Under the pieces are notes generated by a model. The model saw only the letters and a list, made by a program, of their open reading frames with translations, was not told where the DNA came from and searched no databases. Shown in pieces: positions 1 to 42,479 of a stretch of 42,479 bases of DNA (position 1 is its first letter; each line of letters begins with the position of its first letter). The position numbers and the translations under genes were made by a program. Source of the stretch: Deltaproteobacteria bacterium (GTDB lineage Bacteria > Desulfobacterota > Anaeroferrophillalia > Anaeroferrophillales > Tharpellaceae); contig JAFGVI010000008.1 in the NCBI GenBank assembly GCA_016938065.1, forward strand, positions 1-42,479. Reading direction: 5' to 3'.

Positions 1-2
1 CC

Positions 3-2006
<2,004 letters not shown>

Positions 2007-2022
2007 GCGATAATATCAGCAA

Positions 2023-2051
2023 GCTGCCTGCCGGAGGTTCCGGCAGGCAGC
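2023..2051. terminator. Perfect 13-bp hairpin after katG
   Basis: GCTGCCTGCCGGA (2023-2035) pairs without mismatch with 2039-2051 over a 3-nt loop, starting 17 nt after the katG stop. No U-tract follows on the plus strand, so it may stabilise the 3' end or act as a weak terminator. The following 210 bases up to the tolC-like stop hold no feature I can support. Confidence 0.6.
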
Positions 2052-2261
2052 AAAAACATCACTCCGTCAAACTGAAAACAGATAAAAGACCATCCCGACG
2101 ACAACAGTCGGCAACAAGGCCGCCAGCAGAAGACTGAAAGGTTATGGCCGCATTATCGTTGAAAGAAGTTAAAGAGGAGGTTTTAAGTCGATAGTATTCT
2201 GAGATGGTAATGAAAAATTCCTGCGCCGATATGAACTGTATTTTCCCCAACTTTACCATCT

Positions 2262-3950
2262 TCAACGAACTGATGCCAGGCTGATGCCGCGATGTTCCAG
2301 GAGGCTGCCTTCAGCCAGATAGAGGTTGACCAGAGCAATACGGTAGGCGATGAGCGCTTCAACTTCGGAGAGCTGACTCGAAAGCAGATCGCGCTGGGCC
2401 TGGGCCACCAGCAGAGAAGTGCTGGCCCCGATGGCAAAGCGCTCGGTTTCCGCCTGCAGGGTCTGTTCCTGAAAAGCCCGGGTCACCGCGCCGGCGGTAA
2501 TCTGCTGGCGGGCATTTTCAACCTCGTTGCGGGCCAGCCTGACATCCATCTGCACCAGGCTGCGCAGATTTTCCAGAGCAAGACCGGTCTGTTCCAGGGA
2601 AGCCCGGGCCGCCAGGTCGCGAGCGGCAGCCTGACGGTTATTCAAATAAGCGCTGAAACTAATACCGGCGGTAACTTCATAGTTGTCACGATCGATATTT
2701 TTAAACGCTTTGCCCAAGGCTTCGCCGTAGCCGGTTTTACCAAGATCGAAAAAGAGATCAAGTTTCGGCAGCAGACCATTGCGGGTACGCACAACCTCCA
2801 GGCGATGCTGTTCCCGGCGCAACCGGGCTTCGTTGAGATCGGGCCGCAGCTTATCGGCAAGTTCCAGTCTTGCCTGAAAGTCATCTCCCAGGTCAGCAAC
2901 CTCCGTCCGCGCCGAACTGGTGGCCGTAATCTGCAGAGCAAATTCTGCTTCTGCCTCAGCATTCAAGAGCCGCAACAGACGTAGACGCCGCTCCTCACGC
3001 TGGCTCTGCGCCGCCAGCAGCGCCTGCTGCCGGCGCGCCTTTTCAGCCCGGGCGGCAGCCGCGGCATTTCGCGGCAGCACCCCAACCTCGATGCGTTTTT
3101 CGACCTCATAAAGCTGCTGCCCGGCCACCTCCAGAGAACGTTGATAGAGAGCCAGACCTTCACCAGCCAGAACATAGCACCAATAAGCAATCTCGACCTC
3201 GGCCACCAGAGCTTCGACAAAGCCGCGCAGCTCATAAACCGAGGCCTGCCCAGCCAGTTGCGCCTGACGCACCGCCGCAAGATTGACCTTGGGACCAAAA
3301 CCTTGGAGCAAAGCCTGAGTCAGGCTCAAGCCGACTCGAAACTGCTGCTGTTCCGGGGTTCGGTTTGAAGTCGAGCGTTCATAACTCAGATTAAGCCCCA
3401 GATCAGCACCGCTCGGTAAATGCTGTTGCAGGCCGCTGTTCAGATTAAGATCTTCGCCCTCAACACTGAAACGTTCTTCGGTACTGCGGGAGACCTCACT
3501 GGCTCGTTCTTTAGAGTAATTAACATCGCCCAATAATTGCGGATCGAAAAGACCCCGCTCAATCTCCTCAAAGGTTCCGGCAATAACCGGGCCGTAACGC
3601 TGCACCTGCAGCTCCCGGTTGCGCCTCAGAGCCAGAAGCACGGCCTGCTCTAAAGAAAGAACGAGACGACCCGACTCGATTGCCGGCAGCGACGGCGCCT
3701 TATGCCATTCAGGCTCTGGATATCGGTCTGGGACCCGAGCCGCAGTCGCCGGTAAAACCGCCGGGGTTGAGTAAAGAGACTCAAGATTATAACCACGATC
3801 CGGCATCAGAGAGCCGGCCTGCGTAAGCCGGGGTAAAGCGACCAGAACCAGAGCTATACATGCCAGAGCTATAAAGTTTAAAGCAGTAAAGGCCGCCTTA
3901 AAAACCACCGCCCCTAGCCTCTGCCGGATTCCGGTCAAGGTAAAATTCAT
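2262..3950 (-). CDS. TolC-family outer membrane efflux channel
   Basis: Outer-membrane channel of a tripartite efflux pump. It has an N-terminal hydrophobic export segment (ALNFIALACIALVLVALPRLTQA) and then two long alanine/leucine/glutamate-rich helical repeats typical of outer membrane efflux proteins, including the ending pattern in which LVAQAQRDLLSSQLSEVEALIAY-like helices precede a NLYLAEG segment. It is 562 residues, somewhat longer than TolC itself. I prefer the ATG at 3950, which overlaps the pump stop as TGATG; an in-frame TTG lies one codon upstream. It is the last gene of the adaptor-pump-channel operon, so translational coupling is likely. The substrate cannot be read from sequence. 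Confidence 0.93.
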   Translation of the reverse strand: MNFTLTGIRQRLGAVVFKAAFTALNFIALACIALVLVALPRLTQAGSLMPDRGYNLESLYSTPAVLPATAARVPDRYPEPEWHKAPSLPAIESGRLVLSLEQAVLLALRRNRELQVQRYGPVIAGTFEEIERGLFDPQLLGDVNYSKERASEVSRSTEERFSVEGEDLNLNSGLQQHLPSGADLGLNLSYERSTSNRTPEQQQFRVGLSLTQALLQGFGPKVNLAAVRQAQLAGQASVYELRGFVEALVAEVEIAYWCYVLAGEGLALYQRSLEVAGQQLYEVEKRIEVGVLPRNAAAAARAEKARRQQALLAAQSQREERRLRLLRLLNAEAEAEFALQITATSSARTEVADLGDDFQARLELADKLRPDLNEARLRREQHRLEVVRTRNGLLPKLDLFFDLGKTGYGEALGKAFKNIDRDNYEVTAGISFSAYLNNRQAAARDLAARASLEQTGLALENLRSLVQMDVRLARNEVENARQQITAGAVTRAFQEQTLQAETERFAIGASTSLLVAQAQRDLLSSQLSEVEALIAYRIALVNLYLAEGSLLEHRGISLASVR

Positions 3951-6900
3951 CAAGATTTCTCCCGGCGCCCATGCACCAGACTGAAAACCACCGGAATTAA
4001 AACCAGGGTAATCAGGGTGGAAGCAGACAGGCCGCCAACCACGGCCCGGGCCAGCGGGGCCTGAGCATCAGCCCCCTCACCAATACCCAGAGCCAAAGGC
4101 ACCAGCGCCAGAATCGTGGTCAGGGTAGTCATCAAAATCGGCCGCAGCCGCCGCCGGCCGGCTTCGAACACGGCCGCAGCAACCGTCAGACCATCCTGGC
4201 GCAGACGCCCGGCCTGATCCACTAAAAGGATGGCATTATTAACGACAATCCCGCCGAGCATGATACAGCCGATATAGGACTGCAGATTCAAAGTGGTACG
4301 GGTCAGAAAAAGGGTAACCAGCACCCCGATGGCCGCCAGGGGCACACTCAGCATAACAATCAGCGGATCTTTCAATGATTCATATTGACAGGCCAACACC
4401 ATAAATACCAGAAGCAGGGCCAGCACCAGGGAGACCGTCAACTCCTTAGAGGCCCGCTGCTGTTCTTCGACATTGCCGGCCAGCCGCAACTCGTAACCCT
4501 CCGGCAGCACGATTCCGGCCAAAGCCTGACTGACATCATGAGCCACTGAGCCGAGATCACGTCCGGCAATATTGGCCTTAAGGGTTACCAGGCGCTGCTG
4601 ATCTTTACGCTCAATCAGAGCCGGCCCGCGCCCTGCAACCACATGCACAAGATTGCGCAGGACTACCCGGGCTCCGGATGGCGTCACCAGAACAAAATCG
4701 AGAATATCATCCAGGCTCTGTTTTTCCGCGTCTCTAAGCTGGACAAGAATCCGGTAGGATTGGCCCAGGGAGCGAAATTCACCGGCCCGGGAACCAGCAA
4801 TCGCAGTCTCGATCGTCTCTGAAATATCGCGCACACTTAAACCTAAATCGGCCGCCTTGTCCCGATCAATAAGGATGGACTGCTGCGGCACCCCCGCCTG
4901 CCGGCTGATTTCGATATCGGTAATCCCGGCGATATTTTCGATGACGGCCCCGGCCCGTTCGGCCAGCAGCGCCAGGGTATCAAGATCATAACCCCGGATC
5001 TCAACGCTGACCCCCTCATCCCCGCCGAGAATTCTTTCGAGAAGAAACTGACCCTGCGGCGCCCGGGTGCGGATTTTCATGCCGGCGATCCGCCCGTCCA
5101 GCCGCCGGCGCAGGTCTTCAGCAATTTCGAGATTGCTGCGCCGACGCTCGGCCGCCGGCAGCAGCGAGATCTGAATTTCACCTCTGGCATCAGCGTTTCT
5201 GCCGCCGGAAGAGGCGCTGGTGACCGAAGAGATGGCCTCCGGCACCGCCGGCAGCACCAGAGCCTCCATAATTCTGGTCTGCCGATCAACCAGATCGAGT
5301 CGGGTACCAACCTCCATCTCCCCGCTGACGCGCACTTCACCTTCATCACTGGGCGGCATGAACTCGGTGCCGATCAACGGAAAAAGCAGGAGACTGGCGG
5401 CCAGCAGCCCCAGTGAAACAGCCACCACCCGTCCGCGATGAGCCAACGCCAGCCTGAGCAGATGGGCGTAACTCCGATCCATGGTCTGAAAGAGGGCGTC
5501 GGCCCAGGCCCCAAGGCGGCTCAAGCGGGAGTTTTTCTGAGCTTGCGCCACCGGGTTCTGCAGAAGTTTGGCAGCGAGCATTGGCACCAGACTGAGGGCA
5601 ACCAGCAAAGAACAACTTAAGGAAAACATCACCGTATAAGCAAACTCCTTGAAAAGGAGACCGGAAACCCCACGGACAAAGACCAGCGGCAGAAAGATCA
5701 CCAGGGTCGTCAGGGTACTGGCGAAGATGGCGCCACCAACTTCCTGAGCCCCCTCTATCGCCGCCGGGGCCGCAGCCTCGCCATTTTCCTGGCGCCGGCG
5801 AAAGATATTTTCGAGTACGACCACGGCGCTGTCAACCATCATCCCGACCCCCAGGGCCAAGCCTCCCAAGGTCATCATATTGATGGTAAAACCGCCGAAG
5901 AAAATCATGGCAAAGGTGGCGATAATAGAAATTGGAATCGCCAGAGCAATAACCAGCGTACTACGGAAGTTACGGAGAAAGAAAAGGAGCACCAACACGG
6001 CCAGGCTCCCGCCATAAAGCACCGACTGAGCGACGTTACGAATCGAACGTTCGATAAAATTGCCCTGGTTAATAACCGGCACAACTTTCAGCTGCGGATA
6101 ATCCCGGTTGATCGCGGCAATTTCCGCCAGCACCCCGGTCGCAACATCGACGGTATTGGCATGCGGCTGCTTGCGAATGGCGATACGCAGGCCGGGATTG
6201 CCGTTGAGACGAATAATCCGGTTGCGCTTTTCATAGGTATCCCGAATCTGGGCAATCTGGCCCAGAGTGATCAGCCCCGCCTCCCGCTTACTGACCACCG
6301 TGTTACGAATCTGCTCGAGATCAACAAATTCGGCCGGGGCTCTTAAGGAAACGCTGTAACGCCCCTGCTCAATAGTGCCTGCGGGCAGGTCGAGATTGGC
6401 ATCGCGCAGGCCGTCAAGAATCTGATTCAGGGGTATGCCTAAGGCCTTGAGGCGCTCTGCGTCAAGCTCAACCCGAACCTCGCGATTATAAGCGCCCCAG
6501 GTGTCAACCTGAGCGACCCCGGGAATCCGGGCCAGACGAAAGCGCAACTGTTCTTCTATAATCCGGGTCAGTTCGACCGGGTCCATGGGGCTGGAAATCC
6601 CCATGATAACCACCGGGTAGCTGGCCACATCAAATTTACTGACCCGGGGCCGCACCACATCCTCAGGCAGTTCGCTGATCTCACTTTCAAGCTGGGCCTG
6701 AACATCGATCGCCGCCGTGCCGATGTCGGTGCCCCAGTTAAAGGTCACCCGCACCTGACTGCTGCCTTCAGTCGATTCTGAAGCAAGTTCTCTCACCCCC
6801 GGCACGGTCGCAATGATCTCTTCAACAATCTGGGTAACCAGCTGCTCCATGACAACCGGACTAGCGCCTTCATAGCCGGTGCGGACGGTCAGGGTCGGGA

Positions 6901-7024
6901 GCTCGATATTAGGCAGCATATCAACCTGCAGGCGGCTGAAGGAGATCAACCCGAGAATAATCACGATCATTGTCACCATCGTCACAAAGACCGGGCGGCG
7001 CACACTGAATGAAGGCAGATTCAC
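3950..7024 (-). CDS. RND-family efflux pump inner-membrane subunit
   Basis: Proton-driven RND transporter of 1024 residues, the normal AcrB-type length. Seen: the N-terminal [20 protein letters not shown] transmembrane start, large periplasmic porter/docking regions, the TM4 motif [20 protein letters not shown], and the second-half TM10 region with [14 protein letters not shown]. AcrB has two adjacent Asp in TM4; here only the first is kept (VDS), as in many non-enteric RND pumps. The start is GTG, overlapping the adaptor stop by 4 bp (GTGA), which supports translational coupling. Together with the adaptor and the TolC-like channel it forms a complete pump. It resembles multidrug (HAE-type) more than heavy-metal pumps, since no metal motif is apparent; the actual substrate is unknown. 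Confidence 0.96.
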
Positions 7025-8217
7025 TGAAGCTTGCGACCTCCGGTTTCCGGGGTTGGAGAGGCGACGACACTGATCAGGGAACCATCTTTAATAAGCTGCT
7101 GGCCTAAGGTAACGACGCGCCCGGAAAGCTTGCTGTCTAAAAGCTGTACGCGCTCACCATCCTGAATCCCGGGTTCTACCTCGACCCATTTAACCGTCGT
7201 GCCCTTCTCGTCCAGGAGAAACACCCCGGTCTGCTGCCGGCGCCGGCAGAGGGCGGTTTCGGGCACACTGAGAGCATCTGCAACCTGCTCAAGAACCAGG
7301 GTACAACGACCGAACATGCCGGGCTTAAGGAGCAGTTCAGGATTGGGTACCAGAATTTCGATGCGGGCCTGCCGCGTTGCCGGCTGAAAAACCGGAGCGA
7401 TGCGTTGCACCGAGCCCGTAAAAATTTTCCCCGGAAAGGCATCCGTCGTCAACGTCGCCGGCTCTCCGAGAACTATTTTAGCGTAATCTTTTTCACTTAC
7501 CTCAATCACCGCGACGACTACGTCGAGTTCAACAATGGAAAAAAGAGCCCCGTTAGCCGCGATCGTACTGCCTTCATCGACAAAACGTTCAGCGACGATG
7601 CGATCATCGTCACCCTGGTCCCACTCAGCCTTGACCCGGGTGTATTCGAGACGAATTTCAGCGGCGGCCAGGGCCGCGGCTTCCTGCTTCAGGGTAGCGG
7701 CCGCAACCTTGACCGCCGCCTGACTGTTAAGAAATTCGGCCTCAGCCGTATCCCGCGCGCTGTCGGAAGCGATACCACGCTGATGCAGCGCCTGATTGCG
7801 CGACAATTCACGCTGAGCGATCCGCAGACGACTCTGGGCCGCGCCGGAATCGGCCTCAGCCACGGCCAGCCGGGCTTGAGCTTCCGCCACCCCCTGCCGG
7901 GCTTCGGAATCATCAAGCCGGGCCAGAAGCTGGCCCCGATGCACCGGATCGGCAACCTCAACCAGGAGCCGGGCCACCCGGCCGCTGACCTTGGCCGCCA
8001 CTCGGCATTGAGCGAACGGCTCAATCGTCCCGCTGAAAACCCGCTTGCAAGCCAACGGACCCCGCTGCACCTCTGCGACCTCGACCGGAACCGGAAGCTT
8101 GCCCGATACCGGCGAAACCTGATCCTGAACATCCTTAAAAAGATGCAGCCCTGAAACCGACAAGATAAAAACCAAAGCCCCGGCCAACCCGAGCGATCTG
8201 AATTTTGACGACAACAC
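7021..8217 (-). CDS. RND efflux periplasmic adaptor (membrane fusion protein)
   Basis: HlyD/AcrA-type periplasmic adaptor linking the RND pump to the outer-membrane channel. It is 398 residues: an N-terminal hydrophobic segment ([19 protein letters not shown]), then a lipoyl half-motif ([18 protein letters not shown]), an alpha-helical hairpin rich in Ala/Glu/Gln, the second lipoyl half, and beta-barrel and membrane-proximal domains ending near residue 385. No lipobox Cys follows the hydrophobic segment, so it is probably anchored by an uncleaved helix. The start is GTG, preceded by AAGGGAG at 5-nt spacing. It is the first gene of the three-gene operon. Confidence 0.95.
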
Positions 8218-8291
8218 GAAATCTCCCTTTATTTACAGGCCCCAAATTCACGGTACAAGGCTTATTCTTTAAGCTTTTTCAAGGTAAAACT

Positions 8292-8321
8292 CTATAGCAC
8301 AGAGAAATGCGGACTAGCAAG
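8292..8321 (-). promoter_or_regulatory. Candidate promoter of the efflux operon
   Basis: On the minus strand TTGCTA (8321-8316) is followed after 18 nt by TATAGA (8297-8292), about 75 nt upstream of the adaptor GTG. The -35 is imperfect, so this is only a candidate. No repressor gene of the usual TetR/MarR kind lies beside the operon. Confidence 0.35.
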
Positions 8322-8409
8322 ACATGTCGTTGTGCCTCACCGGAAAACAACAATCGATGACAACCCCAGACCAGCCTCTCCCCCGACCCGGATCAATCAT
8401 CGAAACGGG

Positions 8410-8455
8410 TGACAACCATATTGTGGTTGACAAATTGCCGGCATGAATCTATACT
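8410..8455 (+). promoter_or_regulatory. Strong sigma-70 promoter with overlapping inverted repeat
   Basis: TTGACA (8427-8432), a 17-nt spacer and TATACT (8450-8455) make a near-consensus promoter, so transcription should start near 8462. An inverted repeat, CAACCA-TATTG-TGGTTG (8413-8429), abuts and overlaps the -35. The half-site TGACAACC occurs at 8410-8417 and again as a direct repeat at 8358-8365, 52 bp (about five helical turns) upstream. This arrangement suggests an operator. The promoter rules out the ATG at 8443, which would lie upstream of the transcript. Confidence 0.75.
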
Positions 8456-8505
8456 TGATTGATAAAGTTTTAATTGAACGGCAAAAAAATTATCCGGGGA
8501 TGAAT

Positions 8506-8784
8506 ATGAAAACCGGCAAAACAACTGAGGAAAAAGATAGTTTAAAAAATCTGCTTCACGACTTCAATCTTGGCCTGAACCAGGAAACGGAAACGGCTAA
8601 GGAAAAACAGACTCAAGTTCCGCAGGCTGCGGATATCTCTCTACCACAGTTGCTGGTCGAGGCCTTTCAGAGCGGACTGAAAGAAAAAGCCAACGATTGC
8701 GACTGCAGCGAAGAGTGCGCAAAGACGCCGCAGGATTCGAGGCCTGAACCCCACGCTTGTCGAGGTTGTCATCATCATGTCTGA
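8506..8784 (+). CDS. Small protein with Cys/His-rich C-terminus, unknown function
   Basis: I do not recognise this protein. From the ATG at 8506 it has 92 residues: a Lys/Glu-rich N-terminus, a short predicted helix (LPQLLVEAFQSGLKEKA), and a tail with five Cys and four His (CDCSEEC, then HACRGCHHHV) that looks able to bind a metal ion. The start is chosen because GGGGA ends 5 nt before 8506. The ATG at 8443 lies inside the promoter, and the ATG at 8500 has poor ribosome-binding context. It is the first gene of a three-gene overlapping unit and shares 8 bp with the next gene. Confidence 0.7.
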   Translation: MKTGKTTEEKDSLKNLLHDFNLGLNQETETAKEKQTQVPQAADISLPQLLVEAFQSGLKEKANDCDCSEECAKTPQDSRPEPHACRGCHHHV

Positions 8785-9010
8785 AGAACCGAATCTTCGT
8801 TTGCCGATCAGAATTGTCGCTGCCCTGCCGGATCTGATGGTAGCGGAAGATTACCTGAACTGCAGCCCTGACCAGAAGAAGATCAGGGTGCGAATCTCAT
8901 TTGATGACAACGGTGTCGCAATCCTGGGCGACAGCCTTCATGTCGCCGCCCTGGAGAAACTGCTGGCCGACAGCGGCGCCAATTGCCTGGAACGAACTTT
9001 ATGCGGATAA
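8777..9010 (+). CDS. Small unknown protein, middle gene of orphan cassette
   Basis: A protein of 77 residues without a family I recognise. After a charged start it alternates short hydrophobic strands (LPIRIVAAL, KIRVRISF, GVAILGD) with a helix (VAALEKLLADSG), so a small alpha/beta fold is plausible. It has two Cys near the C-terminus. It overlaps the upstream gene by 8 bp and the downstream gene by 10 bp, so its translation is probably coupled to theirs. Coding likelihood rests on this tight overlap and shared promoter; there is no homology argument. Confidence 0.65.
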   Translation: MSEEPNLRLPIRIVAALPDLMVAEDYLNCSPDQKKIRVRISFDDNGVAILGDSLHVAALEKLLADSGANCLERTLCG

Positions 9011-10203
9011 TCAGCGACCGCCCCGACCTGATCGCAACCCTTCTCAGCGGGTTTCTGCAGAATCTTGCCACCTCATCGGAAAATGATTGCCGGCCGTTTT
9101 TCGCGAATGCAGACCTGCCCCTGGTCTGTCCCGATGGCGAGAGCATAAAACTATTAAGTTCTTCACCAGCAATCCAACTGCAAAAAGCCTGGTTCAAGCT
9201 GATCGATAATGCAGCCGTCTGCCGCCTTTTACCGGAAATACCGGATAAACAGATTACAATAACCCCCACATTAACCGCACTGGCGATTGTTGCATACAAT
9301 TTTTCAAAAATATCCTCATGCAAAGGGCTTAATACAACCGCACTGCCCGCAGAGTTTAGCGGCCTGAATTACAATCTGCAGCTCTGCCGGTCAATACCCG
9401 CCGCCGCACCAATCAGTGCAGTTATCTATGATAAGCTGATCGACTGCGGCTGCCGGATCAGGCGGAAAAATCCGCCGGCAGACATTTCTGAAAAACGGTT
9501 CCTGACCGCCCTGCTGGCCCTTAATCCTTTAAGCGAACTTAAGAATCTCGACCTCGCCCTGCCTGCAGCTCTCAGCCGATTAACGAAAAGCTACCTGCCC
9601 CAGGGCCAGAATATTAAAGAGTCATCTGTTCAAGGAGAAAACCGCCTGAATGATGACGGTAACGGAGACGGCAACTGTGAGCAGTGGTGGATTCAGGCCG
9701 AAAACCTGCTTAGCAACCTCTCGTTAAAGAGACTTTTGCGGGATCAATGGCTGATTCTTCCGGAGAACAGTTTAAGCTGTACGGGTTTGGGGATTTTTCT
9801 GGAAGAGTTGCGCCGAAGGGGAGAAGAGAAGTTCCGCACCACGATTCTTGAATTTTTTGAAGCTTATGATTACATGCATTGCCAACAGCGACCAGAAACT
9901 GCAGGTAACGATGCAGCGCACCCACTCGGCTACCCGCGGCTGACCATCATTAAACATCTCCTGGAATCAAAAAATCGTCAGCTTAACCGCAGAGGCAATG
10001 AATATTTTCTCAAATTCAGAGCCCTGCTGGAGATCATTGCCCGAGAGCAGTCAATCCCGAGAGAATTCCGCCATTTAAGCCGTGAATTCTGCCTGCAGCA
10101 TCTGGCTCCCCTCACGGCTCTAGCCACAGTTGTCGGGGGTGACCGCGAGATGCGAACCCCAACTTTCGGCAAAATTCAATTTTCCGACCGGCCACGAACC
10201 TGA
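9001..10203 (+). CDS. Unknown 400-residue protein, third gene of orphan cassette
   Basis: Not recognised. It appears soluble and mostly helical, with no signal peptide or membrane segment and with about a dozen scattered Cys (for example LIDCGCRIRRK). A charged linker rich in Asn/Asp/Gly lies near residue 220, separating two parts. The C-terminal part is basic/aromatic, with helices such as RGEEKFRTTILEFFEAYDYMH and REQSIPREFRHLSREF. I use the ATG at 9001; an upstream in-frame TTG at 8983 is possible. It overlaps the middle gene by 10 bp. Transcription probably ends in the repeat/hairpin at 10232-10315, before the convergent mtaB. No catalytic motif is evident. Confidence 0.75.
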   Translation: MRIISDRPDLIATLLSGFLQNLATSSENDCRPFFANADLPLVCPDGESIKLLSSSPAIQLQKAWFKLIDNAAVCRLLPEIPDKQITITPTLTALAIVAYNFSKISSCKGLNTTALPAEFSGLNYNLQLCRSIPAAAPISAVIYDKLIDCGCRIRRKNPPADISEKRFLTALLALNPLSELKNLDLALPAALSRLTKSYLPQGQNIKESSVQGENRLNDDGNGDGNCEQWWIQAENLLSNLSLKRLLRDQWLILPENSLSCTGLGIFLEELRRRGEEKFRTTILEFFEAYDYMHCQQRPETAGNDAAHPLGYPRLTIIKHLLESKNRQLNRRGNEYFLKFRALLEIIAREQSIPREFRHLSREFCLQHLAPLTALATVVGGDREMRTPTFGKIQFSDRPRT

Positions 10204-10231
10204 ACCCGGTGCCAGCTAAATCTGTATTTTC

Positions 10232-10315
10232 ACCACAGAGGGCACAGAGTTCACAGAGAAAAACTCACATACATTTGTCTCTGTGTCCTCTAAATGAGCC
10301 GAGCGAACGTGTGGT
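10232..10315. repeat. Dispersed palindromic repeat, family A, copy 1
   Basis: An ACCACAGAG...CACAGAG block is followed by CTCTGTG and ends with GAGCGAACGTGTGGT, so the ends are complementary and the unit can fold into a long imperfect hairpin. The same architecture with shared core words (CACAGAGAAAA, AGCGAACG, GTGGT) recurs at 27670-27763. Here it lies between two convergent genes and may serve as a bidirectional terminator. Confidence 0.75.
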
Positions 10316-10320
10316 GTAGC

Positions 10321-11691
10321 TTACACTAATTCGAGCGTTGCCTGTATGCGTTTGCCGTCCCACGCATAGGCCCGTACGGTCGCCTCAGATCCCGCCCGCA
10401 GAGAATCATTTTCATCCAGATTGGTCACCAGCACCGGCAGATAGTTGCGACTGTGACCAAACCAGGCAGTGCCATACTGACTGTCATCAACCCCGTTTTC
10501 GAGCAGCACTTTAAGCGCATGGCCGAGATTCTTCGTGATAAAAACCTCCCGTTTCTGCCGACCCAAAGCGCCAAGTTCCGCGGCCCGCGCTTTTTTCTCG
10601 GCACCCGCAACCCGATCCGGCCAGGAAGCCGCCACCGTCCCCTGGCGCGGCGAATAGGGAAAAACATGCAGATAGCCCAGCTCAACTTTCTCAACCAGAG
10701 CCAAGGTTTCCCGAAAAGCTCTCTCATCTTCAGCCGGAAAACCGACAATCAGATCTGTACCGATATTCAGCCGACCGGAACCGGCATCCAGTAAAGCAAA
10801 GATTTTTTCAATATCAGAGCGCCGATAGGGCCGCCCCATCGCCCCTAAAACCCGATCACTGGCCGACTGCAGCGAAAGATGCAGATGTTCACAGAGCGGA
10901 GATTGAGGATCATGCAGCAAAGCTGTAATTTCGGGGGTTATTTCATGCGGCTGCAGCGACCCCAGACGCAGCCGCAGATCAGGAAATTCGTCAACCAGCT
11001 GCAAGAGAAGTGAAGTCAGGCTGAAGCCGGCCCCGACATCCTCACCATAACGGCCGATATGAATTCCGGTTAGAACAACTTCACGAAAACCGGCGGCAGC
11101 CAGTCCCCTGCATTCCGCCAGCACCTTTTCCGGAGGCAGACTGCGACAGCGACCCCGCAGATAAGGAATAATACAATAACGACAAAAGGCGTTGCAGCCG
11201 TCCTGAATCTTGACCACGGCCCGGCTGCGGCCACGTTCACAATCGGCTCGCAAAAGCCCGATCTCGAGTTCTCCGAAAATGCCGATCTCATCAAGCTGAC
11301 CAGCACCCATTCCTTCGAGTTGCCGGGTCAACCGTGAGACCAGCTCTTTTTTACCGGCATTGCCGCAGAGCACTTCCAGACTTTCAATTTCAGCCGCCTT
11401 TTGCGGCTCGGCCACAACCGCACAACCGGCCAGAGCGACCCGGGCTTCGGGATAACGTTTCAAGGCCCGTCTTGCCGCCTGCAAACTCTGGCGCGCGGCC
11501 TCAGCCGTCACCGCACAGCTGTTGATAACAACAGCCTCACACGGCCCTTTTTTAACGACCTGCCACCCCTGCCGACGAAACTCAGAAGCCAGCCCCTGAC
11601 TCTCATAGTGATTAACCTTGCAACCCAGGGTTTCGATAAGAACTCGGGGCCCGAGAATCAGGGACATGGCATACGGTAATTTTTTCGGCAT
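10321..11691 (-). CDS. mtaB: tRNA t6A37 methylthiotransferase MtaB
   Basis: Radical-SAM methylthiotransferase that converts t6A37 to ms2t6A37 in tRNAs reading ANN codons. Domain order is complete in 456 residues: an N-terminal MTTase domain with its three cluster cysteines (GCKVN, SCAVTAEA, GCAV), the radical-SAM motif DGCNAFCRYCIIPYLRGR (CxxxCxxC), and a C-terminal TRAM-like region. The GCKVN...ES signature is typical of MtaB and separates it from MiaB and RimO. The start at 11691 lacks a clear ribosome-binding site; ATG 24 bp downstream (MSLILGPR) is an alternative. It is convergent with the orphan cassette; an HD-domain gene is encoded upstream on the same strand. Confidence 0.9.
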   Translation of the reverse strand: MPKKLPYAMSLILGPRVLIETLGCKVNHYESQGLASEFRRQGWQVVKKGPCEAVVINSCAVTAEAARQSLQAARRALKRYPEARVALAGCAVVAEPQKAAEIESLEVLCGNAGKKELVSRLTRQLEGMGAGQLDEIGIFGELEIGLLRADCERGRSRAVVKIQDGCNAFCRYCIIPYLRGRCRSLPPEKVLAECRGLAAAGFREVVLTGIHIGRYGEDVGAGFSLTSLLLQLVDEFPDLRLRLGSLQPHEITPEITALLHDPQSPLCEHLHLSLQSASDRVLGAMGRPYRRSDIEKIFALLDAGSGRLNIGTDLIVGFPAEDERAFRETLALVEKVELGYLHVFPYSPRQGTVAASWPDRVAGAEKKARAAELGALGRQKREVFITKNLGHALKVLLENGVDDSQYGTAWFGHSRNYLPVLVTNLDENDSLRAGSEATVRAYAWDGKRIQATLELV

Positions 11692-11725
11692 CTACAAATC
11701 CAACAGTTGAAAATCTATATCTCTC

Positions 11726-12304
11726 TTATACTTCGCCCTGCAAACCAATCGCTGCAGCAACTTCCCGCATGCCCATTATCGTATCTTCAATAAGTTCATC
11801 AACTCCAACGCCCAGCATCCCGGCCCCTTTCATGATAATGGAGCGGTCGACACCGGCCGCAAAAGCCGGAGATTTCCATTTTTTTTTGACCGACTTTACA
11901 TTCATATCCATAACACTTTTTGAAGGCCGCACCATAGCGGTGGCTGCAATCAGGCCGGTCAGCTCATCAATCGCATAAAGATTTTTCTCCAAAAGGCTTT
12001 CCGGCTCAACCTCGGAACAGATACCCCAGCCATGCGACACCACGGCCCGTATATACTCTTCAGGCCAGTTGTTTGCGGCCAAAATTTTCCGAGTTTCCGC
12101 ACAGTGACGCTCGGGGAATTTTTCGTAATCGAGGTCGTGGATCAGACCGATCACGCCCCATTTTTCTTCCTCTTCACCGTACTTTCTTGCCAGATAACGC
12201 ATAACCCCTTCAACTGCGTAAGCGTGCCGGCGCAAACTTTCACTTTGATTATGGGCATGCAACAGTTCTAAAGCCTCCTCGCGCGTCGGTATTTTACTAA
12301 GCAT
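11726..12304 (-). CDS. HD-domain metal-dependent phosphohydrolase-like protein
   Basis: Small HD-superfamily protein of 192 residues. It carries the His...HD...Asp pattern: His in SLRRHAYAVEGVM, the HD pair in GLIHDLDYEKFPERH, and a distal Asp in AIDELTGL. The superfamily hydrolyses phosphoesters of nucleotides or signalling molecules; the substrate here is unknown. I place the start at the ATG at 12304, because AAGGAGAA precedes it at proper spacing; the frame stays open 29 codons further upstream without such support. It sits 34 bp before mtaB on the same strand, so cotranscription is possible. Confidence 0.82.
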   Translation of the reverse strand: MLSKIPTREEALELLHAHNQSESLRRHAYAVEGVMRYLARKYGEEEEKWGVIGLIHDLDYEKFPERHCAETRKILAANNWPEEYIRAVVSHGWGICSEVEPESLLEKNLYAIDELTGLIAATAMVRPSKSVMDMNVKSVKKKWKSPAFAAGVDRSIIMKGAGMLGVGVDELIEDTIMGMREVAAAIGLQGEV

Positions 12305-12784
12305 AATGGAATTCTCCTTTTCGGCATCTCTCCCGAACTCGTTGTATTTTTCTATCAGCACGGCACTGAGCCCAAAACCGGCAAACGCCATGACCGCAGA
12401 ACTGCATGAGAATGACGATGCAAACTAGCTCTTTTCATCTTTAAAGACAACCGTGAAAATTTCTTTTCCCATCTCTGTCTGAAACCTTACAAGCTTGAAA
12501 CCATCAAGTCCCAAGAGTGATTGAATTATTCAGTTACACTAAAAATCAGTCATTTACCATTGCTCAAACCTCACAGATTCATACTTTTTTCATACTTTCA
12601 TCTTATATACATTTAGCGGATTTTTTGTTTAGCTGGTTAACAATACAGAAAGGAATGCAACGTTACAGCTGAACAGAATTTGCGCAGCCAAGCAAGATAA
12701 TCTTTAAAAACGGAAAAAGGAGGCCCTCAAGCAGAAAAATTGTCAACTTTATAATCGCGAATCAAGGAAAAGAGGAGGAAAAAG
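12305..12784. other. AT-rich intergenic region between divergent genes
   Basis: A 480-bp non-coding stretch between the HD gene (minus) and the PEP-CTERM gene (plus). It contains an imperfect direct repeat TTCATACTTT (two copies near 12576-12600), a small CTTGA/TCAAG hairpin near 12495, and a TATAAT at 12750-12755. No sigma-54 -24/-12 element and no c-di-GMP riboswitch core could be found by eye. Confidence 0.6.
12750..12755 (+). promoter_or_regulatory. Candidate -10 element for the PEP-CTERM gene
   Basis: A perfect TATAAT that would start transcription about 22 nt before the ATG, leaving just the GAGGAGG ribosome-binding site in the leader. The matching -35 region (TCAAGC) is poor, so an activator may be needed. 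Confidence 0.4.
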
Positions 12785-13474
12785 ATGAAAAAGATTTTGG
12801 CAGTAATGGCTCTGGCATTTTTTTTGATGCTGGGTGCCGGATCCCAACCGGTTTCGGCATATTATCTGGATTTCAATATCACAACCCAGGGAACCACCAC
12901 CGGACAAATTACCTTTGATCGAAACGCGCTGATCGGCAACGACATTGAAGTCGATTTTGTCTCCTTGATGGACGACAACAATGTTGAAGTCGGCCACTTA
13001 AATCTCAATCAGGGACGCCTCAGCTTCAACTCAGGTTATGCCGGAAGTGATTGGGATTACACCGGAGGCACCATCAAAATCACGGAAACGCCGGTCACGG
13101 GAGGAGCGCCAATCACTCTGATGGACGGAAATGTCAATAATATGTCAGTCGCCCAACTGGGAAGCATGGGACCAAACTACTGGGAAGTCAGTTTCGGCGA
13201 TTTTGTTGATGTAAAAAACGTCTGGCTGCTTGAGCAATTCAAAGATATTCCGCAATCATGGTGGGGACAGATTGATCCTCAGAACATGATCGGGGGTTTT
13301 CAGGGTAACATGTATGTCGGATTTTATGGTACTTTTGATGCCGCTTCCGCAGCATTTACAAGTGCTGGCATTGCCAGTGGGGATGTTGTAAATTATGTCC
13401 CGATTCCGGCCGCGGCCTGGCTGCTGGGGAGTGGTTTATTCGGCCTGATAACAATAAGGCGTCGTAAAAAATAG
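12785..13474 (+). CDS. Exported protein with PEP-CTERM-type sorting signal
   Basis: A 229-residue secreted protein. The N-terminus is a signal peptide (MKKILAVMALAFFLMLGAG, cleavage likely after VSA). The C-terminus is a short Pro-containing motif (VPIPAAAWLLGSG), a hydrophobic helix and RRRKK, the tripartite layout of exosortase substrates. The middle is beta-rich with Asn/Gly/Thr/Ser, as in matrix or surface proteins of this group, and has no enzyme motif. In the family, exosortase removes the C-terminal helix and the protein is released or linked to the extracellular matrix; no exosortase gene is in this window. A strong GAGGAGG site precedes the ATG. A stable hairpin terminator follows. 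Confidence 0.88.
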   Translation: MKKILAVMALAFFLMLGAGSQPVSAYYLDFNITTQGTTTGQITFDRNALIGNDIEVDFVSLMDDNNVEVGHLNLNQGRLSFNSGYAGSDWDYTGGTIKITETPVTGGAPITLMDGNVNNMSVAQLGSMGPNYWEVSFGDFVDVKNVWLLEQFKDIPQSWWGQIDPQNMIGGFQGNMYVGFYGTFDAASAAFTSAGIASGDVVNYVPIPAAAWLLGSGLFGLITIRRRKK

Positions 13475-13527
13475 TTTTCAGCTTCCTGCCTCCTTCTGTT
13501 TATGAACAGAACTCACGGGACAGGGCC

Positions 13528-13570
13528 CAGAACGAGCGGATCAGATCATGTTCCGCTCGTTCTGTTTTAA
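13528..13570. terminator. Intrinsic terminator between PEP-CTERM gene and mnmA
   Basis: CAGAACGAGCGGA (13528-13540) pairs perfectly with 13552-13564 over an 11-nt loop and is followed by TTTT on the plus strand. It lies between convergent genes, so it may serve both. Confidence 0.85.
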
Positions 13571-13607
13571 GGCTGACCACGCAAAAAATACTCTTATCAA
13601 CCCCTTC

Positions 13608-14672
13608 TCAAAGAGTAATAATCCCGCCCCCCAGCAGGTATTCGCCATGATGAAAGGCGGCCCCCTGACCCGGGGTCAGGGCAAATTGAGGCTCGTCGAA
13701 CTTAACCTCGACCCGGCCATCGGCTAAAGGTGTCAAAAGGGCCGGGGCCGGCTGATGACGGTAGCGGATCTGACATTCTATTTCAAGAGGCTGAAGCGGC
13801 GCTTTAATCAGCCAGTTAAGGTTATCGACCAGACAGCGACAGCCATAGGCCTCGTCCCGTTCACCCACCAGCAGACGATTATGCCGGTAGTCCAGTTCAA
13901 GCACATAAAGCGGTGTCGGATGGCCGATCCCCATGCCACGCCGCTGGCCGATCGTGTAGTTCTGCAGACCTTGATGTTGCCCCATAACCCGGCCCTGAGC
14001 GTTGACAATCTCACCGCCGCCGGCGTCCACCCCCCGCCGAAGCAGATACTCCTGATATTTTTCCCCGCTGAGAAAGCAGAGCTCCTGACTTTCGCGGTAA
14101 GCATCCAGATCATAACCGGCCGCCGCCGCCAAAGTCAGAGCCTCATCCTTGGTCAACTCCCCCAAAGGAAAAAGTGTGCGCCGCAAAATCTTTTCCGGGA
14201 CGGAAAAGAGAAAATAACTCTGGTTTTTTCTTGTATCCCGACCTTGAAGATAGACCATCTCTTCGGGACAGCCCGGGCCGGAACTTCCCGGAGCAGAAGC
14301 AAGCCCGCGAAAATAGTGCCCGGTAGCCAGATTTTCAATCTGCAGTCGCTCCGCCACCGCGGCCAGCCGGGCAAATTTAACCAGAGCATTGCAGCGAATA
14401 CAGGGATTGGGGGTTTGGGCGTGGGTATAGGCAAAAAGCAGATAGTCAATCACCGCTTCGGCAAAAAGAGCTGAGGCTTCTTCTACCAGAAGTTCAAGCC
14501 CGAGACGGGCGGCCATCTTCGCCGCCCGCTCCAGGAGAAAAGGGCTGTCCGCACCCCCGAGATCAAGCGCCACCGGAACCACCTGATATCCCTGACGTTT
14601 GAGCAGCACCGCCGCTGCCGCACTATCAACGCCCCCGCTGAAACCCAGCACCACTCTCTTTTCTCTGTTCAT
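13608..14672 (-). CDS. mnmA: tRNA-specific 2-thiouridylase MnmA
   Basis: ATP-dependent thiolation of U34 in tRNAs for Lys, Glu and Gln. Length (354 residues) is normal. Seen: the PP-loop GFSGGVDSA near residues 9-17 that binds ATP, the first catalytic Cys in PNPCIRCN, and the second Cys in QELCFLSG. The RRGMGIGHPTPLYV stretch belongs to the family's central domain, and a C-terminal beta-barrel follows. The ATG has only a weak purine-rich upstream site. It is monocistronic, convergent with the PEP-CTERM gene. Confidence 0.96.
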   Translation of the reverse strand: MNREKRVVLGFSGGVDSAAAAVLLKRQGYQVVPVALDLGGADSPFLLERAAKMAARLGLELLVEEASALFAEAVIDYLLFAYTHAQTPNPCIRCNALVKFARLAAVAERLQIENLATGHYFRGLASAPGSSGPGCPEEMVYLQGRDTRKNQSYFLFSVPEKILRRTLFPLGELTKDEALTLAAAAGYDLDAYRESQELCFLSGEKYQEYLLRRGVDAGGGEIVNAQGRVMGQHQGLQNYTIGQRRGMGIGHPTPLYVLELDYRHNRLLVGERDEAYGCRCLVDNLNWLIKAPLQPLEIECQIRYRHQPAPALLTPLADGRVEVKFDEPQFALTPGQGAAFHHGEYLLGGGIITL

Positions 14673-14898
14673 CTCAACTTTCTGAATTGCAATAATTTAA
14701 GGTTTAACTTGGTTTATCAGAACATTTTCCGGACTAAAAAACAAGCAAATAACCTGCGATCAATTAAAAAGCAACTTTGCGAACCTGAAGATTAGCATTC
14801 TTGACATTAGACTGGACGCAAACAACGACTTTGTGCTATGCAAATGCTTTACCAAAAATCAAAAAACAACTTGTAAGACACAAAATCGGTACATTATT

Positions 14899-16581
14899 AT
14901 GCTCTTGGGAATAGATGTCGGCGGCACCCATACGGACGCGGTAATTATTGATCATGAAGGGGTAGTGGCAACGGCCAAGGTCGAGACCGACCATAATGAT
15001 CTGATCGCTTCTCTTGATGCGGTTTTAGAAAAAATCCTGCAGTCTGAACCGAAGCGCCCCATCCGCAAGGTCAACCTGAGTACAACCCTGACCACCAACG
15101 CTATCGTCGAAAAAGAGCTTGAAGAGGTCGGCGTACTCGCGGTCTCCGGCCCGGGACTGGCGCCGGCCCATTTCAACCAGGATCTTGGACAAAACTTCTA
15201 TCTGTTTGCAGGCTCGATCGACCATCGCGGAGCCCTGCAGCAGCCTTTGGATAAAGCGGCAACAACTCAGGCAATCAACGACTGTCAGACTAAAAAAATC
15301 AAGGTTTTTGCGGTGGTCAGTAAATTTTCCACCCGTAATCCGGAGATTGAAGAAGCCATGGCCGAGCTTGTCTTTGAACAATCCGATTTTACAACCATCG
15401 GCCATCGCCTTTCCGGCCATCTCAACTTTCCCCGCCGCCTGGCTACGGCTTACTACAATGCCGCGGTCTGGCGCCGCTACAATGTTTTTGCCGACGCCGT
15501 CGGACAAAGTATCAGAAAACATCACCTGGACGCCCCCTTAAGCATTCTCAAAGCCGACGGCGGCACAATCGATTTTAAAAATTCACGCAACCATCCGATC
15601 CAGACAATTCTTTCCGGACCCGCCGCCAGTGTCATGGGCATAATCGCTTTAAGTTCGATTACCGAAGATGCCATCATTCTTGATATCGGCGGCACCACTA
15701 CTGATATCGCTATTTTTGCCGACGGCACCCCCCTTCTGGAAAAAAACGGGGTCAGTTTCGGAGGACGGGCAACCTCGGTGCGTGCCATCAACACCAACTC
15801 TATCGGCGTTGGCGGAGACTCAGCCATCACGATCAGTTCCGCCGGCGAAATCAGAGTCGGACCTAAGCGCATGGGACCGCCGCTGGCCCTGGCCGGCCCA
15901 CAGCCAACCTTGATTGATGTCTGCAACGTCAAAGGTCTGTCGGCCCTGGGTGATTGCCGCAAATCTCTTATCGGGCTTAAAGCACTGGCTGATAAATACG
16001 GTATAACCATTGAAAATATCACAGAAAATGCTCTGGAAACGGCCCTTGAAACGATTCACGGTGAAGCTCTCAAACTCCTGGAAGAGATTAACCAGAGACC
16101 GGTCTATACCGTTGCCGAAGTTGTGCATGGCGCAGCCATCAAACCACAAAAGCTCTATATTATGGGCGGTCCGGCGGCGATTCTCGCCCCGCTGCTCGGC
16201 CGCAAATTTGCCCTGCCCACTGAAGTCCCGGACAATTTTGCCGTCGCCAATGCCATCGGCACCGCTTTGACCCGCACAACCATGGAGATCGAACTTTTTG
16301 CGGACACCGGCAAAAAACTGATGTTTATTCCCAATCTGGGGATCAGAAAGACAATAGACAACTCCTACTCATTAAGCCAGGCCCAGACGTACTGCATCAA
16401 CGAACTGGTAAAGTATCTAAATGAAAACGGTCATCCTGAAATTACCGCAGCGGATGTATCGGTGGTTGAGGCTGAAACCTTCAACATGGTTGACGACTAC
16501 TCCGCCGGCAGCAAAAGTATCCGCGTCAGCTGCCAGATCCGTCCCGGCCTCGAAACGGAATACCTGCAAGGAATCAAATGA
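14899..16581 (+). CDS. Hydantoinase/oxoprolinase-family protein (HyuA-like)
   Basis: An ATP-binding hydrolase-fold protein of the hydantoinase A/5-oxoprolinase/acetone carboxylase-beta superfamily, 560 residues. Seen: the N-terminal phosphate-binding motif GIDVGGTHTDAV, the STTLTTNAI segment, the second actin-like phosphate motif DIGGTTTDIAI near residue 260, and a Gly-rich NSIGVGGDSA loop. The start is the ATG just before LLGIDVGG; the frame stays open 22 codons upstream with unrelated sequence. No HyuB partner is present, so a classical hydantoinase or oxoprolinase complex is unlikely from this locus alone. The HDAC-family gene begins 1 nt after the stop. The substrate is unknown; a cyclic amide or ATP-dependent carboxylate activation is conceivable. 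Confidence 0.85.
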   Translation: MLLGIDVGGTHTDAVIIDHEGVVATAKVETDHNDLIASLDAVLEKILQSEPKRPIRKVNLSTTLTTNAIVEKELEEVGVLAVSGPGLAPAHFNQDLGQNFYLFAGSIDHRGALQQPLDKAATTQAINDCQTKKIKVFAVVSKFSTRNPEIEEAMAELVFEQSDFTTIGHRLSGHLNFPRRLATAYYNAAVWRRYNVFADAVGQSIRKHHLDAPLSILKADGGTIDFKNSRNHPIQTILSGPAASVMGIIALSSITEDAIILDIGGTTTDIAIFADGTPLLEKNGVSFGGRATSVRAINTNSIGVGGDSAITISSAGEIRVGPKRMGPPLALAGPQPTLIDVCNVKGLSALGDCRKSLIGLKALADKYGITIENITENALETALETIHGEALKLLEEINQRPVYTVAEVVHGAAIKPQKLYIMGGPAAILAPLLGRKFALPTEVPDNFAVANAIGTALTRTTMEIELFADTGKKLMFIPNLGIRKTIDNSYSLSQAQTYCINELVKYLNENGHPEITAADVSVVEAETFNMVDDYSAGSKSIRVSCQIRPGLETEYLQGIK

Positions 16582-16582
16582 C

Positions 16583-17923
16583 ATGAAAAGTTTAAATCAC
16601 CTGGGCGTCATCTTTTTTCCGGCTTACGACTGGGCCATCAGTCCGACCCACCCCGAACGTGAAGAGCGGCTGCTCTACACCCAGGACCAGCTGCGGGAAG
16701 AGGGGGTTTTTGATCTTGCCAACATTACCGAATATAAGCCCGATATCGCCACCTATGCCGATATCGAACGAACTCATTTCTGTTTTCCCGGCCCCGAAGT
16801 GGTTACCACGGAATCCCATCTCGTCGCCGCCGGCGGCGCCATCAAAGCGGCCCGCCTGGTGATGGAAAAAGAGGTCGATAAAGCCTTTGCCCTGGTGCGC
16901 CCCCCCGGCCACCACGCCATGAAGGTAGTCCACGGCAACCGCGGCTTCTGCAACATCAACAACGAAGCGATCCTGGTTGAATTTCTCCGCGAACACTACG
17001 GCATTCAGAAAATTGCCATCGTCGACACCGACTGCCACCATGGCGACGGCACTCAGGACATCTACTGGCACGATCCCGACGTTCTCTTTATTTCCCTGCA
17101 TCAGGATGGCCGCACCCTTTATCCCGGCACCGGTTTCAGCGATGAGCTCGGCGGTCCCACAGCCAGGGGACGCACCATCAACATTCCCCTGCCCCCCTAC
17201 ACTGCCGACGAAGGTTTTCTCTATGTCATAGACAATCTCGTACTCCCGATTCTCGATGACTTCAAACCCGAGCTGATCATTAACTCGGCCGGCCAGGACA
17301 ATCATTATGGTGACCCGATCACCAATATGAATTTTTCTGCCCAGGGCTACGCCGTCCTCAACCGGAAACTCAACCCGGACATAGCCGTGCTTGAAGGCGG
17401 CTATTCCATTCACGGAGCGCTGCCCTATATCAATCTCGGCATTGTTCTGGCGATGGCGGGCCTTGATTTCAGCCATGTGCGCGAACCCGACTACCATCCC
17501 GAGAGTCTGCGGCAGAGCCCCCAGATCAGCGAATACATCAAGAAACTCTGCGCTCTGACCATGCAGAACTACCGCAAGCCGCCCCCTTTAAACGTAAAAC
17601 CGAACCAGTACGACACCCGCTCCCGGTCGATCTACTATGATACCGACGGCATCAACGATCTTCAGGTGGAACAGATCATGGTCTGCCCAAGCTGCTCGGG
17701 TGTACGCCACCTGACGTCAAAAACTCGGAGCCACGCATCCTGCATGGGCATTGAAATCCCGATCGATGCCTGCCCGCGCTGCCGGGATGAGGGCTACCGT
17801 CTGCTGCATGCAGGACGCAGTAATTTCAGAGGAAAAACCATAAAATTTATCAATCGTCGGGACAAGGAATATCTGACGCTCAACGAGTTTGAGCTGACGC
17901 CGATGGGACGATACTTTTTTTAA
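16583..17923 (+). CDS. Histone-deacetylase-family hydrolase with C-terminal zinc ribbon
   Basis: Zn-dependent deacetylase of the HDAC/acetylpolyamine amidohydrolase/acetoin-utilisation superfamily, 446 residues. Seen: the tandem active-site His110-His111 (RPPGHHAM), zinc ligands Asp150 and His152 (VDTDCHHGDGT), the third ligand Asp239 (SAGQDNHYGD) and the transition-state Tyr274 (EGGYS). An extra C-terminal part carries two CxxC pairs (Cys368/371 and Cys397/400), a zinc ribbon absent from most bacterial homologues. The ATG at 16583 is used; the frame runs on upstream only as overlap with the preceding gene. It probably forms one operon with the hydantoinase-like gene and the following phosphatase. 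Substrates could be acetylated polyamines, small amides or protein lysines; sequence does not decide. Confidence 0.9.
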   Translation: MKSLNHLGVIFFPAYDWAISPTHPEREERLLYTQDQLREEGVFDLANITEYKPDIATYADIERTHFCFPGPEVVTTESHLVAAGGAIKAARLVMEKEVDKAFALVRPPGHHAMKVVHGNRGFCNINNEAILVEFLREHYGIQKIAIVDTDCHHGDGTQDIYWHDPDVLFISLHQDGRTLYPGTGFSDELGGPTARGRTINIPLPPYTADEGFLYVIDNLVLPILDDFKPELIINSAGQDNHYGDPITNMNFSAQGYAVLNRKLNPDIAVLEGGYSIHGALPYINLGIVLAMAGLDFSHVREPDYHPESLRQSPQISEYIKKLCALTMQNYRKPPPLNVKPNQYDTRSRSIYYDTDGINDLQVEQIMVCPSCSGVRHLTSKTRSHASCMGIEIPIDACPRCRDEGYRLLHAGRSNFRGKTIKFINRRDKEYLTLNEFELTPMGRYFF

Positions 17924-17935
17924 CACAGGGAAAAT

Positions 17936-19132
17936 ATGAAAATTCTGATTGCCGAAGATGAGCGGGTCTCACGCCGCCTGCTCGAAAGCCGTCTCAAAAA
18001 GTGGGGTTACGAAGTAACCGCAGCCGAAGACGGCCGAGAAGCCTGGAACATTTTCCAGAAAGAGCATTTTCCTATGGTCATCACCGACTGGATGATGCCG
18101 GAAATGGACGGACTTGAACTCTTAAGACGCATCCGCGCCTGCGAACGCCCGGGCTATGTCTACACCATCCTGCTCACGGCCCGCACGGAAAAAGAGGACA
18201 TTCTGGCCGGCATGGAGTCAGGGGCGGATGATTTTGTCACTAAACCTTTTGACAAGGACGAGCTTATGGCCCGACTAAAGGTCGGCCTCAGGATTACCGA
18301 TCTGGAACGGGATCTGGCCCAACGCAATCATGATCTGGAAAAAATCAACCAGCGTATGCGTCGTGACCTTGAAGCCGCCGCCAAGATTCAACAGGCACTG
18401 CTGCCGACCCAGCTGCCGAATTGCGATACGGTCAACTTTGCCTGGAAATATGTTCCCTGCGACGAACTCGCCGGCGACACCTTGAACCTCTTTCATCTTG
18501 ATGAGAAGCATATCGGCCTCTACCTGCTCGATGTCAGCGGCCATGGAGTTCCCGCCGCCCTGCTCTCGGTCAACCTCTCCCGGATTCTCAACCCCAACCC
18601 CGAACAATCAAATCTTCTGAAAGAGCATACCCCGAACTCCCCGGGCTACCAGCTCGTCCAGCCCGAAGATGTAGCCAACCGGCTTAATCAGCGTTTCCCT
18701 TTAGACAGCAGCACGGAACAGTATTTCACAATCCAGTATGCTCAGCTCAACCTCGAATCAAATCTTCTGACCTTCATTTCAGCCGGCCATCCGCCAATGA
18801 TTCTTATACGAGCCGACGGCAACAACCAGGCAATCCAGATCCGCAGCATGCCGATCGGTTTTATGATCGGTGTCGGCAAAGTCTATAAAGAGCAGACGCT
18901 GGAACTGCAGAAGGGTGACCGGCTCTACTTCTACTCGGACGGCATCATCGAAGCGATGAACTCCGAGCGGGAGCAGTACGGAATTGAACGTCTTACAGAA
19001 AAGCTCAACCAGTCCAGAGTCTTATCACTTAACGACAGTCTTGACTGCCTTACCGACCAGATCAATCAATGGACCGCAGGCCGAGGCTGCGGTGATGATG
19101 TCTCTCTCCTTGCCCTGGAAATCAACTCCTGA
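17936..19132 (+). CDS. Response regulator with SpoIIE/RsbU-type PP2C phosphatase domain
   Basis: A 398-residue two-domain signalling protein. Residues 1-120 are a receiver with acidic pocket Glu7/Asp8, phospho-acceptor Asp51 (ITDWMMPEMDG) and the conserved Lys in TKPFDKDEL. A short coiled linker (ERDLAQRNHDLEKINQRMRR) leads to a PPM-type Ser/Thr phosphatase domain with CDELAGD, LDVSGHG, YSDGIIE and CGDDVSLL motifs. Such proteins usually dephosphorylate anti-anti-sigma STAS proteins; one is encoded at 36468-36755. No histidine kinase lies nearby. It starts 13 nt after the HDAC stop, so cotranscription is likely. Confidence 0.93.
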   Translation: MKILIAEDERVSRRLLESRLKKWGYEVTAAEDGREAWNIFQKEHFPMVITDWMMPEMDGLELLRRIRACERPGYVYTILLTARTEKEDILAGMESGADDFVTKPFDKDELMARLKVGLRITDLERDLAQRNHDLEKINQRMRRDLEAAAKIQQALLPTQLPNCDTVNFAWKYVPCDELAGDTLNLFHLDEKHIGLYLLDVSGHGVPAALLSVNLSRILNPNPEQSNLLKEHTPNSPGYQLVQPEDVANRLNQRFPLDSSTEQYFTIQYAQLNLESNLLTFISAGHPPMILIRADGNNQAIQIRSMPIGFMIGVGKVYKEQTLELQKGDRLYFYSDGIIEAMNSEREQYGIERLTEKLNQSRVLSLNDSLDCLTDQINQWTAGRGCGDDVSLLALEINS

Positions 19133-19165
19133 CAGTGCAAAAAATTTTGCCGTCCGCTGCCGGCC

Positions 19166-19194
19166 TTGACAAACATTTTACCGCTGGCTATCAT
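19166..19194 (+). promoter_or_regulatory. Promoter of the Hsp20 gene
   Basis: TTGACA (19166-19171), 17-nt spacer and TATCAT (19189-19194), about 65 nt before the Hsp20 start. It matches sigma-70 well; no CIRCE element is seen. Confidence 0.65.
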
Positions 19195-19263
19195 CACTCC
19201 ATAAAGGTCACCAATGCGGGCAGAGCCCTGAAAATCAGACATGACTAGAAGGAGGTTATGAGT

Positions 19264-19728
19264 ATGGCTATAATTAAATGGAATCCTTACCCGACCGGCT
19301 GGGCCCCTTTCCAGGATCTCGTCACGATTCAGGATCGCATCAACAATCTTTTTGAAGACTCAATGGGCTACCGGGATGATCGCAGCCTGGCCTCGACAAC
19401 CTGGAAGCCACTGGTTGACATCTTCGAAGACGAAGAGGCCATCACGATTAAAGCGGAACTGCCTGAGGTTGATGAAAAAGATGTCCAGATCAACCTTGAC
19501 AACAACATGCTGACCATCAAGGGCGAACGCAAGCTTGAAAAAGAGGAGAAAAAAGAGAGCTATCACCGGGTCGAACGCTACTATGGTCAGTTTCAGCGCT
19601 CTTTCGAACTGCCGACCACGGTCGACCGCAAGAATATTGCCGCCAGTTATGATAAAGGGGTACTGAAAATCGTCCTGCCGAAAAAAGAGGAGAGCCAGCC
19701 CAAAAAAGTCAAGATAGAAATCAAATAA
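19264..19728 (+). CDS. Small heat shock protein, Hsp20/alpha-crystallin family
   Basis: An ATP-independent holdase chaperone, 154 residues. The alpha-crystallin domain spans roughly residues 45-145: the KPLVDIFEDEEAITIKAELP beginning, the NNMLTIKGERK strand, and the conserved Ala-x-x-x-x-Gly-Val-Leu signature (ASYDKGVLKIVLPK). The ending KKVKIEIK follows the domain, with no obvious separate IxI tail. The ATG at 19264 is preferred because AGGAGG is 8 nt upstream; the ATG at 19258 is only 2 nt from it. It has its own promoter and a strong terminator, so it is monocistronic. Confidence 0.95.
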   Translation: MAIIKWNPYPTGWAPFQDLVTIQDRINNLFEDSMGYRDDRSLASTTWKPLVDIFEDEEAITIKAELPEVDEKDVQINLDNNMLTIKGERKLEKEEKKESYHRVERYYGQFQRSFELPTTVDRKNIAASYDKGVLKIVLPKKEESQPKKVKIEIK

Positions 19729-19756
19729 ACCACTACTGAGCCTCTTAAAAAATAAC

Positions 19757-19796
19757 AAGGCCAGCGCAGCTGATTTTTTGCGCCGGCCTTTTTTTT
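19757..19796 (+). terminator. Intrinsic terminator after Hsp20 gene
   Basis: AAGGCCAGCGCA (19757-19768) pairs with TGCGCCGGCCTT (19779-19790) with one mismatch and runs into a further T-tract through 19796. Confidence 0.88.
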
Positions 19797-19815
19797 CAAT
19801 AAACCGACTAAGTTC

Positions 19816-19845
19816 TTGACAAGCACCGGGTAATCATAATAACTT
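19816..19845 (+). promoter_or_regulatory. Candidate promoter of the ACT-domain gene
   Basis: TTGACA (19816-19821) is followed after 18 nt by TAACTT (19840-19845); TAATAA at 15-nt spacing is an alternative -10. It lies about 75 nt before the start codon. Confidence 0.5.
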
Positions 19846-19920
19846 GCCGGTTTAAACTGAAACGACATACTGTTCTCAAACAGTCTTTATTCTTACAATA
19901 TTCCCGTGAAGGAGAAAACC

Positions 19921-20409
19921 ATGGTTCGTACCGAAATCACCCTTTTTCTGAAAAACGTTCCCGGCGAACTCGCCAGACTGACTTTAATGTTTTCGGACAA
20001 TGAAATAAACATCGACGCAATAACTATTCAGGATGCCACCAGCTACGTTGAGGAGCTCTTTAAAGCCCGGGGCAAAGCCCTGAAAAGACACGCTACGGCG
20101 GCCAGCTACAGCATGATCCAGAAAGAGTCGGAACAGTTTGCGCTGGTGCGCCTGCTCACCAGCGACACCGACAAAACTATCGACCTGCTCTCCAAGGCCG
20201 ACTATCTCTTTGAAATCACCCCGGTCATGGCCGTCGAACTCGACAACCAGCCCGGCACACTGGCGGCGACAGCCAAAAAGATCGGCGATGCCGGCATCAA
20301 CATCAGTTATGTTTACGGCTCAGTCTCCCCCTCCGAAGGTAAAACCCTTTTTATCTTCTGTCCTGAAGACATTGACCTGGCCGCGAAAATTTTTAAAGCT
20401 GAAAAGTAA
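19921..20409 (+). CDS. Protein of two tandem ACT domains
   Basis: A 162-residue protein. The N-terminal ACT domain begins RTEITLFLKNVPGELARLT and the second FEITPVMAVELDNQPGTLAA; both carry the Pro-Gly-x-Leu turn of ACT ligand sites. There is no catalytic domain, so it is probably an amino-acid-sensing regulator or a subunit of an unseen enzyme. The ATG at 19921 follows AAGGAG at 7 nt and is preferred to an upstream in-frame start at 19906. It is flanked by its own candidate promoter and a hairpin repeat. The ligand cannot be stated from sequence. Confidence 0.85.
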   Translation: MVRTEITLFLKNVPGELARLTLMFSDNEINIDAITIQDATSYVEELFKARGKALKRHATAASYSMIQKESEQFALVRLLTSDTDKTIDLLSKADYLFEITPVMAVELDNQPGTLAATAKKIGDAGINISYVYGSVSPSEGKTLFIFCPEDIDLAAKIFKAEK

Positions 20410-20432
20410 GCTCCGGTTTTGCTTTACATCTT

Positions 20433-20476
20433 TGCGACTCTGCGGGAAAAGGCCTTTTATCTCCCGCGGAGTCGCA
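20433..20476. repeat. Palindromic repeat, family B, copy 1
   Basis: TGCGACTCTGCGGGA (20433-20447) pairs with TCCCGCGGAGTCGCA (20462-20476) with one mismatch over a 14-nt loop. It is related in wording (CTCTGC, CTCCCGC, GAG) to the hairpin at 32643-32719. It lies between convergent genes and may act as a terminator. Confidence 0.7.
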
Positions 20477-20493
20477 GTGAAAAACCGACATTA

Positions 20494-21453
20494 TCAAAAT
20501 ATAATCCCCGCAAGATCTTCCTCGACATGACTCTCCTCAAACTGCTGCCGCAAATCCTCGCGAGCCAGCCACTGGCCCGTGGCGACGGCAACCACCTCTA
20601 ACTCCCCATCATTTTTTTTGTGATAGAGAACACCCTGCGGCTGAAAAAATTTACGCGCTCCCCGCCCTCGCACCTGGGGAGCCGGAGCAATGCCGAACAA
20701 CTCTTCGCCCAGTTTTGGCAGGCGATTGATGTGCAGATTAAATCGCACCGTATAGCCATACAGCTCCCCGGCGAGCACCCCGCTCCAGCCGCAGAGTTCG
20801 TCCAACAGAGCCGCCAGCACCCCCGGATGCAGCACCCCGGTCGCCTGCTGAAATGAAGCCGCCAGACGCTCACCGTCAACCCCGCCGCCGAAGCGCACGA
20901 TAATCGCGGAGAAAGCACCAGCCGCATCTCTCATTTTAAAGAAACGTCGCTGCAGACCGGGCTTCCGCCTCTGCAGACCACAGACAAAGCAGTTATCATA
21001 AACCGCCAGCGCCTGGTATGCCGCCCGGTTTGCCATGAGCTGCTCCGGTTCTAAAAGAGGAAAATCGGCCCCGGCGACCGCGGTCGCCGCCTCGACCTCC
21101 GCACTTAGATAGATTTTGTCACTGTCCGGTCGCCGCATCGACAGCAGAAGGTTTGATTCATCCTTAAATTCAGCCTTTAAATTGACCGCATCACCAACCT
21201 GCACGGCATCGGCAAAACGCCAGTCCACCGTCAGAGGATAAGCCAGATTCACCCCCTGCTTTCGCAGTGAGCAATAATCGGCAAGATCAAGCAGAGCCGC
21301 CATCGCCAGACCGCCATGCGGAATCCCCTGCCAGCCTTCATGGTCGAGACTGAACACCATCCGGGTCGCAACCCCGGCAGAACAGTCCTCCACCGCAGCA
21401 AAACAAAATTCGTCATGACAGATAAAACAGGATTCGTGCCCTTCAAGCAACAT
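20494..21453 (-). CDS. Double hot-dog-fold protein, thioesterase-like
   Basis: A 319-residue protein made of two hot-dog-like halves. Each half opens with a Cys-containing motif (ESCFICHDEFCF near residue 10 and DNCFVCGLQRRKPGL near residue 152). Each has the family helix region with a His-Gly/Pro turn (GIPHGGLAMAALLDLADY and LHPGVLAALLDELCGW). Single hot-dog thioesterases of this type often begin CFxCG; here two copies are fused. Substrates in the family are acyl-CoA or related thioesters, but catalytic residues are not certain. AAGGAG lies 6 nt before the ATG. It is divergent from the persulfide dioxygenase-like gene. Confidence 0.75.
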   Translation of the reverse strand: MLLEGHESCFICHDEFCFAAVEDCSAGVATRMVFSLDHEGWQGIPHGGLAMAALLDLADYCSLRKQGVNLAYPLTVDWRFADAVQVGDAVNLKAEFKDESNLLLSMRRPDSDKIYLSAEVEAATAVAGADFPLLEPEQLMANRAAYQALAVYDNCFVCGLQRRKPGLQRRFFKMRDAAGAFSAIIVRFGGGVDGERLAASFQQATGVLHPGVLAALLDELCGWSGVLAGELYGYTVRFNLHINRLPKLGEELFGIAPAPQVRGRGARKFFQPQGVLYHKKNDGELEVVAVATGQWLAREDLRQQFEESHVEEDLAGIIF

Positions 21454-21518
21454 AAAAATCTCCTTAAAGCGGAATCAGCACCGGCATGAAATTATCAGCA
21501 ATAAATCCGGGAAAGCCC

Positions 21519-21547
21519 TTGACAGGGCCTTTTTTTTAACATAGAAT
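21519..21547 (+). promoter_or_regulatory. Strong sigma-70 promoter of the CstB-like gene
   Basis: TTGACA (21519-21524), 17-nt spacer and TAGAAT (21542-21547). The -35 lies in the loop and right arm of a small hairpin (GCCCT-TGAC-AGGGC) whose T-run fills the spacer, so the same bases could stop transcription entering from the left. Confidence 0.72.
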
Positions 21548-21604
21548 CAAAACTGCTTAAACCTAATATAAATAATCCAGTAACACTCAGAAACGGAGAA
21601 AAAG

Positions 21605-22987
21605 ATGCTTTTTCAACAGTTTAAAGTAGAAGGTCTCGGCTGTCTATCATACCTGATCGGATGTCCGCAAGATGGCCGGGCGATTGTCGTCGACCCCAAA
21701 CGCGATATTGAAGATTATCTACAGGCGGCTCAGATCAATAAATTGAAAATTACCGCCATCATAGAAACCCATGTGCATGCCGACCATATTTCGGGAGCGC
21801 CTGAGCTCAGCCATCAGACCGGCGCCCCCATTTATATAGGGGCCGGCTCCCCGATAAGCTACGCGCATCACCCCCTTAATGACGGCGACGAGATGGTTGT
21901 CGGCAATGCCAAATTAAAAGTAGTTGCGACTCCGGGACATACCCCGCACTCGATCTCACTGGCCATCACCGACCTCGCCCGCGGCGATCTGGTCGAGATG
22001 CTCTTAACCGGCGATCTGCTCTTTGTCGGCAGCATCGGTCGCCCCGACCTTGCCGGCGGCGAACTTCTGGAAGAACAGATCCGCAACGCCTTTCACAGCC
22101 TCAAAGTCAAGCTGGGTCAGTTTGAAGACTATGTTGAGGTCTATCCCGCGCATGGCGCCGGTTCTCTCTGCGGTGCCGGCATCAGCGCCAAACCTTCGTC
22201 GACGTTGGGTTTTGAGCGCCGCACCAACCCCTTCATGCAGCTTGATTTCGCCGATTTCAGAAAACTCCTGAGCCAGAATACCCCGCACCGGCCCGTTAAT
22301 TTCACGCACATCATCGAAACCAACAAGCAACAGGCTCAACTTACTGAAAATCTGCCGGTAATCAGTGAATACAACCCGGTAACCTGCAGAAAATTTATCG
22401 ACTCCGATCCGGATAACAATCTTATCATCGACTTGCGCGAGGCTACCGCCTTCGGCGGGGCCCATATTCCGGGCAGTTTCAATATCGGCATGGCCCCCAA
22501 CTCCGCCACCTGGATCGGCAACGTAGTCAAACCGGAAAGCACTTTGCTGCTTTTAGCCAACAATCATGAGGATATCGAAAATGCCGTAACCATGTTCCGT
22601 AGAGTCGGCTACGACAATATCAAAGGCTTTATCGTCGGATTGAGCGGCTGGATTCTGGCAGCGGAAGAGACCGGCTTTCTGCCGCAGATCACAGTCCACT
22701 CTCTGCACCATGTTCTTGAAAAATACAGCAACCACCGGGTTCTTGATGTCCGTAACGAAGCCGAGTGGCTCAGCGGCCACATCGAAACCGCCGAACATCT
22801 CCCCCTGCCGGAACTTATCAAAGAAACCTTTGCCGGTGACCCGGAGGAGCATATCAGTGTTATCTGCATGTCCGGCTACCGCTCCAACATCGCCGCCTCC
22901 ATGCTTAAACAGCGGGGCTTTAAAAATGTCTACAGCGTCATCGGCGGCATGAGCACCTGGAAAGCCGCCGGCTATAAACTAGCTTAA
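21605..22987 (+). CDS. Metallo-beta-lactamase persulfide dioxygenase fused to two rhodanese domains (CstB-like)
   Basis: Sulfur-handling fusion protein of 460 residues. Residues 1-250 are an ETHE1-like metallo-beta-lactamase domain with His56-x-His58-x-Asp60-His61, His112 (PGHTPHS), Asp136 and His183. Residues about 260-350 are a rhodanese fold whose active-site Cys is missing: LLLLANNHEDIENA stands where the Cys loop should be. Residues about 365-460 are a second rhodanese with Cys421 in CMSGYRSN. This order, dioxygenase, pseudo-rhodanese, active rhodanese, matches CstB of sulfide detoxification, which oxidises persulfide to thiosulfate. GGAG precedes the ATG. No sulfide:quinone reductase or CsoR-type repressor is adjacent. 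Confidence 0.88.
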   Translation: MLFQQFKVEGLGCLSYLIGCPQDGRAIVVDPKRDIEDYLQAAQINKLKITAIIETHVHADHISGAPELSHQTGAPIYIGAGSPISYAHHPLNDGDEMVVGNAKLKVVATPGHTPHSISLAITDLARGDLVEMLLTGDLLFVGSIGRPDLAGGELLEEQIRNAFHSLKVKLGQFEDYVEVYPAHGAGSLCGAGISAKPSSTLGFERRTNPFMQLDFADFRKLLSQNTPHRPVNFTHIIETNKQQAQLTENLPVISEYNPVTCRKFIDSDPDNNLIIDLREATAFGGAHIPGSFNIGMAPNSATWIGNVVKPESTLLLLANNHEDIENAVTMFRRVGYDNIKGFIVGLSGWILAAEETGFLPQITVHSLHHVLEKYSNHRVLDVRNEAEWLSGHIETAEHLPLPELIKETFAGDPEEHISVICMSGYRSNIAASMLKQRGFKNVYSVIGGMSTWKAAGYKLA

Positions 22988-22996
22988 CAACCTTGA

Positions 22997-23557
22997 CTAG
23001 CCCAGCCATGGCGGCAGATTTTCCGGTTTAACCGCCGCCATGGCTGGCAGAGAGAGATCTTTTTCGGAAAGAATAACCCCATCGTGCCGAGGCCACTCAA
23101 TGCCGATTTCCGGATCATTCCAAAGCAGACCGTACTCATCCCCGGGCAGATAAAGATCAGTACATTTATAATAAACCTCAGCACTTTCACTTAACACCAT
23201 AAAACCATGTGCCAGCCCCGGCGGCAAAAAAAGCTGCTGCCGATTATCAGCCGACAGATGAAAACCAAGCCAGCGGCCGAAACTCGGCGAACCCCGCCGG
23301 ATATCAACCGCAACATCAAAAATCTCCCCCTGTAGAACAAAAACCAGTTTCCCCTGCGGCTGCTGCAGTTGATAATGGAGACCGCGCACGGTGCCCCTGG
23401 CCGAACGGGACATATTATCCTGAACAAAGTCGTACCCTATCCCCGCGTCAGCATATTTTCCCCGGTGAAAGGTCTCCATAAAAAAGCCCCGCTGATCGCG
23501 AAAGATATCGGGCTTTATTAAACTGACACCGGCGATTTCGGCACTGATAAATTCCAT
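22997..23557 (-). CDS. rfbC: dTDP-4-dehydrorhamnose 3,5-epimerase
   Basis: Cupin-fold epimerase of dTDP-L-rhamnose synthesis, 186 residues, the usual length. Seen: RDQRGFFMETFHRGKY, the FVQDNMSRSARGTVRGLHYQ motif with the catalytic His, and FLPPGLAHGFMVLSE. CAGGAG lies 7 nt before the ATG at 23557; the frame continues 25 codons upstream without ribosome-binding support. No rfbA, rfbB or rfbD is nearby, so the other steps must be encoded elsewhere. The 3' end of the gene contains a perfect 14-bp inverted repeat (23002-23015 and 23034-23047). It is convergent with the CstB-like gene, 9 bp apart. Confidence 0.94.
   Translation of the reverse strand: MEFISAEIAGVSLIKPDIFRDQRGFFMETFHRGKYADAGIGYDFVQDNMSRSARGTVRGLHYQLQQPQGKLVFVLQGEIFDVAVDIRRGSPSFGRWLGFHLSADNRQQLFLPPGLAHGFMVLSESAEVYYKCTDLYLPGDEYGLLWNDPEIGIEWPRHDGVILSEKDLSLPAMAAVKPENLPPWLG
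23002..23047. terminator. Perfect 14-bp inverted repeat inside rfbC 3' end
   Basis: CCAGCCATGGCGGC (23002-23015) and GCCGCCATGGCTGG (23034-23047) are exact reverse complements over an 18-nt loop. They encode the last residues of RfbC and start 15 nt past the stop of the convergent gene. A shared termination or mRNA-stabilising role is inferred; no U-tract follows. Confidence 0.5.
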
Positions 23558-23748
23558 ACAACAACTCCTGCGCAAATGGAAAATTTCCGGGTAACTATTC
23601 AACCACCGGGTACTCAGGTGGTTTTCCTCCACTTTTTACACTCTATTTACTGTTCACAGATGGCTGATGCTGAAGAAAACAGCGGCAGTGAACCAGAAAA
23701 GCTACAATCATATATAATTTCTGCTACATACAAAAATTTCAGCAACTT

Positions 23749-25155
23749 TTATTGCCCATCACCCTGCACACCCATGCCATGACGTTTCATTTTTTTATAG
23801 AGCAGCGTGCGGTGAATGCCAAGTCGGCGAGCAGCCTGACTTTTATTGCCATGAGAAAGTTCCAGGGCCTGACGAATCGTTTTCTGCTCGGTTAAAGCCA
23901 GCTCCTCCCCTAAAATTCTGCCGGAGCTCTGCAGCCTGCCTGTTCCATATTGCTTTCTGAGATAGAAAGGCAGATCGTCCCGTTCTATAACATCACCTTC
24001 AATCGTGGCCAGAATCTGACCCAGAACATTGTTCATCTCCCGCACATTACCCGGCCAGTCATAGGTGAGCAGGACGTTGGCCGCCTCTGAACTTAAAGAT
24101 ATCTCCGGAGCAAATGAATCCTTAAGCATCTGTTTTAAAAGAGTGCGCGCCAGGAGAATGATATCTTCACGACGCTCCCTGAGCGGCGGAATGACCAGGG
24201 GAATACCTTTGAGCCGATAGTAGAGATCGGCCCGGAACAGGCCTTGCGCCACTTTTTCAGCGAGAATGTTGTTGGTTGCCGCAATCAGACGGAAATCAGA
24301 ACGAACCGGCGCAATCCCACCGACCCTTTCAAACTCTTTCTCTTCCAGAACCCGCAAAAGCTTGGGCTGCATTTCCAGCGGCATATCGCCGATCTCATCC
24401 AGAAAAATTGAGCCCTGATTGGCCAGTTCAAATTTACCCGGCTTACCGGTGGTGCGGGCCCCGGTAAAGGCACCCTTTTCGTAGCCGAAGAGTTCAGCCT
24501 CCAGCAGCTCCCGGGGAATTGAAGCGCAGTTAATCCTGACAAAAGGATGAACCCGGCGGTTACTGGCATGGTGAATGGCCTGCGCAAACATCTCCTTGCC
24601 AGTTCCCGACTCCCCGGTTATCAGAATCGGTAAAGCCGTTGCCGCCGCCTTCAGAGCTTCTTTTTTAAGCCGCTCCATCACCTGACTTTCAGCAATGATA
24701 CTGTCGAAGGTGTAGCGGGTTGAGCGCAGAGAAAAGATCTCCTCCTCATAAAGTTTAACCTTGCTCTCGAGCAGACAGAGCCGATCCGCCAGTTTCTGCA
24801 CATCACTGACATCCTTAAACATCACCTGGCCGAAAACCGCAATTACTTTGCCATCTTTTTTGATGGGAATGCGCTGCACCACCATATCCTGATTTTTCAG
24901 GCGATGCGCCTTATTGATCTCCAGCATGCCGGTTTTGGCAACAATATGCATCCGGGTATTTTCGATAACTTCTGTTGCATGCTTACCGATCTGGGCCGCA
25001 GGATCAATCCCCAGAAAACGACCATAGGGTTTATTGAAAAAGATTATTTTGCCTTCGGCATCCGTCACAATAACCCCGTTGTGAATATTATCAATAATCA
25101 GATGACAAAGTTCCAGAGAAGACTGCAGATCAGCTTTTGCAGATTTTTTTACCAT
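23749..25155 (-). CDS. Sigma-54-dependent activator (PAS, AAA+, Fis HTH)
   Basis: Bacterial enhancer-binding protein of 468 residues. The N-terminus (about 12-120) is a PAS sensor (IIDNIHNGVIVTDAEGKIIFFN). The central AAA+ domain has Walker A GESGTGKE, the sigma-54 contact loop GAFTGA, and the Walker B region IFLDEIGDMP. The C-terminus is a Fis-type helix-turn-helix (SHGNKSQAARRLGIHRTLLYKKM). There is no receiver domain, so the signal is sensed directly or through the PAS ligand. It is transcribed away from the SDR-TRAP-LarA operon, and a sigma-54 promoter with upstream palindrome lies in the gap. It is therefore very probably the operon's activator. A G-rich run precedes the ATG. Confidence 0.95.
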   Translation of the reverse strand: MVKKSAKADLQSSLELCHLIIDNIHNGVIVTDAEGKIIFFNKPYGRFLGIDPAAQIGKHATEVIENTRMHIVAKTGMLEINKAHRLKNQDMVVQRIPIKKDGKVIAVFGQVMFKDVSDVQKLADRLCLLESKVKLYEEEIFSLRSTRYTFDSIIAESQVMERLKKEALKAAATALPILITGESGTGKEMFAQAIHHASNRRVHPFVRINCASIPRELLEAELFGYEKGAFTGARTTGKPGKFELANQGSIFLDEIGDMPLEMQPKLLRVLEEKEFERVGGIAPVRSDFRLIAATNNILAEKVAQGLFRADLYYRLKGIPLVIPPLRERREDIILLARTLLKQMLKDSFAPEISLSSEAANVLLTYDWPGNVREMNNVLGQILATIEGDVIERDDLPFYLRKQYGTGRLQSSGRILGEELALTEQKTIRQALELSHGNKSQAARRLGIHRTLLYKKMKRHGMGVQGDGQ

Positions 25156-25241
25156 CGCCCGCCCCCCTTCCCTTCACACTTTTTCAGCCCGGCTTGAAGC
25201 TCAGAACATCCAGTTCAGCCCTGTAGATATTTTGCTACAAA

Positions 25242-25271
25242 AACATACTATAAAGCACCAGAGCCCGTCAA
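25242..25271 (-). promoter_or_regulatory. Candidate sigma-70 promoter of the activator gene
   Basis: On the minus strand TTGACG (25271-25266), 18-nt spacer and TATGTT (25247-25242), about 90 nt before the activator ATG. Confidence 0.45.
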
Positions 25272-25323
25272 CTTAATAACTTTCATGATTCCTTAAAAAA
25301 GCGGTTAAGATATTGTAAACCAT

Positions 25324-25336
25324 TGATTTATAATCA
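25324..25336. promoter_or_regulatory. Candidate activator-binding site (UAS)
   Basis: The palindrome TGATTTATAATCA has exact 5-bp arms and lies about 80 bp upstream of the expected sigma-54 start, the usual distance for an enhancer-binding protein. One copy only is obvious. Confidence 0.4.
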
Positions 25337-25380
25337 TAAACAGCCTCAAAAAAGATAGCGACCCGACAAAGGCTGAACCC

Positions 25381-25396
25381 TGGCCTGCTTGTTGCA
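25381..25396 (+). promoter_or_regulatory. Sigma-54 (-24/-12) promoter of the SDR-TRAP-LarA operon
   Basis: TGGCCTG-N4-TTGCA. GG and GC stand exactly 10 nt apart, and 10 of the conserved positions of TGGCACG-N4-TTGCW match. Transcription would start near 25408, leaving a leader of about 210 nt. The divergent neighbour encodes a sigma-54 activator. Confidence 0.82.
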
Positions 25397-25617
25397 AATA
25401 TATCCCGCCAACCGCGTACTGATCTTCCCGCGCCAAACCATGAGCCCAGTAAACTACGAGATGAAGATTAAGAACATTTCAACATTTAATCCGGCGATAG
25501 AGAAGCGGCAGCGCGGCCCTCCTCTGAACAAGCCTCACAGCGACGCTTAAAATAAAAAAGGCTGAAGCCAGACCCGCACAAAGCATTAACAACATTTTAA
25601 AACAAGGAAAAACAACT

Positions 25618-26394
25618 ATGCTCAGTAACCGAACAGCAATTATCACCGGAGCCGGCAGCGGTATCGGCAAGGCCATTGCGCAGCACTTCGCCCGGCATGG
25701 GGCCCGGGTCGTGGTCGCCGACCTCGACAAAACCGCAGCCCGGAACAGTGCCGATGAAATCAGGGCGCAAAACGGTATCGCCATGGCCGTGGCCTGTGAC
25801 GTCGCCGATGAAACCAGCGTCACCGAAATGGTTCAGAAAGCCGTCGCAGATTTTACCGCCATTGACATTCTGGTCAATAATGCCGGCCTTCAGTTTATCA
25901 GTAAAATTGAAGAATTTCCCCTCGAAAAATGGAACCAGCTGATTTCCGTAATGCTGACCGGCACTTTTCTCTGCACCAAAGCCTGTGTCCCGCACATGAA
26001 AAAAGCAAAATGGGGACGGATCATCAATATCTCCTCGGCCCACGGCAAAGCCCCTTCACCCTGGAAGTGCGCCTATGTCGCGGCCAAGCACGGCATTATC
26101 GGGTTCACCAAGGTCATGGCCTGCGAACTGGCGGAATGGAACATTACGGCCAACTCGATCTGCCCCGGCTATGTCCTGACTCCGCTGGTTGAAAAACAGA
26201 TCATTGATCTCGCCAAACAACACGGCATCAGCGAAGCAGAGGTTCCGGAACAGGTCCTGTTGAAAAATCAGCCCCTGAAAAAACTGGTTTCAACCGACGA
26301 TCTTGCCGCCCTGGCCCTCTATCTTACCGGCCCGGCGGCCCAATGCATCACGGGTCAGGCCTTAAGCATCGATGGTGGCTGGACTTTTTCTTAA
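25618..26394 (+). CDS. Short-chain dehydrogenase, 3-hydroxybutyrate-dehydrogenase-like
   Basis: NAD(P)-dependent SDR of 258 residues. Seen: the nucleotide-binding TGAGSGIG motif near residue 10, NNAG near 88, catalytic Ser in NISSAHGKAPSP, and YVAAK (Tyr/Lys). The whole stretch from LQFISKIEEFPLEKW through CPGYVLTPLVEKQI and the ending GQALSIDGGW resembles D-3-hydroxybutyrate dehydrogenases, including the long substrate-loop segment with Gln/Lys. AAGGAAAAA precedes the ATG. It is the first gene of the sigma-54 operon, 75 bp before dctP. In this context it may act on a hydroxy acid brought in by the transporter. Alternatives are other beta-hydroxy acid or sugar-alcohol dehydrogenases. Confidence 0.88.
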   Translation: MLSNRTAIITGAGSGIGKAIAQHFARHGARVVVADLDKTAARNSADEIRAQNGIAMAVACDVADETSVTEMVQKAVADFTAIDILVNNAGLQFISKIEEFPLEKWNQLISVMLTGTFLCTKACVPHMKKAKWGRIINISSAHGKAPSPWKCAYVAAKHGIIGFTKVMACELAEWNITANSICPGYVLTPLVEKQIIDLAKQHGISEAEVPEQVLLKNQPLKKLVSTDDLAALALYLTGPAAQCITGQALSIDGGWTFS

Positions 26395-26469
26395 AAAAAT
26401 AAATAAGTTACCACAACGCTTGAAGCATGAGCTTTAAGTGTCTTAACCTGCTTTAAAAAGGAGAGGAAA

Positions 26470-27630
26470 ATGAAAAAGAGTTTATGGTTGTTGGTCGCAA
26501 TTTTTTTTACGTTGTCACTTTTTACCATCTCCAGCAGTGTTGAAGCTGCAAAACGCGAAAAATTCGGCACAGACCCGCGACATCAGGAGGTCAGCCACCT
26601 CAAAGTTGAAACCTCCGGTGAAAAGCCAATTCGCTGGAAAATGGTTATGCCCTGGTCTAAAGGCCTGCTCTTTTTTGACTATGCCCAGCACTTTGCCGAT
26701 TCGGTGCGTCTGGCCTCAGGCGGCCGCCTTGACATCAAATGCTTCTCAGCCGGTGAGCTGGTGCCGGCGATGCAGTGTTTTGATGCTGTGAGCAAGGGTT
26801 CAGCCCAGTGCGGTCACGACTGGCCGGGCTACTGGAAAGGCAAAAATGAAGCCTTTGTCGCCTTTGCTTCGGTCCCGATGGGGCTGGATGCCGAACTTTA
26901 TAACGTCTGGCTCTACGAGCGCGGCGGGGCCGAGATGATGAATGAACTCTACGGGCGCTACAATCTGGTGGCCCTGCCCGGCGGCCAGTGCGGCCAGGAA
27001 ATGGGTCTCTGCTCCAATAAACGGGCCACCAAACTCGAAGATTTCAAAGGCATGAAGGTCCGAACCCCGGGTTGGTTTATGGATATCATGACAAATATGG
27101 GCGCTTCGGTCAGCCCGGTCCCCGGCGGCGAAGTCTATCTCGCCCTCGAACGCGGCGTAATTGACGCCGCCGAATTTTCCGCCCCGGCCGTCAACTACCC
27201 GATGGGTTTTGATGAAATCACCAAATATGTCATCGAACCCGGCGTTCATCAGCCCGGCTGCCAGTTCGGCCTTTTCTTCAACAAGGATGCCTACAACCAG
27301 CTGCCCGCTGATCTGAAGTGGATTGTCGACATCTGCGCCAAAGAGACGCAGCTCTGGAGCTATAACTGGACCACGAATCTCAATATCAAGGCGATCGAGC
27401 TCTTCAAGAAAAAAGTCGAATTCGTCAAAATGGACAAAGATACCATTATCGCCTTCAAAAAAACCACTCAAGCCTATCTCGATTCTTTAAAAGCCAAATA
27501 CCCCGATGTCAAAAAGGTGCTTGATTCACAGGATACCCTGATCAATGATTTCGCCGACTGGCGCGACATCCGTTCCGGCGTCACCCCCTGGCCTTACGAA
27601 ACCTTTATCGGCGGTAAAACCAACGAATAA
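26470..27630 (+). CDS. TRAP transporter substrate-binding protein, DctP family
   Basis: Periplasmic binding protein of a TRAP transporter, 386 residues, with a signal peptide (KKSLWLLVAIFFTLSLF, cleavage near VEA). The segments MGLCSNKRATKLEDFKGMKVRTPG and VPGGEVYLALERGVIDAAEF contain the invariant carboxylate-binding Arg and the family core. The later PGVHQPGCQFGLFFNKDAY resembles TakP and the lactate-binding TTHA0766 more than dicarboxylate-type DctP. A monocarboxylic 2-oxo- or 2-hydroxyacid ligand is therefore likely, which suits the LarA and dehydrogenase genes downstream. AAAGGAGAGG lies before the ATG. A 94-bp hairpin repeat separates it from the permease genes. Confidence 0.93.
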   Translation: MKKSLWLLVAIFFTLSLFTISSSVEAAKREKFGTDPRHQEVSHLKVETSGEKPIRWKMVMPWSKGLLFFDYAQHFADSVRLASGGRLDIKCFSAGELVPAMQCFDAVSKGSAQCGHDWPGYWKGKNEAFVAFASVPMGLDAELYNVWLYERGGAEMMNELYGRYNLVALPGGQCGQEMGLCSNKRATKLEDFKGMKVRTPGWFMDIMTNMGASVSPVPGGEVYLALERGVIDAAEFSAPAVNYPMGFDEITKYVIEPGVHQPGCQFGLFFNKDAYNQLPADLKWIVDICAKETQLWSYNWTTNLNIKAIELFKKKVEFVKMDKDTIIAFKKTTQAYLDSLKAKYPDVKKVLDSQDTLINDFADWRDIRSGVTPWPYETFIGGKTNE

Positions 27631-27669
27631 TCTTTGCCATTATTCGCTATTATTCAATGTAGAAGTTTT

Positions 27670-27763
27670 ACCACAGAAAACACAGAGTGCACAGAGAAAA
27701 GCTCGCATATATACCTCTCTGTGCTCTCTGTGTCCCCTCGAGTGAGCATAGCGAACGAGTGGT
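27670..27763. repeat. Dispersed palindromic repeat, family A, copy 2
   Basis: Same build as the copy at 10232-10315: ACCACAGA...CACAGAG at the left, CTCTGTGCTCTCTGTG in the middle, AGCGAACGAGTGGT at the right. It folds into a long imperfect hairpin in the gap between dctP and dctQ, where it could lower permease expression relative to the binding protein. Confidence 0.78.
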
Positions 27764-27817
27764 ATATATTTTAAGCTGTTTTTAATTGAGTCAATCTTTT
27801 TACTGTCCGGAGATAAC

Positions 27818-28363
27818 ATGAGCAGTTCATTGTGCAGAGGGATTAATCTCATCAACGAAAAAATCGGCCGGCTCGGAGCCCTGCTGATTTTACCGATGGT
27901 TGCCGTTGTCGTCTACGAGGTTATCATGCGTTATCTGTTTAAAGCGGCAACCTCCTGGGGTTTCGAAGCTACGACCTTCATCTACGGCGTCCATTATATT
28001 CTCGGCCTGAGCTATACCCAGCTCCATAACGGCCATGTTTCCATCGATATTTTTGAAGCCCGCCTGGCAACCCGCAAACGGGCCATTCTCGCAGTCATAA
28101 CCAATCTCATCATATTTTTCCCGACCTTTGCCTGCATGACCATCTTTTCCTGGAAATATGCCCTGGACTCCTGCCGCAATCTTGAACATCAATCAACCAG
28201 CTGGGGGCCTCCGACCTACCCCTTCAAAATTCTGATGGCGACAGGCTTTACTCTGCTCTTCCTGCAGATGGTGGCCAAACTGATAGAGGACTGGAAGATG
28301 ATCTCTGAAAATCATGAAACTGAAGTTTCCGGGCCTGGAATTTCCGGGGAGGCACTGCCATGA
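27818..28363 (+). CDS. TRAP transporter small permease, DctQ family
   Basis: Membrane subunit of 181 residues with four predicted transmembrane helices (LGALLILPMVAVVVYEVIM; FIYGVHYILGL; ILAVITNLIIFFPTFACM; LMATGFTLLFLQMVAKLI). The VIMRYLF stretch after helix 1 and the WGPPTYPFK segment before the last helix are typical of the family. CCGGAG stands 7 nt before the ATG. Its stop overlaps the start of the large permease by 4 bp (ATGA). DctQ is required with DctM for sodium-driven uptake of the DctP-bound substrate. Confidence 0.93.
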   Translation: MSSSLCRGINLINEKIGRLGALLILPMVAVVVYEVIMRYLFKAATSWGFEATTFIYGVHYILGLSYTQLHNGHVSIDIFEARLATRKRAILAVITNLIIFFPTFACMTIFSWKYALDSCRNLEHQSTSWGPPTYPFKILMATGFTLLFLQMVAKLIEDWKMISENHETEVSGPGISGEALP

Positions 28364-29700
28364 GTCCGGAAATACTTACTGTTCTGATGTTCGTCACCCT
28401 GATTATCGCAATCGCTCTGGGTCACCCGCTGGCCTATACCCTGGCCGCTGTAGCCGCCCTTTTCGGCCTGATTGATAACAGCTTTAATGTTCCCATGCTC
28501 TTTGACATGTTCGCCAATAACTCCTGGGGACTGATGCAGAACTACGTTATTGTCGCCGTGCCGCTTTTCATTATGATGGCTCAGGTTCTGGACCGTTCAA
28601 AAGTCTCGGAAAAACTTTTCGAATCACTCTACATCGTCCTCGGCGGCTTAAAGGGCGGCCTCGGCCTGGCCGTGGTTGTCGTCAGCACCGTTTTCGCGGC
28701 AACCACCGGTATCATCGGGGCATCAGTCGTCGCCATGGGACTGATGGCCGGTCCCGCCCTGATCAAAAAAGGCTATCAGAAAGAGCTCACTTCCGGTATA
28801 ATCTGCGCCTCCGGCACCTTGGGCATTCTCATTCCGCCGAGTATCATGCTGGTGGTTTACGGCGGGCTGACCGGCTTTAAAGAGACCTCGGTCGGCAATC
28901 TCTTTGCCGGCGCTATTTTACCCGGCATCCTTCTCGCGGCGCTCTATTTTCTCTACATTACCATTCTCTGCCACTTCAAGCCGCAAATTGGACCGCCGAT
29001 TGCCGAAAGCGACCGCACCTGCAGTGCCGCACAGAAGTGGAGCATGACCTTGAAATCACTGGTGCCCCCGTTAGGTTTGATCCTGACCGTCATGGGCACG
29101 ATCCTCTCCGGCATTGCCACCCCGACCGAAGCCGCCGCTCTGGGCGTGGTCGGAGCCATGGCCCTGGCTTTGGCCAACCGCCAGCTCAACTGGAGAGTCC
29201 TCAAGGAGGCCAGTCTCGCCACCTACAAAACCACGGCCATGATCATGATGCTCTTTATCGGCGGTAAATTTTTCAGCACCGTTTTTCTGAGCCTGGGCGG
29301 CGGTGATGTCGTGGCCAATTTTCTCCTCGGCGGGGGCCTCAACCGTTATATGGTTCTGACGATCATGATGGCCATCGTTTTTTTCATGGGCATGTTCATT
29401 GATTGGGCGGCCATTCTTCTGGTAACCGTGCCGATCTTTACCCCGATCGCGATGGAACTCGATTTCAACCCCTTATGGTTTGCAATGCTGATGTGTGTCA
29501 ACCTGCAGACTTCATTTCTGACCCCGCCTTTCGGTTACGCCCTCTTCTATTTCAAAGGGGTCGCCCCGGAAGGCGTAAATATCGGCCATATCTATCGCGG
29601 CATCATTCCTTTTGTTGCCCTGCAACTGCTGGGTCTGGTCTTGTTAGCAATTTTTCCGCAGATCATAACCTGGCTGCCGGACGTACTCTTCAGCCATTAA
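28360..29700 (+). CDS. TRAP transporter large permease, DctM family
   Basis: Twelve-helix transport subunit of 446 residues, normal for DctM. Seen: the N-terminal TLIIAIALGHPLAYTLAAVAA helix, the substrate-path GIIGASVVAMGLMAGPALIKKGY motif, the ASGTLGILIPPSIMLVVYG motif with its helix-breaking Pro pair, GIATPTEAAALG, and LQTSFLTPPFGYALFY near the C-terminus. It overlaps dctQ by 4 bp. The larA start lies 10 bp past the stop with GGAGAAAA between, so one transcript is expected. Confidence 0.96.
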   Translation: MSPEILTVLMFVTLIIAIALGHPLAYTLAAVAALFGLIDNSFNVPMLFDMFANNSWGLMQNYVIVAVPLFIMMAQVLDRSKVSEKLFESLYIVLGGLKGGLGLAVVVVSTVFAATTGIIGASVVAMGLMAGPALIKKGYQKELTSGIICASGTLGILIPPSIMLVVYGGLTGFKETSVGNLFAGAILPGILLAALYFLYITILCHFKPQIGPPIAESDRTCSAAQKWSMTLKSLVPPLGLILTVMGTILSGIATPTEAAALGVVGAMALALANRQLNWRVLKEASLATYKTTAMIMMLFIGGKFFSTVFLSLGGGDVVANFLLGGGLNRYMVLTIMMAIVFFMGMFIDWAAILLVTVPIFTPIAMELDFNPLWFAMLMCVNLQTSFLTPPFGYALFYFKGVAPEGVNIGHIYRGIIPFVALQLLGLVLLAIFPQIITWLPDVLFSH

Positions 29701-29710
29701 GGAGAAAAAA

Positions 29711-31012
29711 ATGGAAGTAACCCTGAGTTACGGCCTTGCCGGTTTGGGCTTTGCAATTCCGGAAAGCCCTGGCTTTCAAGGCGTACTGCGACCCCGTGAA
29801 GCAAAGGTCGTCGATAATCCGGAAGCGGCAATCCTTGAAGCCCTGCACCGGCCGCTTGCCACAAAACCATTAGCCGGGCTTGCTCAGGGGCGCCGGAGCG
29901 CCTGCATTGTCATCAGCGATATCACCCGCCCGGTGCCCAATCAGATCATTCTGCCCCCGTTAGTGGCGGAACTTGAGAAAGCCGGCATTAAAAAAGAGGC
30001 GATCACCATTCTGATCGCCACCGGCATTCATCGCCCTAATGCAGGGAATGAGCTGGTCCGCCTGGTCGGGCCTGAAATCGCCAAAGACTACCGCATCATC
30101 AATCATTTCTCAAAAAGGGCTGAGGATATGATCCTCGTCGGGGAGATCAACGACGGCGTCCCGGCCCTGATCAACCGTCACTATGTCGCAGCCGATCTCA
30201 AAATTCTGACCGGATTTATCGAACCGCATATGTGGGCCGGTTTCTCCGGCGGGCGCAAATCGATTCTCCCCGGCATCTCCTCGATCGAAACCCTTGAATA
30301 TATGCACGGCCCGGAGATGATCGCCCATCCCGGCACGGTTTACGGGGCTCTCGCAGGCAATCCTTTTCATGAGGCCGGTCTGGCCATCATGAAAAAGGCC
30401 GGAGCCGATTTTATTGTCAATGTAACCCTCAACAGCGCCAAAGAGATCACTAAGGTTTTTGCCGGCGACCCGGTTAAGGCCCACCTGGAGGGGTGTCGGT
30501 TTCTCGCCCCATTTTGTACAAAAGCCCTTGACACACCCCTCGATTTCATTGTCACAACCAATTCCGGAGCCCCGCTCGACTGCAACCTCTATCAAACCGT
30601 CAAAGGTATTACCGGAGCCGCACCGGTCGTCAAACCGGGCGGCGAAATCATCATTGCCAGCGCCTGCAGTGAAGGTGCCGGCAGCCCGGAATATATCGAG
30701 ATCCTGAAAATGGTCGACAACCCGAAAAACTTTATCAAGCGACTTTTAAGGCGGGAATTCTTTATTTCCGATCAATGGTGTGCCCAGGAGACCTATCAGG
30801 TGATGCTGGAGCACCCGATTCACCTCTACAGTGAGGGCTTGACCGCCGCCGAAATCGAACGATATCACATGCATCCGGTCAGTTCCATCACCGAAACAAT
30901 TTCAGCACTGCTTCACAAATACGGTCCCCAGGCCCGCTGGGCCGTAGTTCCGGACGGCCCCTTGCTGATCCTTAAACTTTCACATCAAACAGAACCAGGA
31001 GAAGACAGATGA
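29711..31012 (+). CDS. larA: LarA-family nickel-dependent 2-hydroxyacid racemase/epimerase
   Basis: Enzyme of the lactate racemase family, 433 residues, which uses the nickel-pincer nucleotide cofactor. The residues known in Lactobacillus plantarum LarA align one to one: Asp70 and Arg73 (SDITRPVP), His107 (TGIHRPN), His173 and Lys183 (EPHMWAGFSGGRKS, where Lys carries the cofactor) and His199 (YMHGP). All catalytic and metal ligands are therefore present. The family racemises or epimerises various 2-hydroxyacids, so the substrate may be lactate or a relative. Cofactor genes larB, larC and larE are not in the window. Its stop overlaps the FAD dehydrogenase start by 4 bp (ATGA). Confidence 0.92.
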   Translation: MEVTLSYGLAGLGFAIPESPGFQGVLRPREAKVVDNPEAAILEALHRPLATKPLAGLAQGRRSACIVISDITRPVPNQIILPPLVAELEKAGIKKEAITILIATGIHRPNAGNELVRLVGPEIAKDYRIINHFSKRAEDMILVGEINDGVPALINRHYVAADLKILTGFIEPHMWAGFSGGRKSILPGISSIETLEYMHGPEMIAHPGTVYGALAGNPFHEAGLAIMKKAGADFIVNVTLNSAKEITKVFAGDPVKAHLEGCRFLAPFCTKALDTPLDFIVTTNSGAPLDCNLYQTVKGITGAAPVVKPGGEIIIASACSEGAGSPEYIEILKMVDNPKNFIKRLLRREFFISDQWCAQETYQVMLEHPIHLYSEGLTAAEIERYHMHPVSSITETISALLHKYGPQARWAVVPDGPLLILKLSHQTEPGEDR

Positions 31013-32616
31013 GTTCGAGTACCATCCCTTTAAGTAAAGTTTTAAGTGATGCCGAATATCAGGCCATCGACAGTTTCTGCGGCACCCATCCAGGCGTGGC
31101 AAACCTCTTGGAAATTGCCGAATTTCTGCACGATACTTTTGCCTTGACCCTGGTTCTGGACCCCGAAATCATTGCCGGATTCGCCTCCGACAGTTCCAAT
31201 CTTCCAGCCCATGCCGAAGCCCTCTGCCGACCGGAAGACGAACGTCAGGCGGCGATTATTCTGCGGACGGCAAGGGCGGCAAAGATTCCGCTCACCCTCT
31301 CCGGCGGCCGTTCCAATCTGACCGGCAGCGCCACCGCCGAAGGCGGCATAGTCCTCTCGACCATTAAGCTTGATGAGACAAAACTTGTTATCGATCGGGA
31401 AAAACTTCTCGTCACCAGCCCGGTCAACATTATTCTGGAAGAGCTGCGGGAAAAAATTCTCGCCGCAACCGACAAAACCCTCTACTACCCGGTCGACCCC
31501 ACCAGTCGCGGCGACGCCTGGGTCGGAGGCGCCATTGCCTGCAACGCTTCCGGCTTTACTCCGGGAGAGATCGGCGCCACCCGGGACTGGGTTGAAGGCC
31601 TTGACATTCTTCTGCCCGATGGCATGAAAATCAAGGCCCGCCGCGGCCAGTATATCTCTGCTGACGGAGCCTTCACTCTCGACGACGGCACCGGAAAAAA
31701 AATCTGGCCGATACCCACCTACCCCAGACCCGCGATCAAAAATGCCAGCGGACCTTTTTCTGCAGCCGACGGCAGAATTGACCTGATCGACATGTTCATC
31801 GGCAGCGAAGGTCTTTTCGGCCTGGTTACCGGCTGCAGACTAAGACTGAGCCGCCGCCCCAAAGCTTATATTGACCTCTTTTTTTCACTCCCTGATGAAA
31901 AACAGGCCATTGCGTTCTACCACTATCTCAACCGGGAACTCGACGGTAACTTAGGAACCTTAAGTGCTTTTGAATATTTCGGCGTCAACTCCTTAAGCTA
32001 CATGGACCACAAGGAACGTCTCTTTTACGGCGACAATCAGGTAGCCATCTATCTGCAGATACCAACGGACAAAAAAGATCCCGACCAGGAAATCGAAGCC
32101 TGGTTCGATCGTCTTATCAAGGCTGACTGCGGGATTGAACCGGAAGCCGTGCTCCTGCTCGACAACGAACCCAAACGACGCATTTTCATGGAGTCACGCC
32201 ACTCCATGCCGGCCAACGCCCTTGAAGTCATTCAGAAACACGGCACCTACACGATCATGACCGACACCGTCGTCCCGCCTGAGCGTTTTGCCGAATTTCT
32301 TGACTATCTTCACGGTCTGCTCAGGAGTGAAGGGATCGACTATCTCTCTTTCGGTCATTTTGGCGACTGTCATCTCCACTTTACCCTGCTCCCGGAAAAA
32401 GCCAAACTGGAACGGGCCACCGAACTCTACGACCTGTTCATTCACAAAGCGGTCGAACTGGGCGGGGTCTATTCAGGTGAACACGGCACCGGCAAACGCA
32501 AACGCAAGGATTTCATTACCCTTTATAATCAGGCCGCCATCGAACAGCTGAAACAATGCAAAGCCGCCATTGACCCCGATTTTCTGCTTAACCGGGGCAA
32601 TGTCTTTATCCCCTGA
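31009..32616 (+). CDS. FAD-linked 2-hydroxyacid (D-lactate/glycolate-type) dehydrogenase
   Basis: Flavoprotein of 535 residues in the GlcD/D-lactate dehydrogenase family. The FAD-binding PCMH domain spans about residues 75-285, with LSGGRSNLTGSA, PVDPTSRGDAWVGGAIACNASG and the IGSEGLFGLVTG motif. The C-terminal FAD-oxidase cap has SFGHFGDCHLHF (metal-binding His pair) and GVYSGEHGTGKRKRK. It probably oxidises one stereoisomer of a 2-hydroxyacid to the 2-oxoacid. No GlcF-like iron-sulfur partner or electron-transfer flavoprotein genes follow, so the electron acceptor is unknown. It is the last gene of the sigma-54 operon. Confidence 0.92.
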   Translation: MSSSTIPLSKVLSDAEYQAIDSFCGTHPGVANLLEIAEFLHDTFALTLVLDPEIIAGFASDSSNLPAHAEALCRPEDERQAAIILRTARAAKIPLTLSGGRSNLTGSATAEGGIVLSTIKLDETKLVIDREKLLVTSPVNIILEELREKILAATDKTLYYPVDPTSRGDAWVGGAIACNASGFTPGEIGATRDWVEGLDILLPDGMKIKARRGQYISADGAFTLDDGTGKKIWPIPTYPRPAIKNASGPFSAADGRIDLIDMFIGSEGLFGLVTGCRLRLSRRPKAYIDLFFSLPDEKQAIAFYHYLNRELDGNLGTLSAFEYFGVNSLSYMDHKERLFYGDNQVAIYLQIPTDKKDPDQEIEAWFDRLIKADCGIEPEAVLLLDNEPKRRIFMESRHSMPANALEVIQKHGTYTIMTDTVVPPERFAEFLDYLHGLLRSEGIDYLSFGHFGDCHLHFTLLPEKAKLERATELYDLFIHKAVELGGVYSGEHGTGKRKRKDFITLYNQAAIEQLKQCKAAIDPDFLLNRGNVFIP

Positions 32617-32642
32617 AAAAGTAAGATTCGAAAAACATGATA

Positions 32643-32719
32643 TCGCTTTTTCTCTGCCTCTCTACATCTTAGTTAAAACTTTTTCTCTCCCGCAGAGAGG
32701 CAGGGAAAGGCAAAAGCGA
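32643..32719. repeat. Palindromic repeat, family B, copy 2
   Basis: TCGCTTTT at the left pairs with AAAAGCGA at the right, and an inner CTGCCTCTCT pairs with AGAGAGGCAG. The loop contains CTCCCGC as in copy 1 (20433-20476). It stands after the last gene of the operon and may end its transcript. Confidence 0.65.
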
Positions 32720-32727
32720 AATCACCT

Positions 32728-32769
32728 GTCAAGAATCACTTGACTTTCAACCACCCCCCACCCTATAAA
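32728..32769 (+). promoter_or_regulatory. Promoter with inverted repeat over the -35
   Basis: TTGACT (32740-32745), 18-nt spacer and TATAAA (32764-32769). The -35 is part of the inverted repeat GTCAAG-AATCA-CTTGAC (32728-32744), a possible operator. It lies about 70 nt before the next start codon. Confidence 0.6.
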
Positions 32770-32840
32770 CTTCCACAAAATAAAACCATCTCTTCAGAAT
32801 CAGCCATATTACAAAAATCTCGGAAAGAAACAGATTATCG

Positions 32841-33629
32841 ATGAATACAACCAGCCCCGCCTGCACCTGTCCGGTTTCCCGGCTGCCGATTCTCGCCAAA
32901 CCTGAATGGAATAAGGTTGAATTCGGCAATGAATATAAAATTTCCGCGGAAATTATCGGCGAGCAGATTCTCGTCACCCATAATTCGGGAACTCCCACTT
33001 TGCACGACATTCAAAATGCGATGAATTTTACGAGTTACATCATTGATAATTTTTTACCCGGCAAACCCTACGTTCACATTTTCGACTACAGCGGCATCAG
33101 ACAGAATGTTTCTCTGGCCAATCGCCGGGTGGTAATCAAAACCCTGGTTCAACGAAAGCAGATGCAGGCGGCGATCTTCTACGGCCTGACCCCGTCGCTG
33201 AAATTGAGCATTCAGATCGGTCGATTTTTCAACCATCTGCCGTTTACCTGCCTGATCACGCAAGACTACGCTGAAGCCCTGGAGAGCGCTATCGCAATCC
33301 TTGCCCACCGGGAGCAGCATTTGCTTCTGCCCGAAGAGCGTAAAGCCCTGGATCAGGAGGAGACCTCAAAACTGTTAGCCGAACTCAGTCAGAATCTGCT
33401 CACGCCTGAGCGTGGCGACTTCGAACCTTTTGAACGGGCGCTTGATCTGATTGAGGATGAGATCAGATATCTGGAAGAGCAGGAGGGAATATCCCGTCAT
33501 CAGGAGACCATGACCCGACTGGGAAAAATTATCAGCAGCAGAAATGAAAAGGCCAGAATCTACCGGAACAGTCTGCGTCCGAACCAGCTCTTTGACAGCC
33601 CGGCTCAATCTCTAAGAGGAGAATCCTGA
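32841..33629 (+). CDS. Stand-alone STAS/SEC14-like sensory domain protein
   Basis: A 262-residue protein of unknown function. Residues about 30-155 (YKISAEIIGEQILVTHNSG, GKPYVHIFDYSGI, RRVVIKTLV, FTCLITQDYAEALESAI) resemble the alpha/beta domain found at the N-terminus of many histidine kinases of Desulfobacterota, recalled from family knowledge. Here no kinase part follows; instead there is a long charged helical tail (EERKALDQEETSKLLAELSQ, then a Glu/Arg-rich segment) that may form a coiled coil. It could be a truncated sensor or a partner of a separate kinase. It ends 2 bp before the aminotransferase gene, which suggests cotranscription. Confidence 0.7.
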   Translation: MNTTSPACTCPVSRLPILAKPEWNKVEFGNEYKISAEIIGEQILVTHNSGTPTLHDIQNAMNFTSYIIDNFLPGKPYVHIFDYSGIRQNVSLANRRVVIKTLVQRKQMQAAIFYGLTPSLKLSIQIGRFFNHLPFTCLITQDYAEALESAIAILAHREQHLLLPEERKALDQEETSKLLAELSQNLLTPERGDFEPFERALDLIEDEIRYLEEQEGISRHQETMTRLGKIISSRNEKARIYRNSLRPNQLFDSPAQSLRGES

Positions 33630-33631
33630 AT

Positions 33632-34501
33632 ATGCGGGAAATCGCTTACATAAACAGTAATTTTATAGACTTGAATAAAGCCGTCGTCCCGATCAACGAC
33701 CGGGGCTACCTCTTTGCAGACGGCATCTATGAAGTGGTGGTCACCCGTAACGGCAGGCCTTTCCTCCTCGCAGAACACCTTGCAAGACTGCAGCGCAGTG
33801 CCGATGCCATTCTCCTGCAACTGCCTCTGACGCCGGCCGAAATTACCGACATCATAGAGCGCGGCCTCAACGAATCCGGTTTTGGCGAAACCCTGGTCTA
33901 CATTCAGATAACCCGAGGGATAGAACCCAGACGCCACAACTACTCCGACAATCTCAAAGCCAACCTGACCATGACTTTTCGGCCGCATCCGGAATATGAT
34001 CCGAACCTGACCAGCAAGGGCGCTGCCATCATCACCGTCCCTGAAATCCGCTGGCAGCGTTGCGACATCAAAAGTATTGCCCTGCTGCCCAATATCATGA
34101 TGAAGCAGAAAGCTGTGGCCTGCAAAGCGCAGGAAGCCCTCTTTGTCAGCAGCAGCGGCCTGATACGGGAAGCCACCGCGGCCAACATCTTTTTTGTCAA
34201 AGATAAAGTTCTTTACACCCCGCCGGCGGATCACCATATTTTAAACGGCATCAGCCGCGCCTACATTATCAGACAGGCTGCCCGGCACGGCGTTGACCTG
34301 ATTGAACGCGAATGCTCCCTGGCGGAAACCCTCGCCGCAGATGAAGTTTTCATCACGAGTTCAACCATAGATCTGCTTCCGGTCAACAGAATAGACGACA
34401 CCACCATTGCCGACGGCCGACCCGGCCCATTAAGCAAAACTGTAAAAACCTGGTTTCCGGTCAGCACGTCCCGAGAAAACCCAGCCATAAGGCATAACTG
34501 A
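33632..34501 (+). CDS. D-amino acid aminotransferase-like, class IV PLP enzyme
   Basis: Fold-type IV PLP aminotransferase, 289 residues. Seen: INDRGYLFADGIYEVV near the N-terminus, the Arg-rich QITRGIEPRRHNY segment, the PLP Lys in CDIKSIALLPNI, the phosphate/ring contact Glu in REATAANIFFV, and ITSSTIDLLPV. The DIKS and PRRH wording is that of D-alanine aminotransferases rather than branched-chain IlvE. It would make D-amino acids such as D-Ala or D-Glu from oxoacids. GAGGAG lies 10 nt before the ATG, overlapping the end of the upstream gene. Its 3' end overlaps the convergent AEC gene by 41 bp, and the last residues (STSRENPAIRHN) are atypical. Confidence 0.87.
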   Translation: MREIAYINSNFIDLNKAVVPINDRGYLFADGIYEVVVTRNGRPFLLAEHLARLQRSADAILLQLPLTPAEITDIIERGLNESGFGETLVYIQITRGIEPRRHNYSDNLKANLTMTFRPHPEYDPNLTSKGAAIITVPEIRWQRCDIKSIALLPNIMMKQKAVACKAQEALFVSSSGLIREATAANIFFVKDKVLYTPPADHHILNGISRAYIIRQAARHGVDLIERECSLAETLAADEVFITSSTIDLLPVNRIDDTTIADGRPGPLSKTVKTWFPVSTSRENPAIRHN

Positions 34502-35396
34502 AAGCCGAAAGAATTGTAGTCAGAGAAATTGAAGCGACCGCCAGCTCGACCTGCCCGCCCATCTCCCGGGCCATCACATAAGTCAGGGTCGCGGTCGGAG
34601 CCGCCAACAGAATCAGACCCGGAGCGAAAGTCCGCCGATCAACTCCAGCCAGGTGAAAAAGGAGCAGACCGGCAGCCGGCAGAAGAAACAGCTTCAGCAC
34701 GGCTATCTGCAGCGCCTGCGGCAGCCAGCGGCGCAACAGAGAAAAAGAGATTGACGCCCCAATCAGCAGCAGTCCCATGGGCAGGGCGAGGCCGCTTAAA
34801 ATCATTAAAAAGCGATCAAAAATCTGCGGCAACGGCAACGCGCTCAGATTGAAAACAATACCGGACAGAGCCGCCAGAATCACCGGATTCAGGAGTACCG
34901 GAAGCAGCAGATCACGTCGGCGCCGGGAAACCACCGTTCCGGCGCTGCCGTAATACTGCAGAAGAACGACCCCGAGAAAATTCTGCAGGATCATGAGAAA
35001 ACCAACCATCATGCTGGCACGCGCAAAACCTGCCTCGTCAAGGAAGTAAAAAGCGACCGCCAGACCGATGTAACCGAGATTACCGTGAATCGCCGCCTGA
35101 GCAAAGGTCGCCTGCAAAGGGCCGTCAGCGACGTTGCGCTGTCGATTATAGAGAACCGTAGCCCCCACGATCACAAGAACGGCGAGGGTCATCATGATCA
35201 CCGACCAGGGGTCAAACTCGGAACGGAGTGAGGCTTTGGTCAAAGCCCGAAAAACCAGGGCGGGAATTGCCAGATAGAAGACCAGACGGTTGGCGGGAAC
35301 CATAAAATCGGTTTTCATGAAACCCAGGCGCCTAACCCCGGCCCCCAGAATAATCAGCATGAAAATCGGAATAATCGTGGTAATAACTTTGCTCAT
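34461..35396 (-). CDS. AEC-family transporter (auxin efflux carrier type)
   Basis: Membrane protein of 311 residues with about ten hydrophobic helices in two halves, beginning TIIPIFMLIILGAGVRRLG and containing the family's ANRLVFYLAIPALVFRALT and GNLGYIGLAVAF motifs. Mid-chain PLPQIFDRFLMILSGLALPMGLLLIGASI and late APTATLTYVMAREMGG are also typical. Bacterial members include malonate and malate carriers, but the substrate here is unknown. It is convergent with and overlaps the D-amino acid aminotransferase gene by 41 bp. The ribosome-binding site before the ATG is weak. Confidence 0.9.
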   Translation of the reverse strand: MSKVITTIIPIFMLIILGAGVRRLGFMKTDFMVPANRLVFYLAIPALVFRALTKASLRSEFDPWSVIMMTLAVLVIVGATVLYNRQRNVADGPLQATFAQAAIHGNLGYIGLAVAFYFLDEAGFARASMMVGFLMILQNFLGVVLLQYYGSAGTVVSRRRRDLLLPVLLNPVILAALSGIVFNLSALPLPQIFDRFLMILSGLALPMGLLLIGASISFSLLRRWLPQALQIAVLKLFLLPAAGLLLFHLAGVDRRTFAPGLILLAAPTATLTYVMAREMGGQVELAVASISLTTILSAFSYALWLGFLGTC

Positions 35397-35462
35397 GGGA
35401 AAATATTATAAGCCGTAAAGATTTTGGTTTTATTTATCAGCAACTCTTGATAATAAAGAAAT

Positions 35463-36293
35463 ATGGATTCACAACACACCCTTAACCCGCCGCTCGTTGT
35501 TCCCAATCGAGTAGTTGTCCTCTCCGCGGGCACCCTCTACACGATGAAACTCGAAGAGATTTTCGCCATTGCCCGGGAGTGCGGTTTCGACGGGGTTGAG
35601 CTGATCATCAACACTCTTTTTGAAAACGGTAATCCCCATAAAATCATTGAGAAACTCCTTCCCATCTGCCCGATTCTCTCGATCCACGCCCCCTTTTTCA
35701 AACTGCATGGCTGGGGACATAGCGGCTCGTCACTGATCCGATGCATCGAACTGGCTCACGATTTTGCGATTCCGCTGGTCAACTTTCATCCCCCCTTCTG
35801 GTTTCCGCCGGAGATCGCCTTCCGCCGCTGGTTCCACCGGGTAAAAGACTACCAGAGGCTGGTCAAAGACAGCAAAGTCATCGTCACTATCGAAAACATG
35901 CCCTACGTCGGCAAACGCATCCGCTTCAACCCGAATATCTTGCGAAAATCTGAAGAGATGCTCAATTTCATCCAAAAGCACAATCTCTTCATGACGTTCG
36001 ACACCACCCACATCGGCTCGCACAACCCCAACTTTCTCGGCGAATTTCAACGCCTCTTCGTCAGCGGGCGAATCAAGAACATCCATTTCAGTGATTATGG
36101 GCACGGGCGGGAACATCTCTTTCCAGGACGCGGCATTCTGCCCCTGACCCGCTTTCTCTACATGCTTAAAGCACGCAACTATGAAGGGGCCGTCACGCTC
36201 GAATTAAGTCCGGCGGAACTGCCGCCAAATCGTGACCTGATCGTGGAGAGCCTCAGCGAAGTAAACGAATATTTAAGAGCGGAGCTGTTTTAA
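35463..36293 (+). CDS. Sugar phosphate isomerase/epimerase-like TIM barrel
   Basis: AP-endonuclease-2-type (xylose isomerase-like) TIM barrel of 276 residues. Probable metal ligands or active-site residues are visible at strand ends: His in SIHAPFF, His in VNFHPPF, Glu in TIENMPYVG, Asp and His in FDTTHIGS, His in NIHFSDYG, and Glu in TLELSPAEL. FPGRGILPL before the last strands is typical. The family includes isomerases, epimerases and phosphate-ester hydrolases; the substrate is not clear. The ATG at 35463 lacks a good ribosome-binding site; a later ATG (MKLEEIFA) would remove the first strand. It is divergent from the AEC carrier gene, 66 bp apart. Confidence 0.85.
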   Translation: MDSQHTLNPPLVVPNRVVVLSAGTLYTMKLEEIFAIARECGFDGVELIINTLFENGNPHKIIEKLLPICPILSIHAPFFKLHGWGHSGSSLIRCIELAHDFAIPLVNFHPPFWFPPEIAFRRWFHRVKDYQRLVKDSKVIVTIENMPYVGKRIRFNPNILRKSEEMLNFIQKHNLFMTFDTTHIGSHNPNFLGEFQRLFVSGRIKNIHFSDYGHGREHLFPGRGILPLTRFLYMLKARNYEGAVTLELSPAELPPNRDLIVESLSEVNEYLRAELF

Positions 36294-36467
36294 CGGAGAG
36301 TCTGCGCAGGTGAGTTGAAACTGCAAAAGTCCAGCAAACCTCAAAGTATGGCTGAGCGCAAAAAACTGAAAAAAGACCGAAACTGACCGCACCGGAAAAA
36401 TCGGGCGCAATGCCGGCATGGGTAGCGCAAGCCTCAGAGCACGGTCATGACAAAAGGAAAGCTGCAG

Positions 36468-36755
36468 TCAGCTGCCCGGTTCAATAGTCAGGATTTCAGT
36501 CAGATTGTAGAGCTCAAAAAACTGAAGCAGTTTTTTAGAGACATTCACTAAAACCATTTCGCCTTTGCGCTCGGTAACTTTTCTTTGAGCGCTGACGATG
36601 GAACCTAAAGCACTTGAATTGAGATAGGTTACCCGTTCCATATCGAGAACCAGTTTACCCACGCCGGCATCCGTTGCCGCCGTCAGTTCCCGTGAAAATT
36701 CATCCCAAGTTTCTATATTGGCTACATCACCTTTAAGCGCCAGTCGCATTTCCAT
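36468..36755 (-). CDS. Anti-anti-sigma (STAS-domain) protein
   Basis: A single STAS domain of 95 residues. KLVLDMERVTYLNSSALGSIVSAQ contains the phosphorylatable Ser (Ser47 or Ser48) of SpoIIAA/RsbV-type switches. The partner kinase would phosphorylate it, and a PP2C phosphatase such as the REC-phosphatase at 17936-19132 would reset it. I choose the ATG at 36755 because GGAGGG is 5 nt upstream; the TTG one codon earlier is too close. No anti-sigma kinase or sigma factor gene is adjacent. It is probably a separate transcription unit, 100 bp after the membrane-protein gene. Confidence 0.9.
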   Translation of the reverse strand: MEMRLALKGDVANIETWDEFSRELTAATDAGVGKLVLDMERVTYLNSSALGSIVSAQRKVTERKGEMVLVNVSKKLLQFFELYNLTEILTIEPGS

Positions 36756-36855
36756 CAAAACCCTCCGCCCAGTTTAAACAAATACACACCTCTTGAAAAG
36801 CCCGATTGTACCGGAAATCGTATGCCCGCCAACCATAAAATCCGCCGCTGACACC

Positions 36856-37698
36856 TTACTCCTCACTCTCCTCGACCGCCTCAACTTCCTCAACTTCCTG
36901 AATTGCGATCTCCTGCGTGAACCATTTTTTAATCGTCTTGAAATAGGAGAGAAAAAAGAACAGCAAGGCCGCCATAACCACATATTTAAAAACCGCAATA
37001 TGGCGATCGAGATAGTCGAAAAAATAGGCCCAGATGATAATTGCGGCCAGGGTTCCGGAAAAGACCGCAGAGAAGTTGCGCTTGATGCTGAACTTGAGAA
37101 AATAAGCGATGATGGAACCGGCCACCGGCCCGGTAATCGGCAGCGGCACCATGACAAAGGCAAAAATCCCCAGCCAACCGTAGCGGGCGACGTTTTTTTT
37201 GTGTTTGAGAGCCTGTTTTTCGGCATTGCCGGTCACAATCGTCAACCAGCGACACTTTAGATAATTCTTAAAAGAGAAGACAAACAGCGAATAACAGTAA
37301 CAGACAATCAGCACCTCAAGAAACATATTGTAGGCTATGGTCACCCAGGGTGAAAACTTGAAAGCGATACAGATTCCGATCCCCGCGGCGCGACCGCCCA
37401 GAGTGTGGGCGACAAAGGCCAGCAGCAAGGTCTGGCCGGTTTTTATATCCAGCGTCAGCGCATAAGCGATAAGAGCGATAAAAACCAGGCTCAAAAAAAG
37501 ACCCAGCAGAAAAACCCGACCTTCGCCACTGCGATAGAGCGCCGTACCGACGCCTCCTTCGGGTTCCTGAGCCTTTGCATCCGGGCTGTTTTCTGCGGTT
37601 TTCACGACGGGCCCCTCACTGACTGCAGAATTTTCATCCGGCGGCAGCACGGGTGCAACCGCATGCCGCCAGCTTGTTATCTTCTTCAGAAAACTCAT
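36856..37698 (-). CDS. Membrane protein of the small multidrug export family
   Basis: A 280-residue protein. The N-terminal 60 residues are polar and cytoplasmic, followed by about five transmembrane helices. The FAFVMVPLPITGPVAGSIIAYFL stretch is the signature of the putative small multidrug export family (COG2426 type). The C-terminus is a Glu/Val tail (IQEVEEVEAVEESEE). The polar extension is longer than usual in this family. Transport substrate and direction are unproven even for the family. Confidence 0.85.
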   Translation of the reverse strand: MSFLKKITSWRHAVAPVLPPDENSAVSEGPVVKTAENSPDAKAQEPEGGVGTALYRSGEGRVFLLGLFLSLVFIALIAYALTLDIKTGQTLLLAFVAHTLGGRAAGIGICIAFKFSPWVTIAYNMFLEVLIVCYCYSLFVFSFKNYLKCRWLTIVTGNAEKQALKHKKNVARYGWLGIFAFVMVPLPITGPVAGSIIAYFLKFSIKRNFSAVFSGTLAAIIIWAYFFDYLDRHIAVFKYVVMAALLFFFLSYFKTIKKWFTQEIAIQEVEEVEAVEESEE

Positions 37699-37808
37699 AA
37701 TCCTTCTATATTATGCCTTTTTACCGCCTTAATAAAACTCCCGCTGACTACAACTATTGTCGCGAATTTGTCAAGCATAAAGACTATGAAAATCAAGCAA
37801 ATACAACT

Positions 37809-38537
37809 CTACATCGAGGGCGCCTCGCCGACCAGAGGCACCTTTCCCATTTCCTGACGAATCCTTGCAACCCGACGCTTGACGGCATCATTGGGACGAT
37901 CCGGTCGCCAGAGATGGGGACCCGGCAGAACCGCGGCCAGCAGAGCCGACTGATCGGCATCAAGGGCTCGAGCATGACAATGAAAATATTTCAAAGCCGC
38001 GGCTTCAACACCGCAGACTCCAGGCCCCCAATCAACACTGTTAAGGTAAAATTCGAGAATCTTCTCCTTGCTCCAGACCAGCTCCAGAAGTAAGGTGTAG
38101 TAGGCTTCGGCAAATTTTCGCCACCAGCTCCGCGCCGGCCAGAGAAATAGAGTCCGCGCGGTCTGCATTGAGATGGTGCTCGCTCCCCGCAGAGCCCCAC
38201 CCTCCTGCAAGGCCTGCAGGGCCAGACCCAGCTCAATAAAATCGAAACCCCGGTGCCGCAGAAAGCGCTGATCTTCGGAAGCGAGTACAGCCCTTCGGAG
38301 ATGCGGTGAAATCTCCTGCAGAGAGACCCACGACTGCGGCTGAAAAAAAACCTCCCTTCCCAGAAGCAGGGCCATCCGGGCCCGAGCGGCGGCCACGGTC
38401 AGCGGCGGCCTGACTGAACCGAAAACAAAGACCTCCAACCCCGTCACCAACAAAAGCGCCAGCAGAAGCAGCAGGAAGCCGCGGCGCCAGAAACTGGCTC
38501 TGCTATTTTTTCTGATTTTCCTGTTTTTCCCGAACAT
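37809..38537 (-). CDS. mtgA: Monofunctional peptidoglycan glycosyltransferase MtgA
   Basis: GT51 transglycosylase that polymerises lipid II glycan strands, 242 residues. One N-terminal membrane anchor (FLLLLLALLLVTGLEVFVF) is followed by the catalytic motif LASEDQRFLRHRGFD (Glu), then RGASTISMQTARTLFLW, WSKEKILEFYLNSVDWG and GVCGVEAAALKYF. There is no transpeptidase domain, and the length fits MtgA. It starts 5 bp after the HcpR-like gene stop, so the two are likely cotranscribed. The ATG has no strong ribosome-binding site of its own. Confidence 0.95.
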   Translation of the reverse strand: MFGKNRKIRKNSRASFWRRGFLLLLLALLLVTGLEVFVFGSVRPPLTVAAARARMALLLGREVFFQPQSWVSLQEISPHLRRAVLASEDQRFLRHRGFDFIELGLALQALQEGGALRGASTISMQTARTLFLWPARSWWRKFAEAYYTLLLELVWSKEKILEFYLNSVDWGPGVCGVEAAALKYFHCHARALDADQSALLAAVLPGPHLWRPDRPNDAVKRRVARIRQEMGKVPLVGEAPSM

Positions 38538-38542
38538 AACTA

Positions 38543-39259
38543 TCAGAATTTACCGATTTCAGCCAGCGCCGCCAGCCCTGCACGATCGCTGATTAAAATT
38601 TTCGCTCCATCAATCCGGATAAAGCCCTCGCGCTGTAATTTACTCAGCATGCGGGAGAGGGTCTCAGGAATCGTCCCCAGGAGACTGGCCAGCTGGGTTT
38701 TGGAAAGTTCCAGCTGCAGGTTGTCACCGGCGAGCTGTTTTTCGCTGAGAAAGAGCAGGTGGGCGGCAAGACGACCGGGAACCTCTTTCAGAGAGAGCGC
38801 ATCTATCATCTTGGTAAACTGGCGCAGACGCGCCGCCAGCGCGGCCAGAAGATTGAGTGCAAGAGCCGGATTCGCCGCCACCAGAGCGACAAAATCGTCG
38901 CGGGGCAAAAAAATCAGGCGGCAGTCTTCGAGGGCGACGGCATGCGCCGGAAAACTTTTGCCGGCAAAAACCGGCACCTCGCCGAAGGGCTCTCCGGACC
39001 CGAAAATGTGCAGAATCTGCTCCTTGCCTTCCGGAGAGATCATATATATCTTAACTTTGCCCTCTTTAACCAGATAAAAGCCATTACCCTGATCACCGGC
39101 CGAGAAAATAGTAGTCCGTTTCCTGTAACTGACAACCATGGCAATCCCGCTCAACTCTCTGAGATGCGCTTCGGCCATGCCCGCAAAAAGGGAGGTCCGG
39201 CCCAGCCATTCCACCAGAGATCGATCTCTATTATCATCAATCATATCTATTTGAACCAT
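38543..39259 (-). CDS. Crp/Fnr-family regulator, HcpR-like
   Basis: Cyclic-nucleotide-binding-fold regulator of 238 residues from the ATG at 39259. Residues about 20-140 are the effector domain (GNGFYLVKEGKVKIYMISPEG, FGEVPVF). The C-terminal winged helix carries LASLLGTIPETLSRMLSKLQREGFI. The recognition helix ETLSR fits a TTGA-type half site, and the 18-bp palindrome CTTTGACTTAAGTCAAAG stands 65 bp upstream between this gene and the divergent iron-sulfur/HD genes. This matches HcpR, the nitrosative-stress regulator of deltaproteobacteria. No Cys cluster of the FNR type is visible, so it does not sense oxygen that way. The frame extends 32 codons upstream; ATG at 39244 is another possible start. 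mtgA follows. Confidence 0.85.
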   Translation of the reverse strand: MVQIDMIDDNRDRSLVEWLGRTSLFAGMAEAHLRELSGIAMVVSYRKRTTIFSAGDQGNGFYLVKEGKVKIYMISPEGKEQILHIFGSGEPFGEVPVFAGKSFPAHAVALEDCRLIFLPRDDFVALVAANPALALNLLAALAARLRQFTKMIDALSLKEVPGRLAAHLLFLSEKQLAGDNLQLELSKTQLASLLGTIPETLSRMLSKLQREGFIRIDGAKILISDRAGLAALAEIGKF

Positions 39260-39323
39260 CGCTGAAAATATAAAAATAACCCGCCTGGCGCTCCCATAAC
39301 ACATTCCTGATAATATTTCAGCT

Positions 39324-39341
39324 CTTTGACTTAAGTCAAAG
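39324..39341. promoter_or_regulatory. Perfect HcpR-type palindrome
   Basis: CTTTGACTTAAGTCAAAG is an exact 18-bp palindrome with the TTGAC-N4-GTCAA core. It lies in the gap between the divergent HcpR-like gene and the zinc-ribbon/HD gene, about 40-48 bp before a likely plus-strand start (candidate -10 TACAAT at 39368-39373). Confidence 0.85.
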
Positions 39342-39417
39342 CGGTCGATCCGCAAAAAGAATAAAGATACAATATCAATACAGTTTAAAACCCAGACCGA
39401 TTATTGGAGAAAATAAT

Positions 39418-40149
39418 ATGCGTTGTCCCGGACAGGATTCCCGTTACTGGAAACACGATGCGATATTCGACTCAAAATGTCCCGCCTGCGGGGCCGACAT
39501 CGAATTTTTCAAGGACCAGACCACCTGCAAGTGCAAAGGCTGCGGCAAACAGATCGTCAACCCGAGAATGGACTTCGGCTGCGCCTCCTACTGTCAATAC
39601 GCCGAACAATGCATGGGGGAGCTGCCGCCGGAACTTCTAGCCAGCCGGGATGACCTGCTTAAAGACCGGGTTGCACTTAAAATGAAGATGCACTTCCGTA
39701 AAGATTTCAAGAATGTCGGCCAGGCCACCAAAGTGGCTCGCTTTGCCGCTGAAATCGTCCGGACCGAGGGCGCCAATCCCGCCGTGGTGCTCTGCGCCTC
39801 ATACCTCCATAATATCGGGGCCAAACTGGCAAATGAAAGTTCTGTCAAACCCTCATCGGATGATCTCGAAAAAGAGACCCTCCGTTTAAGCCGGGAAATC
39901 CTTACAGGGTTGAGCGCCAAAGAGGAGTTAACCGACCAGGTTCTGGCCATACTGGATCATATCTTTCGCCCTGGTGACAATGAAAACCTTGATTTTAGAT
40001 GTGTCCATGATGCCATTCAGATATACCGACTCCAGAACCTGAATAAAGAGAAACCGTTTTCTGAACTTGACTTGGCAAGTCATCTCAAAGAAGATTTTTT
40101 AACCGACAGCGGCCGAGAACTGGCCCGCAAAACTATTATTTTAAATTAA
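39418..40149 (+). CDS. Zinc-ribbon/Cys-rich HD-domain protein, HcpR target
   Basis: A 243-residue protein. The first 70 residues hold many Cys: MRCPG, the CPACG/CKCKGCG pair of a zinc or iron-sulfur ribbon, and CASYCQYAEQCMG. The rest is HD-superfamily-like: KVARFAAEIVRTEGANPAVVLCASYLHNIGAK, where HN stands for the usual HD, and a distal DHIFRPGDN. Because the HD pair is changed to HN, hydrolase activity is uncertain. GGAG lies 8 nt before the ATG. It is the first gene behind the HcpR box and is followed after 29 bp by the ferredoxin-like gene. A redox- or nitric-oxide-responsive role is inferred from this context. Confidence 0.85.
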   Translation: MRCPGQDSRYWKHDAIFDSKCPACGADIEFFKDQTTCKCKGCGKQIVNPRMDFGCASYCQYAEQCMGELPPELLASRDDLLKDRVALKMKMHFRKDFKNVGQATKVARFAAEIVRTEGANPAVVLCASYLHNIGAKLANESSVKPSSDDLEKETLRLSREILTGLSAKEELTDQVLAILDHIFRPGDNENLDFRCVHDAIQIYRLQNLNKEKPFSELDLASHLKEDFLTDSGRELARKTIILN

Positions 40150-40178
40150 CCACACCGCAAAGAATGGAGAATGAATAT

Positions 40179-40934
40179 ATGAAAATCTTACGGAATATTA
40201 TCGAGATTGACGAAGAATTGTGCGACGGCTGCGGCCTGTGCGTGCCGGCCTGTGATGAAGGCGCGATTCAGATCATAAACGGCAAGGCCAAAACTGTCGC
40301 CGAAAAATATTGCGACGGCCTCGGCGCCTGTCTCGGCGATTGCCCTCAGGGAGCCATCACCATGGTTGAAAGATTAGCCGATGATTTCGATCCCGAAGCC
40401 GTTGAGGAGTACCTGAAAGAACGTAATAGTGAAAGCAGCGCCCCGGCGGCGGCAAAAACTGAAAACAGCTCCGCTGCAACCCTGGCCTGCGGCTGTCCCT
40501 CGACCCAGTTGCAGACCTTAACCACTTGCAACTGTAACGACAGCCAGAAGATTTCCGGTACGCCAGTGTCGGCCCTCGGCCACTGGCCGGTACAGATCCG
40601 CCTGATCCCGGCCCATGCCCCATTTCTTAATCATGCCGACATCCTCATCCTGGCCGACTGCGCCGCAGTTGCCTATGCCGGATTGCATCAGGAATTATTA
40701 AAAAACCGCGTCGTCATGATGGGCTGCCCCAAATTCGACAACCTGCCGGATTATGAAGAACGTTTTACGGAGATGTTTACAAAGAACGAGATTAAGAGCG
40801 TGACCGTCGTCACCATGGAAGTCCCCTGCTGTTCCGGTTTGCCGGTCGCCGTTAAAAAAGCCCTGCAGAAAGCCGGGAAAAACGTCCCGGTTAAAGAGAT
40901 GGTTATCGGTCTTAAAGGGGAGATTTTGAAATAG
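40179..40934 (+). CDS. Ferredoxin-like 4Fe-4S protein
   Basis: A 251-residue iron-sulfur protein. The N-terminal 65 residues hold two 4Fe-4S motifs (LCDGCGLCVPACDEG and YCDGLGACLGDCPQGAI). After an acidic linker and two more Cys groups (CGCPS, CNCND) comes an alpha/beta domain with ILADCAAVAYAGLH, VVMMGCPKFDN and MEVPCCSGL, reminiscent of electron-transfer or iron-sulfur cluster-handling proteins. Start: the ATG at 40179 has GGAGA at 8 nt; the in-frame ATG at 40164 has none. HcpR regulons in the group often contain a ferredoxin-like gene next to hcp; here hcp is not in the window. Electron transfer in nitrosative stress is the best inference. Confidence 0.88.
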   Translation: MKILRNIIEIDEELCDGCGLCVPACDEGAIQIINGKAKTVAEKYCDGLGACLGDCPQGAITMVERLADDFDPEAVEEYLKERNSESSAPAAAKTENSSAATLACGCPSTQLQTLTTCNCNDSQKISGTPVSALGHWPVQIRLIPAHAPFLNHADILILADCAAVAYAGLHQELLKNRVVMMGCPKFDNLPDYEERFTEMFTKNEIKSVTVVTMEVPCCSGLPVAVKKALQKAGKNVPVKEMVIGLKGEILK

Positions 40935-40943
40935 CAGCAGACC

Positions 40944-40979
40944 GTGAAGAAAATTGAGGTCATCCTCAATTTTCTTCAC
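40944..40979. terminator. Perfect 16-bp hairpin after the ferredoxin-like gene
   Basis: GTGAAGAAAATTGAGG (40944-40959) pairs exactly with 40964-40979 over a TCAT loop, 10 nt past the stop. No T-run follows on the plus strand. It probably ends or protects the HcpR-controlled transcript. From here to 41179 (about 200 bp) I see no gene. Confidence 0.75.
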
Positions 40980-41179
40980 GCATTTGGAAACATTTTTAAT
41001 AATTTCAGCTTACCTGTAAATCAACCGTCTCTATAAGAAGTTTTTCAAGCATGGCTTTGGAGACGGCCTCTTCTTCCTTACTTGGTGAATCACTATAGGC
41101 AGCATATTACAGTTAATAAGATTTAAATGGTCCGGTTAAATCGAGTCGATACGGAGTTAAGCCGAGTAACAAAGTTGAT

Positions 41180-42478
41180 TTATTGACCCTTCATAACTAT
41201 TTTGATCTGCTCTTCAGTCAAGGCCTCACTGAAAATAGCAACTTCATCTATCCAGCCATGAAAGAAATTACATGCTTTATATTTATTCTTTCCTTCAGGA
41301 CAAGTACCTGAACCGATATACAAAGTCATCTTATCGGCAAACGCATCTTCGTGGAGGGACGGCAGATTTGTCCTTTCGATCTTTAAAAATTTATTCTCGT
41401 TATAAAATGAACCATCGTCATTGTAATAGTAATAGAGTCGCAGAACCGCATCATTATCACTAACGCCATTATCAAAAACCATCGCCATAAAATACCACTC
41501 ATTTTCTGGTATTTGTGGATTTACAGCATTTTCTGTGGAACGATTCGAAATCGAACTTCCATCCCCTTCCCATAAGCCGCCAAACGGATAATCGGCCCAG
41601 GCTCCGCCTACAAGTTTACCTTCTGTACCCAAAAAATAACAAGAGCCTTCATAGGAACTTTTATTTTCCATATCTCGAGCGGAAATGACAAAGGCTTGGG
41701 AACTTTGTGCACCATCATTTTTACACCATGCCGTCAAAGTTAAATCACCATTAGTACAGTCTTCACCATCACCTTGACATGTTAAAGAAAAAGCGTTTGT
41801 AGAATTGAATTCAATAAAATCACCCACACCATCAAAATATGCAGCATAAGCCCCTGCCGATGCAGTTGGCGGGCCATCATAATCATCACCAGTTTCATAA
41901 TGATCAACCAATCTGGCACCTTGATGACCAAGAACATTATTGCCATGCGGCGCCTTTATGTGAATATTGTTCCCGTCTATCTGGTCCTCTTCGAAATTAA
42001 TATATCCCAGAAGGCTTCCCCCATCAATAGGGTTAGGTTCTTCATGTCCAGTCCCACCACAACCAGAGATACGGGCCGCAACGACTATATCATCTGCCGT
42101 ACTACTCGTCCCATCAGGACCGGATGAGCGAAAGGAATTACTCGGAGAAGAACTACTTCCCAGCCATTGATAATTGTTGCCCCAAGGATCAATTTTATAA
42201 AAATCAACATCCAAATCAAATTCATGAAGGAAATCGTCCAAAGGAGTCATGTGATCATCTATATACCAGGTCCCACTCCCATTATCGTTATTCCAGATAT
42301 ATGAACAAACTTTACGTGCCAGAGAGTGCAAAGTGGTGGTTGCCAGTTCTATCGCTTCAGCCTGCAGCGTGACCGGCAGAACGATATCATCGTTAGCAGC
42401 ATCAGTATAGGTTGTACCACTTCCGGGCCAGGTCACTGTTTCAATTTCCTGACCGGGGCCTCCACTGACTAAAACTGC
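41180..42478 (-). CDS. Pseudopilin-like protein with C-terminal LamG-type domain (5' end outside window)
   Basis: The frame is open to the right edge (AVLVSGGPGQEIETVTW at the visible N-terminus), so the protein begins beyond the window; 432 residues are visible. The first part has two type-II-secretion pseudopilin-like ends: SGGPGQEIET...DDIVLPV, then, after a helix (LQAEAIELATTTLHSLARKV), DPWGNNYQW...SSGPDGTSSTADDIVVAA. From about residue 170 on comes a concanavalin/LamG-like jelly roll (YAAYFDGVGDFIEF, LTLTAWCKN, EWYFMAMVFDNG, FHGWIDEVAIFSEALTEEQI). This is probably a large surface or pilus-tip adhesin-like pseudopilin. The DNA is clearly more AT-rich than the neighbours and the Cys/Asn content is high, which may reflect transfer or rapid surface evolution. 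Confidence 0.8.
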   Translation of the reverse strand, partial: AVLVSGGPGQEIETVTWPGSGTTYTDAANDDIVLPVTLQAEAIELATTTLHSLARKVCSYIWNNDNGSGTWYIDDHMTPLDDFLHEFDLDVDFYKIDPWGNNYQWLGSSSSPSNSFRSSGPDGTSSTADDIVVAARISGCGGTGHEEPNPIDGGSLLGYINFEEDQIDGNNIHIKAPHGNNVLGHQGARLVDHYETGDDYDGPPTASAGAYAAYFDGVGDFIEFNSTNAFSLTCQGDGEDCTNGDLTLTAWCKNDGAQSSQAFVISARDMENKSSYEGSCYFLGTEGKLVGGAWADYPFGGLWEGDGSSISNRSTENAVNPQIPENEWYFMAMVFDNGVSDNDAVLRLYYYYNDDGSFYNENKFLKIERTNLPSLHEDAFADKMTLYIGSGTCPEGKNKYKACNFFHGWIDEVAIFSEALTEEQIKIVMKGQ

Positions 42479-42479
42479 G

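Follow-up and report, generated by a model that had tools for sequence, protein, structure and literature searches.

A putative sigma-54-controlled operon for uptake, racemisation and oxidation of lactate in an uncultured sediment bacterium

The described systems closest to the locus reported here are the lct cluster and the luo operon. The lct cluster of Acetobacterium woodii and Anaerobutyricum comprises the permease LctE, the D-iLDH LctD, the EtfAB pair LctBC and the racemase LctF (PMC8914356, PMC9232219). For the luo operon of Desulfovibrio vulgaris a sigma-54 promoter has been predicted, and regulators of the NtrC family have been reported to target it (PMC4481167). Furthermore, COG0277 dehydrogenases near five groups of LarA homologues have already been noted (PMC7583248), and the association of LarA with dehydrogenases is therefore known as a class. 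The FAD-linked subfamily, its connection with a TRAP transporter and the control by sigma-54 described below appear to go beyond that survey.

The window, i.e. the whole stretch of 42,479 nucleotides analysed here, belongs to a MAG of 2.7 Mb in 141 contigs that is 89% complete. The host belongs to the uncultured bacteria of sediments and has sulfate reducers among its relatives; Tharpella itself has been described from MAGs (PMC9213671). In the window, a PAS/AAA+/Fis activator gene is divergent from a row of genes in the order SDR–DctP–DctQ–DctM–LarA–FAD-dehydrogenase. The features are as follows.

23749..25155, minus strand: PAS-AAA+-Fis-type HTH sigma-54 activator (Pfam PAS, Sigma54_activat 228 bits, AAA_lid_14, HTH_8)
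25222..25239, no strand assigned: inverted repeat TGTAGATATTTTGCTACA (TGTAG-N8-CTACA), proposed as the binding site of the activator, aligned in 8/8 spacers
25381..25395, plus strand: -24/-12 sigma-54 promoter element TGGCCTGCTTGTTGC, perfect TGGC-N7-TTGC, kept in relatives
25618..26394, plus strand: SDR of the D-3-hydroxybutyrate dehydrogenase family (adh_short; TIGR01963 348 bits, cut-off 307)
26470..27630, plus strand: TRAP solute-binding protein DctP, sister of TakP and of the lactate-binding TTHA0766 (DctP 141 bits)
27818..28363, plus strand: DctQ, TRAP small membrane subunit (PF04290 92 bits)
28360..29700, plus strand: DctM, TRAP large membrane subunit (TIGR00786 329 bits, cut-off 268)
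29711..31012, plus strand: LarA-family nickel-pincer 2-hydroxy-acid racemase (Lar_N 205 bits, LarA_C 95 bits)
31009..32616, plus strand: member of a divergent subfamily of FAD-linked D-2-hydroxy-acid dehydrogenases, probably for D-lactate (FAD_binding_4 + FAD-oxidase_C)

The reading frames are open at or near the positions given in a sequence-only reading of this DNA, and the families found by domain profile search agree with it, which confirms the divergent arrangement of the activator and the SDR, complete TRAP transporter, LarA and FAD enzyme. DctQ and DctM overlap by 4 bases, as do LarA and the FAD enzyme, and the gap between DctM and LarA is 10 bases. As in the lct cluster, a transporter, a FAD_binding_4-type D-lactate dehydrogenase and a LarA-family racemase are united in one regulated operon by which both isomers would be used. 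The operon in the window differs, however, in that a TRAP transporter takes the place of the lactate permease and a sigma-54 activator that of the LutR-type regulator, and in its extra SDR; its FAD enzyme is divergent and it encodes no EtfAB, so that the operon does not conform to the A. woodii type. All four kinds of lct component (racemase, D-LDH, EtfAB and transporter) occur in one relative, G006. With luo the locus would share a role in lactate use, the same broad bacterial group and a predicted sigma-54 promoter, whereas luo has a permease and distinct dehydrogenases for D-lactate and L-lactate (DVU3027-28, DVU3032-33), and a racemase is unmentioned there (PMC4481167). A search of the open-access literature from one library gave no match for a described 3-hydroxybutyrate TRAP transporter or for a lactate operon with LarA and TRAP genes. 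The parts are of known kinds, and their combination looks new.

The TGGCCTGCTTGTTGC element is a perfect TGGC-N7-TTGC, for which dinucleotide shuffles of the window's 541-base spacer gave a chance expectation of P about 0.003. Such an element lies between activator and SDR in all nine other genomes of the same order that were examined, six times perfect, twice with one substitution and once with two. The correctly spaced -24/-12 element of the sequence-only reading is thereby confirmed and recurs before the orthologous operons of relatives; the transcript start is expected near 25407. That reading had also mentioned an upstream palindrome without placing it. The conserved one is TGTAGATATTTTGCTACA, which forms a second conserved block aligned in all 8 spacers compared and lies 142 bases upstream of the -24/-12 element, the usual enhancer distance for this activator class. 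Across the 22 genomes of the order, nearly all matches to the palindrome with zero mismatches fall at this one position. A second copy at 27658–27675 has one mismatch and is treated as chance, since a reversed control pattern matches as often in this genome. Scanning the window's genome for a wider palindrome regulon revealed no further convincing site, and no clear sigma-54 element was seen 5' of LarA in genomes lacking the TRAP module. Activator orthologues occupy the equivalent place in relatives, and rpoN is present in the window's MAG. With a -24/-12 element, an AAA+/HTH activator, an upstream site and rpoN all at hand, the comparison favours control of the operon by sigma-54 via the divergent activator.

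The gene order described in the sequence-only reading recurs in G014 and G017 and is consistent across contig breaks in G012, G016, G020, G004 and G006. In ten genomes of the order, activator, SDR, DctP, DctQ and DctM occur as one block, and the DctM-LarA junction is kept in five (G014, G017, G012, G020 and G006). Because LarA–FAD occurs without the module in several relatives, directly adjoining RfbC in G019, G008 and G009, and because the TRAP module lies apart from LarA–FAD in G018 and G001, the locus is best described as two joined units. A single indivisible operon was accordingly rejected: the TRAP-SDR-activator and LarA-FAD parts separate in relatives.

LarA and the FAD enzyme tend to occur together. 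Both genes are found in 15 of the 22 genomes, neither in four and only one in three (Fisher P = 0.009), and in each of these three the missing neighbour would fall beyond the contig end. On a shared contig the two are always adjacent, the exception being G006, in which an additional FAD enzyme and Etf genes intervene (DctM–LarA–EtfB–EtfA–LctD-type–FAD enzyme, followed by a GlcD–GlcF-like pair); the LctD-type protein matches Acetobacterium LctD with 374 bits. In a set of 61 named FAD-subfamily loci, about ten from Thermodesulfobacteriota have LarA just upstream, and ten of Lentisphaerae/Kiritimatiellae type have a divergent LarA, 33–40% identical, just downstream, i.e. in reversed order. Since the two arrangements differ, a functional link between LarA and the FAD enzyme is likely.

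The LarA protein, the sole copy found in the window's MAG, retains Asp70, Arg73, His107, His173, Lys183, His199, Tyr294, Gln295, Lys298 and Trp356, which bears out the earlier statement that it keeps the residues needed in lactate racemase; R73, H107, H173, K183, Q295 and K298 are invariant in the LarA alignment and supply the carboxylate Arg, the two catalytic His, the cofactor Lys and the Gln/Lys of the C-terminal domain. Its closest PDB relative is Isosphaera pallida LarA/LarAH2 (9eia, 9eid), with which it shares the listed substrate contacts apart from the variable positions, R73, H107, H173, Y294, Q295, K298 and W356 being such contacts in LarA (PMC11851776). The variable pocket positions 174, 175 and 357 are Met, Trp and Cys here, in contrast to Leu, Met and Gln in Isosphaera LarA; in L. 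plantarum LarA the pocket has Phe, Phe, unlike Met174 and Trp175. The best model is NCBIfam NF033504 (lactate racemase), but the 429 bits stay under its cut-off of 460, and the protein is therefore filed in the LarA superfamily rather than as a proven lactate racemase. The cofactor genes larB, larC and larE had been named as genes to look for elsewhere in the genome. Of these, larB (281 bits, cut-off 175) and larC (LarC1 188 bits, cut-off 90; LarC2 130 bits, cut-off 50) are present, whereas the LarE-like gene scores 115 bits against a cut-off of 150; its product is short (199 aa) and is matched to model position 173 of 259.

For the FAD enzyme, the best PDB profile match is LctD (7qh2), followed by glycolate oxidase, LDHD and D2HGDH. 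The His/His and Glu-His metal motifs, HFGDCHLH and SGEHGTG, are invariant or nearly so in the family alignment. Against the GlcD model TIGR00387 the protein reaches 151 bits, far from the cut-off of 568, and thus represents a divergent subfamily. It has an Arg-His in common with LDHD and carries Met417 at the specificity position, which we take to be the aligned counterpart of a Lys in D2HGDH. With Met in place of this Lys, D-2-hydroxyglutarate is disfavoured as substrate. The enzyme is a putative D-2-hydroxy-acid dehydrogenase, probably acting on D-lactate. It lacks an Etf or GlcF partner in the operon; a canonical GlcD–GlcF pair is encoded elsewhere in the same MAG (contig C32).

PDB relatives of the binding protein are 4pet, 5cm6, 7ug8, TakP (2hzk) and TTHA0766 (2zzv). 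It belongs to the same fold family as TakP (PMC1839085) and TTHA0766 and has the carboxylate Arg/Tyr and one metal Glu in common with them: Arg198, Tyr121 and Glu235 correspond to TakP Arg177, Tyr100 and Glu214. At the cation site, however, Gln156 and Glu240 of TakP are replaced by Glu177 and Gln261, an exchange that leaves the formal charge unchanged and is invariant in nine sequences, and Tyr99, which lines the ligand cavity of TakP, is Gly. The proposed resemblance to TakP and lactate-binding TRAP proteins thus stands as a TakP-like sister relationship, with these differences at the cation site and at Tyr99. A search of the phylum revealed close orthologues, 57–73% identical, at 17 loci in other families. 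Genes of lactate-dehydrogenase type (GlcD-type, GlcF-type, LutC) lie beside the TRAP orthologue in 14 of these loci, and an LdhH-cluster gene does so in eight (a representative scores 1073 bits, cut-off 800); several loci also have an LldR-like regulator and LrgAB. It is mainly because the TRAP orthologues adjoin lactate-dehydrogenase genes that we name lactate, which is the best-supported substrate on this comparative basis. Two loci, L119 and L150, hold activator (61–62%), TRAP and FAD enzyme (54–55%) together without LarA or SDR, and in L221 the TRAP genes are beside a LarA-like gene.

The SDR is no anonymous pathway member, as which it had been considered; it is a homologue of D-3-hydroxybutyrate dehydrogenase with the residues of that enzyme intact. 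It passes the TIGR01963 model (348 bits over 307), its best PDB match is 3v2h, and Q92, S140, H142, K150, Y153 and Q194 align with Gln94, Ser142, His144, Lys152, Tyr155 and Gln196 of 1wmb, presumably the substrate residues. It has no evident place in lactate oxidation as predicted here; it accompanies the TRAP module, and its substrate is probably a 3-hydroxy acid. In G004 and G016, acyl-CoA ligase genes separate DctM from LarA, and in G001 such a gene follows the module; these genes point toward CoA activation of some acid.

Taken together, a sigma-54-controlled lactate-utilisation operon with TRAP import, interconversion of L- and D-lactate by LarA and oxidation of D-lactate by the FAD enzyme is the likely reading of these comparisons. 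Several observations count against lactate. The NF033504 cut-off is missed, the LarA pocket matches neither Isosphaera nor L. plantarum, and the cation site is changed; LarA-FAD occurs without the module and the module without LarA, the SDR is unfitted and an Etf/GlcF partner is missing. The acyl-CoA ligases would be superfluous for lactate oxidation, another GlcD-GlcF pair exists on C32, and the MAG is 89% complete. The same logic could apply to another short 2-hydroxy acid (2-hydroxybutyrate, 2-hydroxyisovalerate or a mixed pool), a substrate to which the closeness of LarA to the broad short-chain racemase of Isosphaera, the Gly at the cavity-lining TakP Tyr99 and the acyl-CoA ligases of G004, G016 and G001 would be suited. 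Yet Trp175 would narrow the LarA pocket, the close TRAP orthologues adjoin lactate-dehydrogenase-type genes including LdhH, and in G006 TRAP-LarA is joined to an LctBCD-like module, so that we hold such a substrate to be quite unlikely.

The SDR could also mean that the locus serves two functions, with activator, SDR and TRAP transporter for uptake and oxidation of (R)-3-hydroxybutyrate, and LarA and FAD enzyme for lactate that enters or arises otherwise. Apart from the intact residues and above-cut-off score of the SDR, this agrees with SDR and TRAP remaining together without LarA in G018 and G001, and with the surroundings of the module in G001, where the acyl-CoA ligase follows it and genes resembling acyl-CoA dehydrogenase and thiolase are close by. 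In many genomes, however, the TRAP genes are beside lactate-dehydrogenase genes without this SDR, in L119/L150 they are beside the FAD enzyme, and in L210/L213 activator and SDR accompany an ABC transporter of the branched-chain type, the TRAP genes being with GlcD-GlcF instead. A division of labour of this kind therefore appears unlikely, though not far-fetched. That LarA-FAD and TRAP-SDR are unrelated units, merely adjacent in this group, would accord with each being found alone in relatives; it is highly improbable given the ten-base and overlapping junctions, the retention of the DctM-LarA junction in five genomes and the renewed proximity of TRAP genes to the FAD enzyme (L119/L150) and to a LarA-like gene (L221).

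Under the lactate-utilisation reading, the divergent activator would sense a signal through its PAS domain, bind the palindrome at 25222-25239 and open the promoter at 25381-25395. The TRAP transporter would take up lactate with a co-bound cation, and LarA, with nickel-pincer cofactor supplied by LarB, LarC and the LarE-like protein from genes elsewhere in the genome, would interconvert the L- and D-forms. The FAD enzyme would convert D-lactate to pyruvate, and both isomers would therefore drain via one enzyme. Gene content, conservation of promoter and operator, linkage and the cofactor genes, with a weak LarE, are observed directly; ligand and substrate, stereospecificity, direction, electron acceptor and inducer are what we infer for this pathway. 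The original proposal, in which a 2-hydroxy acid is imported, racemised and oxidised by a stereospecific enzyme, is supported by the comparative evidence, and its substrate is narrowed to lactate.

Our survey of L-lactate dehydrogenases in this order covered the LUD and FMN types. Among the 22 genomes, G001 alone has the LUD half of LdhH, split over two matches; the other 21 lack it. No full-length FMN-type (LldD-type) enzyme was found in the 22 genomes; the window's genome gave no match to this type, and matches elsewhere are short and weak. With both types missing, bar LUD in G001, racemisation would open the use of L-lactate, which would need LarA if only a D-specific FAD enzyme is present. 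We tentatively suggest, with more doubt than conviction, that the FAD enzyme founds a distinct and widespread dehydrogenase family (Thermodesulfobacteriota, Lentisphaerae/Kiritimatiellae, Marinimicrobia) often paired with LarA, and that in Tharpella relatives racemisation is the sole route of L-lactate oxidation, replacing LUD- and FMN-type enzymes and supplied by a dedicated TRAP transporter for lactate under sigma-54 control.

For an uncultured marine sediment order, lactate of either handedness is a candidate energy source. In much of Thermodesulfobacteriota, the binding protein and its orthologues form a candidate TRAP family for lactate, a specificity that annotation alone, giving 'TRAP transporter', would miss. 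Finally, the locus draws attention to an FAD dehydrogenase subfamily, so far uncharacterised, that accompanies LarA, and suggests racemisation as a stand-in for L-lactate dehydrogenase.

The 187 bases that separate the genes for the TRAP binding protein DctP and the small membrane subunit DctQ hold an imperfect inverted repeat (27640-27740). It is rich in CACAGAG/CTCTGTG and may be either a mobile repeat of the intergenic type or a hairpin at which the mRNA is processed. Two genomes of the same order carry an insertion between the genes for the large subunit DctM and LarA, and the inserted ligases are apparently of different types. A pair of genes 3' of the operon recurs at the same place in several relatives.

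L156:505-2190, AMP-binding acyl-CoA ligase inserted between DctM and LarA (genome G004)
L048:10768-12399, AMP-binding acyl-CoA ligase inserted between DctM and LarA (genome G016)
32841-33629, hypothetical protein without Pfam match
33632-34501, D-amino-acid-transaminase-like gene, model score below the cut-off

For the nickel-pincer cofactor, contig C79 of the same genome encodes a LarE-like protein:

L058:8706-10041, LarE-like gene overlapping LarB, LarE model score below the cut-off

Its 199 amino acids align with the LarE model up to position 173 of 259, and it is possibly a short LarE variant.

In five Marinimicrobia loci (L128, L130, L131, L133, L134), the gene of the FAD subfamily is divergent from acyl-CoA dehydrogenase-like and dicarboxylate-type sodium symporter-like genes, which hints at another substrate for these members. 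In Syntrophaceae-like and related genomes (L122, L126, L127, L135), it is divergent from a gene for a fused CoA-transferase-like protein of ~665 amino acids.

Contig C23 of the same genome carries another TRAP set (L180), whose binding protein is canonical and TakP-like. Since it adjoins genes resembling two subunits of a 2-oxoacid:ferredoxin oxidoreductase, this genome seems to possess distinct TRAP systems for keto acids and for hydroxy acids.
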